From Knoellia subterranea KCTC 19937 (lineage in GTDB: Bacteria > Actinomycetota > Actinomycetes > Actinomycetales > Dermatophilaceae): a stretch of 64,000 nucleotides of DNA. Below are positions 1 to 64,000 of the stretch, one piece after another. The translations under genes were made by a program, and so were the position numbers. The stretch is from contig NZ_AVPK01000003.1 in the NCBI RefSeq assembly GCF_000768685.1, positions 186,001 through 250,000 on the forward strand. Direction: 5' to 3'. How positions within the stretch are numbered: position 1 is the stretch's first letter; each line of letters starts with the position of its first letter. The notes beneath the pieces were generated by a model, which saw only the letters and a list, made by a program, of their open reading frames with translations, ran no database searches and had not been told where the DNA came from.

Positions 1-100
1 GGACGGCATACAGAAAGGTTGTTGGAGGCGCGCAAACGGTTCCGCACGCCGCTTGTACCAGAGCCGAATGTGTGCCTTGTCTCGGGGTCCCGTCGCGACT

Positions 101-118
101 TTGTGCATGGCTTCACAA
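101..118. promoter_or_regulatory. Candidate Rex operator upstream of rex
   Basis: The 18-mer TTGTGCATGGCTTCACAA matches the Rex-family palindrome (TTGTGAA, four bases, TTCACAA) with one mismatch in the left arm. It lies 54 bases before the proposed rex start. Autoregulation of rex with downstream hem genes is known in streptomycetes. Binding here is inferred. Confidence 0.7.
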
Positions 119-171
119 GTGCGTACGCTGGCAGGGCACCACCACCCTTCAAGACAGGAGTCGAAGGCCAC

Positions 172-864
172 GTGTCCGCCGACGTCGCAGCCCGCCGGGG
201 AATCCCCGACGCATCAGTGGCTCGACTCCCGGGATACCTGCAGGCCCTGACGAACTTCGCGGAGCGGGGCATCGGCTCGGTCAGTTCCGAAGAACTTGCC
301 ACGGCTGCCGGCGTGAGCTCGGCCAAGCTGCGCAAGGACCTGTCGCATCTGGGGTCCTACGGCGTGCGCGGGGTGGGCTACGAGGTCGATCGTCTGTCCT
401 ACGAGATCTCCACGGCGCTCGGTCTGACCCAGGACTGGCCGGTGGCCATCATCGGCATGGGCAACCTGGGCCGGGCGCTCGCGGCCTACAGCGGGTTCGC
501 CACGCGCGGGTTCAATGTCATCGCCGTCCTCGACCGGGACGCCGACCTCGTCGGTGCGGCAGTGGGGGAGCACCGCATCCGGCCGATGGGTGACCTGGGT
601 GCTCTGGTTCGTGACGACCGTCTCGCGATCGGTGTCATCGCCACGCCGGCCGACTCCGCGCAGGAAGTCGCCGACCATCTCGTGAGCGCCGGAGTGCGAT
701 CCATCCTCAATTTCGCACCGTGTGTCCTCGACGTCCCCGACGACGTCATGGTGCGCAAGGTCGACATGTCGACCGAGCTCCAGATCCTCGCGTTCCACGA
801 GCAGCGCCGCACGGGTGAGCTCGACCTGAGCGCGCAGTCCACGGTCGAGGGAGTGGCGCTGTGA
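172..864 (+). CDS. rex: Redox-sensing transcriptional repressor Rex
   Basis: Rex senses the NADH/NAD+ ratio and represses respiratory genes when NADH is high. The 230-residue protein has an N-terminal winged helix (about 12-65, with KLRKDLSHLGSYGVRGVGY) and a Rossmann NAD(H) domain opening with GMGNLG at 95-100. I chose the GTG at 172 because the family begins just before IPDASVARLP and because AGGAG lies 11 bases upstream. A longer open frame from position 19 lacks family similarity at its front. The stop overlaps hemA by four bases, so the two are probably translated together. Confidence 0.93.
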   Translation: MSADVAARRGIPDASVARLPGYLQALTNFAERGIGSVSSEELATAAGVSSAKLRKDLSHLGSYGVRGVGYEVDRLSYEISTALGLTQDWPVAIIGMGNLGRALAAYSGFATRGFNVIAVLDRDADLVGAAVGEHRIRPMGDLGALVRDDRLAIGVIATPADSAQEVADHLVSAGVRSILNFAPCVLDVPDDVMVRKVDMSTELQILAFHEQRRTGELDLSAQSTVEGVAL

Positions 865-2183
865 GTCTCCTCGTCCTTGGCCTGTCGCACCACGGTGCGC
901 CGTTGGAGTTGCTCGAGTCCGCCGCGCTCGACCAGTCGGCCCGCGGTCGCCTCGAAGGTGCCATCGTCGCGTCGGAGCATGTCGCCGAGGCCGTGGTCGT
1001 GTCCACGTGCAACCGCACGGAGGTCTATGCCGAGGGCCTGACCTTCCACGGTGCCCTCACCGATGTCTCGGAAGCGCTGGCCGAGGCCACTGGCGTCGCC
1101 CTGTCCGACCTGCAACCGCACCTCTATGTCCACTACGAGGACCGCGGCATCGCGCACGCCTTCTCGGTCGCCTCCGGGCTCGACTCCATGGCGGTGGGCG
1201 AGGCCCAGATCCTCGGCCAGCTGCGTGAGTCGCTCACCCGGGCCCAGCGCCGCGGCCACGTCGGCCCGGCCCTCAACGGCCTGCTCCAGCAGGCTCTGCG
1301 CGTCGGCAAGCGCGTCCACGCCGAGACGGGCATCGATGACGTCAGCCGGTCCCTCGTGGGTTCGGGCCTCACTGCTGCCACCGAGGTCGTCGGACCGCTC
1401 GCCGGGGCCAGGGTTCTCGTCGTCGGTGCCGGCGGCATGGGTGCCCTCGCGGCGACGGCAGCCAGTCAGGCGGGGGCCGCCTCGGTCACCATCACCAACC
1501 GCGGAGCTGCTCGGGCCGAGCGACTGGCCGTGCGAGTCGACGGTGCAGCGGTGCCGTGGGACGACCGACGCGCTGCTCTGGCCGACGCCGACATCATCAT
1601 CTCGAGCACCGGCGCCACCGGTGTGATCATCACCGCTGAAGATGTGGCGGCTGGCGCGACTGCTCGCAGTGGTCGACCGCAGGTGTTCATCGACCTTGCC
1701 CTGCCCCACGACGTCGACCTGACCGTCTCCGAGGTGGCCGGGGCCACGCGGATCGGCCTCGCCGAACTCGGCGAGCTGCTCAGCGGCGCAGGCGACGTTC
1801 TCCAGGTGCGCGAGGCGCGTGACATCGTCACGGGCGAGGTCGCTGCCTACCTGACCGAGCGCTCCGCCGAGGCCGTCGCACCCACGGTCGCCGCCCTGCG
1901 GTCGCGGGCCCAGGAGGTCGTCGACGTGGAGATGCGCCGGCTCGGCCGCCGCACCCCCGAGCTCACCGACCACGACCGTGCCGAGGTCGAGCGGGCAGTG
2001 CACCGCATCGTCGAGAAGCTCCTCCACGCGCCCACCGTGCGCGTCAAGCAGTTGGCGCAGGACGGGCAGGGCGGCAGCTACGCCAAGGCCCTGAGCGAGC
2101 TCTTCGACCTCGACCCCCGTGAGGTCTCGGTCGTGTCGACGCCTCCCGTGCTGCCCTCGAGCGACGAGGAGGTGGGCCGATGA
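861..2183 (+). CDS. hemA: Glutamyl-tRNA reductase
   Basis: This enzyme catalyses the first committed step of C5-pathway heme synthesis, reducing glutamyl-tRNA(Glu) to glutamate-1-semialdehyde with NADPH. The 440-residue protein has the catalytic cysteine C50 in STCNRTEVY, the family signature GLDSMAVGEAQILGQ at 105-119 and a Rossmann motif VLVVGAGGMG near 184-193. The C-terminal part is the helical dimerisation region. It begins with GTG overlapping the rex stop and overlaps hemC at its end, so it lies inside the rex-hem operon and probably falls under Rex control. Confidence 0.96.
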   Translation: MSLLVLGLSHHGAPLELLESAALDQSARGRLEGAIVASEHVAEAVVVSTCNRTEVYAEGLTFHGALTDVSEALAEATGVALSDLQPHLYVHYEDRGIAHAFSVASGLDSMAVGEAQILGQLRESLTRAQRRGHVGPALNGLLQQALRVGKRVHAETGIDDVSRSLVGSGLTAATEVVGPLAGARVLVVGAGGMGALAATAASQAGAASVTITNRGAARAERLAVRVDGAAVPWDDRRAALADADIIISSTGATGVIITAEDVAAGATARSGRPQVFIDLALPHDVDLTVSEVAGATRIGLAELGELLSGAGDVLQVREARDIVTGEVAAYLTERSAEAVAPTVAALRSRAQEVVDVEMRRLGRRTPELTDHDRAEVERAVHRIVEKLLHAPTVRVKQLAQDGQGGSYAKALSELFDLDPREVSVVSTPPVLPSSDEEVGR

Positions 2184-3235
2184 CCCTCCGCCTCGGTACC
2201 CGCCGCTCCGCCCTCGCGACGACCCAGTCGACGTGGGTCGCGGACCAGTTGCGCGCCCTCGGCCACGACGTCGAGCTCGTCGAGATCACGACGACCGGCG
2301 ACCAGGACCAGTCGACGCCCCTTGCCTCGATGGGCGGCACCGGCGTCTTCGTGTCGGCGCTGCGCGACGCCCTGCGAGCCGGCACGGTCGACCTCGCGGT
2401 GCACTCGCTCAAGGACTTGCCGACCACGCCCGAGGACGACCTCGTCGTCGCAGCGATCCCGACGCGTGAGGACCCGCGCGACGTGCTTGTCGCCCGTGAT
2501 GGCCTCACCCTGGGCGAGCTGCCCGCGGGCGCGACCGTGGGCACCGGGTCCCCCCGACGCAGCGCCCAGCTCCAGGCGCTCGGGCTCGGCCTCGACATCC
2601 GCGGTCTGCGCGGCAACGTCGACACGCGCCTCGGCAAGGTCACGAGCGGAGAGCTCGACGCCGTCGTCCTCGCTCACGCAGGACTTCGCCGACTCGGTCG
2701 TGACGCCGTCGTCACCGAGGTGCTCGACCCGATCCAGATGCTCCCGGCTCCTGGTCAGGGGGCTCTCGCCATCGAGGTCCGCGCCGACGACGCGACGACC
2801 CGCGGCATCGTTGCCGCTCTCGACGACACCGACACCCGGGTCTGCGTCGAGGCCGAACGCGCCGTCCTCAACGAGCTCGAGGCGGGGTGCTCCGCTCCGG
2901 TGGGCACGCTCGCAGAGATCGTCATGGGCGATGAGGGTGACGAGCTGTCGCTGCGTGCCGTGGTGGCCAGCACCGAGGGTGCCGGCGACCTGCGCCGCTC
3001 GATCACTGGCCTCCCCGCCGACGCGGAGGCGCTGGGCCGGACGCTGGCCCGACAGCTCCTCGAGGACGGCGCGGCCGACCTCGCCACCCTCGGTGACACC
3101 GAGCCCCTCTTGACGTCCGACAGCCCGACGTCCGACAGCACGCCGCTCAACGGCAACGCGTCCCCCGCAGTCCTCAGTACCAGCAGCACCGCAGCACAGT
3201 ACAGCACCGTCCACACCGAACGCCACGGAGCGTGA
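2180..3235 (+). CDS. hemC: Porphobilinogen deaminase (hydroxymethylbilane synthase)
   Basis: The protein polymerises four porphobilinogens into hydroxymethylbilane on a covalent dipyrromethane cofactor. The cofactor-anchoring cysteine is C237 in EAGCSAPVG. HSLKDLPT (75-82) and GSPRRSAQL (123-131) are typical substrate-site segments. At 351 residues it is about 40 longer than usual. The excess is a C-terminal Ser/Thr/Pro-rich tail from about residue 310 in which a TSDSP/TSDST unit is repeated. It looks disordered and has no obvious role. Both junctions are short overlaps or gaps with hemA and the hemD fusion. Confidence 0.95.
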   Translation: MTLRLGTRRSALATTQSTWVADQLRALGHDVELVEITTTGDQDQSTPLASMGGTGVFVSALRDALRAGTVDLAVHSLKDLPTTPEDDLVVAAIPTREDPRDVLVARDGLTLGELPAGATVGTGSPRRSAQLQALGLGLDIRGLRGNVDTRLGKVTSGELDAVVLAHAGLRRLGRDAVVTEVLDPIQMLPAPGQGALAIEVRADDATTRGIVAALDDTDTRVCVEAERAVLNELEAGCSAPVGTLAEIVMGDEGDELSLRAVVASTEGAGDLRRSITGLPADAEALGRTLARQLLEDGAADLATLGDTEPLLTSDSPTSDSTPLNGNASPAVLSTSSTAAQYSTVHTERHGA

Positions 3236-3238
3236 CCA

Positions 3239-4855
3239 GTGAGCACCACCCGAACCACCTCGACCGCACGTACACCCGCCCGGGTCGCCTTTGTTGGCGC
3301 GGGCCCGGGCGATGCCGGGCTGATGACGGTGCGGGCGTTGGAGTATCTCGCCGATGCGGACGCCGTCGTCATCGACCAGGTCGCCCGTGAGGACGTCGTC
3401 GCCCGCTACGCCCAGCCCGAGGTCGACGTCGTCGACGCCGGCCACGGCGAGCACGGTCAGCCACTGACCCACGCCTCCCGCGCCAAGCTCGTCGTCAAGG
3501 CGGCGAAGGCTCACCCGCGCGGTCTCGTCGTCCGCCTCATGGACGGCGACCCGGCCACGTTCAACGGTCTCGCCGAGGAAGCGGCCGCCTGCGTCAAGGC
3601 GGGCATCCAGTTCGAGGTCGTGCCGGGCGTGAGCTCGGTCAGCGCCGTTCCGACGTATGCCGGTGTGCCGCTGACGACGACCGGCTCCAAGGGCATCCAC
3701 GTCATCACCGCCGGCCAGAAGGCCAAGGACATGACGGCTGCTCTCGACCCGAGCGTCACCGTCGTCGTTCTCGGTCAGCCCGACACGCTCGTCGGCTCCC
3801 TCGAGGCTCTGCGTGAGGCAGGCCGCAGCGAGGAGACGCCCGTCGCCATCACCGAGCGCGGCACGACGGTGCACCAGGTGACCGTGACGACGACGCTGGG
3901 TGAGGTCGCCAAGGCGGCGAAGTCCATGGAGTTCCCCGCCCTCGCCATCGTCGGCGACAACGTCGCGCTTCGTGACTCGCTGTCGTGGTTCGAGACCAAG
4001 CCGATCTTCGGGTGGAACGTCCTCGTGCCGCGCACTAAGGACCAGTCGGGTTCGATGGTGCGCCGCCTCGAGCGCTACGGCGCCCAGGCCACGACGGTCC
4101 CGACGATCTCTGTCGAGCCACCCCGCACGCCGCAGCAGATCGAGCGCGCGGTCAAGGGCCTCGTCACGGGACGCTACGAGTGGGTCGGCTTCACGTCGGT
4201 CAACGCCGTCAAGGCGATCCGGGAGAAGTTCGAGGAGTTCGGTCTCGACGCCCGCTCGTTCGCCGGGCTCAAGGTGGCCGCCGTGGGTGGCGTGACCGCC
4301 GAGGCGCTGCGCGAGTGGGGGATCAACCCCGACCTCGTTCCCGAGGGCGAGCAGTCGGCCAAGGGCCTCCTCGACGAGTGGCCGCCCTTTGACGACCTGC
4401 TCGACCCGATCAACAGGGTGTTCCTCCCGCGCGCTGACATCGCCACCGAGACCCTCGTCGCGGGCCTCCAAGAGATGGGCTGGGAGGTCGACGACGTCAC
4501 GGCCTACCGGACCGTGCGTGCCGCCCCGCCGGCCGCGCCCATCCGGGACGCCATCAAGAGCGGCAACTTCGACGCCGTGGTCTTCACGTCGAGCTCGACG
4601 GTGCGCAACCTCGTCGGCATCGCCGGCAAGCCGCACCCGTCGACGGTCATCGCGTGCATCGGACCGGCCACGGCGAAGACGGCCGAGGAGTGCGGTCTGC
4701 GGGTCGACGTCCTCGCCCCTGAGCCGTCCGCCGACGAGCTCGTTGACGCTCTTGCGGACCACGGTCGGGCCCTGGCCCTCGCCGCCGCCGAGGCGGGCGA
4801 GACCGCGGTGCGTCCGAGCCAGAAGCGTCCGGCTGCCCGTCGCCGCGCCAAGTGA
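3239..4855 (+). CDS. hemD: Fused uroporphyrinogen-III C-methyltransferase / uroporphyrinogen-III synthase
   Basis: A 538-residue two-domain protein. Residues of about 15-250 form a tetrapyrrole methylase (SUMT/CobA type) with the SAM-binding stretch FVGAGPGDAGLMTVRAL and the motif MDGDPATFNG. Residues of about 260-525 form the HemD domain that closes hydroxymethylbilane into uroporphyrinogen III. This fusion is common in actinobacteria and places the branch to siroheme and cobalamin on the same polypeptide as the heme step. The tail after about 525 is basic (KRPAARRRAK). The GTG start at 3239 follows hemC by three bases. The stop overlaps the start used here for hemB. Confidence 0.93.
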   Translation: MSTTRTTSTARTPARVAFVGAGPGDAGLMTVRALEYLADADAVVIDQVAREDVVARYAQPEVDVVDAGHGEHGQPLTHASRAKLVVKAAKAHPRGLVVRLMDGDPATFNGLAEEAAACVKAGIQFEVVPGVSSVSAVPTYAGVPLTTTGSKGIHVITAGQKAKDMTAALDPSVTVVVLGQPDTLVGSLEALREAGRSEETPVAITERGTTVHQVTVTTTLGEVAKAAKSMEFPALAIVGDNVALRDSLSWFETKPIFGWNVLVPRTKDQSGSMVRRLERYGAQATTVPTISVEPPRTPQQIERAVKGLVTGRYEWVGFTSVNAVKAIREKFEEFGLDARSFAGLKVAAVGGVTAEALREWGINPDLVPEGEQSAKGLLDEWPPFDDLLDPINRVFLPRADIATETLVAGLQEMGWEVDDVTAYRTVRAAPPAAPIRDAIKSGNFDAVVFTSSSTVRNLVGIAGKPHPSTVIACIGPATAKTAEECGLRVDVLAPEPSADELVDALADHGRALALAAAEAGETAVRPSQKRPAARRRAK

Positions 4856-5844
4856 TCGGTGGCGAGCGCGTGAGCCCCGCCCTGCCGGTGCGACCGCGCC
4901 GCCTCCGTCAGTCGGCTGCCGTACGTCGCCTCGTCGCGCAGACGCGGCTCCACCCGGCCGACCTCGTCCTGCCCGTCTTCGTCCGTGAGGGCATCGACGA
5001 GCCGCAGCCGATCGAGGCGATGCCGGGCGTCGTGCAGCACACGCTCGACTCGCTCGTCGAGGAGGCGCGGCGCTGCGTCGAGGCCGGCCTCGGCGGGATC
5101 ATGATCTTCGGTGTCCCGCTCGACAAGGACAACATCGGGTCCGGGGCGGACGCCGAGGACGGCATCCTCAACGTCGCGCTGCGTGCCGTCGTCGACGCGG
5201 TCGGTGACGAGCTCGTCGTCATGTCCGACCTGTGCCTCGACGAGTTCACCGACCACGGCCACTGCGGCGTGCTCGACGAGCAGGGTTCCGTTGACAACGA
5301 CGCCACGCTCGAGCGCTACGCCTCGATGGCCCTGGCCCAGGCACGAACCGGGGCGCCGGTCCTCGGGCTCAGCGGCATGATGGACGGGCAGGTTGCCCAC
5401 GTCCGCGCGGCTCTCGACGACGCCGGCTTCACCGACACCATCCTTCTGGCGTATGCCGCGAAGTACACCTCCGCGTTGTACGGCCCGTTCCGCGAGGCGG
5501 TGCAGTCGTCCCTGGAAGGCGACCGGGCGGCATACCAACAGGATCCGGCGAACGCGACCGAAGCGGCACGCGAGATCGATCTCGACCTCGCCGAGGGCGC
5601 CGACATCATCATGGTCAAGCCGGCCCAGCCGCACCTCGACATCATCGCGATGGCCGCGGAACTGTCACCGGTGCCGGTGGCGGCGTATCAGATCTCGGGA
5701 GAGTACGCCCAGATCAAGGCGGCTGCGGAGCGCGGCTGGATCGACGAGGACCGTGCGGTGCTCGAGTCGCTCCTGCACATCAAGCGCGCGGGCGCGCAGA
5801 TCATCCTCACCTACAGCGCCCTCGACGTCGCAACGCGCATCTGA
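4852..5844 (+). CDS. hemB: Delta-aminolevulinic acid dehydratase (porphobilinogen synthase)
   Basis: Condenses two 5-aminolevulinates into porphobilinogen. Using the GTG at 4852 the protein has 330 residues. The two active-site lysines are K204 (YAAKYTSALYGPF) and K256 (MVKPAQPHLDI). The metal and flap region is SDLCLDEFTDHGHCG at 125-139. A second GTG at 4870 is an equally plausible start because residues 1-6 are not conserved. It is last in the rex-hem operon and is followed by two strong hairpins. Confidence 0.95.
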   Translation: MIGGERVSPALPVRPRRLRQSAAVRRLVAQTRLHPADLVLPVFVREGIDEPQPIEAMPGVVQHTLDSLVEEARRCVEAGLGGIMIFGVPLDKDNIGSGADAEDGILNVALRAVVDAVGDELVVMSDLCLDEFTDHGHCGVLDEQGSVDNDATLERYASMALAQARTGAPVLGLSGMMDGQVAHVRAALDDAGFTDTILLAYAAKYTSALYGPFREAVQSSLEGDRAAYQQDPANATEAAREIDLDLAEGADIIMVKPAQPHLDIIAMAAELSPVPVAAYQISGEYAQIKAAAERGWIDEDRAVLESLLHIKRAGAQIILTYSALDVATRI

Positions 5845-5849
5845 TTGCG

Positions 5850-5898
5850 CAAAGCGACACCCCCGCCGGCCCGAAGGCCCCGCGGGGGTGTCGCTTTG
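5850..5898 (+). terminator. Strong hairpin after hemB
   Basis: A perfect 17-bp stem: arms 5850-5866 and 5882-5898, the left arm reading CAAAGCGACACCCCCGC. The 15-base loop itself contains GGCC-CGAA-GGCC. There is no long T tract, but the stem is strong enough to act as terminator of the rex-hem operon, or as a bidirectional one facing yceI. Confidence 0.75.
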
Positions 5899-5902
5899 CA
5901 GG

Positions 5903-5977
5903 CGACTTATTGCCCTGCTGGGACGTCGTCGTCGGCGCGTAGCGCCTCCTCCGTTGTCCCAGCAGGGCAATAAGTCG
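5903..5977. repeat. Long-stem palindromic repeat, copy 1 (between convergent genes)
   Basis: A perfect 22-bp inverted repeat: arms 5903-5924 and 5956-5977, the left arm beginning CGACTTATTGCCCTGCTGGG. The 31-base loop contains a smaller GGCGC/GCGCC hairpin. A second copy at 13563-13638 shares the arm sequence apart from two paired changes. Both copies sit between convergent gene ends, so a bidirectional terminator or dispersed palindromic element is likely. Confidence 0.8.
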
Positions 5978-5987
5978 AAGTGTGAGC

Positions 5988-6530
5988 TCAGGCCTGCTTG
6001 GCGAGCTGCACGTCGATGTTGATCGTGATCTTGTCGGAGACGAGCACGCCGCCACCCTCGACCGCAGCGTTCCAGGTGAGGCCCCAGTCCTTGCGGTTCA
6101 CGGTCGCGGTGGCCTCGAAGCCGGCCTTGGTGTTGCCCCACGGGTCCTGACCCACGCCACCGAAGTCGACGTCGAACGTGACGGGCTTGGTGACGTCCTT
6201 GATGGTGAGGTCGCCGGTCAGCGTCTCGCCGTCGAAGGCCGTGGACTTGAAGGTCATGACGGGGAAGTTCTCGGCGTCGAAGAAGTCCGCGCTCTTGAGG
6301 TGGCCGTCACGGTCGGCGCTGCCGGTCTCGACGGAGGCGATCTGGGCCGTCACGTCGACGACGGACTTGGTGATGTCCTCGGCGACCTCGACGGTGCCGG
6401 TGACGTCCTTGAAGTAGCCACGCACCTTGCTGACCATGAGGTGACGGGCAACGAAGCCGACCTCGGTGTGGGACGGGTCAACGGTCCAGGTGCCGGCGGG
6501 GAGCTGGGTCTCAAGGGCGGTGGTGCTCAT
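5988..6530 (-). CDS. YceI family protein
   Basis: YceI-family proteins are lipocalin-like beta-barrels that bind polyisoprenoids such as quinones. This 180-residue copy has the family opening GTWTVDPSHTEVGF and the typical blocks GYFKDVTGTV, SADFFDAENFP and WNAAVEGGGVLVSDKI. No signal peptide is visible, so it looks cytoplasmic. The ATG at 6530 is preceded by TAGGAG. It runs divergently from the marR gene across 165 bases, a frequent pairing that suggests MarR control. A role in quinone handling would suit this neighbourhood but is inference. Confidence 0.88.
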   Translation of the reverse strand: MSTTALETQLPAGTWTVDPSHTEVGFVARHLMVSKVRGYFKDVTGTVEVAEDITKSVVDVTAQIASVETGSADRDGHLKSADFFDAENFPVMTFKSTAFDGETLTGDLTIKDVTKPVTFDVDFGGVGQDPWGNTKAGFEATATVNRKDWGLTWNAAVEGGGVLVSDKITINIDVQLAKQA

Positions 6531-6695
6531 GCGAAGGACTCCTAAGGAGGGTGGGGGGTGGTGCCTTTCAGGGGTGTTCAACCGCAGACTATTAGTAGAT
6601 ATTTCAACCTTCCTCCGGAGCGTGTGTGATCTCCGTCACAACTGGGTGGCCATACTCAGGCGGTCGAGTGGCTACTGTTCGCTAACATTCGCACC

Positions 6696-7199
6696 GTGGC
6701 TGCTGCGGAGACTCCTGACCCTTCTGCGACCCGCTGGCTGACTGGCGAGGAACAACAGGCCTGGCGGGCCTATTTGCGCGCCCACCGTGAGTTGCAGGTC
6801 GCCCTCGATCGCGACCTCACCGACTTCGGCATCAGCCTCCCCGAATATGAACTGCTCTCCATGCTCTCCGAGCAGGAGGACGACCGGGCGCGCATGTCGA
6901 TGATCGCCGACCTCGTCGTCCAGAGCCGCAGCCGCGTCACGCACACCGCCAAGCGACTCGAGGCCCGAGGCTGGGTCCGGCGTGAGCCGACCCCTGAGGA
7001 CGGCCGCGGCGTCGCCCTCGCCCTCACGCCCGATGGGCGGCGCATGGTCGAGTCCGTGGCGCCCGTCCACGTGGCTTCGGTCCGGGCGCACTTCATCGAC
7101 CTCCTGTCCCCGACCCAGGTCACAGCGCTGCACGACATGTTCGCCGAGGTGCGCGCCCACCTCGTCCCGGGTGCCCGGGCGGACGACACCATCCGCTGA
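6696..7199 (+). CDS. MarR family transcriptional regulator
   Basis: A 167-residue winged-helix regulator. The DNA-binding core runs from about residue 45 to 110, with the recognition region [21 protein letters not shown] followed by the wing [21 protein letters not shown]. It starts with GTG. It lies divergently from yceI, and the AT-richer interval 6580-6695 is the likely shared promoter and operator region, though I could not pick out a clear palindrome there. The next gene, hemL, starts 17 bases downstream and may be cotranscribed. The ligand is unknown. Confidence 0.85.
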
Positions 7200-7216
7200 C
7201 CGGCGACAATGGACGC

Positions 7217-8542
7217 ATGACGTCCAGCCCCACCTCTGCCCCTGCCTCTGCTGCTCTCCTCGAGCGCGCCTCGAGCGTCATCCCGGGCGGGGTGAATTCG
7301 CCGGTGCGCGCCTTCCGGGCGGTCGGCGGGACGCCCCGGTTCATCCGCGAGGCGCAGGGACCGTGGCTCACGGATGTCGACGGTCGGCGCTACGTCGACC
7401 TGCTCTGCTCGTGGGGCCCCATGATCCTTGGCCACGCGCACCCGGATGTCCTCGCCGCCGTGCGCTCGGCCGCGGACAAGGGGTTCTCCTTCGGCACGCC
7501 GAGCGAGAACGAGGTGCTCCTTGCCGAGGAGATCGTCAACCGGATCGCGCCGCTCGAGCAGGTCCGCCTCGTCTCCTCCGGCACCGAGGCGACGATGAGC
7601 GCCGTTCGCCTCGCGCGTGGCGTCACCGGTCGCGCCGTCATCGTGAAGTTCGCCGGCTGCTACCACGGCCACGTCGACGCCCTGCTCGCCGCGGCTGGCT
7701 CGGGTGTTGCGACCCTCGCCCTGCCCGACTCCGCCGGCGTCCCGGCCGAGATGACCGCCGACACGATCGTCCTGCCCTACAACGACATCGCCGCGCTCGA
7801 GGCCGTCTTCGCCGCCCGCGGCCACGAGATCGCCGCCGTCATCACCGAGGCCGCAGCCGGCAACATGGGCGTCGTCCCGCCCGCGCCCGGCTTCACCGCG
7901 GCGCTGCGCCGCATCACCCGTGAGCACGGTGCCCTGCTCATCTCCGACGAGGTGATGACCGGCTTCCGCTGCGGCCGCGCCGGATGGTTCGGTCTCGAAG
8001 GAGAAGCAGGGTATGCCGGTGGCGCACCCGACCTCTTCACGTTCGGCAAGGTCATGGGTGGCGGCTTTCCTGCCGCCGCCTTCGGCGGCACCGCAGAGGT
8101 CATGAGCCATCTCGCGCCCCTCGGCCCGGTCTATCAGGCGGGCACGCTCAGCGGGAACCCCGTCGCCACGGCGGCCGGCCTCGCCACCCTCAAGGGCTGC
8201 ACCGACGAGCTCTACCCGCGGCTCGAGGCGACGGCGCACGCGATCGCTGACGCCGCCAGCGCCGCCCTGTCGGGCGAGGGTGTCGCCCACACTGTCCAGT
8301 GGGCCGGCTCGATGTTCTCGATCTTCTTCCGCGACCAGCCGGTCACGAACTATGACGATGCACGCGAACAGGACACCGCGGCATACGGGCGCTTCTTCCA
8401 TTCGATGCTCGACGCGGGCGTGCATCTGCCGCCGAGCGCCTTCGAGGCCTGGTTCGTCTCCGGATCGCACGACGAGGAGGCCATCGGGGTCGTCCTCGAC
8501 GCGCTGCCCGCCGCAGCCCGCGCGGCCGCCCAAGGGTCCTGA
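7217..8542 (+). CDS. hemL: Glutamate-1-semialdehyde 2,1-aminomutase
   Basis: A PLP-dependent class III aminotransferase that converts glutamate-1-semialdehyde to 5-aminolevulinate, the step between HemA and HemB. The 441-residue protein has the PLP lysine K278 in [13 protein letters not shown], the DEVMTGFR motif at 244-251 and the [14 protein letters not shown] phosphate-binding segment. It is separated from the main hem operon by yceI and marR, so it probably has its own transcription or is read through from marR. A CTCTCA/TGAGAG inverted repeat follows its stop. Confidence 0.95.
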
Positions 8543-8547
8543 GGAAT

Positions 8548-8567
8548 CTCTCAGGTTCGTTTGAGAG
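8548..8567. promoter_or_regulatory. Small inverted repeat after hemL
   Basis: CTCTCA at 8548-8553 and TGAGAG at 8562-8567 form a six-base stem in the 35-base gap between hemL and the phosphatase gene. It may be a weak terminator or an operator. The short stem makes either reading tentative. Confidence 0.3.
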
Positions 8568-8577
8568 AATTCGCGCC

Positions 8578-9246
8578 ATGACCAGGACAGCCCGCGCCTC
8601 CTCGGTGGATGACCGCACGGTCGTGCACCTCGTGCGCCACGGAGAGGTCCACAACCCCGACCGGATCCTCTACGGACGCCTGCCGGACTACCACCTCTCC
8701 GACTTGGGCCGGCAGATGGCAGACCTCGTCGCCAGCCACCTCGCCGACCACGACATCACCCACGTCATCTCCTCGCCGCTCGAGCGTGCGCAGGAGACGG
8801 CGGCACCGATCGCGGCGGCCCACGACCTGACGATCGAGCTCGATGAGCGGGCCCTCGAGGCCGAGAACGCGTTCGAGGGGCGTGCCGTCGCCGGGGGGAA
8901 GGGCATCTTCCGCGACCCGAAGATGTGGAAGCTCATGGTCAACCCGCTGCGCCCGTCGTGGGGGGAGCCCTACGTGCAGCTCGCCGAGCGGATGCAGCTC
9001 GCCGTCGACGACGCGCGCGCCGCCGCCCGCGGCCACGAGGCCGTCATCGTGTCGCACCAGGCGCCGATCTGGATGCTGCGCCTCGCGATCGAGGGCCGCC
9101 GCTTCGTCCACGACCCGCGCAAGCGCCAGTGCTCGCTCGCGTCGATGACCTCACTCACCTATCGCGGCGACGAACTCGAGTCGCTCGCCTACAGCGAGCC
9201 CGCGGCCGCCCTGCTGCCGATGGCCCAGTCCGGAGCAGGTGCATGA
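8578..9246 (+). CDS. Histidine phosphatase family protein
   Basis: A 222-residue member of the phosphoglycerate-mutase-like histidine phosphatase superfamily. The catalytic signature HLVRHGEVHNP lies near residues 16-26, the second acid/base region is SSPLERAQETAAPIA, and the second histidine is in IVSHQAPIW. The substrate cannot be read from the sequence. It overlaps the following thioredoxin-like lipoprotein gene by four bases and heads the cytochrome c maturation cluster, a placement that appears in related actinobacteria but does not define its role. Confidence 0.88.
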   Translation: MTRTARASSVDDRTVVHLVRHGEVHNPDRILYGRLPDYHLSDLGRQMADLVASHLADHDITHVISSPLERAQETAAPIAAAHDLTIELDERALEAENAFEGRAVAGGKGIFRDPKMWKLMVNPLRPSWGEPYVQLAERMQLAVDDARAAARGHEAVIVSHQAPIWMLRLAIEGRRFVHDPRKRQCSLASMTSLTYRGDELESLAYSEPAAALLPMAQSGAGA

Positions 9247-9863
9247 CCCGTCGTTCTTTCCGGTATGCCGGGTGGCGGCGTGCCGCTGTAGCCCTCGCCT
9301 CCGTTGCCGCTCTCGTCGCCCTCGGTGGCTGCTCCTCGGACCCGAACTCGATTGCGGAGCAGGCCAAGAAGGGTGACCAGAAGGGTTACATCGCCGGCAA
9401 CGGTGCGATCGAGCAGATCCCTGCCGACAAGCGGCTGGAGCCCATCACCCTCGAGGGCGACACCCTCGACGGACGCCAGTGGTCCAGCACGTCCGAGCGC
9501 GGCCGCAGCATCGTCGTCGTCAACCTCTGGGGTTCGTGGTGCCCGCCGTGCATCACCGAGATCCCCGACCTCGAGAAGGTCTGGACGGACGTGCAGGCGG
9601 CCAAGAAGCCGGTGCAGTTCATGGGCATCGACTTCCGCGAGGACGCCCAACGGGGCGCGGCCTTCGTCAAGACGCAGAAGATGACCTACCCGAGCCTCAC
9701 CGACAAGTCGGGGACGCTCATCCTCGCCTTCGGGCGTCAGGCCCCGACGTCGCCGCCGTCGACGCTCATCCTCGACAAGGAGGGGCGCGTCGCCGCCCGC
9801 GTGAGCGGTGCTGTCACCGCCACGACGTTGCAGGGCCTCATCGACGACGTCCTGGCGTCCTGA
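9243..9863 (+). CDS. TlpA/ResA-like thioredoxin-fold lipoprotein
   Basis: An extracytoplasmic thiol-disulfide protein likely to keep apocytochrome c heme-binding cysteines reduced. The 206-residue protein has a lipoprotein signal (basic RRSFRYAGWRR, a hydrophobic stretch, then LGGC with lipidated C30) and an active site WCPPC at 99-103. The thioredoxin fold covers about 70-205, with the cis-proline segment APTSPPSTLIL. I chose the ATG at 9243, which overlaps the preceding stop. A longer open frame upstream lies over the phosphatase gene. It is followed by ccdA, its expected electron donor. Confidence 0.9.
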   Translation: MTRRSFRYAGWRRAAVALASVAALVALGGCSSDPNSIAEQAKKGDQKGYIAGNGAIEQIPADKRLEPITLEGDTLDGRQWSSTSERGRSIVVVNLWGSWCPPCITEIPDLEKVWTDVQAAKKPVQFMGIDFREDAQRGAAFVKTQKMTYPSLTDKSGTLILAFGRQAPTSPPSTLILDKEGRVAARVSGAVTATTLQGLIDDVLAS

Positions 9864-9882
9864 CGTCGACCGCACCCACCTC

Positions 9883-10620
9883 ATGACCGACCAGATCGCC
9901 TCCGGAGCCCTGCCCCTGGCCGTCCTCGTGGCGGCCCTCGCCGGGCTGGTGTCCTTCGCGTCGCCGTGCGTGCTCCCGCTCGTGCCGGGGTTCCTCGGCT
10001 ACGTCACGGGGCTGAGCGACACGGCCCTCGAGCAGCGTTCGCGCGGCCGGATGGTCCTGGGAGCGGTGCTCTTCGTCCTCGGCTTCGCCGTCGTCTTCAT
10101 CCTGCTCTCGATCTTCATCGGGACGCTCGGCCGCTCGCTGGCCGAGCACCGTGAGGCGCTCATGCGAGTCGGTGGCGTCATCGTCATCCTCATGGGCCTG
10201 CTCTTCCTCGGGGTCGGCTCGCAGCGGCAGCTCACTCCGACGTGGCGGCCGCGCGCTGGGCTCCTCGGCGCGCCCCTCCTCGGGGCGGTCTTCGGTCTGG
10301 GCTGGGCGCCGTGCACCGGCCCGACCCTCGCCGCGGTCCTCACCCTGTCGGCGTCGGTGACGAACCCGAGCACCGGACGCGCCGCCATCCTCGCCTCGGC
10401 CTACGCCCTCGGCCTCGGCCTGCCGTTCATCCTCGCCGCGTTCGGCATCGAGCGGTTCGGCCGAGTGTCCGCGTGGGTGCGGCGCCACCACCGCGTCGTG
10501 CAGCTCGTCGGCGGCGGCCTCCTCATCGTCGTCGGCCTGCTCCTCGTCACCGGCGTCTGGGAGTCGCTGACCCGATGGCTCCAGGCCGAGTTCATCAACG
10601 GATTCCAGGTGCCCCTCTGA
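9883..10620 (+). CDS. ccdA: Cytochrome c biogenesis protein CcdA (DsbD-like membrane thiol transporter)
   Basis: A polytopic membrane protein of 245 residues with about six transmembrane segments that carries reducing equivalents from cytoplasmic thioredoxin to the TlpA-like protein. The two redox cysteines are C29 in SFASPCVLPLVPGFLGY and C144 in GLGWAPCTGPTLAAVL, the positions expected in the family. The ATG at 9883 is chosen because membrane segment 1 begins immediately after it. The stop overlaps the resB start (TGATG). Confidence 0.93.
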   Translation: MTDQIASGALPLAVLVAALAGLVSFASPCVLPLVPGFLGYVTGLSDTALEQRSRGRMVLGAVLFVLGFAVVFILLSIFIGTLGRSLAEHREALMRVGGVIVILMGLLFLGVGSQRQLTPTWRPRAGLLGAPLLGAVFGLGWAPCTGPTLAAVLTLSASVTNPSTGRAAILASAYALGLGLPFILAAFGIERFGRVSAWVRRHHRVVQLVGGGLLIVVGLLLVTGVWESLTRWLQAEFINGFQVPL

Positions 10621-12212
10621 TGTCGAACCTCTCCACCCAGCCACAGGACCCTCGCGGCGACCGCGACGACATCACCCAACCCCGGCTCGGAGCCGTGGGA
10701 CTGCTCCGCTTCGCCTGGCGCCAGCTCACGTCGATGCGGACCGCCCTCTTCCTGCTGCTCCTGCTCGCCGTCGCTGCGCTGCCGGGGTCGGTCTTCCCGC
10801 AGCGCTCCATCGACGCGGTGCGGACAGCTGACTGGATCGCCCGCCACGAGACCGCTGGACCGTGGCTCGACCGACTCGGCTTCTTCGAGGTCTATGCCTC
10901 ACCGTGGTTTGCGGCCATCTATCTCCTGCTCTTCATCTCGCTCGTCGGCTGTGTCCTGCCGCGGTCCAAGGTCCACTGGAAGGCCATGCGGGCCCAGCCC
11001 CCGCGCGCGCCAAAACGGTTGGAGCGACTGGCTGCCCACGACTCCGCCGAGATGGACGGGTCGCAGGACGAGGTCCTCGAGCAGTTGCGTGGCGCCCTGA
11101 AGTCGGCGCGCTTCCGCACCCATTCCCACGACGCCACCACCGTCTCCGCCGAGAAGGGCTACCTCAAGGAGACCGGCAACCTCTTCTTCCACCTCGCCCT
11201 CATCGGTGTCATCGTCGGCATGGCGTGGGGTCACCTCTTCGGCTGGAAGGGCGACGTCATCGTGCCGGTCGGCGAGACCTTCGCCAACACCGCCGCGCGC
11301 TACGACACCCTCAGCCCGGGCCCGCTCGTCGACCCTGCCGACTTCAGCCCCTTCGTCATGACCCTGACGCGGTTCGACGCCCAGTTCGAGACCGACGTCA
11401 AGGGCAAGGGGCAATTCGGATCGCCACGGGACTTCACGGCATACGTGGACTTCCAGAAGTCTCCCGGCGCCAAGGTGGAGAAGAAGGTCATCCGCGTCAA
11501 CGGTCCGCTCGAGACCGGCGGCGGCACGGCGTTCCTCCTCGGCAACGGCTACGCGCCGCACATCACCGTCAAGGATGCCGAGGGCAGAGTCACCTACTCG
11601 GACTCGACGCCGTTCCTCGCCCAGGACAACTTCTACACGTCGGTGGGTGCGGTCAAGGTTCCGGGAGCCGGGCCGGAGGGCAAGCAGCTCGGGTTCGCGG
11701 GGCTGTTCCTGCCGACTGCGGTGCTCGACGACCAGGGGCCGCGTTCGGTCTTCCCCGACGTGCTCGAGCCGGCACTCGCGCTCTCGGCCTTCGAGGGGAC
11801 GCTTTTCCCCGGTGGCCGACCGCAGTCGGTCTATTCGCTCGACACCGCCGAGATGACCCAGCTCAAGAACAAGGAGGGGACCGACCTCCTGCGTATCTGG
11901 CTGACGCCCGGCCAGACCTACACGCTGCCGGGTGGTCAGGGCTCGATCACCTTCGACGGTGTGGAGCGGTTCGCCGGCATCTCCATCCGCAACGACCCCG
12001 GCAAGGAGCTGACGCTCATCTCGTCGCTCGTGGCGCTGCTGGGCCTCATCCTGTCGCTGACGATTCGTCGGCGCCGGGTCTTCGTGCGGGTTTCCCCCGC
12101 CGACACGCAGGGCCGTACCGTGGTGCACATCGGCGGACTGGCCAAGGACGACGACGAGGGCATGGGCGAGCAGCTCGAGGACGTCCTCACCCAACTGAAG
12201 GAACGCACGTGA
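10620..12212 (+). CDS. resB: Cytochrome c biogenesis protein ResB (CcsB/Ccs1 type)
   Basis: A 530-residue component of the System II heme-lyase complex that attaches heme to apocytochrome c outside the membrane. It shows early membrane segments (TALFLLLLLAVAALPGSVFP and WFAAIYLLLFISLVGCVLPR), a third near residue 190 (LFFHLALIGVIVGMAWGHLF), a large extracytoplasmic domain, and a last membrane helix near 470. The start overlaps the ccdA stop, and its own stop overlaps the next gene. With CcsB it forms the complete synthetase. Confidence 0.92.
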   Translation: MSNLSTQPQDPRGDRDDITQPRLGAVGLLRFAWRQLTSMRTALFLLLLLAVAALPGSVFPQRSIDAVRTADWIARHETAGPWLDRLGFFEVYASPWFAAIYLLLFISLVGCVLPRSKVHWKAMRAQPPRAPKRLERLAAHDSAEMDGSQDEVLEQLRGALKSARFRTHSHDATTVSAEKGYLKETGNLFFHLALIGVIVGMAWGHLFGWKGDVIVPVGETFANTAARYDTLSPGPLVDPADFSPFVMTLTRFDAQFETDVKGKGQFGSPRDFTAYVDFQKSPGAKVEKKVIRVNGPLETGGGTAFLLGNGYAPHITVKDAEGRVTYSDSTPFLAQDNFYTSVGAVKVPGAGPEGKQLGFAGLFLPTAVLDDQGPRSVFPDVLEPALALSAFEGTLFPGGRPQSVYSLDTAEMTQLKNKEGTDLLRIWLTPGQTYTLPGGQGSITFDGVERFAGISIRNDPGKELTLISSLVALLGLILSLTIRRRRVFVRVSPADTQGRTVVHIGGLAKDDDEGMGEQLEDVLTQLKERT

Positions 12213-13201
12213 CCCACGAGACGCTGGCGAGCTACGCCAACCTCAGCCTCTACTCCGCCATGGGCGTGCTCACGCTGGCCATGCTCGGGTATGCCGTCTA
12301 CCTCGCTGGGTGGCTGCCGGCGCGTGACGCCGTGGTCGAGTCCACGACGCCCGAGCGTGAGCTCGTCGGTGCTGGCGTGGGGACGGGTGTTGGTGCTGGC
12401 GACTCCGCCGGATCGGAGACGGCGGCGACGACCGACTCGGCCGGGGTGGGCGAGGTGTCACTGCGGGCGCGCAAGGCCGGTGGCGTCGCGCAGATGTTCG
12501 CGCTGCTCGGGACCGTGCTTCTCCTCGTGTCGGCTGGTCTGCGCGGCTGGTCGGTCGAGCGCTGGCCGCTGGGCAACATGTTCGAGTTCGGCGTCGCTGC
12601 AGCGCTGTTCACCATGGTCGTCTTCGTCGTGTGGGGTCTGCGCCGGGACCTGCGCTGGCTCGGCGTCTTCGTCGTGGCCCCCGTCCTCATCCTGCTCGGG
12701 CTCGCCAACACCGTCTGGTACACCGAGGCAGCCGAGCTCATGCCGTCGCTCAAGTCGGTGTGGCTGATCATCCACGTGACCGTCGCGACGATCTCGGTCG
12801 GACTCTTCGCCGTCGGCTTCGTCGTGGCATTGCTCTACCTCGCCAAGGACCGGTGGGGTGCCGGGCGGAGCGTGCTGCGGGCGCTGCCGGAAACGCGCTC
12901 CCTGGAGCGGTTCGCCTACGGGCTGCACATCATCTCGTTCCCGCTGTGGACGTTCACCCTCATCGCTGGTGCGATCTGGGCGCGACAGGCGTGGGGGTCC
13001 TACTGGAACTGGGACCCCAAGGAGGTCTGGACCTTCATCATCTGGGTCGTCTACGCGGCCTACCTCCACGCCCGCGTGACCAGTGGCTGGAAGCGCCAGT
13101 CGGCGACGTGGATCGCCGTGGCCGGCTTCGCCTGCATCATCATCAACTACGCCGTCGTCAACGTGTACTTCGTCGGCCAGCACTCCTACTCGGGACTCTG
13201 A
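12209..13201 (+). CDS. ccsB: Cytochrome c biogenesis protein CcsB/ResC (heme handling)
   Basis: The 330-residue partner of ResB. It contains the tryptophan-rich WWD heme-binding signature WGSYWNWDPKE at about 262-272 and around eight hydrophobic segments. Residues of about 50-90 form a Gly/Ala/Ser-rich cytoplasmic linker that is longer than usual. The GTG at 12209 overlaps the resB stop. Longer open frames in this phase run back through resB and are not used. Confidence 0.92.
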   Translation: MTHETLASYANLSLYSAMGVLTLAMLGYAVYLAGWLPARDAVVESTTPERELVGAGVGTGVGAGDSAGSETAATTDSAGVGEVSLRARKAGGVAQMFALLGTVLLLVSAGLRGWSVERWPLGNMFEFGVAAALFTMVVFVVWGLRRDLRWLGVFVVAPVLILLGLANTVWYTEAAELMPSLKSVWLIIHVTVATISVGLFAVGFVVALLYLAKDRWGAGRSVLRALPETRSLERFAYGLHIISFPLWTFTLIAGAIWARQAWGSYWNWDPKEVWTFIIWVVYAAYLHARVTSGWKRQSATWIAVAGFACIIINYAVVNVYFVGQHSYSGL

Positions 13202-13214
13202 GGACTCTCCACCC

Positions 13215-13547
13215 ATGGCGATGGTTCGTTATCTCATCCTGCGCACGCTGATCTTCGTCGGCTGCCTCGCGGCCACCTGGCTCATCGGCCTCCGGGACCG
13301 CGAGGACCAGCTGCTCGCGGTCGTCATCGCGGCCGTGGCCTCGCTCGTCATCTCGGCGTTCGTCCTCAAGCCCTTCCGCGAGCAGGCCTCTGCCGCCATC
13401 GCCGGTCGGGTTGACGAGCGGGTGGAGCGCAAGCGCGAGAAGGCCGCTCGCAGCGACGAGGCCGCCGAGGATGCCGAGACCGACCTCGATCCTGCGGGGC
13501 GCGACGGGCGCAGCAAGGGCGACGAGAGCGACTCCGACTTCCGCTGA
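13215..13547 (+). CDS. DUF4229-type small membrane protein
   Basis: A 110-residue protein with two transmembrane helices (about 5-25 and 31-50) followed by a basic then acidic, probably cytoplasmic, tail. The pattern RYLILRTLIFVGCLAATWLIGLR and SLVISAFVLKPFRE fits the actinobacterial DUF4229 family, whose function is not known. It follows ccsB by 13 bases and is the last gene before a palindromic repeat. Position suggests a link to respiration or the envelope, but no activity can be read. Confidence 0.75.
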   Translation: MAMVRYLILRTLIFVGCLAATWLIGLRDREDQLLAVVIAAVASLVISAFVLKPFREQASAAIAGRVDERVERKREKAARSDEAAEDAETDLDPAGRDGRSKGDESDSDFR

Positions 13548-13562
13548 CCCGCTGCACCCCTG

Positions 13563-13638
13563 CGACTTATTGCCCTCTTGGGACACGTTCGCGCGGCCGC
13601 AGGCCACGCTCAACGTGTCCCAAGAGGGCAATAAGTCG
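13563..13638. repeat. Long-stem palindromic repeat, copy 2
   Basis: A perfect 27-bp inverted repeat: arms 13563-13589 and 13612-13638, loop 22 bases. The left arm starts CGACTTATTGCCCTCTTGGG. Compared with copy 1 (5903-5977), the two central bases GC became CT on the left, and the right arm carries the complementary changes. It lies between the convergent DUF4229 gene and menA and probably terminates both. Confidence 0.82.
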
Positions 13639-13643
13639 GGGTT

Positions 13644-14528
13644 TCAGGCGAGGGCTCGGGAGATGAAGACTCCCGCAAAGACGGCCACGGCATACACGAG
13701 TTCGTATTTGCCGGTGGAGCCGAGCACGGGCACGAGGCGTCGTCCCTCGGCCCCGCCCATGACGACGGTCACGGCGCGCCAGATCGCGGCGATCGACAGC
13801 AGTCCGACGAGAGCCCACACGTTCCAGATCGCCATGATCCCGATGCAGAGAATGCTCACGACGATGAGCCCGAGCCACAGCCGGCGCGTGCCCGTGTCGC
13901 CGATCCGGACGGCCAGCGTCTGCTTGCCGGAGATCTGATCGGTCGGGATGTCGCGCAGGTTGTTGACGACGAGGATCGCCGAGGCGATGGCGCCGACGCC
14001 GACCGCCGCGGCCAGAGCGAACCACGAGAGGGTGCCGGTTTCGGCGTACATCGTGCCGAGGGTGGCGACGAGTCCGAAGAAGACGAAGACGAACAGCTCG
14101 CCCAGGCCGCGGTAGCCGTAGGGGTTGTCGCCGCCCGTGTATTTCCACGCCGCCCAGATCGAGGCCACGCCGAGCGGGAGCAGCCACCACGCCTCGGCGA
14201 GTGCCACGAGCGCGAGCCCGGTGATCGCGGCGAACCCGAACGTCAGGAAGGCCGCTGCCTTGACGCTTTCCGGTCGCGCGAGCTTCTGGCCGACGAGGCG
14301 CACGGGCCCGACGCGCGAGTCATCGGTGCCCCGGATGCCGTCGGAGTAGTCGTTGGCGAAGTTCACGCCGATCTGCAGCGCGAGGGCCACGATGGCCGCG
14401 AGGAGAGCGATCGCCCAACTCGGTTCGGAGTGCTGTGCCGCCGCGGCGGTGCCGATGACGACGGGGGCAATGGCGGCAAAGAGCGTGCGGGGACGCGCGC
14501 CGGCGACCCACTGTTGGAAGGTGGCCAT
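13644..14528 (-). CDS. menA: 1,4-dihydroxy-2-naphthoate polyprenyltransferase
   Basis: An integral membrane UbiA-family prenyltransferase that attaches the polyprenyl tail to 1,4-dihydroxy-2-naphthoate to give demethylmenaquinone. The 294-residue protein has the first aspartate-rich motif NFANDYSDGIRGTDD at 57-70 and a second region near LVVNNLRDIPTDQISGKQTL. About eight to nine membrane helices are visible. It is the last gene of the leftward unit menE, small membrane protein, menA, with 12 bases between it and the gene upstream. Confidence 0.95.
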   Translation of the reverse strand: MATFQQWVAGARPRTLFAAIAPVVIGTAAAAQHSEPSWAIALLAAIVALALQIGVNFANDYSDGIRGTDDSRVGPVRLVGQKLARPESVKAAAFLTFGFAAITGLALVALAEAWWLLPLGVASIWAAWKYTGGDNPYGYRGLGELFVFVFFGLVATLGTMYAETGTLSWFALAAAVGVGAIASAILVVNNLRDIPTDQISGKQTLAVRIGDTGTRRLWLGLIVVSILCIGIMAIWNVWALVGLLSIAAIWRAVTVVMGGAEGRRLVPVLGSTGKYELVYAVAVFAGVFISRALA

Positions 14529-14540
14529 GGGTGGTGGTGC

Positions 14541-14789
14541 CTAGAGTCCTTTGAGGAAGTCGGGGTCGTCGTCGGGGCCGCGCGGCATCTGTCGGCGGGG
14601 CGGCGGAGTCGCCTTGGGGCGGCCGGCGAGCAGCCATCCGATGGATCCGGCGATGGGGAAGAGCAGGATGACGAAGACCCACACGAGTTTGGGCAGGCCC
14701 CGCACGTCGTGGTCCTCGCGCTGGACGCAGTCGACGACGCAATAGATCGACAGCGTGAGGGCGATGAGCACGGGCAGGAAGCGGAGCAC
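14541..14789 (-). CDS. PLDc N-terminal-type small membrane protein
   Basis: An 82-residue protein with two hydrophobic helices separated by CVQREDHDVRGLPKLVWV, the layout of the short phospholipase D-like nuclease N-terminal (PLDc_N) domain. No catalytic domain follows. The C-terminal 20 residues are polar and proline-rich. It starts with GTG, three bases after menE, and is cotranscribed with menE and menA. A role beside the membrane enzyme MenA is possible but unproven. Confidence 0.75.
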   Translation of the reverse strand: MLRFLPVLIALTLSIYCVVDCVQREDHDVRGLPKLVWVFVILLFPIAGSIGWLLAGRPKATPPPRRQMPRGPDDDPDFLKGL

Positions 14790-14792
14790 GCC

Positions 14793-15977
14793 TCATTCTC
14801 CCATGGTGTCGAAGAGCGCCCTCACCGCCGCGCGGTCGGGCTTGCCGGGCCCTCGAAGCGGGATCGCGGGTACCTTGCGGACCGCTCGGGGCAGGGCGTG
14901 ATCGGCGAGTATGCCGCGGAGCTGATCGCGCAGTCTGCTCACCGTGGGTGCCGCGTGGCCGGGTGCGACGACGAGGGCGAGGGCGATGGTCTCTCCCCAT
15001 TCGGGATCGGGGACTCCGACGGCGACGGCCTCGCTGATGCCGTCGATCCGGGCGACGGCTTCCTCGACGAGGCGGGGTGCGACCTTGAGGCCGCCGGTGT
15101 TGATGAGGTCGTCGATGCGTCCGTCAACGTGGAGGCGGCCCTCGTCGTCGACCTGGCCGATGTCGTCGGTGCGGAACATCGTCGCTGAACGGACGCCGAC
15201 GCCGGGTGGTGAAGGGACGAATGCCGCTGTAGTGAGGGCGGGTTCGCCGAAATAACCGTGCGCGAGGGTTGCGCCGGCGAGGTGGATGCGGCCGTCACCG
15301 TCGAGGAGGACGTCGACGCCGTCGAGTGGGATCGAGTCGTAGACGCAGCCGCCGGCGGTTTCGCTCATGCCGTAGGTCGTGACCGCGTGCACCCCGGCCG
15401 AGGCGGCTCGAGTGAGGAGGTCGGGGTGGGTGGCTGCGCCGCCAATGAGGACTGCGGCGAACCGCGCGAGGCGTTGTGTCGATGCCTCGTCGTCGAGGAG
15501 GCGGGTCAACTGCGTCGGGACGATGGAGACGTAGGTGGGCAGGTCCGTCACGGGCATGGCGTCGACGGTTGTTGCGAAGGTTTCCGGGGTGAAGCCGTTC
15601 GCCAGGTCCATGACGTGCGGTGTCGTGTCCGCCGCGATGGAACGCAGGACGACCTGAAGGCCCGCGATGTGGTGGGCAGGGAGGGTGAGGAGCCACTGGC
15701 CCGGGCCCGAGAGGCAGGCGTGCGTGGCGTCCGCGCTGGCCTGGAGGGCTCGCGTGCCGAGCATCGCCCGCTTGGGTGTCCCGGTCGAACCCGAGGTCCC
15801 GACGACGACGCCGAGGTCTTCCGGAAGGTCCCCGTCCACGGACGGTGAGAGGGCCGGGGGAGGCGAGCCGACGGCATGCGGGGCAATGGGGTGACCGCCC
15901 TCAAGGGCGAGCCGAAGCCGGGGGAGGAGGTCGAGCACCGCGGCGCCTGCGGGTACGGCGAGCGGCTCGATCCTCAT
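14793..15977 (-). CDS. menE: o-Succinylbenzoate-CoA ligase (AMP-binding enzyme)
   Basis: Activates o-succinylbenzoate to its CoA thioester ahead of MenB. At 394 residues it belongs to the short actinobacterial MenE type. Adenylate-forming motifs are VVGTSGSTGTPKRA, TYGMSETAGGCVYD and, near the C-terminus, FRTDDIGQVDDEGRLHVDGR. The catalytic lysine region is RGPGKPDRAAVR. It heads the leftward menE to menA unit. Its start region faces the rightward hypothetical gene at 16024. Confidence 0.92.
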   Translation of the reverse strand: MRIEPLAVPAGAAVLDLLPRLRLALEGGHPIAPHAVGSPPPALSPSVDGDLPEDLGVVVGTSGSTGTPKRAMLGTRALQASADATHACLSGPGQWLLTLPAHHIAGLQVVLRSIAADTTPHVMDLANGFTPETFATTVDAMPVTDLPTYVSIVPTQLTRLLDDEASTQRLARFAAVLIGGAATHPDLLTRAASAGVHAVTTYGMSETAGGCVYDSIPLDGVDVLLDGDGRIHLAGATLAHGYFGEPALTTAAFVPSPPGVGVRSATMFRTDDIGQVDDEGRLHVDGRIDDLINTGGLKVAPRLVEEAVARIDGISEAVAVGVPDPEWGETIALALVVAPGHAAPTVSRLRDQLRGILADHALPRAVRKVPAIPLRGPGKPDRAAVRALFDTMGE

Positions 15978-16023
15978 GCGGTCAACTCTAGGCAGCGCTC
16001 GTCATCGTGAGGATGATGGGCGG

Positions 16024-16479
16024 ATGGACCCCGAGTTCGCGGCGTATCTCGAGCGGGTGCGTGCGCACCGCGCCGAGTTGGGTGAGTCGCTGGCCGCCCT
16101 CGATGCGGCGTTGGCGTTGCCCGTGGGGTTGGGGGCGCTGTGGCGGCGTCGCGTCCGGGCTGCTTTGACGGAGCTCGAGCACGACCTGCGCGACCACCGG
16201 TCGATCACAGAGGAGCCGGGTGGGTTGTATGCCGACGCGGTGGCGCGGGCGCCTCGCTTGGCGTCAGTGTCGAAGCTCCAGATGGACGAGCATCTGGACT
16301 TCGTCGAGGTCGTGCAGCGGTTGCTGGGCGAGCGCGATGAGGGGCTCGAGAGCGCGGAAGCCGTTGCGGCACACCGGGAAGCAGCGACCGAGCTCGTGGG
16401 CCGCATCGTTCGACACCGGCAGCGTGGGGCGGACCTGATCTATGAGGCGTACGAGGTCGACATCGGCGGTTCGGGCTGA
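16024..16479 (+). CDS. Conserved-looking helical protein of unknown function
   Basis: I do not recognise this 151-residue protein. It is predominantly charged and alpha-helical, with a His-rich patch (HDLRDHRS and, later, DEHLDFVEVVQRLLGERDEG) that recalls hemerythrin-like four-helix proteins, though the spacing is not diagnostic. The ATG at 16024 is preceded by GGATGGGCGG, a weak ribosome-binding site. It points toward menB, and without the island between them the two genes would be convergent neighbours. Confidence 0.6.
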   Translation: MDPEFAAYLERVRAHRAELGESLAALDAALALPVGLGALWRRRVRAALTELEHDLRDHRSITEEPGGLYADAVARAPRLASVSKLQMDEHLDFVEVVQRLLGERDEGLESAEAVAAHREAATELVGRIVRHRQRGADLIYEAYEVDIGGSG

Positions 16480-16502
16480 GGTCTGGTGCGACTGGACCCC
16501 CC

Positions 16503-16527
16503 GACCCACGAGTTGGGTCAGTGGGTC
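16503..16527. terminator. Hairpin between the 16024 gene and the island
   Basis: GACCCAC (16503-16509) pairs with GTGGGTC (16521-16527). An alternative stem GACCCA/TGGGTC uses 16503-16508 and 16514-16519. It lies just outside the left island repeat and is probably the original terminator between the 16024 gene and menB. No T tract is present. Confidence 0.45.
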
Positions 16528-16545
16528 GCGTCAGCGGGGTTGGTC

Positions 16546-16564
16546 AGAAGTACCAGGGGAAGGG
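16546..16564. other. Left attachment-site repeat (attL)
   Basis: The 19-mer AGAAGTACCAGGGGAAGGG is identical to 21903-21921, which is the 3' coding end of menB. Read on the minus strand this copy still encodes PFPWYF followed by TGA, so it looks like the original end of menB displaced by integration. Confidence 0.8.
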
Positions 16565-16655
16565 CTGGTTCGCACGTATCCGATAATCGAATGCGTTGTG
16601 GACGTTGGTTTTGTAAGCATTATTCCCTGAACGCATGTTGGTGAGGTTGTTGGCG

Positions 16656-17580
16656 CTAGGCCTGGATCGACTCTTCTGTGCACGGTTCGTGCACGGTAGC
16701 GAGCGTCTGCTGGGCCAGCGCGGCTGCCGCGTCCCGGGTGCGGTCCTCTGCGGTGTGCCACAGGTGCAGGTATGTCGAGTGAGTCGTGGTCGTCGAGCCG
16801 TGGCCGAGCGCCTGGGAGACGGCTACAACGTCGCAGCCCGAGGCGATCAGGCCCGACGCGTAGAAGTGCCGCAGGTGGTGCAGTCGAATAGTCGGGGCAC
16901 CTGCATCCTTTCGCGTTGCTCGCCACCGCCACTCCACGGCGTCGTGGTGCCAGGGCCGTCCTTGCTCATCGGCGAACAGCCAGCGGTCGGGGTCGGATGC
17001 CTCGCGATGTTCGGCGATGTGCTCGGCGAGGATCGTGAGTAGTGCATCGGGCAGGTAGACCGTCCGCGCCGACCCGTGCTTCGGACCGGTCACCACCGCA
17101 GTGATGCCACCCGTCGCCTCGACGAGATTCTCGCCTCGCACCAGATCCTCGGCCTTGGCCGGCTGGATCTGTCGATCCACGCGCAGGCTGCGGCGCAGGA
17201 AGTCGATGTCGGCGACCTTCAGGCCGGCTGCTTTGCTGCAGCAGTCGTCCGACGACCTCCGGCGTTGGGATCGCCATCGCCGCGTCGCCCCTCGGCCTCT
17301 GCGGCAGCTTCACCCCTGTGCCGGGGGTCCTCGGCGATGACCTTGTCCGCAACGGCGGCACGCAGCACGCTGCGCACGATGCTGGCCCTGGTGTCGATGG
17401 TGCTCGCTGCCAGTGTGGCGTCCATCTTCTTGACCCAGCTCTCGACGTGCGAGCGGCGCACGGCGTTGAGGGGCGTGTCCTTGAAGGTGGCGCAGCCGAT
17501 CGCAAGGTCAGCGTTCTCGCGGGTGCTCGCCTTCCACAGTTGCCGGCTCTTCCAGTCGTCGTGAGGTTGCCACGCGGCTG
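16656..17580 (-). pseudogene. Tyrosine recombinase (integrase), frameshifted and internally deleted
   Basis: The C-terminal catalytic part (16656 to about 17235) is well preserved: IRLHHLRHFYASGLI, then QALGHGSTTTTHSTYLH with the catalytic His and Tyr. Further upstream the reading frame changes twice. GVKLPQRPRGDAAMAIPTPE is in one phase, and RRSHVESWVKKMDATLAAST plus WQPHDDWKSRQLWK are in another. Between VVGRLL and AAGLKVADIDFLRRSLRVDRQ the usual stretch carrying the first catalytic arginine is missing. The start is also lost. The protein cannot be active, so the island is probably fixed unless another integrase acts in trans. Confidence 0.85.
16674..16699. repeat. Palindrome-containing repeat, left copy
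   Basis: Contains GTGCACG-GTT-CGTGCAC, a perfect 7-bp inverted repeat with a 3-base spacer, within a 26-base sequence repeated at 21837-21862 with one mismatch at the spacer. Both copies lie just inside the island ends in direct orientation. They could be integrase arm sites or operators. The left copy also encodes the last residues of the integrase. Confidence 0.6.
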
Positions 17581-17583
17581 AAC

Positions 17584-17727
17584 ATGCCGGTCGGGACGCT
17601 TCGTTGGTGGCGTCATCGGAAGGTTGGGCCGCGCTCGTTCAAGCTCGGCCGGAGCGTTCGCTACAAGAAGACCGACGTGGATGCCTGGCTCCGCGATCAG
17701 TACGAGGCCGAAGGTGCGTCGGCGTGA
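17584..17727 (+). pseudogene. Excisionase/AlpA-like helix-turn-helix remnant
   Basis: The frame reads MPVGTLRWWRHRKVGPRSF and then SVRYKKTDVDAWL, the second half of a short helix-turn-helix excisionase. In frame upstream, the residues REVATRLN extend the motif back to about 17555, but no start codon follows a credible ribosome-binding site. That upstream DNA also carries the antisense integrase N-terminal region. A front end seems to have been lost at the junction. In related elements xis and int point the same way. Here they are head to head, which suggests an inversion or deletion. Confidence 0.65.
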
Positions 17728-18205
17728 GGAGCCCGGGAAGGACGCTCGTGGACGGCGCGGTCGTGGCGGCCCTCGGCAACGCAGGACGTGGACGCTCGCT
17801 CCGCTCGCTTCCGGTCAGGGGGGAGGGCGCGGATGGCTCTCGGGATGGTCGCCGGGCACGATGCGGGCAGGAACACCCCACGCTGCGGACGCAACACCGT
17901 TCGTGCGGTGCGGCCGGTCCGTTCGCCCTGTTCCCCTATAGGGGAGAACAGGGAACGGCCCGCCCCCGTGGTTGCACGGCGCCCGTTCCCCGTCATTGGA
18001 ACAGCTGGGAACAGAGGAACAACAGGACCCCGTCTTCCAACCTGACCAAGTACATCCGGGCGAGGGACGAGCCCGGGCCGCCCGGAGGGTCCGCCTGGCG
18101 CGCGGACTTGCCCGCGCCGCCCGGAGGGTCCGCCTGGCGCGCGGACTTGCCCGCGCCGCCCGTCCTTGATGCCGACCGGTCTGGCCCGTCGCGGGCGGTG
18201 ATCAC
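17728..18205. other. Noncoding repeat-rich segment of the island
   Basis: No credible gene. An imperfect palindrome at 17926-17953 (CCCTGTTC, then CCCC-TATA-GGGG, then GAACAGGG) is followed by several more GGGAAC/GTTCCC and GGAAC copies up to about 18025, and then by the 39-bp tandem repeats at 18078-18155. This layout upstream of a RepA-like ATPase suggests a replication origin or operator region of the ancestral element. It is inferred from structure only. Confidence 0.5.
18078..18155. repeat. 39-bp tandem repeat, two copies
   Basis: Copies at 18078-18116 and 18117-18155 are identical, and the first seven bases of a third copy follow. Each unit begins CCGCCCGGAGGGTCCGCCTG and contains a GTCCGC/GCGGAC inverted repeat. 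The array lies 50 bases before the ATPase gene. The period is a multiple of three, but the frame it would extend has no recognisable protein. Confidence 0.85.
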
Positions 18206-18775
18206 ATGACTGCCGGCAATGAAGAACGCCGCCCGGGCGGGGCGGCGTCCAAGGTCATCAGCGTGGTGGCGGGTGACACCAAGGATTCTACAACCGGTCA
18301 GTCGTGGCTGCCTGTCGCGCTCGACGGGGTCGTGGCCGGTCTCCAGAACGGCACGCTCAAGAGGCCTGCTCCGACCGTCGGCCGCTTGACCGGCGGCTCC
18401 CATTGGCTGTACGCCGGCCGCACTAACGGGCTCGCTGGCGAGTCCGGGTGCGGCAAGAGTTGGGCCGCGCTCCAGGCCGTCACCACCGAGATGGAGGACG
18501 GGCACACGGCTGTCTTCGTCGATTTCGAGGACGACGAGGTGGGCGTTGTCGCTCGGCTGCTCTCGATGGGTGTGGACCCGGGCGTGATCCAGGCCCGGTT
18601 CGTGTACATCCATCCAGACGAGCGGTTCATCCACGGCAAGCCGTACGTCGACGCGGTTGTGGAACAGAGGAAGCCCAGCCTTTGGGTGATCGACTCGACC
18701 GGCGAGTCGATGGCACTCGAGAGTTGTGACCCCAACTCCGACGACGCCGTCGCCACCCGGTTCCAGCTGAGTTGA
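18206..18775 (+). pseudogene. RepA-like AAA ATPase, C-terminally truncated
   Basis: The first 189 residues resemble the DnaB/RepA-type ATPases of actinobacterial integrative elements. The Walker A motif is GESGCGKSW at 78-86, the first Walker-B-like strand is AVFVDFEDDE, and the second is SLWVIDSTGESM. The family normally continues for roughly another 150-200 residues after DPNSDDAVA. Here the frame ends four residues later, at RFQLS. The break coincides with the start of the ArsC gene four bases on, so this is probably a rearrangement junction. Function is presumably lost. Confidence 0.7.
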
Positions 18776-18779
18776 CCCC

Positions 18780-19136
18780 ATGAGCGATGTCACCGTGCTG
18801 CACAACCCGAAGTGTTCGACCTCCCGCGCCGCCGTCGAGACGATCGCGGGTGCCGGGGTCGCGGCCGAGGTGCACCAGTACCTCAAGGCGCCCCTCGACG
18901 AGGCGGCGCTGCGCGAGCTCATCGGCAAGCTCGAGGACGAGCCGACCGACCTCGTGCGCCGCGACTCCTTCTTCTCGGACCAGGGCCTGACCGACGCCGA
19001 CGTCGCGACGGTCGAGCAGGTCGTCGCCGTCCTCGTCGAGCACCCGCGCCTCATGCAGCGCCCCGTGGTCATCAAGGGCGACCGGGCGATCATCGGTCGG
19101 CCCAAGGACCGGGTTGCTCCCTTCGTCCGGGGCTGA
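18780..19136 (+). CDS. ArsC/Spx-family arsenate reductase-like protein
   Basis: A 118-residue thioredoxin-fold protein of the glutaredoxin-dependent ArsC family. The catalytic cysteine is C12 in HNPKCSTSRAAVE. RPVVIKGDRAIIGRP near the C-terminus carries the arginine that supports oxyanion binding. No ars regulator or efflux gene is nearby, so a role in arsenate resistance is possible but not certain. YfgD/YffB-like housekeeping homologues have the same motifs. It begins right after the truncated ATPase. Confidence 0.82.
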   Translation: MSDVTVLHNPKCSTSRAAVETIAGAGVAAEVHQYLKAPLDEAALRELIGKLEDEPTDLVRRDSFFSDQGLTDADVATVEQVVAVLVEHPRLMQRPVVIKGDRAIIGRPKDRVAPFVRG

Positions 19137-19161
19137 CGCGCCCGAGGACTAGAGTGGAGTC

Positions 19162-19482
19162 ATGATCCTCATCGTCGTGAAGTTTCGCACCAAGCCCGAG
19201 TACACCGAGCGGTGGCCGGAGATCGTGGACGAGTTCACCCGGGCCACGCGCGCCGAGCCGGGCAACATCTTCTTCGAGTGGTCGAGGAGCCTGGAGACCA
19301 AGGACGAGTGGGTGCTCGTCGAGGCCTTCCAGGACGACGCCGCCGAGGCCCACGTCGGCAGTGACCACTTCGCGGCGGCCATGGAGTCGATGCGCCCGGC
19401 GATCACCGAGACCCCGCGCGTCATCAGCCGCACCGTCGAGGGCAGCGGCTGGGACGAGATGGGCGAGCTGAAGGTCGACTGA
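19162..19482 (+). CDS. Antibiotic biosynthesis monooxygenase (ABM) domain protein
   Basis: A 106-residue ferredoxin-like dimeric alpha-beta barrel protein of the ABM/YgiN quinol-monooxygenase superfamily, recognised by ILIVVKFRTKPEY, the central EPGNIFFEWSRSLE and FQDDAAEAHVGSDHFAAA with the conserved histidine. Members oxidise quinols or small aromatics without cofactors, or degrade heme. The substrate here is unknown. It lies 25 bases after the ArsC-like gene and is followed by an excellent terminator. Confidence 0.82.
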   Translation: MILIVVKFRTKPEYTERWPEIVDEFTRATRAEPGNIFFEWSRSLETKDEWVLVEAFQDDAAEAHVGSDHFAAAMESMRPAITETPRVISRTVEGSGWDEMGELKVD

Positions 19483-19499
19483 CCACTCAGCAGGAACTT

Positions 19500-19547
19500 C
19501 CCCGGCCTCGCAGGAGCTTCATCCTCGTGCGAGGCCGGGGATTTTTT
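19500..19547 (+). terminator. Rho-independent terminator after the ABM gene
   Basis: A perfect 13-bp stem (19500-19512 with 19528-19540; left arm CCCCGGCCTCGCA) followed by A and six T residues at 19542-19547. This is the clearest intrinsic terminator in the window. It ends the ArsC-ABM unit before the leftward kinase-like gene. Confidence 0.92.
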
Positions 19548-19561
19548 CGTGACCCGGGACG

Positions 19562-20791
19562 TCACGGGGCGGGTGAGGCGACCCGCCGCAGTGCCCCGTG
19601 GTCGATCAGGTCGGCGACCGCCGCGCCCACGATCCGCTCTGCCTCGGGGTGCTCCCCGAGTTCCGCGACGACGGTCGTGGTGAGGTCGGCGACGGTGACC
19701 GGTTCGCGCGCAGCCCGCCAGGCCACGGCCCCCGGACCGGCCAGGCGAAGGGGGCGTGGCCCGGCAAGCAGCAGCACCTGGCCGTCGCAGGCGATCGCGT
19801 CCGACCACGGCGCCCGGACCACCCGGGGCGGGGCCTGATCCGTGCGCATTCCCCCGGGGGAATGCGCAGTCCGGGGGGTGGGCTCGGGTGCGGAGCCCTC
19901 GTCGTCGCGGGGTAGGCGCTCCTGCGGGCGCGGGGGCAGGTGCTCCCAGGTCGGCGGCTCCACGGGAGCGGCCTGCGCCAGGTGCTCGGCGACGAGCTCG
20001 TGGCAGGTGTCGATCTCGGCGTAGACGAGCCGCGCAGGCGCGCCGCCGGCGGTCACGGCGCGGGCGAGGCGGTCGAGGCCGTCGTCCAGCCACCACGTCG
20101 ACGAGGTCTCCGGGAGCACGGCGAGCAGTTGGTCGACGAGCCCGACCGGCTCGATCCGCGACGAGGTCACCGCGGGGTCGCGGGCGAGGGTGAGCAGGGC
20201 GGCGATCCGCGGCGCGGGCGGGGTCGGGCCCAGACCCGACTTGTCCGGCGACGGCTCCGCGTTGTGCCACCGCTCGGCGGGGTCGATGACGAGCGACAGA
20301 GGCTTGGGGTGCGGCGCGATCCGCCCGTCGCCGCGCAGCACGACCGACTCGTCGGTGACATAGCCGAGCCGCTGGCCGAGGACCGAGGTCGCCGTCGACT
20401 TGCCGCCTCCGGAGGGGGCGACGAGCACGACCGCGCGGCCGTCGGCGTCGGCGAGCGCGGCGGCGTGCAGCAGGGTCACGCGTCCGCGCAGCCGGGTCAG
20501 CCCCCGTCGGGTGATCTCGCGGGAGAGGACATAGGGCAGGCGCTCGAGGTCGCTGGCGACGACCGTGGCTCCCCTCCCGTCGCCGGCCAGCCCGACGCGC
20601 AAGACCTGCGGCTCGTCGTCGAGGAGCAGGGTCGTCGGGTCGGTCGCGAGCGCGGCGCAGCGCCCCCAGCGGGCGCGCATCTCGGCGGCGGCAGCCGCGG
20701 GCAGCGCCGACAGGTCGAGGGTCCACGCGCACCCCATCGTCACGAGGTCCACCACCTCGTCCCCCGCCTCCTGCCCAGCCACCGCGTGCAC
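19562..20791 (-). CDS. HPr kinase-like P-loop protein with PqqD-like C-terminus
   Basis: A protein of up to 409 residues. The centre resembles the ATP-binding domain of HPr kinase-like proteins (LLHAAALAD, then the Walker A motif APSGGGKSTATSVL). A variable linker follows, and the last 80 residues (LRLAGPGAVAWRAAREPVTV) resemble PqqD-like peptide-recognition domains. Such proteins occur with peptide-maturation enzymes, but no precursor peptide or radical-SAM gene is visible here. The start is uncertain: GTG at 20791, GTG at 20782 (better spaced from AAGGGA) or ATG at 20737. A 26-bp palindrome sits in the linker. Confidence 0.65.
   Translation of the reverse strand: MHAVAGQEAGDEVVDLVTMGCAWTLDLSALPAAAAAEMRARWGRCAALATDPTTLLLDDEPQVLRVGLAGDGRGATVVASDLERLPYVLSREITRRGLTRLRGRVTLLHAAALADADGRAVVLVAPSGGGKSTATSVLGQRLGYVTDESVVLRGDGRIAPHPKPLSLVIDPAERWHNAEPSPDKSGLGPTPPAPRIAALLTLARDPAVTSSRIEPVGLVDQLLAVLPETSSTWWLDDGLDRLARAVTAGGAPARLVYAEIDTCHELVAEHLAQAAPVEPPTWEHLPPRPQERLPRDDEGSAPEPTPRTAHSPGGMRTDQAPPRVVRAPWSDAIACDGQVLLLAGPRPLRLAGPGAVAWRAAREPVTVADLTTTVVAELGEHPEAERIVGAAVADLIDHGALRRVASPAP
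19843..19868. repeat. Perfect 26-bp palindrome inside the kinase-like gene
   Basis: The sequence is self-complementary across its whole length with no spacer. Its left half is TGCGCATTCCCCC. It falls in the proline-rich linker of the kinase-like protein (encoding HSPGGM), so it looks like a short palindromic insertion tolerated there. No second copy was seen in the window. Confidence 0.8.
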
Positions 20792-20871
20792 TCCCTTCGC
20801 CGGGCGTCACTCTGCCAGAGAGGCCACGGTGCGGCGACGATCGCCGCCGACCGACCACTAGGCTCGGGCCC

Positions 20872-21327
20872 ATGCCGCGACCGCACGCAGCCGCGATCGT
20901 CGAGGACGCCTGGAACCGCCAGGTGGCCGGCGCCATGCGCCGCCGGGGTTGGGGCACCCGCGTGCTCGCTCACACCGGCTACGGCAGCACCGACCGCATC
21001 CGCGTCCTCGGCCGGGTCCTCATGACCCGGCGCCCCTATGCCCCCGCCGCCGCCGACGCCCGCGCCACGTGGCTGGAGCTGCGCACCGCCGACAACGAGC
21101 GAAGGGGGTGGCGCGTCTTCTTCACCACCCCGGCGGCGGGTGAGCCGGTCACCGTGACGATCGGCGAGCGCGAGTTCCGCACCCGGGTCGATCGCTCCGG
21201 GCTGCTCGACCTGACGATCACGGACCACGGGCTCGAGCCCGGCTGGCACGACCTGAGCATCTCCTCGCCGCGGGCCGCCGACACGACGGCGGCGGTCTTC
21301 GTCGTCGCGCCGGGCGAGACCTTCGGC
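20872..21327 (+). pseudogene. App1-like (DUF2183) protein, N-terminal fragment
   Basis: Residues 1-152 read like the N-terminal half of actinobacterial App1-family phosphatase-like proteins: IVEDAWNRQVAGAMRRRGWG, TGYGSTDRIRVLGRVLMTRR, then a beta-rich domain ending FVVAPGETFG. In intact members this is followed by a catalytic DxDxT motif. Here the frame runs on to 21567 through DNA that is antisense to a methylase fragment and has no similarity to the family. The catalytic half is therefore missing. Confidence 0.65.
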
Positions 21328-21395
21328 CGTCCCGCCGGCGCCACCGGCCCCGACCGACGAACGCACGACCCCCTGGGCCTCGAGCGTCCGATGCC

Positions 21396-21578
21396 CATGG
21401 CGACGGCGGAAGGCAGGGCATCGTTCAATGTCACGGCCCAGCCCCGCGACGCGGCGACGGCCGCTACTGATCCAGTCCCGCAGAAGGCGTCGACGAAGCG
21501 GCCATCGCCCGGATCACCAGCGAGGTCGAGGATCGCGTCCGCCACTCGCGCCTTGTTTCCGATGTAGCGAACTCCCAC
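21396..21578 (-). pseudogene. D12-class DNA adenine methylase, N-terminal fragment
   Basis: The first 61 residues match a D12/Dam-type N6-adenine methyltransferase: RYIGNKARVADAILD, then FVDAFCGTGSVAAVAASRGW (SAM-binding motif I) and TLNDALPSAVAM. A ribosome-binding sequence AAAGGAGGA precedes the GTG start. Past residue 61 the frame enters the antisense of the App1 junction and no methylase motifs (DPPY) follow. The gene was cut at about 21396 by the event that truncated the App1-like gene. Confidence 0.72.
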
Positions 21579-21902
21579 TACTCCTCCTTTGAGCCTCCGC
21601 TCCAGCGGACGCTGCGATTCAACAATGACTTCAACCTATCGGTCTGATCCGACAGGGCCTGAAGCACGCGCGGAGTAGCTCTCGTTGGTTGGACTTGGCT
21701 CTGACTGGCCACCTCCTCCTGAGCATGTGGCCGTAGGACAGGTCCCAACGGATCGCGAGCCGCGGGGCGCGCCGTGGGCGCTCCCGTAACCCCAATGTCG
21801 GCCAGTTCCGCCCAGGGTTGGACCGCGCGCTGAGGATTCTGTGCACGGTGCGTGCACGGTAGAGCTCGAACAAGCCTGCGAACTGCGGAAACGTCGCTCT
21901 CT
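21579..21902. other. Right arm of the island, noncoding
   Basis: No credible gene in these 320 bases. The segment includes the right copy of the palindrome-containing repeat at 21837-21862 (GTGCACG-GTG-CGTGCAC) and ends at the repeat inside menB. Base composition appears less GC-rich than the surroundings. Confidence 0.55.
21837..21862. repeat. Palindrome-containing repeat, right copy
   Basis: Matches 16674-16699 at 25 of 26 bases in the same orientation, the single difference being in the spacer of the GTGCACG/CGTGCAC inverted repeat. It lies 40 bases inside the right attachment repeat. It is a candidate binding site for the element's integrase or excisionase. Confidence 0.6.
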
Positions 21903-22857
21903 AGAAGTACCAGGGGAAGGGAGACCAGTCGGGGTCGCGCTTCTCGAGGAACTGGTCGCGCCCCTCGACGGCCTCGTCGGTCATGTATGCCAGGCGCGTC
22001 GCCTCACCGGCGAACACCTGCTGGCCCATGAGCCCGTCGTCGAGGAGGTTGAACGCGAACTTGAGCATGCGCTGCGCCTGCGGCGACTTCGCCATGATCT
22101 CGCGCGCCACCTGGAGGGCGTCCGACTCGAGTTCGGCGTGGTCGGACACGATGTTGACCGCGCCCATCCGGTGCATGTCCTCAGCCGTGTAGGCGCGGCC
22201 GAGGAAGAAGATCTCGCGGGCGAACTTCTGACCCACCATCTTGGCGAGGTAGGCCGAGCCGTAGCCGCCGTCGAAGGAGCCCACGTCGGCGTCCGTCTGC
22301 TTGAAGCGCGCGCGCTCGCGCGAGGCCATCGTCATGTCACACACGACGTGGAGCGAGTGACCGCCGCCGGCCGCCCATCCGTTGACGAGGCAGATGACGA
22401 CCTTGGGCATCGTGCGGATGAGGCGCTGGACCTCGAGGATGTGGAGGCGCCCGCCCTCGGCCTTCACGCGGCGCTCGTCGACGCCGCCGGCGGTGAGGTC
22501 GTCGGTGCCCTCCTGCGCGTACTGGTAGCCCGAGCGTCCACGGATCCGCTGGTCGCCGCCAGTGCAGAACGCCCAGCCGGCGGTCTCCTTCGAGGATCCC
22601 TCGCGCGGCGACGGCCCGTTGCCGGTGAGCAGCACGACGCCGACGTCGGGGGTGCGGCGGGCGTGGTCGAGCGCGCGGTAGAGCTCGTCGACCGTGTGCG
22701 GGCGGAACGCGTTGAGCACGTCGGGCCGGTCGAACGCGATGCGCACACAGCCCAGGTCCTTGGCCCGGTGGTAGGTGATGTCGGTGAAGTCGAAGCCCTC
22801 GACCTCATCCCACGCCGCCGGGTCGAACGTCTCACTCACGCCATCGATCGCACTCAC
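21901..22857 (-). CDS. menB: 1,4-dihydroxy-2-naphthoyl-CoA synthase
   Basis: A crotonase-fold enzyme of 318 residues that cyclises o-succinylbenzoyl-CoA to 1,4-dihydroxy-2-naphthoyl-CoA. Recognisable blocks are FDRPDVLNAFRPHTVDEL, the oxyanion-hole loop around WAFCTGGDQRIRG, VNGWAAGGGHSLHVVCDMT and the family C-terminus WSPFPWYF. The last six codons and the stop are the right copy of the island attachment repeat. The gene was remade by the incoming element and now ends with TAG, where the displaced original copy ends with TGA. The product is expected to be unchanged and functional. Confidence 0.96.
   Translation of the reverse strand: MSAIDGVSETFDPAAWDEVEGFDFTDITYHRAKDLGCVRIAFDRPDVLNAFRPHTVDELYRALDHARRTPDVGVVLLTGNGPSPREGSSKETAGWAFCTGGDQRIRGRSGYQYAQEGTDDLTAGGVDERRVKAEGGRLHILEVQRLIRTMPKVVICLVNGWAAGGGHSLHVVCDMTMASRERARFKQTDADVGSFDGGYGSAYLAKMVGQKFAREIFFLGRAYTAEDMHRMGAVNIVSDHAELESDALQVAREIMAKSPQAQRMLKFAFNLLDDGLMGQQVFAGEATRLAYMTDEAVEGRDQFLEKRDPDWSPFPWYF
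21903..21921. other. Right attachment-site repeat (attR) in the menB 3' end
   Basis: An exact 19-base copy of 16546-16564, lying over the last codons of menB. Integration into the 3' end of an essential gene, with restoration of its reading frame, is typical of tyrosine integrases. Confidence 0.8.
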
Positions 22858-22889
22858 GCGTCGCAGCCTAACTGCGGCCCGCCGGGTGT

Positions 22890-23315
22890 CTAGCCGAGGA
22901 TCGTGACATCGAGATCGGGGAAGCGCCAGAAGCCGCGGTCATAGGTCACGAAGCGCGCCCCCAGCGCCGTCGCTTGAGCAGTCAGCCAGACATCGCTGAG
23001 GTCCGAACCACGCATCCCCAACTGCATGACCAGGTCGTGGAAATGACCCCACGCCGCGGGCATCGGGGGAGTCGAGAGGGCCGCTGGAGCGCCGCGGACG
23101 GCCGCGCAGAATTCGAGGGCCTCTTCGGGGCGCAACGGACTCGACATGAGCCGTGGATGGGTCACGATGCGGGCGGTGCTCACGAGGGTGGACTCGAGGA
23201 CAGCCACCGTCTCTGCCCCGCCCAGAGCTGCCTCGAGCACCTCTCGTGCCTCGGCGTGGTGCTCACACGTGCGGTCGATCGCGTAGACGAATACGTTGAC
23301 GTCGAAGGCGATCAC
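22890..23315 (-). CDS. PIN-domain ribonuclease toxin (VapC family)
   Basis: A 141-residue PIN domain with the expected acidic residues: D5 (MIAFDVNVFVYAID), E41 (LESTLVSTARI), D105/D108 (GSDLSDVWLTAQA) and D126 (VTYDRGFW). Such toxins cleave RNA and are neutralised by the cognate antitoxin, here the upstream gene that overlaps it by four bases. The target RNA cannot be predicted. Confidence 0.88.
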   Translation of the reverse strand: MIAFDVNVFVYAIDRTCEHHAEAREVLEAALGGAETVAVLESTLVSTARIVTHPRLMSSPLRPEEALEFCAAVRGAPAALSTPPMPAAWGHFHDLVMQLGMRGSDLSDVWLTAQATALGARFVTYDRGFWRFPDLDVTILG

Positions 23316-23554
23316 GCGATCGGCTCGTTGTCACCCAATGCTTCGGCCAGCGCCTCCTTGTCGAGGATGTCCACGAGGGCGCCGCCACCTCCGAACGTGG
23401 GCAGCGTGAAGTTCGCCATCTCCGACGACCGAGCCCGCACCAGGTGCTCTCGCAGGGCCTCCTCGAGGACGCTGCTGACCGTCCGGTCGTCGCGTGCAGC
23501 TTCGAGACGAGCGGCCTTGAGCAGGTCGTCAGCAATGGTCACGGTCGTACGCAT
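23312..23554 (-). CDS. VapB-type ribbon-helix-helix antitoxin
   Basis: An 80-residue protein. Residues 1-40 (MRTTVTIADDLLKAARLEAA) form a ribbon-helix-helix DNA-binding domain, and the C-terminal segment (FGGGGALVDILDKEALAEAL) is the likely toxin-binding tail. Its stop overlaps the toxin start. A perfect 22-bp palindrome 17 bases upstream of the ATG is the probable autoregulatory operator. Confidence 0.85.
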   Translation of the reverse strand: MRTTVTIADDLLKAARLEAARDDRTVSSVLEEALREHLVRARSSEMANFTLPTFGGGGALVDILDKEALAEALGDNEPIA

Positions 23555-23570
23555 GACTCCAGTGCAGCAC

Positions 23571-23592
23571 GCGTTGCATCATGATGCAACGC
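23571..23592. promoter_or_regulatory. Palindromic operator of the vapBC pair
   Basis: A perfect 22-bp palindrome centred on CATCATGATG, with left arm GCGTTGCATCA. It sits between the leftward antitoxin gene and the rightward hypothetical gene, so the antitoxin may affect both. Confidence 0.75.
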
Positions 23593-23685
23593 CCTGTGGA
23601 TAACTCTCCGGGCCTGTCTCCGAACTCAGGCACTCTTCTGGTCAGAGCCGCATCGTCGCGGCCCACACAACCGGGAGGGAACGGC

Positions 23686-24531
23686 ATGAACGACAACGTC
23701 CTGAGCTTCGACCGCGATCGCGATCGCGAGCCGGAGTACGACTACCCCTACGACGACTACGGCTCCTATCTCGGATCGCCGTCGCGGGAACAGGACCTCG
23801 GCACGTTCCTCGAACTCGTCGTCATCGAGGACCAGATCGTGTCCCGCGAGCGCAAGCCGGTCGCGGGCAGCGAGTGGGAGTACGTCGCCCGCGAGCTGGG
23901 CCGCGGCCGTCCGGTGGAGCCCCCGACTCCACCCACCCCTCCTGCGCCGCCCGAGCACGAGCAAGTCCTGTCCTGGCTGTCCATCCTCGTGGGTGGCGAC
24001 GACGCTCTGGTCGAGCTGGATGCGGGCGAACTCCCTCAGGAGGAACTCGACCTCAGCGGGCTTCCCAACGACACTCACGAACGCCTGCGTCTGGTCGATG
24101 CCGAGGTGGAACGGGTGGCGCTTCTTGTCTTCGGAGCGGAGGTCCTCACAGCGGCGCGTCGGCTCTTGGTCAAAACCGCCCTGGCGCAGCCGTCGTTCCT
24201 CAAGGGTGTCGCGGGAGACGACGTCCTCGCCTGCGCCACCCTGACAGCCGTGGCCAAGGCCAATGACCTGGTGGGGCAGGGGAGGGTCGTTCCCGTGACG
24301 CTGATCCGCACACTCTTCAACCTCAAGTCAGCCCCGAACGAGAGGGTTCAGGCCATGATTCGCGCCGTGGCACCCCAGGGTGCCTTCCTCGGCGGCTGGC
24401 GTCGCCCCCTCCTCGGTGTCCCCGTCCTCGGGTCGCCCGACCTCCTCGTGGGGTCATTCCGAGGGGCCATCGTCACGGCCCGAGATGCGGCGCTCGCCCT
24501 GCGGGCGACCACCCCGGCGGTGGAGGCCTGA
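23686..24531 (+). CDS. Hypothetical protein with acidic N-terminus and helical C-terminus
   Basis: I do not recognise this 281-residue protein. The first 40 residues are rich in Asp, Arg and Tyr (DRDRDREPEYDYPYDDYG), then comes a mixed domain, a proline-rich linker (PTPPTPPAPPEHEQ) and an all-helical domain from about 95 to 281 with no membrane segment. The ATG at 23686 is chosen because GGGAGGGA precedes it, and the upstream in-frame extension covers the antitoxin operator. A perfect TTATCCACA DnaA-box sequence lies in the upstream region at 23596-23604 on the minus strand. Confidence 0.6.
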   Translation: MNDNVLSFDRDRDREPEYDYPYDDYGSYLGSPSREQDLGTFLELVVIEDQIVSRERKPVAGSEWEYVARELGRGRPVEPPTPPTPPAPPEHEQVLSWLSILVGGDDALVELDAGELPQEELDLSGLPNDTHERLRLVDAEVERVALLVFGAEVLTAARRLLVKTALAQPSFLKGVAGDDVLACATLTAVAKANDLVGQGRVVPVTLIRTLFNLKSAPNERVQAMIRAVAPQGAFLGGWRRPLLGVPVLGSPDLLVGSFRGAIVTARDAALALRATTPAVEA

Positions 24532-24533
24532 CG

Positions 24534-24779
24534 TCAGCGCTGCCAGCCGTAGGCGGCATCGCCCTCAGCGGCAACGACCTCATCGGGGACTACGACGAAG
24601 TGGGTGCGCTCGGCCTCGGTGAGCGAGGCCGGGTCCACCGCTCCGTCGGGGTCGACCTGCCCGAGATAGGTACGCAGGGCCTGCTCGGCGAAGTCGTTCC
24701 AGCTCAGGCCGGCCCCCTTGGCGTACCCACGAGCCTGCTTGAGCAGGGCGGAGTCGAGGCTGATCGTCGTCGTCTGCAT
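24534..24779 (-). CDS. Orphan ribbon-helix-helix protein
   Basis: An 81-residue protein beginning MQTTTISLDSALLKQARGYA, a ribbon-helix-helix pattern like CopG/VapB antitoxins, with an acidic C-terminal tail. No toxin gene accompanies it on either side. It could be a single-gene regulator or the survivor of a lost toxin-antitoxin pair. The ATG at 24779 is the only start that leaves the fold intact at the front. The longer upstream frame overlaps the divergent VOC gene. Confidence 0.65.
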   Translation of the reverse strand: MQTTTISLDSALLKQARGYAKGAGLSWNDFAEQALRTYLGQVDPDGAVDPASLTEAERTHFVVVPDEVVAAEGDAAYGWQR

Positions 24780-24888
24780 CTCTCCATCGCAGCCCATCCG
24801 ACGGCCCGCGGCAAGGGTCGGAACCCTCCAAACCGAGCCGCCAGAAACTGGATGGGCCGCACGTCGGGCGCCCGAGTAGGTTCGGTGC

Positions 24889-25293
24889 ATGGCCCTGCTC
24901 TGGTACACGACCGTCATCGACTGCCACGACAACGCCGCCCAGGCGCGATGGTGGGCCGAGACGCTCGGCTGGAAGATCGGCTACGAGGACGACGAGGAAG
25001 TCGTGGTCGCACCTCCCGATGCCACCGAGGACCAGGTCGAGACGCTCGAGGAGTGGCGGAAACAGCCGCAGGAGCTCGTCTTCGTCCGGGTCGAGGAGAG
25101 CAAGACCCTCAAGAACCGCCTGCACCTCGACCTCGCGCCGCACCTCAGCCAGGATCGTGACGCAGAGATCGCGGCCCTGATCGAGCGGGGCGCCACCCGG
25201 GTCGACGTCGGCCAGCCCGATGACGTCACGTGGACGGTCCTCGCCGACCCCGAGGGCAACGAGTTCTGCGTCCTGTCCTCGCGCGACCGATGA
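24889..25293 (+). CDS. VOC (glyoxalase-like) family protein
   Basis: A 134-residue protein with two beta-alpha-beta-beta-beta modules (TTVIDCHDNAAQARWWAETLGWK and then RLHLDLAPH to DPEGNEFCVLSS). HLDL and the C-terminal glutamate region give possible metal ligands, as in the glyoxalase/bleomycin-resistance superfamily. The substrate is unknown. Its stop overlaps the menC start by four bases, so it is cotranscribed with menC. Confidence 0.78.
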   Translation: MALLWYTTVIDCHDNAAQARWWAETLGWKIGYEDDEEVVVAPPDATEDQVETLEEWRKQPQELVFVRVEESKTLKNRLHLDLAPHLSQDRDAEIAALIERGATRVDVGQPDDVTWTVLADPEGNEFCVLSSRDR

Positions 25294-26291
25294 CCGAGCC
25301 CGCCCTCGACGACCTGCTCGGCTCGCTGCGCGTCGTCTCCATCCCGATGCGGGTGAACTTCCGGGGGGTCACCGAGCGGGAGGTTGCGCTCTTCGAGGGG
25401 CCCGCGGGCTGGGGTGAGTTCGGGCCGTTCCTCGAGTACGAACCGGCCGAGGCGAGTCGCTGGCTCACCGCTGCCGTCGAGGCCGCGTGGCACGGTTGGC
25501 CTGATCCGGTCCGCGACTCGGTTCCGGTCAACGCCACCGTCCCGGCCGTGGGTCCCGACGCCGTTCCCGGTGTGCTGCAACGCTTTTCGGGATCAACAAC
25601 CGCGAAGGTGAAGGTCGCCGAACGCGGACAGACGACAGACGACGATGTATGCCGGGTGGGTGCCGTTCGCGATGCCATGGGACCTTCCGCTCGGGTCCGG
25701 GTCGATGCGAACGGAGCCTGGGACGTCGCCACAGCGACGGACGTACTGACGCGCCTCGCGGCATACGACATCGAATATGCGGAGCAGCCGTGCGCCACGG
25801 TCGAGGAACTGCGCGACCTGCGAATCGCGCTGGCGCGCAGCGGAATCGACGTCCCCATCGCGGCCGACGAGTCCATCCGGAAGGCGGAGGACCCGATGCG
25901 GGTGCGCGACCTCGACGCTGCCGACCTCATCGTCATCAAGGCGGCACCGCTCGGGGGAGTGCGCCGCGCCCTCGACATCGTCGCCGAGTGCGGGCTACCT
26001 GCGGTCGTGTCGTCGGCGCTCGACACGAGCGTCGGTATGGCCGCGGGTGTGGCGCTCGCGGCCGCACTTCCGCAGCTCGACCACGCCTGCGGGCTCGGCA
26101 CCGTCTTTCTCCTCGACGGCGATGTGACGGCGGACTCGCTCACCCCGGTCGACGGGGCACTTCCCGTCAGCCGAGTCGTCCCCGACCCCGAACTCCTCGA
26201 CCGCCACGCCGCATCGCCCGAACGTCTCACGTGGTGGCGTGATCGCGTCCAGTCCTGCTGGCGTCATGACAGCGGCATGATATTGTCATGA
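25290..26291 (+). CDS. menC: o-Succinylbenzoate synthase
   Basis: An enolase-superfamily enzyme that dehydrates SHCHC to o-succinylbenzoate. The 333-residue protein has the first lysine pair in TAKVKVAERG, metal ligands in VDANGAW, EYAEQP and ADESIR, and the second catalytic lysine in IVIKAAPLGG. The ATG at 25290 overlaps the preceding stop. The short length is usual for actinobacterial MenC. The end of the gene carries the first of two operator boxes of the following antitoxin. Confidence 0.93.
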   Translation: MTEPALDDLLGSLRVVSIPMRVNFRGVTEREVALFEGPAGWGEFGPFLEYEPAEASRWLTAAVEAAWHGWPDPVRDSVPVNATVPAVGPDAVPGVLQRFSGSTTAKVKVAERGQTTDDDVCRVGAVRDAMGPSARVRVDANGAWDVATATDVLTRLAAYDIEYAEQPCATVEELRDLRIALARSGIDVPIAADESIRKAEDPMRVRDLDAADLIVIKAAPLGGVRRALDIVAECGLPAVVSSALDTSVGMAAGVALAAALPQLDHACGLGTVFLLDGDVTADSLTPVDGALPVSRVVPDPELLDRHAASPERLTWWRDRVQSCWRHDSGMILS

Positions 26292-26292
26292 C
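26263..26292. promoter_or_regulatory. Paired palindromic boxes before a vapBC operon
   Basis: GTCATGAC occurs at 26263-26270 and 26285-26292. Each box is a perfect palindrome. The centres are 22 bases apart, about two helical turns, so two antitoxin dimers could bind side by side. The boxes lie at the very end of menC and immediately before the antitoxin ATG at 26293. Confidence 0.65.
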
Positions 26293-26529
26293 ATGGCCAC
26301 GCTTCAGGTGAAGAACGTCCCCGACGACCTCTATGCCGCAGTGAAGGCGCGCGCCGCTGCCGAGCACATGACGGTGAGCGATCTGGTCCTTCGCAACCTT
26401 CGGCGAGAGGTCCGTCGCCAATCCATGACTGAGTGGCTGGATGCCGTGGACTCCCGCCGAGTCGGCCTGCCACCGCGACGCATCGACACCCGCGCGGTGC
26501 TCGATGACGTGCGCGCAGAGTTCGAGTGA
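26293..26529 (+). CDS. FitA/VapB-type antitoxin
   Basis: A 78-residue ribbon-helix-helix protein (MATLQVKNVPDDLYAAVKAR, then MTVSDLVLRNLRREV) with a C-terminal toxin-binding tail (RRIDTRAVLDDVRAEFE). It begins two bases after menC and overlaps the toxin start, so transcription may come from both menC and its own operator-promoter. Confidence 0.87.
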   Translation: MATLQVKNVPDDLYAAVKARAAAEHMTVSDLVLRNLRREVRRQSMTEWLDAVDSRRVGLPPRRIDTRAVLDDVRAEFE

Positions 26530-26915
26530 TCGTCCTCGACGCGAGCGCCCTCGTCGACGTGCTCGTGGACGCGCCTACCCGGCTGTCGATTGAGGAGCAC
26601 CTCCGATCTGCCGACGAGGTTTTGGCCCCTGAGTTGCTCCTGATCGAGGCAGCCTCGGCCCTGTGGCGATTGCAGCGAGGGGACCTCCTGACGGAGGCCG
26701 ATGCGTCCGAAGGTGTGAGTGCGCTCCAGCGTTTCCCCGTCACTCTCGTGTCGCACGACCTCCTCCTCGACCACGCATGGCAGCTCCGTCACTCGCACCG
26801 CATCACCGACGCCTTCTACGTTGCACTCGCTGCGCATCTGCGGGTTCCCCTGCTCACCACTGATTACCGCCTGGCTCGCGGCGTCGCGGGAGTTTCCGTC
26901 ATCAGCATCGCGTGA
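26526..26915 (+). CDS. PIN-domain ribonuclease toxin (VapC family)
   Basis: A 129-residue PIN-domain protein with the four expected acidic residues D5 (MIVLDASALVDVL), E41 (LLLIEAASALW), D95 (HRITDAFYVALA) and D113 (LLTTDYRLAR). It starts with GTG inside the antitoxin stop. It is complete and probably active, and differs enough from the toxin at 22890 to be an independent pair. Confidence 0.88.
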   Translation: MIVLDASALVDVLVDAPTRLSIEEHLRSADEVLAPELLLIEAASALWRLQRGDLLTEADASEGVSALQRFPVTLVSHDLLLDHAWQLRHSHRITDAFYVALAAHLRVPLLTTDYRLARGVAGVSVISIA

Positions 26916-26921
26916 TGAAGG

Positions 26922-27659
26922 ATGGCTCCCGTGATTGAGGTTCGGTGGATGTGGGCGTTTCTGGACACGGTGGAAGCGGTTTCGCCTGTGTCGGAAGTGT
27001 TCTGGGCAGACGCGACTCGCGCCAAGCCCTCGTCCCGACGTGGTGAGCGCGGCGAGTTCGCGACGCTGCTGCCGGACCGGGGCGATCCGTGGGTCAAGGT
27101 GCAGCGCGTGCTCGACGGCGGCGGCGTCCACCTCGATCTCGATGTCGACGACGTGGCCACGGCCGCCGACGAAGCAGCCCAACTCGGTGCCACCGAGGTC
27201 CACCGCTACTCGGACGGCAACGTCGTCGTCATGCGCTCCCCGGGTGGCTTCACCTTCTGCCTCACCTCGTGGACGAACGCCGGCTCGCCGTCCACGCAGG
27301 TCCGCGACGACCAACCGGACCTCCTCGACCAGGTGTGCCTCGACGTTCCGAGCGACCTGTATGCCGGCGAGCTCGCCTTCTGGGAGCGGCTCACCGGATG
27401 GCCCCGGCGAGCCGGCAGCCTCCCGGAGTTCACGTCGCTGACGCGACCGGACGGCATACCCGTGCGGTTGTTGTTCCAACGCCTCGGCGAAGCGACCGGC
27501 ACTGTCCGCGCGCACATCGACTTCGCCTGCCACGACCGGGCAGCGAGCCGCGTCGCACATGAAGCTGCGGGCGCCACCACCGTCGAGGAACACGACTTCT
27601 GGACCGTCATGCGCGACCCCGTCGGGCGCACGTACTGCCTCACTCACCGCCTGCCCTGA
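26922..27659 (+). CDS. Double-domain VOC family protein
   Basis: A 245-residue protein made of two VOC-type modules, about 1-120 (ending PGGFTFCLTSW) and 125-245 (ending DPVGRTYCLTHRLP). The repeats end with similar segments, and each module has an HxD or equivalent pair (VHLDLDV; AHIDFAC). These proteins include glyoxalases, dioxygenases and resistance proteins, and the substrate cannot be assigned. The ATG at 26922 or GTG at 26931 could be the start. It is seven bases after the toxin gene. Confidence 0.75.
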   Translation: MAPVIEVRWMWAFLDTVEAVSPVSEVFWADATRAKPSSRRGERGEFATLLPDRGDPWVKVQRVLDGGGVHLDLDVDDVATAADEAAQLGATEVHRYSDGNVVVMRSPGGFTFCLTSWTNAGSPSTQVRDDQPDLLDQVCLDVPSDLYAGELAFWERLTGWPRRAGSLPEFTSLTRPDGIPVRLLFQRLGEATGTVRAHIDFACHDRAASRVAHEAAGATTVEEHDFWTVMRDPVGRTYCLTHRLP

Positions 27660-27726
27660 CCGTTCGTCTCCCACCGCACAGAGAGCCGGGCTAGCGTGAC
27701 CGGCACCGGTGCTGGATGGAGGGTCG

Positions 27727-28941
27727 ATGGCGACCAAGGGCCTCAAGGGCAGACGCGATGCGCTCGAGCGCGCCCGCAACACGTGGACCGAGCAGGGCAG
27801 CGCCGACGGGGTCTCCGAGGACATCGTCGACAGCTGGGGGCGCAGTTCGGGCCACGTCCCGGAGTCCGTCACCGAGGCACCCATGGACGACCCCGACCGG
27901 ACGCGCGCGGAGTTCGAGGCCTCACCGCTGCACGTAGCCGTCGGCCAGCTCGAGACCGAGCTGAGGCGCGTCGCCGAGGACGGTGACCTCGTCGTCGCCG
28001 TCACCGACAGCGACACCCGGCTGCTGTGGACCTACGGCGGGCGGGTCATGCGGCGCAAGGCGGAGCGGGTGAACTTCGTGCCCGGCGGGCGCTGGGACGA
28101 GACGAGCGTCGGCACCAACGCGCTCAGCCTGGCGCAGCAGACCGGGCGGACCCAGACCGTCTTCTCCGCCGAGCACTACGCACCGATCGTCCACAACTGG
28201 GTGTGCTGGGCCGCGCCGGTGCGCGACCTCGCCACGGGCGAGCAGATCGGCGTCCTCGACCTGTCGACGACGTGGGACCGCAGCCACCCCATCGGTGCCG
28301 CGACGGCCACCGCCCTCGCCTCACTCGTCGAGCGAGAGATCCCGCGAACAGCCCTCTCCGAGAGCGCTGCTCACGTCGGCCATGGCCTGACTCTGCGTGT
28401 GCTCGGAGCAGCCGAGGCGCACCTCGACGGCGTGCGCCTCCTCCTCACCAAGCGGCAGAGCGAGATCCTCGCGCTCCTCGCCCTGCACCCGGAAGGTCTC
28501 GGCCTCGACGCCCTGCACGCAGCCCTCTACGGCGATGCCCGCGTCTCCACCTCGACCCTCAAGGCCGAGGTCTCCCACCTGCGCCAGGCTCTCGGCGGCC
28601 GACTCGCCTCGCGTCCCTACCGTCTCGATCTCCCGGTGACGTGCGACGCCGTGGAGGTGATGCGCGCGGTCCGCAGCAGGGACGTCGACGGTGCTGTGAC
28701 GGCATACGGAGGGGATTTGATGCCGGGCACGGACTCACCGGAGCTGACCTCGACAGGCGACTACCTCGCGGTCGCCGTCCGCGAGTCCCTGCTCGCCGAC
28801 CCGCGACCCGACGTCGTCGTGCGATATGCGCGCAACGTCCCCTACGACACCGAAGTCGTCGAACGCGCGCTCGCCGCGCTGGGCGCCCAACCGCACCCAG
28901 CCCGCGCCGAACTCACCGCCATCCTCTCGGCCAACCACTGA
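27727..28941 (+). CDS. GAF-domain transcriptional regulator with winged-helix output
   Basis: A 404-residue regulator. Residues of about 70-195 form a GAF-type sensory domain like the front of AcoR proteins (VVAVTDSDTRLLWTYGG and FVPGGRWDETSVGTNALSLA). Unlike AcoR there is no AAA+ or Fis domain. The C-terminal part (KRQSEILALLALHPEGLG, STLKAEVSHLRQALGG) is a winged-helix DNA-binding domain. It lies just upstream of aldehyde dehydrogenase and DUF779 in the same direction, and by position regulates them. The ATG at 27727 is used. Confidence 0.8.
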   Translation: MATKGLKGRRDALERARNTWTEQGSADGVSEDIVDSWGRSSGHVPESVTEAPMDDPDRTRAEFEASPLHVAVGQLETELRRVAEDGDLVVAVTDSDTRLLWTYGGRVMRRKAERVNFVPGGRWDETSVGTNALSLAQQTGRTQTVFSAEHYAPIVHNWVCWAAPVRDLATGEQIGVLDLSTTWDRSHPIGAATATALASLVEREIPRTALSESAAHVGHGLTLRVLGAAEAHLDGVRLLLTKRQSEILALLALHPEGLGLDALHAALYGDARVSTSTLKAEVSHLRQALGGRLASRPYRLDLPVTCDAVEVMRAVRSRDVDGAVTAYGGDLMPGTDSPELTSTGDYLAVAVRESLLADPRPDVVVRYARNVPYDTEVVERALAALGAQPHPARAELTAILSANH

Positions 28942-29040
28942 CCCGAGCTCTGAGCCAACCTCTGACCAACCTTTGCCGACCTACGGTCCCGGCAACGGGC
29001 GACGCAACGAGGCGTCGCCACGGGACAAGGAGGTCTGGTC

Positions 29041-30557
<1,517 letters not shown>

Positions 30558-30558
<1 letters not shown>

Positions 30559-30944
30559 TGGAGCCATCGGTGACGACCCGCGTGGACCTCACGCCGGCGG
30601 CGGGCGAGCTGCTCGCGTGTCTCGAGCGGACGCACGGCCCGCTCATGTTCCACCAGTCCGGTGGGTGCTGCGACGGGTCGTCACCGATGTGCTACCCCGC
30701 CGGTGACTTCCTCACCTCGGACGCCGACGTGCTCCTCGGCACGTTGGCGCCCGAAGGGGTCACGCCCATCGACTTCTGGATGAGCGCGTCGCAGTACGAG
30801 TACTGGAAGCACACCCACCTCACAGTCGACGTCGTCCCGGGACGCGGCTCCGGCTTCTCGGTCGAGGCCCCCGAGGGCGTCCGCTTCCTCATCCGGTCGC
30901 GGCTCATGACCGAGGAGGAACTGGTGGCGTTCGGCCTCCTGTGA
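30558..30944 (+). CDS. DUF779 domain protein
   Basis: A 128-residue member of DUF779, a family regularly found after acetaldehyde dehydrogenase genes. Conserved features are HGPLMFHQSGGCCDGSSPMC and a central YWKHTHLTVDVVPGRGSGFS. The cluster of three cysteines with histidines suggests a metal or redox site. No activity is established. Start and stop overlap with the dehydrogenase (TGATG) indicates coupled translation. Confidence 0.88.
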
Positions 30945-31008
30945 CGCCGTGGTCGCCTGACTTCGCCGGTATGCCGTCCGCTCGCCGCGCGGACGTAGGC
31001 TCACCTCC

Positions 31009-32295
31009 GTGCCGTTGCTCCTCGACCTCGAACCCCTTCGGAGCAATGCGGACTACCGGCGTCTGTACGCCGGGTTCACCCTCTCGAACGTCGGCTCGCA
31101 GCTCGCGACGGTCGCCATCGGCCTCCAGGTCTATGACCTGACGCGATCCACGGCATCGGTTGGCATCGTCGGGTTGTGCGCCCTCGTTCCGCTCGTCGTC
31201 ATGGGGCTCTATGGCGGAACCCTTGTCGACCACTTCGATCGCCGCACCGTCGGACTGGTCGCGCAGTCGGCGGCCTTCGTCGTCTCCGTGGCCTGCGCCC
31301 TCCAGGCCTGGCTCGGCAACACGCAGGTATGGGTGCTCTATGCCCTCGTGGCGGCCTGGAATGCCGCATTCGCCGTGACCTCACCGGCCCGGACGTCGAT
31401 CTATCCGCGGATCCTGCGGCGCGAGCAACTGCCTGCGGCCAACGCCCTGTCGGTGTTCGCGATGAATGCGTCCATGACCGTCGGGCCGCTCCTCGCGGGT
31501 GTCCTCGTCGACTGGGGCGGGTTCAGGACCGCCTATACAGTGGACGCCGTCATTACTACGGCGGCGCTGTGGGGACTGGCCCGATTGCCCTCTCTCCCAC
31601 CGGAATCCACCGGGGAGGGTGACGGTGGAAGCGCGAGGCGAGCACCCGGCATACGGTCGGTTCTCGACGGCCTGTCGTTCCTCGGTACTCGACCCAACGT
31701 GCGCATGACCTTCATCGCCGACATCTGCGCGATGGTCCTTGCGCAGCCGCGAGTGCTCTTTCCGGCCGCCGGTGCCGTGATCTTCGGTGGGGGAGCGACA
31801 ACGGTCGGCGCCCTCTCGGCGGCCGCGGCCGTGGGCGGGATCGGCGCGATGTTCTTCTCCGGACGGCTCGGGTCGGTCATCCACCAGGGCCGCGCGATCC
31901 TCATCTCCATCGTGGGCTGGGGTGCTGCCATCTCCGGACTCGGCGCCGCGATGCTCGCGGCGGGAGAGGTGCTGACGCGCGAGCATGCCCTGTGGGTGGG
32001 ACTCGTCGCAGTGGCGATCGCCGGCGGGTCGGACTCGGTGAGTGCGGTCTTCCGCACGACGATCCTGCAGTCCGCGACGCCTGATCATCTGCGCGGACGA
32101 CTCCAGGGCGTCTTCATCGTTGTCGTCGCCGGAGGGCCGCGTCTGGGCGAGTTGCTCGGCGGGTTCGTCGCCGAGACCATCGGCGAGGGCATGACGGCCG
32201 TGGTGGGTGGGTTCGCCTGTGTCGCAGCGATGGTCGTGCTCGCAAGGCTCCAGCGAGGCTTCCTGGGCTACGACGCCCGCAACCCCACGCCCTGA
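31009..32295 (+). CDS. MFS transporter (EntS-like)
   Basis: A 428-residue integral membrane protein with about 12 hydrophobic segments. NADYRRLYAGFTLSNVGSQL at the front, the loop GGTLVDHFDRRTVGL between helices 2 and 3, and SPARTSIYPRILRREQLPAAN are typical of the EntS/MefA-type drug or siderophore exporters. The substrate is unknown. The GTG at 31009 follows a short leader with no strong promoter visible. It is followed by a symmetric terminator shared with the convergent mycothione reductase gene. Confidence 0.87.
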   Translation: MPLLLDLEPLRSNADYRRLYAGFTLSNVGSQLATVAIGLQVYDLTRSTASVGIVGLCALVPLVVMGLYGGTLVDHFDRRTVGLVAQSAAFVVSVACALQAWLGNTQVWVLYALVAAWNAAFAVTSPARTSIYPRILRREQLPAANALSVFAMNASMTVGPLLAGVLVDWGGFRTAYTVDAVITTAALWGLARLPSLPPESTGEGDGGSARRAPGIRSVLDGLSFLGTRPNVRMTFIADICAMVLAQPRVLFPAAGAVIFGGGATTVGALSAAAAVGGIGAMFFSGRLGSVIHQGRAILISIVGWGAAISGLGAAMLAAGEVLTREHALWVGLVAVAIAGGSDSVSAVFRTTILQSATPDHLRGRLQGVFIVVVAGGPRLGELLGGFVAETIGEGMTAVVGGFACVAAMVVLARLQRGFLGYDARNPTP

Positions 32296-32299
32296 CCGT

Positions 32300-32349
32300 G
32301 CCTTGTGTGTATGAGCCCACGCCAGAGCGTGGTCTCATACACACAAGGC
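32300..32349. terminator. Bidirectional hairpin between MFS and mtr genes
   Basis: A 16-bp perfect stem (32300-32315 with 32334-32349; left arm GCCTTGTGTGTATGAG) is continued inward by CCACGC/GCGTGG. It lies between convergent genes. No T tract is seen on either side, so termination relies on stem strength. Confidence 0.8.
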
Positions 32350-32369
32350 GGGCTGATCAGGGGGCGGTG

Positions 32370-33791
32370 TCAGTTGAGCGGAAGACCGAGCAGTGCGTTC
32401 TCGACGACCTCTGCGAGGGCGGGGTGGATCCAGTACTGACCGCGTGCGACGTCATGCGCCTTCTGCCCGAACGACGCCGCCTGGATGAGTGGCTGGATGA
32501 GTGTCGACGCGTGCGGTCCGAGGCAGTGCGCGGCAAGGATGAGACCCGTGGCCGGGTCGGCGTGGACCGTGAGGAGTCCGGTGGTGTCCTCGAGAGCCCA
32601 TCCGTATGCCGTGTCGCCCACCTTCTGCGTGTAGCTCACGAATTCCGTTCCCGCAGTTTCGAGTTCAGCCCGGGTGGGTCCAAACGCGGCGATCTGCGGG
32701 TGGCCGAAGACGGCATGCGGCACGAACCGGTGGTCGGCCTCGACCGGCTTCGCGTCGGATTCAGCGGCCCGGCCCAGGTCGACGGCGAGGTTGTGCGCGA
32801 CCACGCGGGCCTCGTGGTTGGCGACGTGCTTGAGCTGCCACGGGTTGGAGACGTCACCCAGGGCCCAGACACCCTCGGCGGTCGTCCGCTGCTGGGCGTC
32901 GACGACGACCACGCCGTTGTCATCGAGGTCGATGCCACCGGCCTCGACCTCGAGCCGCTGGCCGTTGGGGGTGCGGCCGACCGCGACGAGCACCGCATCG
33001 ACCTCGAGCTCGGTGGCGCCGTCCGGGCCCTTGAGTCCCAGGGTCCACGCGCCCGTCGCATCGTCGCGGACGGCGGAGGCCACCGACGTGTCGAGGCGCA
33101 GGTCGTAGCGCTCCCGTGCGAGGTCGGTGTAGCCCTGCGACACCTCCGACTCCTCGCCCCGCAGCAGCGCGCCCGAGCGCTGGAGCTGCGTCACCTCGAC
33201 GCCGAGAGCATCGAAGACGTGCGCGAACTCGCAGGCCACGAACCCTCCACCGACGACTGCCATGCGGCGCGGCAGTTCGTCCATCCGCATCACGGTGTCG
33301 CTCGTGTGCACTCCACGCGCCGGGTCGACATGATCGAGGCCCTCGATGCCGAGGAGGTCCGCGCGGGACCCGGCCGCGACGACGATGCGGTCGGCCGTGA
33401 TCTCCTCACCCGACTCCAGCGCAAGGCGACGTGGTCCGACGAAACGGGCGCGGACGGCATACACGGTCACGAAATCCTGACCACGGCGGTAGTCCTCGCC
33501 ACCCGCTGCGATGAGGTCGATCCGGTTGGTGAAGATGCGGTCGCGGATCGCTGGCCAGTCGACCGCGACGTCGCGCGGAATCGTCACGCCGAGCCGCGCG
33601 GCGTCGGCGGAGTCGATGACCCGGTCGGCCGGCAGGACGAGCATCTTGGTCGGGATGCAGCCGACGTTGAGGCAGGTGCCGCCGAACGTTCCCTCCTCGA
33701 CGATGGCGATGTCGAGGCCCTCGAGTTCGGGGGAGATGAGCGAGTTGCCCGACCCGGTGCCGATGATGATGAGGTCGTGGTGTCGCGCCAT
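32370..33791 (-). CDS. mtr: Mycothione reductase
   Basis: A flavoprotein disulfide reductase of 473 residues that recycles mycothione to mycothiol with NADPH, the actinobacterial counterpart of glutathione reductase. It has an FAD-binding IIIGTGSGNSLISPEL, the redox pair C40/C45 (GGTCLNVGCIPTK), an NADPH-binding VVGGGFVACEFAHVF and the C-terminal catalytic histidine segment YWIHPALAEVVENALL. The ATG at 33791 is used because the FAD motif begins six residues later. Confidence 0.92.
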   Translation of the reverse strand: MARHHDLIIIGTGSGNSLISPELEGLDIAIVEEGTFGGTCLNVGCIPTKMLVLPADRVIDSADAARLGVTIPRDVAVDWPAIRDRIFTNRIDLIAAGGEDYRRGQDFVTVYAVRARFVGPRRLALESGEEITADRIVVAAGSRADLLGIEGLDHVDPARGVHTSDTVMRMDELPRRMAVVGGGFVACEFAHVFDALGVEVTQLQRSGALLRGEESEVSQGYTDLARERYDLRLDTSVASAVRDDATGAWTLGLKGPDGATELEVDAVLVAVGRTPNGQRLEVEAGGIDLDDNGVVVVDAQQRTTAEGVWALGDVSNPWQLKHVANHEARVVAHNLAVDLGRAAESDAKPVEADHRFVPHAVFGHPQIAAFGPTRAELETAGTEFVSYTQKVGDTAYGWALEDTTGLLTVHADPATGLILAAHCLGPHASTLIQPLIQAASFGQKAHDVARGQYWIHPALAEVVENALLGLPLN

Positions 33792-33916
33792 GGATTCAGG
33801 GTAGGCGCGGTGCGAGGCGCATCGCCCCGAGGGTGGTGGCGCGAGGCGACCACTTCTGCCTGAGGCGACCACCCCGAACTGGTCGTCTGACGGCACCTGC
33901 CGGGTATGCCGGGTGC

Positions 33917-35110
33917 TCACCTCACGCTGACGCGGTCCTCCCAGGTGATGCGGTGGTCGTACATCCACGCGGTGTTCTTCTCCGTGACGGCGAAGCGGAA
34001 GACCGCGCGGAGCAGCTGCTGCTGGAGAGGGCCCGGGGACTTGGTGCTGCTGGAACGCGCTCCCGCCTTGACGATGCGTTCGACTCGGGCGCGGCGCCGG
34101 GGCTCGTAGGCCGCGAGCGCCTCGTCGATGGACGGGAGATCGCGCAGGCACTGGGCCAGGACGACGGCGTCCTCGGCGGCCATCGAGGCACCCTGCCCGC
34201 TGGAGGGCGCGGGGGCATGGGCGGCATCGCCGATGACGACCATGCGGTCGCGGTGCCAGACCGGAACGTGCCCGAGGTCGTGGGTGTTGTCGGCGACGAG
34301 GTCGAGCGTTCCGGCCTCGATGAGGGCTGCTGCCGGGCCGGTGTCACCGTCCATGAGGTCGACGAGCTGTTCGCGCCACTGCTCGTGGGTCGTCGCCGCG
34401 CGCTCCCCTGGGCTGATGAGCGGGCGGGGCCAGTTGACGAACCACACGACGTCACCGTTCGGCACGACGTGGTGCCCGAAGAAGGCCCGCCGGCCGAAGA
34501 CCATGCGCCACTGCTCGGGCTCTGCGTCTGGGCCGGAGAGCAGGGCTGCGCCGCCGGGCGTGACGCCGCCGAAGTTCGTCAGGCCGACGTAGCGGGCTTC
34601 CGGCGCCGACGGGTCGATGAGGCGTCGCGTGGGTGAGTTCACGCCGTCGGCACCAATGAGGACATCGGCCGTGTGGGTCGTGCCGTCGGTGAGGGCGGCG
34701 ACGACGTGGTCGCCTTCGCGGTGGGCGTCGGCGAGGCCCGCGCCCCAGAGCGTCCGTATGCCGCGTTCCTCGGCCTCGTGGGCGAGTGTGGCCGTGAGCC
34801 GGGATCGTTTCATCGTGAGCGCCGGGGTGTCGTTGGCGAGGGGCGCGCCGAGGGGGAGGGTGCCGAGTTCGCGGCCGGTGGCGCCGACGAGGACATTGCG
34901 GCGAGTGGGACTGCCGAGATCCCTGGCGAGGTCCAGGGTGCCGACAGCGTCGAGAGCGTCGAGGCCGTTGGGGGAGATGCAGAACCAGGAGCCGGCCTCG
35001 GGATCCGGGTGGTCGTGGCGTTCGATGACGGTGGCGTCGACTCCGGCGCGCTGGAGAGCCATGGCGGTGAGGGGGCCGGCCACGCCGGCTCCGATGACGA
35101 GCGCCTTCAT
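33917..35110 (-). CDS. FAD-dependent aromatic-type monooxygenase
   Basis: A 397-residue class A flavin monooxygenase. It has an N-terminal GxGxxG motif (VIGAGVAGPLTAMALQRAG), a middle DG motif (VLIGADGVNSPTRR) and a C-terminal GD motif (MVVIGDAAHAPAPSSGQGAS). Such enzymes hydroxylate aromatics or inactivate antibiotics (TetX-like). The substrate is unknown. It is divergent from the MarR gene, which almost certainly represses it through the palindromes between them. The start is ATG at 35110. Confidence 0.87.
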   Translation of the reverse strand: MKALVIGAGVAGPLTAMALQRAGVDATVIERHDHPDPEAGSWFCISPNGLDALDAVGTLDLARDLGSPTRRNVLVGATGRELGTLPLGAPLANDTPALTMKRSRLTATLAHEAEERGIRTLWGAGLADAHREGDHVVAALTDGTTHTADVLIGADGVNSPTRRLIDPSAPEARYVGLTNFGGVTPGGAALLSGPDAEPEQWRMVFGRRAFFGHHVVPNGDVVWFVNWPRPLISPGERAATTHEQWREQLVDLMDGDTGPAAALIEAGTLDLVADNTHDLGHVPVWHRDRMVVIGDAAHAPAPSSGQGASMAAEDAVVLAQCLRDLPSIDEALAAYEPRRRARVERIVKAGARSSSTKSPGPLQQQLLRAVFRFAVTEKNTAWMYDHRITWEDRVSVR

Positions 35111-35141
35111 CGCGCTATCCTTTCGTGAGATCTCGGAACTA

Positions 35142-35170
35142 TTCGAGATTCGAAACATTCGAGAATCGAA
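35142..35170. promoter_or_regulatory. Two tandem MarR operators
   Basis: TTCGAGATTCGAA at 35142-35154 and TTCGAGAATCGAA at 35158-35170. Each has perfect TTCGA/TCGAA arms with a 3-base centre, and the centres are 16 bases apart. They fill the gap between the monooxygenase start (35110, minus) and the MarR start (35175, plus). Confidence 0.85.
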
Positions 35171-35174
35171 AGAT

Positions 35175-35672
35175 ATGCCCAGAGTCACGCGTCGTCAACT
35201 CATGGCCGAGATCGGTGCTGCCACCTCGGCGTATCAGCGCGCCACCCAGGCGCTCGATGACGAGGTCGGGCGCCGCCTCGGGGTCAACGCCGCCGACCTG
35301 CGCGGACTCGACTGGCTCACCGACCAGCCCCGGACGGCGAGCGAGCTGGCGCGACGCACGGGCCTGACGCCAGCGGCCACGACGTCGATGATCGACCGGC
35401 TCGAGCGCAAGGGGTTCGTGCGGCGCACTTCCGACCCGGGCGACCGGCGCCGCGTCCTCGTCGAGATGACGGAGGAGGGGCAGCGCCGGACCTACGAGCT
35501 CTACGAGCCGATGGTCCTCGAGGGCATGCCGGTGCTCGACTCACTCTCGACCAGCGAACTCCAGCTGCTCGCAACCCATCTCGTCGCCATCCGCGAGATC
35601 ACCGAGCGCCACGAGGATCGGCTCAGGAGTGACTGGCAACCGCCGGGGTCAGCAGCTCGTCAAGGTCGGTGA
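35175..35672 (+). CDS. MarR family regulator (controls the divergent monooxygenase)
   Basis: A 165-residue winged-helix protein. The recognition helix region is ARRTGLTPAATTSMIDRLER, and the wing is RRTSDPGDRRRVLVEMTEEG. The ATG at 35175 starts five bases after the second palindrome, so the protein probably represses its own gene and the monooxygenase. Its 3' end overlaps the convergent MFS gene by 50 bases, an unusually long coding overlap that could cause transcriptional interference. Confidence 0.88.
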   Translation: MPRVTRRQLMAEIGAATSAYQRATQALDDEVGRRLGVNAADLRGLDWLTDQPRTASELARRTGLTPAATTSMIDRLERKGFVRRTSDPGDRRRVLVEMTEEGQRRTYELYEPMVLEGMPVLDSLSTSELQLLATHLVAIREITERHEDRLRSDWQPPGSAARQGR

Positions 35673-36876
35673 GGTCGCGCAGGAGCCGGATCCGACTCGC
35701 GAAGACCACGGCGACCTGTACCACTCCGAGCGCGCCGAAGACGACGAGGGCCCACCGGGCGCCGATCCACGTCGCCACCAGGCCGGCGACGAGTCCGCCG
35801 ACGGGGATGGCGCCCCACGACACGAACCGCACGGTCGCCATGACGCGCGACAGCATCTCCGGTGGGCTGGCCTGTTGGCGGTAGGTGCGGGTCGCCGTGC
35901 TGAAGATGACCACCCCTCCGGCGAAGATGATGTTGCCCAGGGCGAAGCAGACCCACGCCACCCACCCGGTCCCGACCGGGATGAGCGCCCCACCGATCAG
36001 CGACACGACGGACGAGGCCACACAGGCCCGGGCGGATCCGAGGGTGCGCACGATCCGCGGCGACAGGGCGGCTCCGACGAGTGAGCCCACCCCCTCGGCG
36101 GCGAGGAGGAATCCGACGAACGCAGCAGGTGTGTCGAGGTCCCGCACGAGATAGAGGGCAAAGAGCGCCATCTGGGCGCCGCACACGAAGTTCACGGCGG
36201 TCGCTGCCCACATGCACGGAGCCATGACCGGGTGGCGGGTGACGAACCGCCAGCCCTCGCCGATCATCTGGCGCATGGGCACTCGGTCAGCTCCGGCGGC
36301 GGCCGGTGGGCGGCTGGGCAGGGTGCGGAGCAGGATCCCCGAGAGCAGGTAGCTCACGGCGTTGACAAGCAGGGTCGGGACGGCTCCGAGCAGCTGGATG
36401 GCCAGGCCTCCGATCGACGGACCGCCGAGCTGGGTCGTCGCAAAGGTCGCCGACATGAGGCTGTTGCGTTCGTGCAGCTGCTCCTTCGGGACGACCGCCG
36501 GGAGGAAGGTCGAGTTCGCGACGTCGAACACGACGTTCGCGAAGCTGAGGACGAGCGCGACGACCACGAGCTGGGCGATGCTCAGGCGGTCGAGCCACCA
36601 GGCCACCGGCACCGATGCGACGGCCAGGGCGCGCGCCAGGTCCATCGTCACCTGGGTCCCGCGCAGGGGAAGGCGGGCCACGAGCGCACCGGCCGGCAGT
36701 CCGATGACGAGCCAGGCGGCATACGACGCTGCGGCGATGAGTCCCATCTCGAACGGCGACGCGTCGAGCACCGTGATCGCCGTGAGTGGGAGGGCGACCG
36801 CACCGACCGCGCTGCCCAGGTTGCTCGTCGCGCTCGCGCTCCAGTAGGTCCAGAAGGACCGTGCCGCCCCCGTCAT
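35623..36876 (-). CDS. MFS transporter
   Basis: A 417-residue transporter with about 12 membrane helices. The front reads SFWTYWSASATSNLGSAVGA and the inter-helix motif GALVARLPLRGTQV follows. The family resembles EntS/MFS_3 exporters and is related to the transporter at 31009. It starts at ATG 36876, divergent from the HxlR-peroxiredoxin gene and separated from it by 54 bases containing a single palindrome. It is probably controlled by that regulator. The substrate is unknown. Confidence 0.87.
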   Translation of the reverse strand: MTGAARSFWTYWSASATSNLGSAVGAVALPLTAITVLDASPFEMGLIAAASYAAWLVIGLPAGALVARLPLRGTQVTMDLARALAVASVPVAWWLDRLSIAQLVVVALVLSFANVVFDVANSTFLPAVVPKEQLHERNSLMSATFATTQLGGPSIGGLAIQLLGAVPTLLVNAVSYLLSGILLRTLPSRPPAAAGADRVPMRQMIGEGWRFVTRHPVMAPCMWAATAVNFVCGAQMALFALYLVRDLDTPAAFVGFLLAAEGVGSLVGAALSPRIVRTLGSARACVASSVVSLIGGALIPVGTGWVAWVCFALGNIIFAGGVVIFSTATRTYRQQASPPEMLSRVMATVRFVSWGAIPVGGLVAGLVATWIGARWALVVFGALGVVQVAVVFASRIRLLRDLTDLDELLTPAVASHS

Positions 36877-36894
36877 CGCCAATCCTCTCGCTGT

Positions 36895-36919
36895 AGTGAG
36901 TTCCAATCTGGAACGCACT
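36895..36919. promoter_or_regulatory. Operator between MFS and HxlR-peroxiredoxin genes
   Basis: A 25-base inverted repeat with arms AGTG-A-GTTCCA and TGGAAC-G-CACT around the centre ATC. A TATACT-like element follows at 36919. It is the only symmetric element between the divergent genes, so it is the likely HxlR-domain binding site. Confidence 0.78.
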
Positions 36920-36930
36920 ATACTCACGTC

Positions 36931-37812
36931 ATGCGCCGAGAGGACCTGGCCGACGAGGACTGCGGGATCGCCCAGTCACTCGGCGTGCTCGGCGACTGGT
37001 GGACGTTCCTCATCGTCCGCGACATCGCCGGGGGTGCGACTCGCTTCGATGCCCTCCAGCGCGGCCTCGGCATCAGCCGCCGCGCCCTCACCGAACGCCT
37101 CGCCGGCCTCGTCGCCGACGGCGTCCTCGACAGGCGTGCCTACTCCGAGCGGCCGCCTCGCCACGACTACGTCCTCACGACCAAGGGCGAGGCGCTGCTC
37201 CCCGTCCTCGTGGCCCTCCAGGACTGGGGTGCCCGGCACGTCCTCGGTGACGGATCGGTGAGCGCCGGCATCGGGCTCGGCTCGGCCGAGGCGCACCGCG
37301 TCGGTGACCTCGTGGGGCACCCGGTGCCAGCGATCACGCTGACCGGGCACGACGGCATACCGACGTCGTTTCCATCGGGGCAGTGGACCGTTCTCTTCTG
37401 CATGCCGGGTGCCTGGGCGCCTGCGGCACAGGGCTATCCGCCCGGTTGGGGGGACATCCCCGGTGCCGCTGGGTGCACCGTCGAGGCGAGGGCGTATGCC
37501 GGGTTGCTGGGTGAGTTTGCGGCTCGCGGTGTCGTCGTGCACGGGGTGAGTACACAGCGGCCTGACCAGCAGGCGGCGTTCGCGGAGTTTGCCGAGCTGC
37601 CCTATCGGTTGCTGTCCGACGAGGACCTCCGTTTGGCCGGTTCGCTGCGGCTGCCGACGTTCCGGTCGGGCGGGGTGGACCGGCTCAAGCGGGCGACGTT
37701 GCTGCTCGACCCCGACGGTGTCGTGCGGTCGGTGCAGGCGCCTGTGGCCGACCCCGCGGCTTCGGCAGAAGAGATGCTGCGCGTCGTCGACGACCTTGTC
37801 GAGGCTGCCTGA
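36931..37812 (+). CDS. HxlR-type regulator fused to a peroxiredoxin-like domain
   Basis: A 293-residue two-domain protein. Residues 1-105 form an HxlR winged helix (CGIAQSLGVLGDWWTFLIVR, LGISRRALTERLAGLV). Residues of about 120-293 form a thioredoxin-fold AhpC/TSA-like domain (VLFCMPGAWAPAAQ, then GAAGCTVEARAYAGLLGEFA and VVVHGVSTQ). C182 corresponds to the peroxidatic cysteine of this peroxiredoxin subgroup, and C11 matches the redox-sensing cysteine position of some HxlR regulators. A peroxide-sensing repressor in one polypeptide is a reasonable inference. Confidence 0.82.
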   Translation: MRREDLADEDCGIAQSLGVLGDWWTFLIVRDIAGGATRFDALQRGLGISRRALTERLAGLVADGVLDRRAYSERPPRHDYVLTTKGEALLPVLVALQDWGARHVLGDGSVSAGIGLGSAEAHRVGDLVGHPVPAITLTGHDGIPTSFPSGQWTVLFCMPGAWAPAAQGYPPGWGDIPGAAGCTVEARAYAGLLGEFAARGVVVHGVSTQRPDQQAAFAEFAELPYRLLSDEDLRLAGSLRLPTFRSGGVDRLKRATLLLDPDGVVRSVQAPVADPAASAEEMLRVVDDLVEAA

Positions 37813-37904
37813 GGTTGTCCACAGGGCGGGTCCCAACGGCTGTTCGTCCACAGAAGTGCGCTTGGTGATTGCGGCGAATTGCGCTGTCGCAGTGGGATGT
37901 TCGT

Positions 37905-38147
37905 ATGACGACGGCAGGGGATCTGAGAGCGCGAGCGGCGCGATGGCGACTCGCGGCCGAGACGACGAGGCGCGAGGTGGCCAGCCTGGTGAGGCTGGCC
38001 GAGCTGACTTGGCGTGCGCCCACGGCGGACGCGTTCCGGCGCAACATCGCGGTGCGCGTTCGGGAGTTGCGGGAGCTCGCCGCCCGCGAGGACGCGGTGG
38101 CCGACCTGCTCGACCGGGTCGCGACCGAATCCGCGCGTGCCGCATGA
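37905..38147 (+). CDS. WXG100-like small helical protein
   Basis: An 80-residue, all-helical protein: RAARWRLAAETTRREVASLV, then a turn with LTWRAPTADAFRRNI, then a second long helix. A Trp-Arg-Ala-Pro turn in place of WxG, the size, and overlap with a hydrolase gene suggest a WXG100/ESX-type helical hairpin. I do not see an ESX secretion gene in the window. A TTGTCCACA DnaA-box-like sequence lies upstream at 37815-37823. Confidence 0.6.
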   Translation: MTTAGDLRARAARWRLAAETTRREVASLVRLAELTWRAPTADAFRRNIAVRVRELRELAAREDAVADLLDRVATESARAA

Positions 38148-39334
38148 GTGGTGAGGCCGATGGCCTCCACGTCATCGGCGGCAGAGGCGGGATCGAGGTC
38201 GCGGTCGATGACCTGCGCCGAGCCGCCAGAGGCATGCGCAGCACCGCCGCGACTGTGGAGTCGTCGGTGCCGAACTCGTTGGGGCCCATGCCGTGGGGGC
38301 TCCCGCAGATCACCGGTGCGCTCGCGAGCCTCCTCGCTCGAGTGATCCGAGAGAACGACGAAACCCGACGAGGGGCAGGGGTCGAGGTTGCCCAACTGCG
38401 CGACCTTGCCAGCGCTACCGATCGGGCAGCGGCCGGATATGCGGCAACCGAGGAGACCGCGCGAGGGATGGCGGCTGGGCTCCACGACCAGGCCATGGCG
38501 ATCGCGGCGCTCATCACGGCGGCGACAGGACCCTTCGGCCTGCTCGACGAGGGGGAGGTGTGGGACGTGAGTGTGTCTACCTCGCTGCCGCCCGACTGCC
38601 TTCCTCGCCCCACCTCGACCGACGGCCTGCTGGCTGGGATCCAGTCGCTGGGCAAGGCGGGAAGCGAAGGCGGCGTCCGCGTGACGGAGGTGCTGACTGC
38701 CGACGGATCGACCACCTGGGTCGTGCAGATCCCCGGCACGCACGGCGGGTGGACCGAAGGCGGCGAGGTGCCCATGGACTGGCCCGCGAACGTCACCCTC
38801 ATGCTCGGTGAGGTCAGTGCGTCAAAGGTCGCTGTCGATCGAGCCCTCGAGCTTGCGCAGGCCGGTCGCGAAGGGCCGCACGACCGCGTCGTGCTGTCGG
38901 GTCACAGTCAGGGCGGCATCATCGCCGCATCGCTCGCCTCGGACCCCGAGTTCACCCGGCGACACCACGTCAGCCACGTCCTCACCGCCGGTTCGCCGAT
39001 CGACGACTTCCCCATCCCGGACCGGACTGAGGTCCTCTCCCTCCAACACCGCACGGACCCGGTGCATGCGCTCGACGTCAGTCCACCTCCCGACAGGGCC
39101 CACTGGACGACCGTCGAAGCAGCAGCTCCGATCGACCTCCCCGGACACCTGACGCTGGGGGCCCACACGCTCACGGCCTACCGCGCCACGGCGCAGAAGG
39201 TGGACCGTTCGGACGACGTGTCATTGCGCCAGTGGCGTGCTGGACTTGTGCCGGCGCTCGCCCCTGCGGCCGGCTCCACGCCGGTGGTGCATGAGTACCG
39301 CTCCAGGCGCCGGTGGCAGAATCGCGCCTCGTGA
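38144..39334 (+). CDS. Alpha/beta-hydrolase with WXG-like helical N-terminus
   Basis: A 396-residue protein. Residues of about 10-140 are helical (IEVAVDDLRRAARGMRSTAA onward), like the N-terminal targeting domain of ESX/LXG-type substrates. Residues of about 190-350 form an alpha/beta-hydrolase core with the nucleophile motif GHSQGG (S255), VVQIPGTHGG and, later, a histidine in PGHLTLGAHTLTAY. The start overlaps the stop of the small WXG-like gene. The arrangement suggests a secreted or polymorphic-toxin-like lipase or esterase with its partner, but this is inference. Confidence 0.65.
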   Translation: MSGEADGLHVIGGRGGIEVAVDDLRRAARGMRSTAATVESSVPNSLGPMPWGLPQITGALASLLARVIRENDETRRGAGVEVAQLRDLASATDRAAAGYAATEETARGMAAGLHDQAMAIAALITAATGPFGLLDEGEVWDVSVSTSLPPDCLPRPTSTDGLLAGIQSLGKAGSEGGVRVTEVLTADGSTTWVVQIPGTHGGWTEGGEVPMDWPANVTLMLGEVSASKVAVDRALELAQAGREGPHDRVVLSGHSQGGIIAASLASDPEFTRRHHVSHVLTAGSPIDDFPIPDRTEVLSLQHRTDPVHALDVSPPPDRAHWTTVEAAAPIDLPGHLTLGAHTLTAYRATAQKVDRSDDVSLRQWRAGLVPALAPAAGSTPVVHEYRSRRRWQNRAS

Positions 39335-39789
39335 CCCCCAAGCTCCTGTTCCGCCGCATCGCTGTCGCCGAGGCCATCACCTGGGCCCTGCTGCTCATCG
39401 GCATGTTCCTCAAGTACGTCACCGAGACCACCGAACTCGGCGTCCGCATCTTCGGAATGCTGCACGGGGTCGTCTTCATCGCCTACGGACTCATCGCGAT
39501 CGCGACATGGATCAACCAGAAGTGGTCGCTGCGCACCGGTCTCATGGCTCTCGTCAGCGCGATCCCGCCCTTCGCGACGATCCTCTTCGACCGCAGCGCG
39601 GAGGCCGCCGGCCACCTCGAAGGGCCGTGGCGTTTCGCGGCCGGCGGTGACGCGCCGGCGTCGCTGCCCGAGCGCGTCCTCGCCTGGCTCACCCGCAACC
39701 CGGCGCTCGCGGCAGTCATGGGGGTCGTCGCTGTGGCCGGGCTGACCGGCATCGCCCTCTTCGTCGGACCCCCGGCCTCGGGCAGCTGA
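39331..39789 (+). CDS. DUF3817 family membrane protein
   Basis: A 152-residue protein with four predicted membrane helices (IAVAEAITWALLLIGMFLKY, MLHGVVFIAYGLIAIATWI, TGLMALVSAIPPFATILF and a C-terminal AVMGVVAVAGLTGIALFV). The short N-terminal part matches the actinobacterial DUF3817 pattern, function unknown. I use the GTG at 39331, which overlaps the hydrolase stop. A GTG at 39313 in the same frame is less likely. Confidence 0.78.
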   Translation: MTPKLLFRRIAVAEAITWALLLIGMFLKYVTETTELGVRIFGMLHGVVFIAYGLIAIATWINQKWSLRTGLMALVSAIPPFATILFDRSAEAAGHLEGPWRFAAGGDAPASLPERVLAWLTRNPALAAVMGVVAVAGLTGIALFVGPPASGS

Positions 39790-39800
39790 CGGGCACCTCG

Positions 39801-41519
39801 ATGCGTCCATCCACCGCGCTCGCCACCGTCCTCGTCGACGAGCTGATCCGCGGTGGCGTGCGCGAAGTCGTCCTCGCGCCCGGTTCGCGCTCCGCGCCCT
39901 TGGCGTATGCCGTCCAGCAGGCCGAGCGCGAAGGTCGCCTCCGACTGCACGTCCGGGTGGACGAGCGCACCGCAGGATTCCTGGCGCTGGGACTCGCAAA
40001 GGGTTCTCGCACACCGGTTCCCGTCATCACGACCTCCGGGACCGCCGTTGCGAACCTGCACCCGGCGGTGCTCGAGGCACATCACACGGGTGTACCGCTC
40101 GTCGTGCTGTCGGCGGACCGCCCGGCTGAGTTACGGGGGACGGGGGCGAACCAGACGACGGTGCAGCCCGGGATGTTCGGCGGGGCCGTGCGGTGGTCGG
40201 CGGACCTGCCCGCGCCCGAACTCGTCGAGTCCGTCGGCGCCTTTCACCGCTCGACGGTCTGCAGGGCCCTCGTGGCAGCCCGAGGAACAGCCGCGGATGG
40301 CCGCCCCGGCCCGGATGCTGGCCCGGTCCACCTCAATGTCTCGTTCCGCGACCCCCTGACCCCGGACCTGGGCGATGCCTCGGACGTCCATGCCGGGCGT
40401 GCCGACGGAGAGCCCTGGGTTCGCAGCCCCTTGGGTGGCTGGTTCGGCGAATCCAGCACTGGTGGTGTCGCGCACGTCCCGCGGACGCTCGTCGTCCTCG
40501 GCGACCTCTCACGGTCGCCCGTCTCCTCGGCGCAGGTCGTGGAGTGGGCCGTGTCCCGCGGCTATCCCGTCGTCGCAGAACCCTTCGGCGTGCATGACCG
40601 GACGGCCGTCGTGCCGCACGGGCCACTCCTCCTCACCGCGGGTGACTGGCTCGCTGCCCACGTTCCGGAGCGTGTCCTCGTCGTCGGCCGCATCACCCTG
40701 TCGCGCGCCGTGGCCGCATTGCTGCGCACGAAGGGCCTGCGCGTCGAGGTGTTCACGGGGGCGCCGCAGTGGCCCGATCCCGGCCACGTCGTCCATGAAG
40801 TGCATCCCCTGATGACCTTCGCCGGCGAATCCCCAGACGCGCCAGACCGACAGTGGTTGCAAGGTTGGGTCGGCGCCGGATCGGTTGTGGCACAGGCTGT
40901 TCGGGGGCAGAGTGCTCCCTGGGGGACGGGCCTCGCCGTGGCCTCTGTTGTCGGGGAGTCACTACCCGAAGGCGCTCAGCTCTTCGTCGGGTCCTCCAAC
41001 CCGGTGCGGGACCTTGACCTCGGTATGAGCCGCGAGTCAGCCATCTCCGTCGTCGCCAATCGCGGACTCGCCGGCATCGACGGTTGCCTCTCGACGGCGA
41101 TCGGGCTCGCCCTGACGACGGATGCACCGAGCTACGCGTGGGTCGGCGACCTCACCTTCCTGCACGATTCCAACGCTCTCGCCATCGGTCCTGACGAGCC
41201 GCGACCCGACCTGACGATCCTCGTCGGCAACGACGGTGGGGGCGGGATCTTCCGCACCCTCGAGCACGGCGCCCCCGAGCGGGCCGACGACTTCACCCGT
41301 ATTTTCGGCACCCCGACGGGAACTGACATCGGGGCACTGTGCCGAGCACACGGCATACGCCATCTCGTCGCGGACTCGCGCGAAGCGGCAGCCGACGCGC
41401 TGTCCGCGCGGCCCGAGGGGATCACCGTCGTCGAGGTGCCGCTCGACCCCGAGTCGCACCGCGCCGCGCACGAGGGGCTGCGCGATCTCGCGCGGGAAGC
41501 CCTGGCGATTTCGGGCTGA
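39801..41519 (+). CDS. menD: SEPHCHC synthase
   Basis: A thiamine-diphosphate enzyme of 572 residues that condenses isochorismate with 2-oxoglutarate. The N-terminal Pyr domain has LAPGSRSAPLAYAV and the glutamate in VRVDERTAGFLALGLAKGS. The PP domain has AYAWVGDLTFLHDSNAL and VGNDGGGGIFRTLEHGAP, the ThDP and Mg2+ site. One rare TTA codon occurs at 40131 (residue 111). It follows the DUF3817 gene by 11 bases and precedes a geranylgeranyl-reductase-family gene. Confidence 0.94.
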   Translation: MRPSTALATVLVDELIRGGVREVVLAPGSRSAPLAYAVQQAEREGRLRLHVRVDERTAGFLALGLAKGSRTPVPVITTSGTAVANLHPAVLEAHHTGVPLVVLSADRPAELRGTGANQTTVQPGMFGGAVRWSADLPAPELVESVGAFHRSTVCRALVAARGTAADGRPGPDAGPVHLNVSFRDPLTPDLGDASDVHAGRADGEPWVRSPLGGWFGESSTGGVAHVPRTLVVLGDLSRSPVSSAQVVEWAVSRGYPVVAEPFGVHDRTAVVPHGPLLLTAGDWLAAHVPERVLVVGRITLSRAVAALLRTKGLRVEVFTGAPQWPDPGHVVHEVHPLMTFAGESPDAPDRQWLQGWVGAGSVVAQAVRGQSAPWGTGLAVASVVGESLPEGAQLFVGSSNPVRDLDLGMSRESAISVVANRGLAGIDGCLSTAIGLALTTDAPSYAWVGDLTFLHDSNALAIGPDEPRPDLTILVGNDGGGGIFRTLEHGAPERADDFTRIFGTPTGTDIGALCRAHGIRHLVADSREAAADALSARPEGITVVEVPLDPESHRAAHEGLRDLAREALAISG

Positions 41520-41544
41520 CGACGCGGCTTGCGAGAATGGCGGG

Positions 41545-42777
41545 GTGACCCAGACCCCCGCGCGCACCGATGTCCTCGTCGTCGGAGCCGGCCCCGCCGG
41601 TTCTGCTGCGGCTGCGTGGGCGGCGCGTGCCGGGCGTGAGGTCGTCCTCGCCGACGCGGCAGTCTTCCCTCGGGACAAGACCTGCGGTGACGGACTGACT
41701 CCCCGAGCCATCGCCGAGCTGCAGCACCTCGGCCTCGAGGAGTGGGTGCGCGGCCACACCGTCAACAACGGTCTGCGCGCGCACGGCTTCGGCCAGACGC
41801 TCGAGCTGCCGTGGCCCGGTGGCTCGCTGCCGAGCTGGGGTTCGGCCGTGGCGCGGACCGAGCTCGACGACCATCTCCGCACGACCGCGCTGAAGTTCGG
41901 TGCGGTCGGCGTGGAGGGCGCCAAGGCCGTGGACGCGCGCGTCGAGGGTGGGCGTGTCCGCGGGGTGACGTTCCAGCGCGACGGTGAGACCTTCGAGATC
42001 GAGTGCGAGCGGCTCGTCGTCGCCGACGGTGTGCGCTCGGGCCTCGGCAAGGTGCTCGGCCGCGAGTGGCACAAGGACACGGTCTATGCGGTGGCGGGTC
42101 GTTGCTATGTCGACTCCGACCGCTCGGATGATCCCTGGATCAGCTCGCACCTCGAGCTGCGCGGTGAGGAGGGCGAGATCCTCTCGGGCTACGGCTGGAT
42201 CTTCCCGCTCGGCGGCGGTCAGGTGAATGTCGGCGCAGGGACTCTCGCCACGACGAAGCGTCCCGCCGAGGTGGCCGTCAAGCCGCTCATGGCGCGCTAC
42301 GTCGAAGAGTGCCGCGAGCAGTTCGGCCTGCGTGGTGAGGCGCGCATGGCGACGAGTGCGCTGCTGCCCATGGGTGGCGCGGTGAGCGGTGTGGCTGGTC
42401 GGAACTGGGCGCTCATCGGGGACGCCGCGGCATGCATCAACCCGCTCAACGGCGAAGGCATCGACTACGGCCTCGAGACCGGGCGCCTCGTCGTCGAACA
42501 GCTCGACACCGACCTGTCGGTCACGTGGCCCGCACTGCTCAAGGAGCACTACGGCGAGGCGTTCTCGATCGCCCGCCGCCTCGCCGGCATCGCGACCGTG
42601 CCGCGGGTGCTGCCCGCGCTGGGGCCGATCGGCATGCGTTCGGACTTCGCCATGACATTGGCTCTGCGCTGGATGGGCAACTTCGTCACAGACGAGGACC
42701 GCGACCGCGCCGCCCGCGTGTGGCGCTGGGCCGGTCGTCGCTCCATCGCGATCGACGCCCGCCCGCCCTTCAGCTGA
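41545..42777 (+). CDS. Geranylgeranyl reductase family flavoprotein
   Basis: A 410-residue FAD-dependent reductase. The N-terminal dinucleotide motif is VLVVGAGPAGSAAAAWAARA, the family marker is FPRDKTCGDGLTPRAI, and the FAD-closing motif is WALIGDAAACINPLNGEGID. In mycobacteria a relative (MenJ) saturates one isoprene unit of menaquinone. The location right after menD favours the same role. A paralogue lies at 47216. The start is GTG at 41545. Confidence 0.88.
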   Translation: MTQTPARTDVLVVGAGPAGSAAAAWAARAGREVVLADAAVFPRDKTCGDGLTPRAIAELQHLGLEEWVRGHTVNNGLRAHGFGQTLELPWPGGSLPSWGSAVARTELDDHLRTTALKFGAVGVEGAKAVDARVEGGRVRGVTFQRDGETFEIECERLVVADGVRSGLGKVLGREWHKDTVYAVAGRCYVDSDRSDDPWISSHLELRGEEGEILSGYGWIFPLGGGQVNVGAGTLATTKRPAEVAVKPLMARYVEECREQFGLRGEARMATSALLPMGGAVSGVAGRNWALIGDAAACINPLNGEGIDYGLETGRLVVEQLDTDLSVTWPALLKEHYGEAFSIARRLAGIATVPRVLPALGPIGMRSDFAMTLALRWMGNFVTDEDRDRAARVWRWAGRRSIAIDARPPFS

Positions 42778-42779
42778 CC

Positions 42780-43260
42780 ATGGAATCTCGACCGGTGGAG
42801 TGGCGGGGGGTTGCACAACTCGGGCCGTGCGAGATGAAGGTGTACGCCATGAGCGTCGCTGGCACAGAATGCCCAGAGGCGCTGGACCGTGCCGCGCGCA
42901 CACTCACGGCGAAGTTCGCTGCGTCGACTCCCGGCAGCGGTGTCGGCTATCTCCTGCTGCACCGTGCCCGGCCCGCGCACTTCGCACTGGCTCACGTGTG
43001 GGACGGGGTTGACCTCATCCAGTCCTACTGGACCTCGCCGCTGGATCGTCCCGCCGACTTGGGCCCTCATCGTGCAGGCGGTCGGGTGTGTGTGGGAACT
43101 CGAGGTCCTCGCCTTCGAGAGCTTCCTCTGGTCTGACTGTTACGGATTCGTTGACGCCAACGCCCGCTACCTTCGGCGGGACTTCGGTCGACGCGGCCAG
43201 GGCGTAGGGGACGGACCGCCAGCCGTGCCCGCCGTCGGTGGCCCTGATCAGGAGCGGTAG
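42780..43260 (+). pseudogene. Hypothetical gene with a frameshift near 43060
   Basis: The first frame (from 42780, MESRPVEWRGVAQLGPCEMK) is sensible up to QSYWTSPLDRPADL, then turns into low-quality sequence and stops at 43136. The next frame continues sensibly as ALIVQAVGCVWELEVLAFES and WSDCYGFVDANARYLRRDF to a TAG at 43260. Removing one G from the GGG run at 43061-43063 would join them into a protein of about 160 residues. I do not recognise the family. It may be a recent mutation or a sequencing error in a homopolymer. Confidence 0.65.
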
Positions 43261-43523
43261 GCGTCCCGGCGGTGCTCTATCCGGAGCACCACCACTTCGC
43301 CGGCTTCGTCGTTGATCCGATACGGCACCCGATAGGTGCCACGACGTGCCGAGTGGATGCCTTGGAGTTCGCCCCTGAGCGGCTTGCCGACCCGGCGAGG
43401 ATTGTCCGTGAGGCCCTCCGTCATGAACTCGATGACGGCGGCAGCCACCGCCTCGGGCAGGGCTGTCTGGAGTGCGCGGACCGCGGGTGGAGTGAGGATG
43501 AGTTCGTATGGCGCTTCAGCCAC
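43248..43523 (-). CDS. RelE/ParE-family toxin
   Basis: A 91-residue protein of RelE type (YELILTPPAVRALQTALPEA, PLRGELQGIHSARRGTYRV and the closing VVVLRIEHRRDAYR), probably a ribosome-dependent mRNA interferase. The GTG at 43523 overlaps the antitoxin end by eight bases. It is convergent with the frameshifted gene and overlaps its last bases. Confidence 0.87.
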   Translation of the reverse strand: MAEAPYELILTPPAVRALQTALPEAVAAAVIEFMTEGLTDNPRRVGKPLRGELQGIHSARRGTYRVPYRINDEAGEVVVLRIEHRRDAYRS

Positions 43524-43785
43524 GTCGCAGAGCCCGGACCGCGTCGGCGCCTCGAACGACATCGCCGGACGCGTAGGCCTGGTCGGCCTCCCGGATGTCC
43601 GCAAGTGCCTCCGGGTCACTGAGCGCCGCGAGCGTCTCCTCAAGCTCACTCAGATCGTCGACGCTGAGGATGATGGCGGCCGCTCGGCCATTCCTGGTCA
43701 CGATCACTCGCTCATGCTCGTTCTCGACCCTGTCGATGACGTCGCTGAAGTGGTTCCGGACGTCGCGGAGAGGTTCGATGCTCAT
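43516..43785 (-). CDS. Phd/YefM-family antitoxin
   Basis: An 89-residue antitoxin (MSIEPLRDVRNHFSDVIDRV, then RVIVTRNGRAAAIILSVDDL) of the Phd/YefM type. The C-terminal half is the toxin-wrapping segment. It precedes and overlaps the RelE toxin. A CACAATTGTG palindrome at 43789-43798, just before the ATG, is a candidate autoregulatory operator. Confidence 0.87.
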   Translation of the reverse strand: MSIEPLRDVRNHFSDVIDRVENEHERVIVTRNGRAAAIILSVDDLSELEETLAALSDPEALADIREADQAYASGDVVRGADAVRALRRG

Positions 43786-43871
43786 GCACACAATTGTGGC
43801 GCTTTGTTCGGGTGGCCGCAAGTGTGCCGATACTTGACCTTCTGTGCACCTGAGGTTGCAGGGTGTTCTGC

Positions 43872-44237
43872 ATGAACGAGACGCTGCGGATTGAGCTGTT
43901 CCCCTCCGATGTCGAGAGGTCGGCGGCGTTCTGCGCCTCGTTGGGCTTCGCAATCTCCGGGCTCGGTGACGAGCCGGTTGCGTATGCCGTGGCGCGGCTC
44001 GGTGCCGTGAGCATCGGTCTCTGCCGTGCGCAGCCCGTCAACCCGGCTGCCCGAGCCGTGCCTTCGGGAACCGAGATCGTCATCGACGTCGACGACGTGG
44101 ACGCGACGTGGAATGCGGTCGTGGCCAGGGGCGTCGACCCGGCGGAGGATCTTGTCGACCGGCCTTGGGGTCTGCGTGACTTCCGAGTGCACGACCCCGA
44201 CGGCTACTACCGACGCTTCACCAACCGGCGTGGGTAA
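43872..44237 (+). CDS. VOC/bleomycin-resistance-like protein
   Basis: A protein of about 121 residues with the VOC pattern: LRIELFPSDVERSAAFCASL at the front, then a middle EIVIDVDDVDATWNAVVARG and a closing RDFRVHDPDGYYRRF. It is a single-module protein, probably a dimer. The substrate is not predictable. The ATG at 43872 is preferred over a GTG three codons earlier. Confidence 0.75.
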   Translation: MNETLRIELFPSDVERSAAFCASLGFAISGLGDEPVAYAVARLGAVSIGLCRAQPVNPAARAVPSGTEIVIDVDDVDATWNAVVARGVDPAEDLVDRPWGLRDFRVHDPDGYYRRFTNRRG

Positions 44238-44254
44238 TTCCAGCCCGTGGTCGA

Positions 44255-44967
44255 TCAGGAGGCGGGGGCCAGAGCGTCGCGCACTCCGGTCTCCTGCTGG
44301 CCGAGGACCGGATCGCGGCCAGTGACGACATCGCCGACGGCCTTGATGTTGGCGAGCTTCTCGCGGGTCCAACCGATCCACCAGTCGCGCGGGTATCGCC
44401 TCGCATCAGGGTGTCTCCCACCCCGGTGGTCGTCATGCCCGCGGCACGACACAGAGCGACGGCGCGCCCGACGTGGTACTTCTGCGAGATGACGGTGACC
44501 TCGTCGACGCCGAAGATCCGGTGGGCTCGCTGGCACGAGTCGTAGGTGTCACGCCCGGCGAAGTCGAGGACGATCGCCTCGGTCGGGACTCCGTGCTCCA
44601 CGAGGTAGTCACGCATCGCCGTCGGCTCGTCGTACGCGTGTGTCCGGTTGTCGCCCGAGACGAGCAGGACCTTCACCGTGCCGGCGTCGTACAGCGCCTT
44701 GGCTGCGTCAAGGCGTGCCGCGAGCTAAGGGCTGGGCTGGCCACCCTGGAGGCCGGCACCCAGGACCAGCGCGACCGGCGCTTCCGGCGCGTCGGCCACG
44801 TCCGACGCGTCATGGACACGTCCGACCGACGCGATGAGAATCCACGCCCACGGCAACAACACCGCGAGCAGGCCGAGGACGACAGGTACCGACACCAGAC
44901 GGACCCAGCGGCGCCCCCACAGTCTCTTCACGCACTCAGTGTGCGGGCCGGCATACCGGCGTGTCAT
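44255..44967 (-). pseudogene. SanA/YdcF-like (DUF218) membrane protein, nonsense and frameshift
   Basis: The front (from 44967) has one membrane helix (RLVSVPVVLGLLAVLLPWAW) and the DUF218 opening ALVLGAGLQGGQPSP. It is interrupted by an in-frame TAG at 44725-44727. The same frame resumes as LAARLDAAKALYDAGTVKV and VLDFAGRDTYDSCQRAHRI with ISQKYHVGRAVALCRAAGM. Near 44400 the frame shifts and the true C-terminus RYPRDWWIGWTREKLANIKA is read in another phase to 44255. Two independent lesions make this a genuine pseudogene. The family is a putative envelope protein. Confidence 0.85.
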
Positions 44968-44992
44968 GTCCCTAACCCGGGAATTGGGTGAG

Positions 44993-46291
44993 TCAGGGGC
45001 GCGGGGAGGTGAGTGCGTCGCGCATGGGGATGAGCTTGGCGTCCGACTCGGCCACCTCGGACTCGGGCTCGGAGCCGGCGACGATGCCGCAGCCGGCGTA
45101 GAGCGACATGCGGTGGTCGTCGTCGTGGTGGACGGCGCCGCAGCGCAGGGCGATGCCCCATTCGCCGTCGCCGCGCGCGTCCATCCAGCCGACCGGCCCG
45201 GCGTAGCGCCCGCGGTCCATGTGCTCGAGTTCGGAGATCAGTTCGTTGGCCACGGGGGTGGGTGTGCCGCACACGGCAGCGCTCGGGTGCAGCGACGCGG
45301 CGAGGGCGAGCGAGGTCGTGTCGTCGGTGAGGACGCCGGCCACGTCGGTCGCGAGGTGCATGACGTTGGAGAGGTGGAGCACGAACGGCGACTCGGGCAC
45401 GTTCATCGAGGAGCAGTGCGGGGCAAGGGCGTCGGCGACCGAGCGCACGGCGTACTCGTGCTCCTCGAGGTCCTTCGACGACCGCGCCAAGGAGGCAGCC
45501 AACGCCAGGTCGTGTTCGTCGTCACCGGTCCGGCGGATCGTGCCCGCGAGGACGCGCGACGTCACGAGCCCTTTCTCGCGGCGGACGAGCATCTCGGGCG
45601 TCGCGCCGACGAGGCCGTCGACGGCGAAGACCCACGTCGATTCGTAGTTCTCGGCCAGCCGCGACAGCAACCAGCGCACGTCGATCGGCTCACTCGTGCG
45701 CACGTCGAGGTCGCGGGCAAGGACGACCTTGTCGAGTTCGTCGTTCTGGATGCGGGTCACGGCTTCGGCGACGGCGCCGGCCCACTCGGTCGGCGACAGC
45801 GACCCGTCGGCGAACGCCACCTCACCGGGTGCAGTCACGTCGTCGACCGCGGCCGGCAGCACCGACGGCGGCAACGCGTCCGTGGACGTCGTCGTCACCC
45901 ACCACTGGTCGCCGCGACGACCGATGACGACCGACGGCACGACGAGAGTGGCACCGACAGGCGACTCAGCGGCATACGAGATCGATCCGAAGGCGACCGG
46001 CCCGGTGCCGGGGAGGTCGACCTCGTCGCGCACCACGGCCGAGGAGGACACGGAACGCCACCACGCCTCGAGCGCGGCGAAGCGATCGGCGCCGTGCGCT
46101 GTCACGGAGGCGGCGCGGCCCCAACCGACGAGGCCCTCTCCGCGGCGCACCCATGACGTGGTGTCGCGCGGGCTCGTCGCCGGCAGCAGTGCCAGCAGGG
46201 CCGCGCCGTCCTCGGGGGAGAGGGAGACGGTACGGGTGACGAGCGGCGCGAGAGGCGCGGAGTCCTGATCGGACGTGGGCAGGGACGTCAT
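44993..46291 (-). CDS. menF: Isochorismate synthase
   Basis: A chorismate-utilising enzyme of 432 residues that converts chorismate to isochorismate, the first step of menaquinone synthesis. The family core includes LDKVVLARDLDVRTSEPIDV, PFVLHLSNVMHLATDVAGVL, LHPSAAVCGTPTPVANELI and YAGCGIVAGSEPESEVAESD. The ATG at 46291 faces menG divergently across 63 bases, so they share a promoter region. A much longer open frame in the same phase runs back over menG and beyond and is not coding. Confidence 0.93.
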   Translation of the reverse strand: MTSLPTSDQDSAPLAPLVTRTVSLSPEDGAALLALLPATSPRDTTSWVRRGEGLVGWGRAASVTAHGADRFAALEAWWRSVSSSAVVRDEVDLPGTGPVAFGSISYAAESPVGATLVVPSVVIGRRGDQWWVTTTSTDALPPSVLPAAVDDVTAPGEVAFADGSLSPTEWAGAVAEAVTRIQNDELDKVVLARDLDVRTSEPIDVRWLLSRLAENYESTWVFAVDGLVGATPEMLVRREKGLVTSRVLAGTIRRTGDDEHDLALAASLARSSKDLEEHEYAVRSVADALAPHCSSMNVPESPFVLHLSNVMHLATDVAGVLTDDTTSLALAASLHPSAAVCGTPTPVANELISELEHMDRGRYAGPVGWMDARGDGEWGIALRCGAVHHDDDHRMSLYAGCGIVAGSEPESEVAESDAKLIPMRDALTSPRP

Positions 46292-46354
46292 CACCGGTGA
46301 GCGTAACCCCGAGGGGCGCACGTCGCTGAATGGGTGCGGTGAGAGGATGACGAC

Positions 46355-47050
46355 ATGAGCCGCGCCTCCCTCGACAAGGACCCCCGCGACGTCGCCGCGA
46401 TGTTCGACGACGTCGCCGAGAGGTACGACGTCACCAACGACGTCCTCTCCCTCGGCCAGGACCGCCTGTGGAGGCGCGCCGTCCTCAAGGCCGTCGACGC
46501 CAAGCCGGGAGAGCAGGTCCTCGACATCGCCGCCGGCACGGGTACGTCGAGTGAGCCGTTCGCCGACAACGGCGTGCACGTGGTCCCCGCCGACTTCTCG
46601 CTCGGCATGCTCCGGGTCGGCAAGAAGCGTCGCGACGACCTCGGATTCACCGCTGCCGACGCGATGCGGCTGCCGTTCGCGGATGCCAGCTTCGACGCGG
46701 TGACGATGTCGTTCGGGCTGCGCAACGTCGCGGACATCGACCTGGCCCTGCGCGAGTTCGCCCGCGTCACGAAGCCGGGTGGGCGGCTCGTCGTGTGCGA
46801 GTTCAGCCAGCCGGTCAACAAGGCGTTCCGCAAGGTCTACAGCGAGTACCTCATGGAGGCGCTGCCCCGCGTCGCCCGCAAGGTGAGCTCCAACCCGGAG
46901 TCGTACGTGTACCTCGCCGAGTCGATCCAGGCCTGGCCGGACCAGCGCGCGCTGGCGCAGCGGGTGGCCGACGCAGGGTGGGGCGAGGTGGCCTGGCGGA
47001 ACCTCAGCGGCGGGATCGTGGCGCTGCACCGCGGAGTCAAGCCAGCTTGA
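46355..47050 (+). CDS. menG: Demethylmenaquinone methyltransferase
   Basis: A SAM-dependent methyltransferase of 231 residues (UbiE/MenG) that makes menaquinone from demethylmenaquinone. It has the N-terminal signature [23 protein letters not shown] motif [15 protein letters not shown] and the UbiE motif [20 protein letters not shown]. The gene stands alone between menF (divergent) and the Rex-controlled unit at 47216. Confidence 0.95.
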
Positions 47051-47189
47051 CCCGACTTTGGGCCGCTCGACCCTGAGTGCGAACCCGGGCGGAGCGGACC
47101 TTTGTGGGGTGACCCGATAAAGGGGCGCGGGGAGGGTTAGGTTCGCCTTAGTGAAGGTGGCGAAAACGGCTGCATAGAGTAGGTCGCTG

Positions 47190-47209
47190 TTCGTGAAGAC
47201 TTTCACAAG
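47190..47209. promoter_or_regulatory. Candidate Rex operator before the reductase-nuo operon
   Basis: TTCGTGAAGACTTTCACAAG has a perfect right Rex half-site (TTCACAAG), a left half-site with one substitution (CGTGAA for TGTGAA) and the 4-base spacer of the family. It ends seven bases before the first start codon, close enough to block transcription. Complex I genes are established Rex targets in streptomycetes. Confidence 0.7.
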
Positions 47210-47215
47210 CAAGGT

Positions 47216-48484
47216 GTGTCCGTGACCCTCGCCAGCGTGCGCGCAGACGTCGTTGTCATCGGAGCCGGCCCGGCCGGTTCCGCTGCTGCGGCGTACCTCG
47301 GCGCAGCCGGTCACGACGTCCTCGTCCTCGAGCGCACGCCCGACACCGTCGACACCGCCCGAGTCGGTGCCGAGGTCGTGTCGCCCCGGGCCGTGGCCGA
47401 ACTCGAAGCCCTGGGCCTCACCGAATCCGACACCGACGACTGGCACCGCACGAGCGGCGTCCGCTTCGTCGGCGGCGGCATGCGCCTCGCCCTGCCGTGG
47501 TCGGACGTCGATGGCCGCCCCCGCCACGGATTCGTCCGGTCCCGTGCCGCTCTCGAATCCAGCCTGTGCGGGTATGCCGTGTCGCGCGGTGCGCAGTTCC
47601 GTCGCGGTGTCGAGGTGTCCGGCTTGACGACCGACGACGCCGGGCGCATCACCGGCGTCACCGCCGACGGGCTGACGGTGGAGGCCACCGTCGTCATCGA
47701 CGCATCGGGTGTGCCGGGCCTCGGTCAGTCGGCCGGGGAGTCCGCGTCCGGGGTCGCCGTCACCGCCGAGTTCGAGAGCCCGCGCCACACCGACGACCAC
47801 CTCGAGACCTGGCTCGAACTCACCGATTCGGAGGGCAAGCGCCTCCCCGGACACGGCTGGATCGTCGGCGACGGACAGGGCCGGGTCACCGTTGGCGTCG
47901 GGGCCCTCGCGGACGACACCCGCGCGACGCCCGAGGCCTGCGCGATGGTCCTGCGGCAGTGGTTGACCGCGTTGCCGGTCAACTGGCACCTGTCGGCGGC
48001 GACCATGACCGGCCCGATGGCCGGCGCCCGGCTCGGCACCGGTCGGGCCACCCGCCCCGTGCACGAGAACGGTCTGCTGCGCATCGGTGACACAGGACGT
48101 GTCGCCGACGCCTTCACCGGCGAGGGATTCGCGGCGGCACTCGCGTCCGGTCGACTCGCTGCGCACGTCGTCCACCGAGCCCTCGCCCACGAAGGCGCCG
48201 CTGAACGCGAAGGCGAGCTCGCGGCATACACGGCTCTGGTCGGTCGCGCGTTCGGCCGCCGCAGAGCCCTCGGACGGGTGGGAGCAAAGCTCATCGATCG
48301 CCCGTGGGCGACGCATCTGGCCACGACGTGGGGCCTTCCGCGGGAGGGCCTGATGAAGTTCGCACTCGCGCGTCTCACCACGCCGAACCACACCGAAGTT
48401 GAGACCTGCGTCACGACCTCTACGATGGGGCGCGTGACCCGCGCCGCCGCATACTCTGGCACCGAAAGGGGAGTTGATCAGTGA
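47216..48484 (+). CDS. Geranylgeranyl reductase family flavoprotein (nuo-linked)
   Basis: A 422-residue FAD-dependent reductase, paralogous to the one at 41545: VVVIGAGPAGSAAAAYLGAA at the front, then the family region VSPRAVAELEALGL. The FAD-closing motif LLRIGDTGRVADAFTGEGFA differs from the standard GDAA form. It is expected to reduce an isoprenoid side chain, possibly of menaquinone. Its stop overlaps the nuoA start, so it is the first gene of the complex I operon. The start is GTG at 47216 or 47222. Confidence 0.82.
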   Translation: MSVTLASVRADVVVIGAGPAGSAAAAYLGAAGHDVLVLERTPDTVDTARVGAEVVSPRAVAELEALGLTESDTDDWHRTSGVRFVGGGMRLALPWSDVDGRPRHGFVRSRAALESSLCGYAVSRGAQFRRGVEVSGLTTDDAGRITGVTADGLTVEATVVIDASGVPGLGQSAGESASGVAVTAEFESPRHTDDHLETWLELTDSEGKRLPGHGWIVGDGQGRVTVGVGALADDTRATPEACAMVLRQWLTALPVNWHLSAATMTGPMAGARLGTGRATRPVHENGLLRIGDTGRVADAFTGEGFAAALASGRLAAHVVHRALAHEGAAEREGELAAYTALVGRAFGRRRALGRVGAKLIDRPWATHLATTWGLPREGLMKFALARLTTPNHTEVETCVTTSTMGRVTRAAAYSGTERGVDQ

Positions 48485-48846
48485 TGAGCAACCCCTACGT
48501 CCCGATCCTCTTCCTCCTGGCGCTCGGCTTCGGCTTCGCCGCGCTCTCTGTCTTCACGAGTCTCGTCGTGGGACCCAAGCGCTACAACCGCGCGAAGTCC
48601 GAGCCCTACGAGTGCGGCATCCAGCCCTCGCCGCGCGCCGAGGGCGGTGGACGCGTGCCGATCAAGTACTTCCTCACGGCGATGCTCTTCATCATCTTCG
48701 ACATCGAGTCGGTGTTCCTCTACCCCTTCGCCGTCGCCTTCGACCAGCTCGGACTCTTCGCGCTCGTCGAGATGGTCCTGTTCATCCTCACCGTCTTCGT
48801 CGCCTACGCGTACGTGTGGAAGCGCGGCGGACTGGAGTGGGACTGA
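48481..48846 (+). CDS. nuoA: NADH-quinone oxidoreductase subunit A
   Basis: A 121-residue membrane subunit of complex I with three helices. Family markers are RYNRAKSEPYECGIQPS, in the loop between helices 1 and 2, and LFIIFDIESVFLYPFAVAF in helix 2. It overlaps the reductase stop by four bases (GTGATGAG). The ATG at 48484 is an equally good start. It begins the nuo genes proper. Confidence 0.95.
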   Translation: MMSNPYVPILFLLALGFGFAALSVFTSLVVGPKRYNRAKSEPYECGIQPSPRAEGGGRVPIKYFLTAMLFIIFDIESVFLYPFAVAFDQLGLFALVEMVLFILTVFVAYAYVWKRGGLEWD

Positions 48847-48884
48847 TGAGCGGCACGAGCGCAACAGAAAGCACAGGTAAGTAA
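48846..48884 (+). CDS. Possible 12-codon coupling micro-ORF between nuoA and nuoB
   Basis: The nuoA stop and an ATG share a base (TGATG). Twelve codons later a TAA shares its last base with the nuoB ATG (TAATG). The peptide would be [12 protein letters not shown]. nuoB has only a weak ribosome-binding site, so this reading could let ribosomes pass from nuoA to nuoB by reinitiation. Coding status is unproven. Confidence 0.4.
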
Positions 48885-49480
48885 TGGGACTCGAAGAGAA
48901 GCTGCCCGCAGGCTTCGTGCTGACGACCCTCGAAAGCGTCGTCGGCTACATGCGCAAGGCCTCGATCTGGCCCGCGACGTTCGGCCTCGCCTGCTGTGCC
49001 ATCGAGATGATGGCCGTTGGCACGCCGGACTACGACATCGCCCGCTTCGGCATGGAGCGCTTCTCGGCGACCCCGCGCCAGGCCGACCTGATGATCGTGG
49101 CCGGACGCGTGTCCAACAAGATGGCGCCGGTCGTTCGTCAGGTCTATGACCAGATGCCCAACCCCAAGTGGGTCATCTCCATGGGCGTCTGCGCCAGCTC
49201 GGGCGGCATGTTCAACAACTACGCGATCGTCCAGGGCGTCGACCACATCATCCCGGTCGACATCTATCTGCCGGGCTGCCCGCCGCGGCCGGAGATGCTG
49301 CTCAACGCGATCATCGAGCTGCACGACCAGATCCAGAACTCCAAGCTCGGTGTCAACCGGGTCGCCGCGGCCCGCGCGGCCGAGGAGGCCGCCCTGCGCG
49401 CGGTCCCGACGTCGCTCATGCCGCCCACCCACGACCACGGCGCCCTCACCGCCACGCCCGGGAAGAACCTCCTTGCATGA
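48884..49480 (+). CDS. nuoB: NADH-quinone oxidoreductase subunit B
   Basis: A 198-residue hydrophilic subunit that binds cluster N2, the last Fe-S centre before quinone. Ligands are the adjacent C37 and C38 ([11 protein letters not shown]), C103 ([10 protein letters not shown]) and C132 (LPGCPPRPE). The C-terminal 40 residues are polar and variable. It overlaps the nuoC start by four bases. Confidence 0.96.
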
Positions 49481-50282
49481 GTGACGAGAAGAAGGCCGAC
49501 ACGCCGGCCGAGAAGCCCGGGGAGCCCACGGCCACCGCGCCCGAGCCCACGGTCGACTCCGACGACCTGCACGCCACCGACCTCGACCTCACCGAGGCAC
49601 GCGCGACCGGTGACACCGCTCCCGTCCAGATCGGCGAGCGCCGCGGCATGTTCGGCCCGACCAAGGGCGGCGACACCACCGGATATGGCGGCCTGCGCAC
49701 CCCGATCCTCTTCCCCGGCGCCTCCGAGAAGCCCTACGGCAGTTACTTCGACGAGCTGACGGGCACCCTCGAGACGGCTCTTGGTGAAGCCGGCGACACG
49801 GCATACGGAAATGCTGTTGAACGCGTTGTCGTCGACCGCGGCGAGCTGACGCTGCACGTGGCCCGCGAGGCGCTGCCGACCGTGGCCCGCGCTCTGCGCG
49901 ACGACCCGGCGCTGCGCTTCGAGATCTGCACCGGTGTCTCCGGCGTGCACTTCCCGAATGAGACCGGGCGTGAACTGCACGCGGTCTACCACCTGCTCTC
50001 GATCACCCACAACCGTCGCGTGCGCCTCGAGGTCTCGGCGCCGGACGGTGACGCGACGATCCCGTCGATCGTCTCGATCTACCCCTCCGCGGACTGGCAC
50101 GAGCGCGAGACGTGGGACATGTTCGGAATCATCTTCGAGGGCCACCCGGCGCTGACCCGGATCCTCATGCCCGACGACTGGCCGGGCCACCCCCAGCGCA
50201 AGGACTATCCGCTGGGTGGCATCCCGGTGGAGTACAAGGGCGGCGTCGTACCCCCGCCCGACGAGCGGAGGTCGTACAACTG

Positions 50283-50283
<1 letters not shown>
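49477..50283 (+). CDS. nuoC: NADH-quinone oxidoreductase subunit C
   Basis: A 268-residue peripheral subunit. The core (about 90-255) ends with the signature [20 protein letters not shown] and [14 protein letters not shown]. It has an acidic N-terminal extension of about 70 residues ([20 protein letters not shown]) not present in enteric NuoC, of a kind seen in actinobacteria. It overlaps nuoD by one base. Confidence 0.95.
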
Positions 50284-51676
<1,393 letters not shown>

Positions 51677-51677
<1 letters not shown>

Positions 51678-53011
51678 TGGAGCACTACGGATTGCAGACG
51701 GCTGCCGGTCACCTGACGGTGTCGGCGGAGTCCAAGGAGCCGTATGCCGCGGACGTTCTCGAGGGTCTTCACGCGGACGCCGAGCTGGTCATCGCGCGCT
51801 ACCCCCAGAAGCGTTCGGCCCTGCTGCCCCTGCTGCACCTCGTGCAGTCGGTCGACGGCTACGTCACCGGTCGCGGGATCGACTTCTGTGCCGAGGTCCT
51901 CGACCTGACCCGCGCCGAGGTCTCGGGCGTCGCGACGTTCTACACGCAGTACAAGCGCCACCCCAACGGTGAATACACCGTCGGCGTCTGCACCAACACT
52001 CTGTGCGCCGTCATGGGTGGCGACGAGATCTGGGAGTCGGTCTCCGAGCACCTCGGCATCGGCCACGACGAGACGACCGCCGACGGCAGGATCACGCTCG
52101 AGCGCATCGAGTGCAACGCCGCCTGCGACTACGCGCCCGTTGTCATGGCGAACTGGGAGTTCTTCGACAACCAGACGCCCGAGTCGACGAACCAGCTCGT
52201 CGACGACCTGCGCGAGGGCACCCCGGTCAAGCCGACCCGTGGCCCCAACACGCTGTGCACCTTCAAGCAGATGTCGCGCGTCCTCGCCGGCTTCCACGAC
52301 GGCCTTGCCGACGAGGGTGTCGGCGCCGGCCCGGCCTCGTTGATCGGCCTCGAGGTCGCCCACGAGAACGGCTGGGAGGCCCCGTCTGCGACGCCCGCCC
52401 CGGCGCAGGCCGACGCTCCCGCCACGGACAGCGCCCCCAAGACGGGCGACGAGCACTCGTCGGCGAGCAAGCCGGGTTCGGCCGCCGCCACCGAGACGAC
52501 GCCGACCCAAGCCGACGACAAGGCCGCTGGGGACAAGGCTGCTGGCGACAAGGCCGCTGGGGACAAGGCTGCCGACGAGAAGGCCGCTGGCGACAAGGCC
52601 GCCGACGAGAAGCCTTCCGACGAGAAGGACGAGAAGGCGGACGAGGCCCAGCCCGCGACCCTCTTCGATGACGGCGCCTCGACCGCCGAGGCCGAGCCCA
52701 AGGGCGACGCGCCCCTGACGGGCACGCCCGCCTCGGGTGCCTCGCAGGGTGCGCCGACCCAGACCGGCGGTCGTGCCCCCGAGGGCTTCAAGACCTCCTC
52801 CTTCGGTGACGGGTCCGTCGACGCGGACGGGACCGGGATCGGCCCGGACGGCTGGGACATCAAGGGCAACGCCAACTCGATGCTCTTCCACACGCCCGAG
52901 TCGCCGTGGTACGCCCGCACGAAGGCCGAGGTGTGGTTCCGTGACGAGGACGCCGCCACCGCAGCCGGATTCACCAATGCTCTCGACCGCAACAAGAAGG
53001 ACGAGTCATGA
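51677..53011 (+). CDS. nuoE: NADH-quinone oxidoreductase subunit E with long C-terminal extension
   Basis: The 24-kDa [2Fe-2S] subunit. Residues of about 1-220 form the normal domain with ligands in GVCTNTLCAVMGG and IECNAACDYAPV. The protein is 444 residues long, about twice the family length. The additional part has an Ala/Asp/Glu/Lys tract with repeated DKAAGDKAAGDKAADEK units (about 52519-52630) and ends in a compact block (IKGNANSMLFHTPESPWYAR, then TKAEVWFRDEDAATAAGF) resembling the sunset-like domain at the ends of some actinobacterial proteins. Confidence 0.92.
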
Positions 53012-54321
53012 GCACGACGCTGACCCCGATCCTCACGAAGTTCTGGGACGACCCGCAGAGCTGGACGCTCGAGACGTACGAGCGCAACGAGGGCTACCAG
53101 GCCTTCAAGAAGGCTCTCGGCATGAAGCCCGAGGACCTCGTCCAGATGACGAAGGACTCCGGCCTGCGCGGTCGTGGCGGCGCCGGCTTCCCGACCGGCA
53201 TGAAGTGGGGCTTCCTGCCCCCGGCCGATGGCGGCCCCCGCTACCTCGTCGTCAACGCCGACGAGTCCGAGCCGGGCACGTGCAAGGACATCCCGCTCAT
53301 GATGGCGGCCCCGCAGTTCCTCATCGAGGGTGTCGCGATCACGTCGTTCGCGATCGGCTGCAACCACGCCTTCATCTATCTCCGTGGCGAGGTCGTCCAC
53401 GTCTACCGTCGTCTCCTGCGCGCGGTCGAGGAGGCCTACGCGGCCGGACACCTCGGCAAGAACATCCACGGCTCGGGCTTCGACCTCGAGGTCACGGTCC
53501 ACGCCGGTGCCGGTGCCTACATCTGTGGTGAGGAGACCGCGCTCCTCGACAGCCTCGAGGGGCGTCGCGGCCAGCCGCGCCTCAAGCCGCCGTTCCCGGC
53601 CGTCGCCGGTCTCTACGCGCGCCCGACCGTCGTCAACAACGTCGAGTCCATCGCGTCCGTCCCGCCGATCCTGCTCCACGGCTCCGAGTGGTTCAGCGAC
53701 ATGGGCACCGAGAAGTCCCAGGGTTTCGGCATCTTCAGCCTTTCGGGCCACGTCAAGAACCCCGGCCAGTACGAAGCGCCGCTCGGCATCACGCTGCGCG
53801 AGCTCCTCGACATGGCCGGCGGCATGCGCGACCCCGAGAAGCAGCTGAAGTTCTGGACGCCCGGTGGCTCCTCGACGCCGCTCTTCACGGCCGAGCACCT
53901 CGACACCCCCCTCGACTTCGAGTCGGTCGCCGCGGCCGGCTCGATGCTCGGCACCCGCGCCCTGCAGATCTTTGACGAGACGACCTGTGTCGTGCGCGCC
54001 GTCGACCGCTGGACCGACTTCTACAAGCACGAGTCCTGTGGCAAGTGCACCCCGTGTCGTGAGGGCACGTGGTGGCTCAAGCAGATCCTCGGGCGGCTCG
54101 AGCACGGTCAGGGGTCCGAGGAGGACCTCGACAAGCTCCTCGACATCTGCGACAACATCCTCGGCCGCAGCTTCTGCGCGCTGGGCGACGGTGCGACGAG
54201 CCCGATCACGAGCTCGATCCAGTACTTCCGCGACGAGTACATCGCGCACTTGACCGAAGGCCACTGCCCGTTCGACCCGCGTGAGTCGACGCTCTTCCAC
54301 AAGGACAAGGTGACCGCATGA
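53008..54321 (+). CDS. nuoF: NADH-quinone oxidoreductase subunit F
   Basis: The 51-kDa subunit of 437 residues, which binds NADH, FMN and cluster N3. The FMN/NADH site includes [16 protein letters not shown] and [14 protein letters not shown]. The [4Fe-4S] ligands are in [16 protein letters not shown] plus a later cysteine ([10 protein letters not shown]). It overlaps nuoE and nuoG by four bases each. Confidence 0.96.
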
Positions 54322-56810
54322 CCGTCACGTCCGACGCCAAGACCGGCGCAGACAGCGACAAGCCGGCCGTCGAGATGGTGGACCTCACCATCGACGGCAT
54401 CGACGTCTCCGTCCCCAAGAACACCCTTGTCATCCGGGCGGCCGAGGAGGCCGGGATCGAGATCCCGCGCTTCTGCGACCACCCGCTCCTCGAGCCCGTC
54501 GGCGCCTGCCGCCAGTGCCTCGTCGACGTCGCGACCCCCGGCCCGGACGGCACCCTCCGCCCGATGCCGAAGCCGCAGGCGTCGTGCACCATGACGGTCT
54601 CGCCGGGCATGGACGTCAAGACGCAGCACACCTCGCCGGTCGCCGAGAAGGCCCAGCACGGCGTCATGGAGCTGCTCCTCATCAACCACCCGCTCGACTG
54701 CCCGGTCTGCGACAAGGGTGGCGAGTGCCCCCTGCAGAACCAGGCGATGAGCACGGGTCGCCCGGTGTCCCGCTTCGAGGACATCAAGCGGACCTACCCG
54801 AAGCCGATCAACATCTCGAGCCAGGTCCTCCTCGACCGCGAGCGGTGCGTGTTGTGTGCCCGCTGCACGCGCTTCTCGGAGCAGATCGCCGGTGACCCCT
54901 TCATCGCCCTCGTCGAGCGTGGCGCCCTCCAGCAGGTCGGCATCTACGAGGAGAAGCCCTTCGAGTCCTACTTCTCCGGCAACACGGTCCAGATCTGCCC
55001 GGTCGGCGCCCTGACCGGTGCGGCCTACCGCTTCCGTGCCCGCCCGTTCGACCTCGTCTCGACGCCGAGCGTCACCGAGCACGACGCCAGCGGTGCTGCG
55101 ATCCGCATCGACCACCGCCGCGGCAGCGTCCTGCGCCGCATGGCTGCGGACGAGCCCGAGGTCAACGAGGAGTGGATCAGCGACAAGGACCGCTGGGCCT
55201 TCCAGTACGTCTCGACGCCCACCCGTCTCGAGTTGCCCATGGTGCGCGAGGACGGCGAGCTGCGGGTTGCCTCCTGGCGCGAAGCCCTCGAGGTTGCCGC
55301 CGAGGGTCTGCGGGCCGCCTCGGCTGCCGGTGTGCTCGTCGGTGGTCGCGTCAGCGCCGAGGACGCCTACGCCTACGGCAAGTTCGCTCGCACGATCCTC
55401 GGAACCAACGACATCGACTTCCGGGCGCGCCCGCACTCGGCCGAGGAGACCGCGTTCCTCGCGTCCCACGTCGTCGCGACCGCGCCACAGGGTGGCGCCG
55501 TCACCTACGCCGATCTCGAGTCGGCCAAGACGGTTGTCCTTGCAGGCTTCGAGCCCGAGGACGAGAGCCCGATCATCTTCCTGCGCCTTCGCAAGGCGTC
55601 GCGCAAGAACAAGACCGCCGTGTATGCCGTGTCGCCCGTTGCGACGCGCGGCCTCGCCAAGGTCTCGGGTCGCCTCATCCCGACCGCTCCCGGCACCGAG
55701 CCGGAGGTCCTCGAGGCCCTCGGCAAGGGTTCGGCCAGCGGTGCCGCCGGCGAAGGGCCCGACACCGTGCGCGAGGCCGCTGAGGCCCTGCGCGGTGAGG
55801 GCGCGATCATCCTTGTCGGCGAACGTCTCGCCACGGTTCCGGGCGCCCTGAGCGCTGCGGCCGCCCTCGCGGAGACGACGGGCGCGCGCCTCGCCTGGAT
55901 CCCGCGCCGGGCGGGGGAGCGCGGCGCCCTCGAGGCCGGCGCCTTCCCGACGCTGCTGCCCGGCGGGCGCTCGGTGAGCGACGCCGCTGCCCGCAGCGAC
56001 GTCGCCTCGGTGTGGGGCGTCGTCGGTCTGCCCGACACCCCGGGCCGTGATGCGGCCGCGATCCTCGAGGCCGCACGCACCGGCCAGCTCGGCGCCCTCG
56101 TCGTCGGTGGCGTCGACCCGCTCGACTTCGGTCGCGCCGACGCGGCTCAGGCCTTCGAGTCGACCTTCGTGGTCTCCCTCGAGCTCCGCGAGTCCGCCGT
56201 CACCCAGATCGCCGACGTCGTCCTGCCCGTCGCGGCGCACGCCGAGAAGGCCGGCACGTTCGTCAACTGGGAGGGACGCACCCGTCCGTTCCAGCAGGCC
56301 CTCGAGACCGGCTACGTCAGCGACCACCGCGTGCTCGACATGCTCGCCGACGAGATGGGCGAGTTCCTCGGCTGCCGCACGGCCGCCGAGGTGCGCGCCG
56401 AGATGGAGCGCATCGGCCCCTCGACGGGTGACCGCGCCGCGGCCCCGACGACGTCGGCCGGCGAGGTGCCCAGCGCCGAGGACGGCCACTTCGTCCTCGC
56501 GACCTGGCGCCACCTGCTCGACAAGGGTCTGCTCCAGGACGGCGAGCCCTTCCTGGCCGGCACCGCTCCGAAGCCGACCGCCAAGGTCTCCCCGGTCACG
56601 GCTGACTCGCTCGGGGTCACCGACGGCGACACCGTGACGGTGGTCGCGGGCGACGCCACGGTGACGGTCCCCGTCACCGTGACGGAAATGGCTGACCACG
56701 TCGTGTGGCTGCCGACGAACTCCGAAGGCTGCGACCTGCGCGGAACCCTCGCCGACGCACCGGCAATCCGTGTCTCCGTCACCAAGGTGGACAAGGTGGA
56801 ATCAGAGTGA
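54318..56810 (+). CDS. nuoG: NADH-quinone oxidoreductase subunit G
   Basis: An 830-residue Fe-S subunit. The N-terminal 2Fe-2S ferredoxin domain has [20 protein letters not shown], followed by [19 protein letters not shown] and [19 protein letters not shown] for the [4Fe-4S] centres and [11 protein letters not shown]. The rest is a molybdopterin-oxidoreductase-like domain without an obvious cofactor site, ending in a MoaB-like beta domain. It overlaps nuoH by four bases. Confidence 0.95.
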
Positions 56811-58252
56811 GCACCCTCCTGACCCTGCAACACGCGACGGCGACGTTCGCGGACACGGCGCTGGCCGGCATACAGACGCTTGCGACCGAAGGCAAGGACA
56901 ACCCCAAGGCGGACTTCTCCGACACGCCGTGGTGGCTGTCCCTGGTGAAGGCGCTCATCATCTTCGTCTACCTGCTGCTGTCGACGCTGCTCGTCATCTG
57001 GTTCGAGCGCCGCGTCATCGGTCGCATGCAGCAGCGTCCGGGCCCCAACCGCAACGGCCCGTTCGGGCTGCTCCAGACCCTCGCCGACGGCATGAAGTCG
57101 ATGCTCAAGGAGGACAACACCCCCGCCAAGGCGGACCGGTTCGTCTTCACGCTCGCGCCGCTCATCACGGCGACGATGTGCTTCATCGGCTTCGCGATCA
57201 TCCCGCTCGCCGGTGAGGTGAGCATGTTCGGGCACCGCACACCGCTCCAGCTCGCGGACTCCTCGATCGCGGTGCTCTTCGTGCTCGCCATCGCCGGCAT
57301 CGGCATCTACGGCGTCGTCCTCGCGGGCTGGTCCTCCGGCTCGCCCTACCCGCTCATGGGTGGTCTGCGCAGCTCCGCGCAGATGATCTCCTACGAGATC
57401 GCGATGGGCCTCTCCCTCGTCGCCGTCTTCCTCTACAGCGGCTCGATGTCGACCTCGCAGATCGTCGGCGCCCAGGGCAATGTCTGGTACATCATCCCGG
57501 CGTTCTTCAGCTTCTTCGTCTACGTCATCACGATGGTCGGTGAGACGAACCGGCTGCCGTTCGACCTCGCCGAGGGCGAGGGTGAGCTCACCGGTGGCTT
57601 CCACACCGAGTACGGCTCGATGCGCTTCGCCATGTTCTTCCTCGGTGAGTACATCAACATGTTCACCGTCGCCGCGCTCGCGACGACGATGTTCCTCGGT
57701 GGCTGGCAGGCGCCTCCCGGTATCGCGGCCATCAACGACGGCATGTTCAACGAGGGCTGGTGGGGCCTGCTCTGGTTCACCATCAAGCTCTGGATGTTCA
57801 TGTTCGTCTTCGTGTGGCTGCGCGGCTCGCTGCCCCGCACGCGCTACGACCAGTTCATGCGCTTCGGGTGGAAGTTCCTCATCCCCGCCACACTCGCCTG
57901 GGTCGTGCTCGTCGCATTCTTCCGCGGCGCGCAGAACGGCTGGTTCGGTGACGCGGCCCTCGAGTTCGCGGGTCGGCGCTTCCCGGTCTCGTCGCTGGCC
58001 ATCGTCGCGCTCGTCGCGGTCGGTGCCCTCGTCCTCGGCTGGTGGTGGGACAACCGCGCCATTGCGCGGGAAGCCGCCGCCAGCCAGGCCCCGCCGGAGG
58101 AGATCGACCCGTATGCCGGTGGCCACCCGGTGCCGCCGCTCCCCGGCCAGCGCCTGCGCGAGACCGCTCGCGTCGGTGCCCCCGCACTGCCCGAGGCCGA
58201 CCCGCTCCGCGGGTCCGACGCCGATGCTGACAAGGAGGCCACTCGTGGCTGA
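56807..58252 (+). CDS. nuoH: NADH-quinone oxidoreductase subunit H
   Basis: A 481-residue membrane subunit (ND1) at the quinone channel. The family signature is [20 protein letters not shown], followed by [11 protein letters not shown]. Other conserved regions are [20 protein letters not shown] and [21 protein letters not shown] hydrophilic tail of about 60 residues follows the last helix, longer than in enterobacteria. It starts with GTG, overlapping nuoG by four bases and nuoI by eight. Confidence 0.96.
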
Positions 58253-58865
58253 CGACCAGAAGAAGGGGTCATTCTTCTCCGACCTCTTCGCCCCCGTGGG
58301 TGGGTTCGGGGTGACCTTCGCGACGATGTTCCGCAAGGTCGCCACGACCGAGTACCCCGAGGTGAAGCGCCCCACGGCGCAGCGCTTCCACGGCCGGCAC
58401 CAACTCAACCGTCACCCCGACGGTCTCGAGAAGTGCGTGGGCTGCGAACTGTGCGCCTGGGCCTGCCCGGCGGACGCGATCCTCGTCGAGGGCGCGAACA
58501 ATGATGATGCAGCCGGCCAGCGCTTCTCGCCCGGCGAGCGGTACGGCCGCGTCTACCAGATCAACTACTTGCGCTGCATCTTCTGCGGCCTGTGCATCGA
58601 GGCCTGCCCGACGCGCGCGCTGACGATGACGAACGAGTACGAACTGGCCGACAACAACCGCGCCGACCTCATCTTCACCAAGGAGCAGCTCCTCGCGCCG
58701 CTCCAGGGCGGCATGGTCGCCGCGCCGCACCCGATGGTGCACGGCATGGAGGAGCGCGACTACTACCTCGGCAAGGTCTCCTCGGCGACCCCGACCCAGA
58801 AGGAATGGGTCGAGGCACACCACGTCAAGGCTGACGCCGACGCGACGAAGGGGGCGGCCAAGTGA
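58245..58865 (+). CDS. nuoI: NADH-quinone oxidoreductase subunit I
   Basis: A 206-residue ferredoxin-like subunit with two [4Fe-4S] sites: [16 protein letters not shown] and [16 protein letters not shown]. The N-terminal segment ([12 protein letters not shown]-like) attaches it to the membrane arm. It starts with GTG eight bases before the nuoH stop. Its stop overlaps the GTG of a small frame that spans the gap to nuoJ. Confidence 0.95.
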
Positions 58866-58945
58866 CCACGTTCTTTGGGCCCTGCTCGTCGCCCTTCCGG
58901 GCCTCACTCCTTCGTCGCTCGTGTCCTCAGGGGGTCCTCGCATGA
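58862..58945 (+). CDS. Possible 27-residue coupling micro-ORF between nuoI and nuoJ
   Basis: A GTG inside the nuoI stop (GTGA) opens 27 codons that end with a TGA overlapping the nuoJ ATG by three bases (ATGA). The peptide begins [20 protein letters not shown] and matches nothing I know. It fills the only long gap (76 bases) between neighbouring nuo genes, so translational coupling is a plausible role. It could also be chance. Confidence 0.4.
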
Positions 58946-59802
58946 CCAGCACAGGAGAAGCCGTCCTCTTCTGGATCCTGGCCCCCCTCGCGGTCCTCGC
59001 GTCGATGGGCCTGATCTTTGCCCGCAAGGCCGTCCACGCCGCCCTCGGCATGGCCCTGACGATGATCATCCTCGGCGTTTTCTATCTCGCCCAGGACGCC
59101 GACTTCCTCGGTGTCATCCAGATCTTCGTCTACACCGGCGCCGTGATGATGCTCTTCCTCTTCGTCGTCATGCTCGTGGGCGTCGACTCCTCGGACAGCA
59201 TCGTCGAGACCCTCAAGGGCCAGCGCGCCGCCACGGTCGTGCTGACGCTCGGTCTCGGCGCCCTCCTCATGGGTGCCATCGGTCGGATCACGGTGGGCGA
59301 CGCCCCCGCCGACCGGCTCAAGTCGGTCAACGGCGAGACGGGCAACGTCTCCGGTGTCGCCGAACTGATCTTCGGCCGCTACGTCTGGGTCTTCGAGGCC
59401 ACGTCGGCGCTGCTCATCACCGCAGCCCTGGCTGCGATGGTGCTCGCCCACCGTGAGCGTCTCGGCAAGCGCCCCGACCAGAGGGCCTGGAGCGAGCGGC
59501 GCGTCCGCAGCGGCGAGCACCTGGCCGGCCTCCCGGTCCCCGGTGTCTACGCCCGCCACAACGCCGTCGACACGCCGGCCCTGCTGCCGGACGGCACGCC
59601 CAGCGACCTGTCCATCTCGCGAGTCCTCACCGCCCGCGACCAGGTCGGCTCGGCCACGCCGTGGGTCGAGGCCGAGCGCGAGATCGAGCGCGAGGTGGGT
59701 GACGCGCGGTGGTCGGTCGAGGCTCTCAACGACGGGGACGGCGCTGCCGCCCGCACCGACTCTGACGCTCGCACCGACGCTGACCAGGAGGACAAGTCGT
59801 GA
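58942..59802 (+). CDS. nuoJ: NADH-quinone oxidoreductase subunit J
   Basis: A 286-residue membrane subunit (ND6). Five helices occupy about 1-165, with the conserved [20 protein letters not shown] as helix 3. The remaining 120 residues are a hydrophilic, acidic, presumably cytoplasmic tail that enteric NuoJ lacks. I chose the ATG at 58942, after CAGGGGG. It overlaps nuoK by four bases. Confidence 0.93.
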
Positions 59803-60098
59803 GCCTGATCAACTACATCTACCTCGCGACGCTGCTGTTCGTCATCGGCGGCGCAACGGTCCTGACCCGTCGCAACGCGATCGTCGTGTTCATGGGTGTC
59901 GAGCTCATGCTCAACGCCGCGAACCTCGCCTTCGTCACCTTCGCCCGCATGCACGGCAACCTCGACGGGCAGGTCATCGCCCTGTTCGTCATGGTCGTCG
60001 CCGCGGCCGAGGTCGTCGTCGGTCTCGCCATCATCATGGCGATCTTCCGTGCCCGCCGTTCGGCCTCGGTCGACGATGCCAACCTGCTGAAGCTCTAA
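59799..60098 (+). CDS. nuoK: NADH-quinone oxidoreductase subunit K
   Basis: A 99-residue three-helix subunit (ND4L). The helix-2 region [20 protein letters not shown] carries the conserved glutamate, and [20 protein letters not shown] the second one, used in proton translocation. It starts with GTG, overlapping nuoJ. nuoL begins 12 bases after its stop with AAGGGG as ribosome-binding site. Confidence 0.96.
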
Positions 60099-60110
60099 GG
60101 GGCCGCACTC

Positions 60111-62063
60111 GTGAACTCATTGGCACTGTTCGCCGCGGAAGGTGAGGTGGCCGCGGCCACCGGCCTCACGGCATACGCGTGGCTTCTCATCGCCCTTCCG
60201 CTCCTCGGCGCGGCGATCCTCCTCCTCGGTGGCAAGGCCACCAACGCGTGGGGTCACTTCCTCGCCACGGCGCTGTCCTGGGCCAGTTTCGTCCTCGGCT
60301 TCCTCATGCTCATCGCGATGATCGGGCGCGGGCACGAAGAACGTGCGATGCACGTGGGCGGTTGGAACTGGGTGCCCGCCGGCCAGTTCCAGCTCGAGAC
60401 TGGGCTGCTCATCGACCAGCTGTCGATCGCCTTCGTCATGCTCATCACGTTCGTCGGGTCGCTCATCCATGTGTACTCGATCGGCTACATGGAGCACGAC
60501 AGCGACCGTCGCCGGTTCTTCGCCTACCTCAACCTGTTCGTCGCCTCGATGCTGCTGCTCGTCCTGGCCGACTCCTACCTCCTGCTCTTCGTCGGCTGGG
60601 AGGGCGTGGGTCTGGCCTCGTACCTGCTCATCGGCTTCTGGAACCACAACCCGGCATACGCGACGGCCGCCAACAAGGCCTTCTTCGTCAACCGCGTCGG
60701 TGACGTGGGCATGTCGATCGCGATCATGTTCATGTTCTTCACGTTTGGCTCGGTCGACTTCGCGACCGTCCACGCCGGTGCGGCCGAGGCCGGTTCCACG
60801 GCCATGACGGCCCTGGGCCTGCTGCTCCTCGTCGGCGCGTGCGCCAAGTCGGCGCAGTTCCCGCTCCAGTCCTGGCTCGGTGACGCGATGGCCGGCCCCA
60901 CGCCGGTGTCCGCGCTCATCCACGCCGCGACGATGGTCACCGCCGGCGTCTACCTCGTCGTCCGCTCGCACGACATTTTCAACGCCGCCCCCAACGCGCA
61001 GCTCGCCGTCGCCATCGTCGGCGCGATCACCCTGCTCTACGGAGCGATCGTCGGTTGCGCCAAGGACGACATCAAGAAGGCCCTCGCCGCCTCGACGATG
61101 TCGCAGATCGGCTACATGATGCTCGCCGCCGGCCTCGGCCCAGTCGGCTACGCGTTCGCGATCTTCCACCTCATCACCCACGGCTTCTTCAAGGCCGGCA
61201 TGTTCCTCGGAGCCGGCTCGGTCATGCACGGCATGAAGGACCGCGTCGACATGCGCGGCTTCGGTGGCCTGTCCGGCTACATGAAGATCACGTGGGTCAC
61301 GTTCGGTCTGGGCTGGCTCGCCATCCTCGGTGTCCCGCCGTTCTCCGGCTTCTGGTCCAAGGACAAGATCATCGAGTCCGCGTTCATCGGCGAGGGCTGG
61401 CGTCCATGGGTCTTCGGTGGTGCCGCCATGATCGGTGCGGGCATCACGGCCTTCTACATGTCGCGCCTGTTCTTCATGACCTTCCACGGCAAAAAGCGCT
61501 GGGTCGACGAGCACGAGGACGCCGAGCGCGGCGTGCACCCGCACGAGTCCCCGCTCACGATGACCGTGCCGATGATGGTCCTCGCCGTCGGCTCCGGCCT
61601 CCTCGGACTCGTCCTCTCGTGGGGCGGCATGTTCTCGCACTGGCTCGAGCCGATCGTGGGTGGCCACGGCGAGGAGCACCCGGTGCTCCCGATCCCCGTG
61701 ATCATGGTCCTGACGCTGCTGCTGGTTGCCGGCGGCGCGGCCTACGCCTGGATGCTCTACTGGCGCGACGACGTCCCGGAGACGGCGCCACGAGGCTCGC
61801 TCCTCACGCAGGCCGCCCGCGCGGACCTCTATCAGGACGCCATCAACGAGGGCCTCTTCATGCGGCCCGGCACGCACCTCACCCGCGCGCTCGTCTTCAC
61901 CGACGGCAAGGGTGTTGACGGGGTCGTCGGTTCCCTCGCCGCCTCCGTCGGCGGGCTGTCCTCGCGACTGCGCCGCCTCCAGACCGGCTACGCCCGGTCC
62001 TATGCCCTGACGATGCTCACCGGTGTCGTCGCCGTCCTCGGAGCACTGTGGGTGATGAACTGA
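60111..62063 (+). CDS. nuoL: NADH-quinone oxidoreductase subunit L
   Basis: The largest antiporter-like subunit (ND5), 650 residues with about 16 helices and the long lateral helix at the C-terminus. Conserved blocks include [35 protein letters not shown] and the proton-channel segment [18 protein letters not shown]. It starts with GTG and overlaps nuoM by one base. Confidence 0.96.
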
Positions 62064-63616
62064 TGTCCGGCCTGCCCCTGCTCACCCTGATGCTGGTCGT
62101 GCCGCTCGTCGGCGCGGCGGTCATCTGGCTGCTTCCCAACGCGTCGTCCAGGCTGTCCAAGCCGATCGCCCTGGGTGTCTCGCTGCTGACGCTGGCGCTG
62201 GCGCTCCTCGCGTGGGCCCGATTCGACTCGGGTTCGAGTGACCGCTACCAGCTCACCGAGACGCACTCGTGGATCCCGCAGTTCGGGGTCTCCTACGCCC
62301 TCGGTGTCGACGGCATCGCGCTGTCGCTCATCGTCATGGCGGCGATCCTCACGCCGATCTGCCTGCTCGCGGCCTGGAACGATCTTGGCGAGGACGCTGA
62401 CCCGAAGCGCGAGAAGACCTACTTCGCGCTCATGCTCGTGCTGCTCACCTTCATGGTGGGTGTGTTCGCGGCGCGCGACGTCTTCCTCTTCTACGTTTTC
62501 TTCGAGGCCATGCTCATCCCGGTGTACTTCCTCATCGGGCTCTTCGGTGGGCCGCGTCGCCAGTACGCCGCCGTGAAGTTCATCCTCTTCTCGCTCGTCG
62601 GCGGGCTCATCATGCTCGTCGCCGTTATCGCGCTGTACTTCCAGGGCCCGGGCGGGGAACAGGGCTTCCTCTACGAGGCGCTCGAGGGTGCTGTTGGCGG
62701 ATCGACCGCGACGCAGCGCTGGCTGTTCCTCGGCTTCTTCATCGCCTTCGCGATCAAGGCGCCGATGTGGCCGGTCCACACCTGGCTGCCGGACGCGGCA
62801 TCCGAGTCGCGCCCCGCGACCGCCGTGCTGCTCGTCGGCGTCCTCGACAAGGTCGGCACCTTCGGCATGCTGCGCTTCTGCCTCGGGTTCTTCCCGGAGG
62901 CCTCGAAGTGGGCGACCCCCGTCGTGCTCACCCTCGCCGTCATCTCGGTCATCTACGGCGCGCTCCTGGCCATCGGCTCGCGCGACATCATGCGGCTCAT
63001 CGCCTTCACCTCGATCAGCCACTTCGGCTTCATCGTCATGGGCATCTTCGCCATGACGACGACGGCCGGCGGCGGCTCGGCGCTGTACATGATCAACCAC
63101 GGGTTCTCGACGGCCGGGCTCTTCCTGCTCGCCGGGTTCCTCATCTCGCGCCACGGCTCGCAGCGGATCGCCGACTACGGCGGCTGGCAGCGGGTCACGC
63201 CGGTCCTCGCCGGAACCTTCCTCGTGTCGGGTCTGTCCTCGCTCGCGCTCCCGGGTCTGTCGAGCTACGTCTCGGAGTTCCTCGTCCTCGCGGGGACGTT
63301 CCAGCGCTACAAGTGGGTCGCTGCCATCGCGACGATCGGCATCGTGCTCGCCGCGCTCTACATCCTGCTGACCTACCAGCGGGTCTTCACTGGCCCGCGT
63401 CCGGAGTTCGCCGCAGACCGCACGCCGCGTGACCTCGGGGTGCGCGAGAAGGTCGTCGTGGCGCCGATCATCGCCTCGTTCCTGCTGCTCGGGTTCTTCC
63501 CGAAGCCGGTGCTCGACCTCGTGAACCCGGCGGTCGAGCAGACGCTCAAGATCGTGGGCGTCACCGATCCGGCCCCGAGCCACCCCACCAACGTCGCCAC
63601 CGGGAGTGACAAGTGA
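62063..63616 (+). CDS. nuoM: NADH-quinone oxidoreductase subunit M
   Basis: A 517-residue antiporter-like subunit (ND4) with about 14 helices. Family markers are YALGVDGIALSLIVMAAILT, FFEAMLIPVYFLIGLFGG and TWLPDAASESRPATAVLLVG. The ATG at 62063 overlaps the nuoL stop. It overlaps nuoN by four bases. Confidence 0.96.
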   Translation: MSGLPLLTLMLVVPLVGAAVIWLLPNASSRLSKPIALGVSLLTLALALLAWARFDSGSSDRYQLTETHSWIPQFGVSYALGVDGIALSLIVMAAILTPICLLAAWNDLGEDADPKREKTYFALMLVLLTFMVGVFAARDVFLFYVFFEAMLIPVYFLIGLFGGPRRQYAAVKFILFSLVGGLIMLVAVIALYFQGPGGEQGFLYEALEGAVGGSTATQRWLFLGFFIAFAIKAPMWPVHTWLPDAASESRPATAVLLVGVLDKVGTFGMLRFCLGFFPEASKWATPVVLTLAVISVIYGALLAIGSRDIMRLIAFTSISHFGFIVMGIFAMTTTAGGGSALYMINHGFSTAGLFLLAGFLISRHGSQRIADYGGWQRVTPVLAGTFLVSGLSSLALPGLSSYVSEFLVLAGTFQRYKWVAAIATIGIVLAALYILLTYQRVFTGPRPEFAADRTPRDLGVREKVVVAPIIASFLLLGFFPKPVLDLVNPAVEQTLKIVGVTDPAPSHPTNVATGSDK

Positions 63617-64000
63617 CCGCCGCCCTGACCACGCTGCCCACGGCCTTCGAGGCCGTCAAGGTCGACTACTCGGCCGTCGCGCCGATGCTGGTCGTCGTTG
63701 CCGCCGCGCTCATCGGTGTCCTCGTCGAGGCCTTCGCGCCGCGCACGCAGCGGCACGCGATCCAGGTGGGCCTGGCCCTCGTGGCGCTCGTCGCCTCGTT
63801 CGCCGTCCTCGTCCTCGTGTCGGTCGATCACCGCACGGTGACCGTGGGCGGTTCGCTGGCCATTGACGGACCCGCGCTGTTCCTCCAGGGCACGCTCCTG
63901 ATCTTCGCGATCCTCGGTGTGCTCACCATGTCCGAACGCTTCGGTGGCCGATCGGCCGACGCGTTCACCCCGATGGGTGCGGCAACGCCCGGTTCCCCGG
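63613..64000 (+). CDS. nuoN: NADH-quinone oxidoreductase subunit N (partial)
   Basis: The first 129 residues of the third antiporter-like subunit (ND2), cut by the window edge. The visible part has three hydrophobic stretches (LVVVAAALIGVLVEAFAP, then VGLALVALVASFAVLVLVSV and LFLQGTLLIFAILGVLTMSE), as expected. It begins with GTG, overlapping the nuoM stop. Identity rests on position and hydropathy more than on motifs. Confidence 0.9.
   Translation, partial: MTAALTTLPTAFEAVKVDYSAVAPMLVVVAAALIGVLVEAFAPRTQRHAIQVGLALVALVASFAVLVLVSVDHRTVTVGGSLAIDGPALFLQGTLLIFAILGVLTMSERFGGRSADAFTPMGAATPGSP

Follow-up and report, generated by a model that had tools for sequence, protein, structure and literature searches.

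The window analysed here, a stretch of 64,000 nucleotides from Knoellia subterranea KCTC 19937, contains menB and, 5.4 kb away, a second copy of its last codons. The host genes and the repeated ends are as follows.

14793 to 15977, minus strand: menE, host flank (named from its position and AMP-binding domains)
16024 to 16479, plus strand: host gene orf16024, the neighbour of menB in empty sites (no Pfam match)
16546 to 16564, minus strand: distal 19-bp core, then TGA and host downstream sequence (repeat search)
21903 to 21921, minus strand: proximal 19-bp core, junction of element and menB (repeat search)
21901 to 22857, minus strand: menB (naphthoate synthase), stop TAG; its 3' end is the presumed integration site, rebuilt by the element (open reading frame)

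The 19-mer CCCTTCCCCTGGTACTTCT (minus strand) was found in exact copies at 16546-16564 and 21903-21921, 5,357 bp from start to start. When the window was searched with up to three mismatches, the two cores were the only matches, and two matches occurred in none of 100 shuffles. An earlier note on this DNA had described a 19-bp direct repeat bounding about 5.4 kb, and this was borne out, the copies being identical and without a third match in the 64 kb. The identity between the two menB tails covers exactly the core and nothing beyond. Read from the sequence, the right copy encodes the last six menB codons (PFPWYF) plus the T of the TAG stop, and the left copy encodes PFPWYF followed by TGA, both as the note had stated. 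The core repeat restores its target, leaving menB open to its end; when the flanks were joined at the core, an open menB end was again obtained, with orf16024 ending 66 bp past the core. Of the hairpin proposed near orf16024, a 7-bp stem is present (GACCCAC/GTGGGTC, about 16503-16527, by eye), but it has no T run, and a terminator scan of 16300-16700 found no terminator. The name menB was taken from kin and from the men cluster (the Pfam label is ECH_1, E=6.6e-49), and the protein is 95% identical to that of K. remsis. Among 77 relatives whose menB tail could be read, 75 have TGA as the stop, and the displaced copy in the window keeps TGA. A tRNA gene as the site of the element was rejected, with none found by ARAGORN in the window and no Rfam match in 16400-22000.

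Of nine genomes in the genus group, five have an empty menB/orf16024 site, for which the earlier note had suggested looking in related strains: L009, L012, L013 and L014, which are Knoellia and were assigned to their genomes by coordinates, and L154. Among 80 named menB loci, some of whose surroundings end early at contig ends, orf16024 lies within 300 bp of menB in 10; these are 10 of the 20 loci where orf16024 was found downstream. In the same 80 loci tblastn (E<=1e-4) gave no match around menB for the AAA, ArsC, ABM, HprK-like, App1-like and methyltransferase genes, and the outcome named in the note as refuting, relatives without integrase or repeat that carry the same intervening genes at menB, was not seen. 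Other elements sharing the menB attachment site, also suggested for a search, were found in related bacteria.

Between the cores of the window lie the remains of the element's own genes.

16656 to 17563, minus strand: tyrosine integrase remnant (PF00589, E=6.6e-17, in the open C-terminal part)
17563 to 17727, plus strand: excisionase-like HTH_17 gene, first ~25 codons lost (Pfam HTH_17, E=1.8e-10)
18176 to 18770, plus strand: AAA_25/RecA-like ATPase fragment, cut at 18770 (similarity to G086)
21328 to 21578, minus strand: D12-class adenine DNA methyltransferase, N-terminal remnant (MethyltransfD12, E=1.9e-6, residues 5-57)

The tyrosine recombinase gene adjoins one att core. Its first 77 codons are gone, a frameshift lies near 17317, and about 22 residues, ending in FAGLRR, are lost internally, the Arg-I region falling in the lost segment. 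With N-terminus, Arg-I segment and frame all missing, we class the window element among the tyrosine-integrase elements of protein-gene 3' ends as a fossil and not as a functional member. The core repeat, the integrase remnant and the empty sites all agree with the decayed integrative element that the earlier note had placed in the 3' end of menB.

The nearest kin, in genome G086, has the same layout: menB stops with TAG, the menB side carries a DNA methylase gene, and the distal side carries AAA, xis and int genes. The match of the window HTH_17 gene begins at residue 26 of the G086 protein. The AAA_25 fragment matches residues 69-267 of a 496-aa G086 frame with 65% identity, and the DNA match stops at 18770. 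The methyltransferase remnant is cut at the right junction or somewhere before it. The integrase of G051, G050, G102 and G104, like the fragments in G165 and L034, is found at the menB end and is directed towards menB; in the window and G086 it occupies the opposite end of the element, so the layout is not uniform. In G051 and G086 the two ends are on separate contigs and were joined by inference. Among the window proteins scanned, no FtsK/SpoIIIE translocase, Rep/Prim-Pol or TrwC/MobF relaxase was found, nor any capsid, terminase or tail gene (Pfam), the element's middle being gone. A TrwC/MobF relaxase is present in the G051 element (E=1.6e-49), with homologues in G102 and G104. Phage integrases among the matches listed (12 of 1,212 records) are about 30% identical or less.

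A second repeat, not listed in the earlier note, lies just inside both element ends and has the form ACCGTGCAC-NN-ACCGTGCAC; a further motif is found close to the menB end.

16678 to 16697, minus strand: distal arm pair ACCGTGCAC, 11-bp period (repeat search)
21841 to 21860, minus strand: proximal arm pair ACCGTGCAC, 11-bp period (repeat search)
21875 to 21893, minus strand: post-core motif, degenerate form GTTTCCGCAGTTCGCAGG (flank comparison)

Across the window the paired repeat matches exactly at these two places and nowhere else; one further place differs from it by three mismatches. The two distal repeats begin 133 and 122 bp ahead of the distal core. Four integrase-bearing elements were read at both ends, and each has arm repeats, paired at an 11-bp period, on either side of the menB core. 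Their distal pairs begin 121-139 bp ahead of the distal core; those of the window and G050 are exact, and those of G051 and G086 have one mismatch. Judged by position and period only, these are arm-type sites on both sides of the core and putative binding sites. Their letters differ among the menB elements (GTGCAC, GGGCGCA, GTCCGCAG and GATGTGGC). Other elements carry the post-core motif as GCAGGTCAG or similar, about 16 bp past the menB stop. An exact 8-mer repeat at 11-bp lag after menB was observed in 6 of 12 distinct flanks with the motif and in 0 of 97 without it, the motif pattern having been widened after the window's degenerate form was seen; with the window and G104 counted as motif-less, the figures are 4 of 10 and 2 of 99. 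Of nine chosen element flanks that were tabulated, seven had lag-11 arms.

A menB tail might also be doubled by chance or homology with no integrase involved. G069 has a second menB tail, identical in 91 of 94 bases, beside a type I restriction island, with no integrase match in the stretch read, and K. flava has doubled menB tails without arms or integrase; at both loci lag-11 arms are absent at either end. These tails show that menB ends can double without a visible integrase. For the window such an origin is extremely improbable, since the identity stops at the 19-bp core, the arm pairs at the two ends match, and the integrase remnant falls in the menB clade described below. The menB locus of K. 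flava is spread over several contigs. When 396 genomes of the order were searched with a strict core-plus-motif pattern, which misses the window itself, only K. flava was matched, most carriers lying outside this sample. The 27-mer probe used for second menB tails is too long to detect 19-bp cores.

Seven menB-located integrases had sufficient length for the tree, that of the window with its 174-residue open piece among them, and they form one clade (support 100/99); the L034 fragments were too short and were left out. The menB label requires one change on the tree, and none of 500 shuffles was as low. Of the 41 rows, 11 integrases had no target label, and three outgroup integrases stood outside the target scoring. 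A new finding is that ychF and yajQ carry sister integrases at their 3' ends. A single clade of the ychF-targeting integrases was rejected (AU p = 1.75e-45, the group having been named after an earlier tree was seen), so that one target for one clade fails outside menB and the DUF5302 group. The earlier note had called an essential menaquinone gene an unusual target compared with tRNA genes; as a correction, protein-gene targets prove to be common in this integrase clan. Outside the family, menB was near the integrase in none of 14 new integrase loci, with at most 1.5 kb of flank searched. At locus L266 a ychF-like tail lies downstream in opposite orientation, possibly the same layout as in the window.

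The interior of the element was aligned with DNA of the Janibacter group.

18771 to 21327, plus strand: Janibacter-type chromosomal segment replacing the element's interior (DNA alignment)
18780 to 19136, plus strand: ArsC-family (glutaredoxin-type arsenate reductase-like) gene, open frame (Pfam ArsC, E=2.6e-14)
19162 to 19482, plus strand: antibiotic biosynthesis monooxygenase (ABM) domain gene (Pfam ABM, E=4.8e-20)
19562 to 20791, minus strand: HprK-like ATPase gene (HprK-related kinase A match)
20872 to 21327, plus strand: App1-type gene, 5' part, cut at about codon 152 (comparison with Janibacter group)

The segment is colinear with G062 (92.4% identity over 2,567 aligned columns) and 90.0% identical to G067 over 2,592 columns, and the alignment to the group has sharp ends at 18771 and 21327. 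The ArsC-family gene scored 99.0 bits against TIGR00014, below the cut-off of 106.05, and the HprK-like gene 30.5 of 200 bits against HprK-related kinase A, far under the cut-off. The App1-type counterparts have 353 and 355 codons in the two Janibacter-group copies read, and APP1_cat starts at residue 151 of the G062 protein (E=3.6e-48); since the window gene is cut at about codon 152, it is without the catalytic domain. Contig C30 of the same genome carries a divergent HprK-like counterpart beside an App1-like gene, and a recent duplication of this host pair was rejected at a DNA identity of only 66-73%. The ArsC-to-App1 block was also rejected as an ancestral menB neighbourhood, having no match in the stretch around menB in any of the 80 named loci and lying elsewhere in the Janibacter group.

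Sharp junctions and high identity to another genus could also mark a misjoined contaminant. Such an assembly artefact is very unlikely, as the listed completeness of the genome is 99.99% and its contamination 0.04%, the block lies inside a 355,889-bp contig, and the nearest of 186 family genomes searched is only 92% identical. Alternatively, the genes may be cargo that the element gained in a Janibacter-like host and brought to Knoellia; the block does lie between the two cores, and the Janibacter group holds its nearest counterparts (G062 at 92%, G067 at 90%). However, it starts inside the AAA gene and ends where the App1-type gene and the methyltransferase are both cut, so that it was made by breaking the element. 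A single genome fits breakage before as well as after arrival, and the cargo explanation keeps a real, if lesser, share of the probability. From the alignments we conclude, as a new point that corrects the first reading, that the element's own middle is swapped for a Janibacter-type chromosomal segment.

The matching cores, the paired arms at both ends, the menB-located integrase clade and the empty sites in the genus are seen directly in the sequences. On this basis, 16546-21921 is very probably what is left of a site-specific integrative element that entered the 3' end of menB and can no longer move. A tyrosine integrase, binding core and arm sites, would have recombined attP with the last 19 bp of menB. 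The attP would have brought its own copy of the last menB codons and a stop, thereby restoring menB with TAG, and the original tail with TGA would have been displaced by 5.4 kb. In the decay that presumably followed, one deletion would have removed the starts of int and xis and a second one the Arg-I segment of the integrase gene, with a frameshift added, and 2.56 kb of Janibacter-type chromosome would have taken the place of the middle. We infer both the order of these events and the loss of mobility; that the Janibacter-type piece entered by illegitimate recombination with foreign DNA is a guess.

Several known systems can be compared. AICEs such as pSAM2 resemble the window element in being actinobacterial, with a tyrosine integrase and a gene 3' end as site. 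The vast majority of tyrosine-integrase AICEs are reported to be in tRNA genes, with the pSLS sub-family as the exception, whereas the window element is in menB (PMC3218068). The dusA-targeting integrase family is, like the menB clade, tied to one conserved protein-coding gene, but it uses the 5' end of dusA in many other bacteria, and the menB clade uses a 3' end (PMC4482086). SGI1-type islands, too, are integrative and occupy the end of a housekeeping protein gene, in their case the trmE 3' end; target gene and hosts differ (PMC8409611). The pneumococcal prophage group PPH005 of Streptococcus has its core between a DUF951 gene and ychF, the latter also being a target of the sister integrases of the menB clade (PMC8637289). 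The TIGER/Islander resource, a database of about 1.75 million islands, may already include some of these elements (PMC12424338).

The menB elements appear to share an attP geometry, with one arm pair that begins some 120-140 bp ahead of the core and another that begins some 43 bp past it, both with an 11-bp period. We tentatively suggest, as less likely than not, "shared lock, private keys": one family's integrase clade, one menB site and one attP geometry, with differing arm letters. If this is true, each integrase would be confined by the arms to the ends of its own element, and different elements could therefore follow one another at menB without cross-excision. Changes of target among menB, ychF, yajQ, a DUF5302 gene and other gene ends would then arise from altered core recognition, with the rest of attP kept. 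The sequences define a clade of integrases linked to a menaquinone gene and a broader clan at conserved protein-gene 3' ends, and the attP anatomy is legible enough for separate tests of arm and core specificity. The menB-type integrases are candidate tools for DNA insertion at a conserved actinobacterial chromosomal site. The fossil itself would represent an integrated element that was broken and then filled with chromosomal DNA resembling that of another genus.

The 19-mer CCCTTCCCCTGGTACTTCT was sought by a pattern scan of the whole window. Two copies were found, both on the minus strand, and no third place appeared in the window even when 3 mismatches were allowed. Two copies were seen in none of 100 shuffles. 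The features at and around the element are the following.

16546-16564, minus strand: left (distal) core copy, with the same six codons as the menB end, then TGA
16678-16697: ACCGTGCAC twice at an 11-bp period, inside the left end of the element
Leftmost in the element: integrase remnant (PF00589, E=6.6e-17)
18065-18142: tandem pair of 39-bp copies, 92% identical, inside the element and upstream of the ATPase
21841-21860: ACCGTGCAC twice at an 11-bp period, inside the right end
21903-21921, minus strand: right (proximal) core copy
22857-21901, minus strand: menB, whose end is the right core copy
22890-23554: PIN-domain gene (E=3e-7) and a small partner frame, just upstream of menB

The direct repeat described in the earlier note, with its right copy as the menB end and its left copy running into TGA, was found at both places and is unique in the window.

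From left to right, the integrase remnant is followed by an excisionase-like gene (HTH_17), a piece of an AAA_25 ATPase, the ArsC and ABM genes and an HprK-like gene; last come an App1-type gene, represented by its 5' part, and the beginning of a D12 DNA methyltransferase. When the integrase was compared with that of G086, the genome carrying the nearest kin of this element, residues 1-77 were missing, the reading frame shifted near 17317, and about 22 residues ending in FAGLRR, which we take to be the Arg-I region, were lost. The similarity of the excisionase to that of G086 starts at residue 26, at 17563. Because the integrase similarity starts at the same base, a single deletion probably removed the heads of both genes. 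The window copy of the element is dead and partly overwritten.

Up to 18770 the sequence resembles the G086 ATPase; from 18771 it resembles the Janibacter group, a likeness that stops at 21327, inside the App1-type gene. The whole block was matched by the Janibacter-group genomes G062 at 92.4% and G067 at 90.0%, and part of it in all 16 genomes of genus code g27 (E<=1e-40), whose menB coordinates are those of the named Janibacter records. In G062 the App1-type gene is complete, and the block has an exonuclease/endonuclease-family gene at one side and a formamidopyrimidine-DNA-glycosylase gene at the other. The HprK/App1-like pair of the host itself, on contig C30, is much less similar, at 66-73% in short stretches. 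We infer that the middle piece derives from a Janibacter-like genome.

To describe the site in relatives, 80 named menB loci were fetched, of which 77 had a tail readable by pattern (L041, L079 and L081 gave no match). The stop was TGA in 75 of the 77, TAA in L027 and TAG in L072, and in both non-TGA loci a post-core motif (GCAGGTCAG or CAGGTCA) lay about 16 bp past the stop. The host gene orf16024 was downstream of menB in 20 of the 80 loci, at 300 bp or less in 10 of these 20, four of them Knoellia. One more member of the genus group, G008, is also empty at menB, which brings the number to five. The other four of the nine are the window genome, K. sinensis with an 8.4 kb insert that holds type I restriction genes and in which no integrase signature was found, Janibacter sp. 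HTCC2649, which is placed within this genus group and has a 1.9 kb insert, and K. flava, whose locus is spread over several contigs. The position of the PIN gene is kept in four of the 80 loci (L009, L010, L029, L031) and in G008.

Among the 186 family genomes, the menB tail was found in 145 (pattern scan, at most 1 mismatch), and at least two tail places were present in six: G000, G002, G050, G051, G069 and G102. The second place in G102 was rejected as an element end, lying 0.87 Mb off on the opposite strand. In K. flava (L147 1-4691, L146, L079), contig ends carry the tail in several settings: one runs on to orf16024, another into a segment that encodes a histidine kinase and a response regulator. 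Immediately downstream of menB, both K. sinensis (L010 10900-19400) and G069 of the Janibacter group (L151 8400-17000) carry type I restriction-modification islands. Their HsdM and HsdR proteins are alike, no integrase match was obtained at either island, and the second menB tail beyond the G069 island is identical in 91 of 94 bases.

In G050 the tail copies are 22.8 kb apart; between them lie type I restriction genes along with genes for an integrase and a Toprim/AAA protein, and menE-menA stand beyond. In G051, Intrasporangium chromatireducens, two small frames (one of them ParE-like) come next after menB, and then the genes for an integrase, an excisionase-like protein and a TrwC relaxase; the distal core is on a separate contig, beside menE. 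The menB side holds the integrase, facing menB, in G051, G102, G104 and G050, whereas in the window and G086 it sits at the far end. The latter two share the TAG stop. On its menB side G086 carries a methylase gene of a class differing from that of the window (N6_N4_Mtase, E=1.5e-5, narrowly short of the curated threshold). Empty sites in related genomes (five of the nine in the genus group) and other elements at the menB attachment site (such as those in G050 and G051), for which the earlier note had suggested looking, both exist.

The G051 integrase was then used as a query (E<=1e-50) and matched 27 places in 25 of the 186 genomes. Of the 27 places, three served as outgroups and seven were left without an assigned target. 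Seven places are at menB (the window, G051, G102, G050, G104, G165 as a fragment, and G086), placement meaning within 2 kb where integrase and menB share a contig. The window integrase is 5 kb from menB, yet 92 bp from the second core. G086, on separate contigs, was assigned by a menB-like core next to the integrase (1 mismatch in 17) and by the post-core motif after menB. Eight places are at the ychF 3' end (G180, G148, G085, G142, G176, G139, G178, G053; the gap in G085 is about 630 bp), one is at yajQ (G070) and one at another gene (G015). YchF and YajQ were each named from a single example by its Pfam domain (YchF-GTPase_C and DUF520, the YajQ family). The seven menB integrases formed one clade (100/99) in trees of 27 and 41 rows, from which short integrase fragments beside menB in L034 were omitted; the ychF-located integrases did not form a single clade. 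Among the relatives located at the ychF 3' end (L186, L190-L195, L201, L255), several have a CTGACC(TG) motif next to the stop codon.

In an order-wide scan, 17 of 396 genomes matched (E<=1e-75), giving 14 new loci, all outside the family. Their targets were yajQ in three, ychF in one, a DUF5302 gene (named by Pfam on one example) in four and a gene ending in EIWLNSL or similar in two; four were left without a target call. None of the 14 had menB beside the integrase within the flank examined. The yajQ 3' end relatives (L197, L261, L262, L263) span several families of the order, and four related integrases of one genus code (L256, L258, L260, L265) stand beside a short DUF5302 gene ending in ATARQEFRRKSG. 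Every match in the phage (1,212 records) and plasmid (416) collections was below 60% identity, with about 30% in the best 12 of each.

Finally, the flanks were analysed for repeats. Among distinct flanks, 6 of the 12 that carry the motif have an exact 8-mer repeat at an 11-bp lag after the menB core, versus 0 of the 97 that lack it; the motif pattern had been broadened after the window and G104 were seen, and the unbroadened counts are 4 of 10 versus 2 of 99. One of the 12 is probably spurious, a Brevibacterium flank in which the motif is spaced differently. The repeat occurred in seven of nine tabulated element flanks and was absent from the other two, G102 and A. piscis, up to one mismatch. 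It starts 43-46 bp past the first base of the stop codon (59 in G104). In all four integrase-bearing elements for which both ends were read, the distal side has a pair of the near-side type that starts 121-139 bp ahead of the distal core; these pairs are exact in the window and G050 and carry one mismatch in G051 and G086. No such pairs were seen in K. flava and G069, where the tails are doubled and no integrase match was obtained. The letters vary from element to element. By position and period, the paired repeats are putative integrase arm sites.

Among the literature matches listed, in a search thin on subscription journals, none describes integration into menB; the one listed paper with menB, PMC12803027, deals with a plasmid-borne menB homologue. 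The earlier reading of an integrative element at the menB 3' end stands, and from the sequence comparisons this site is most probably where an integrase clade docks.
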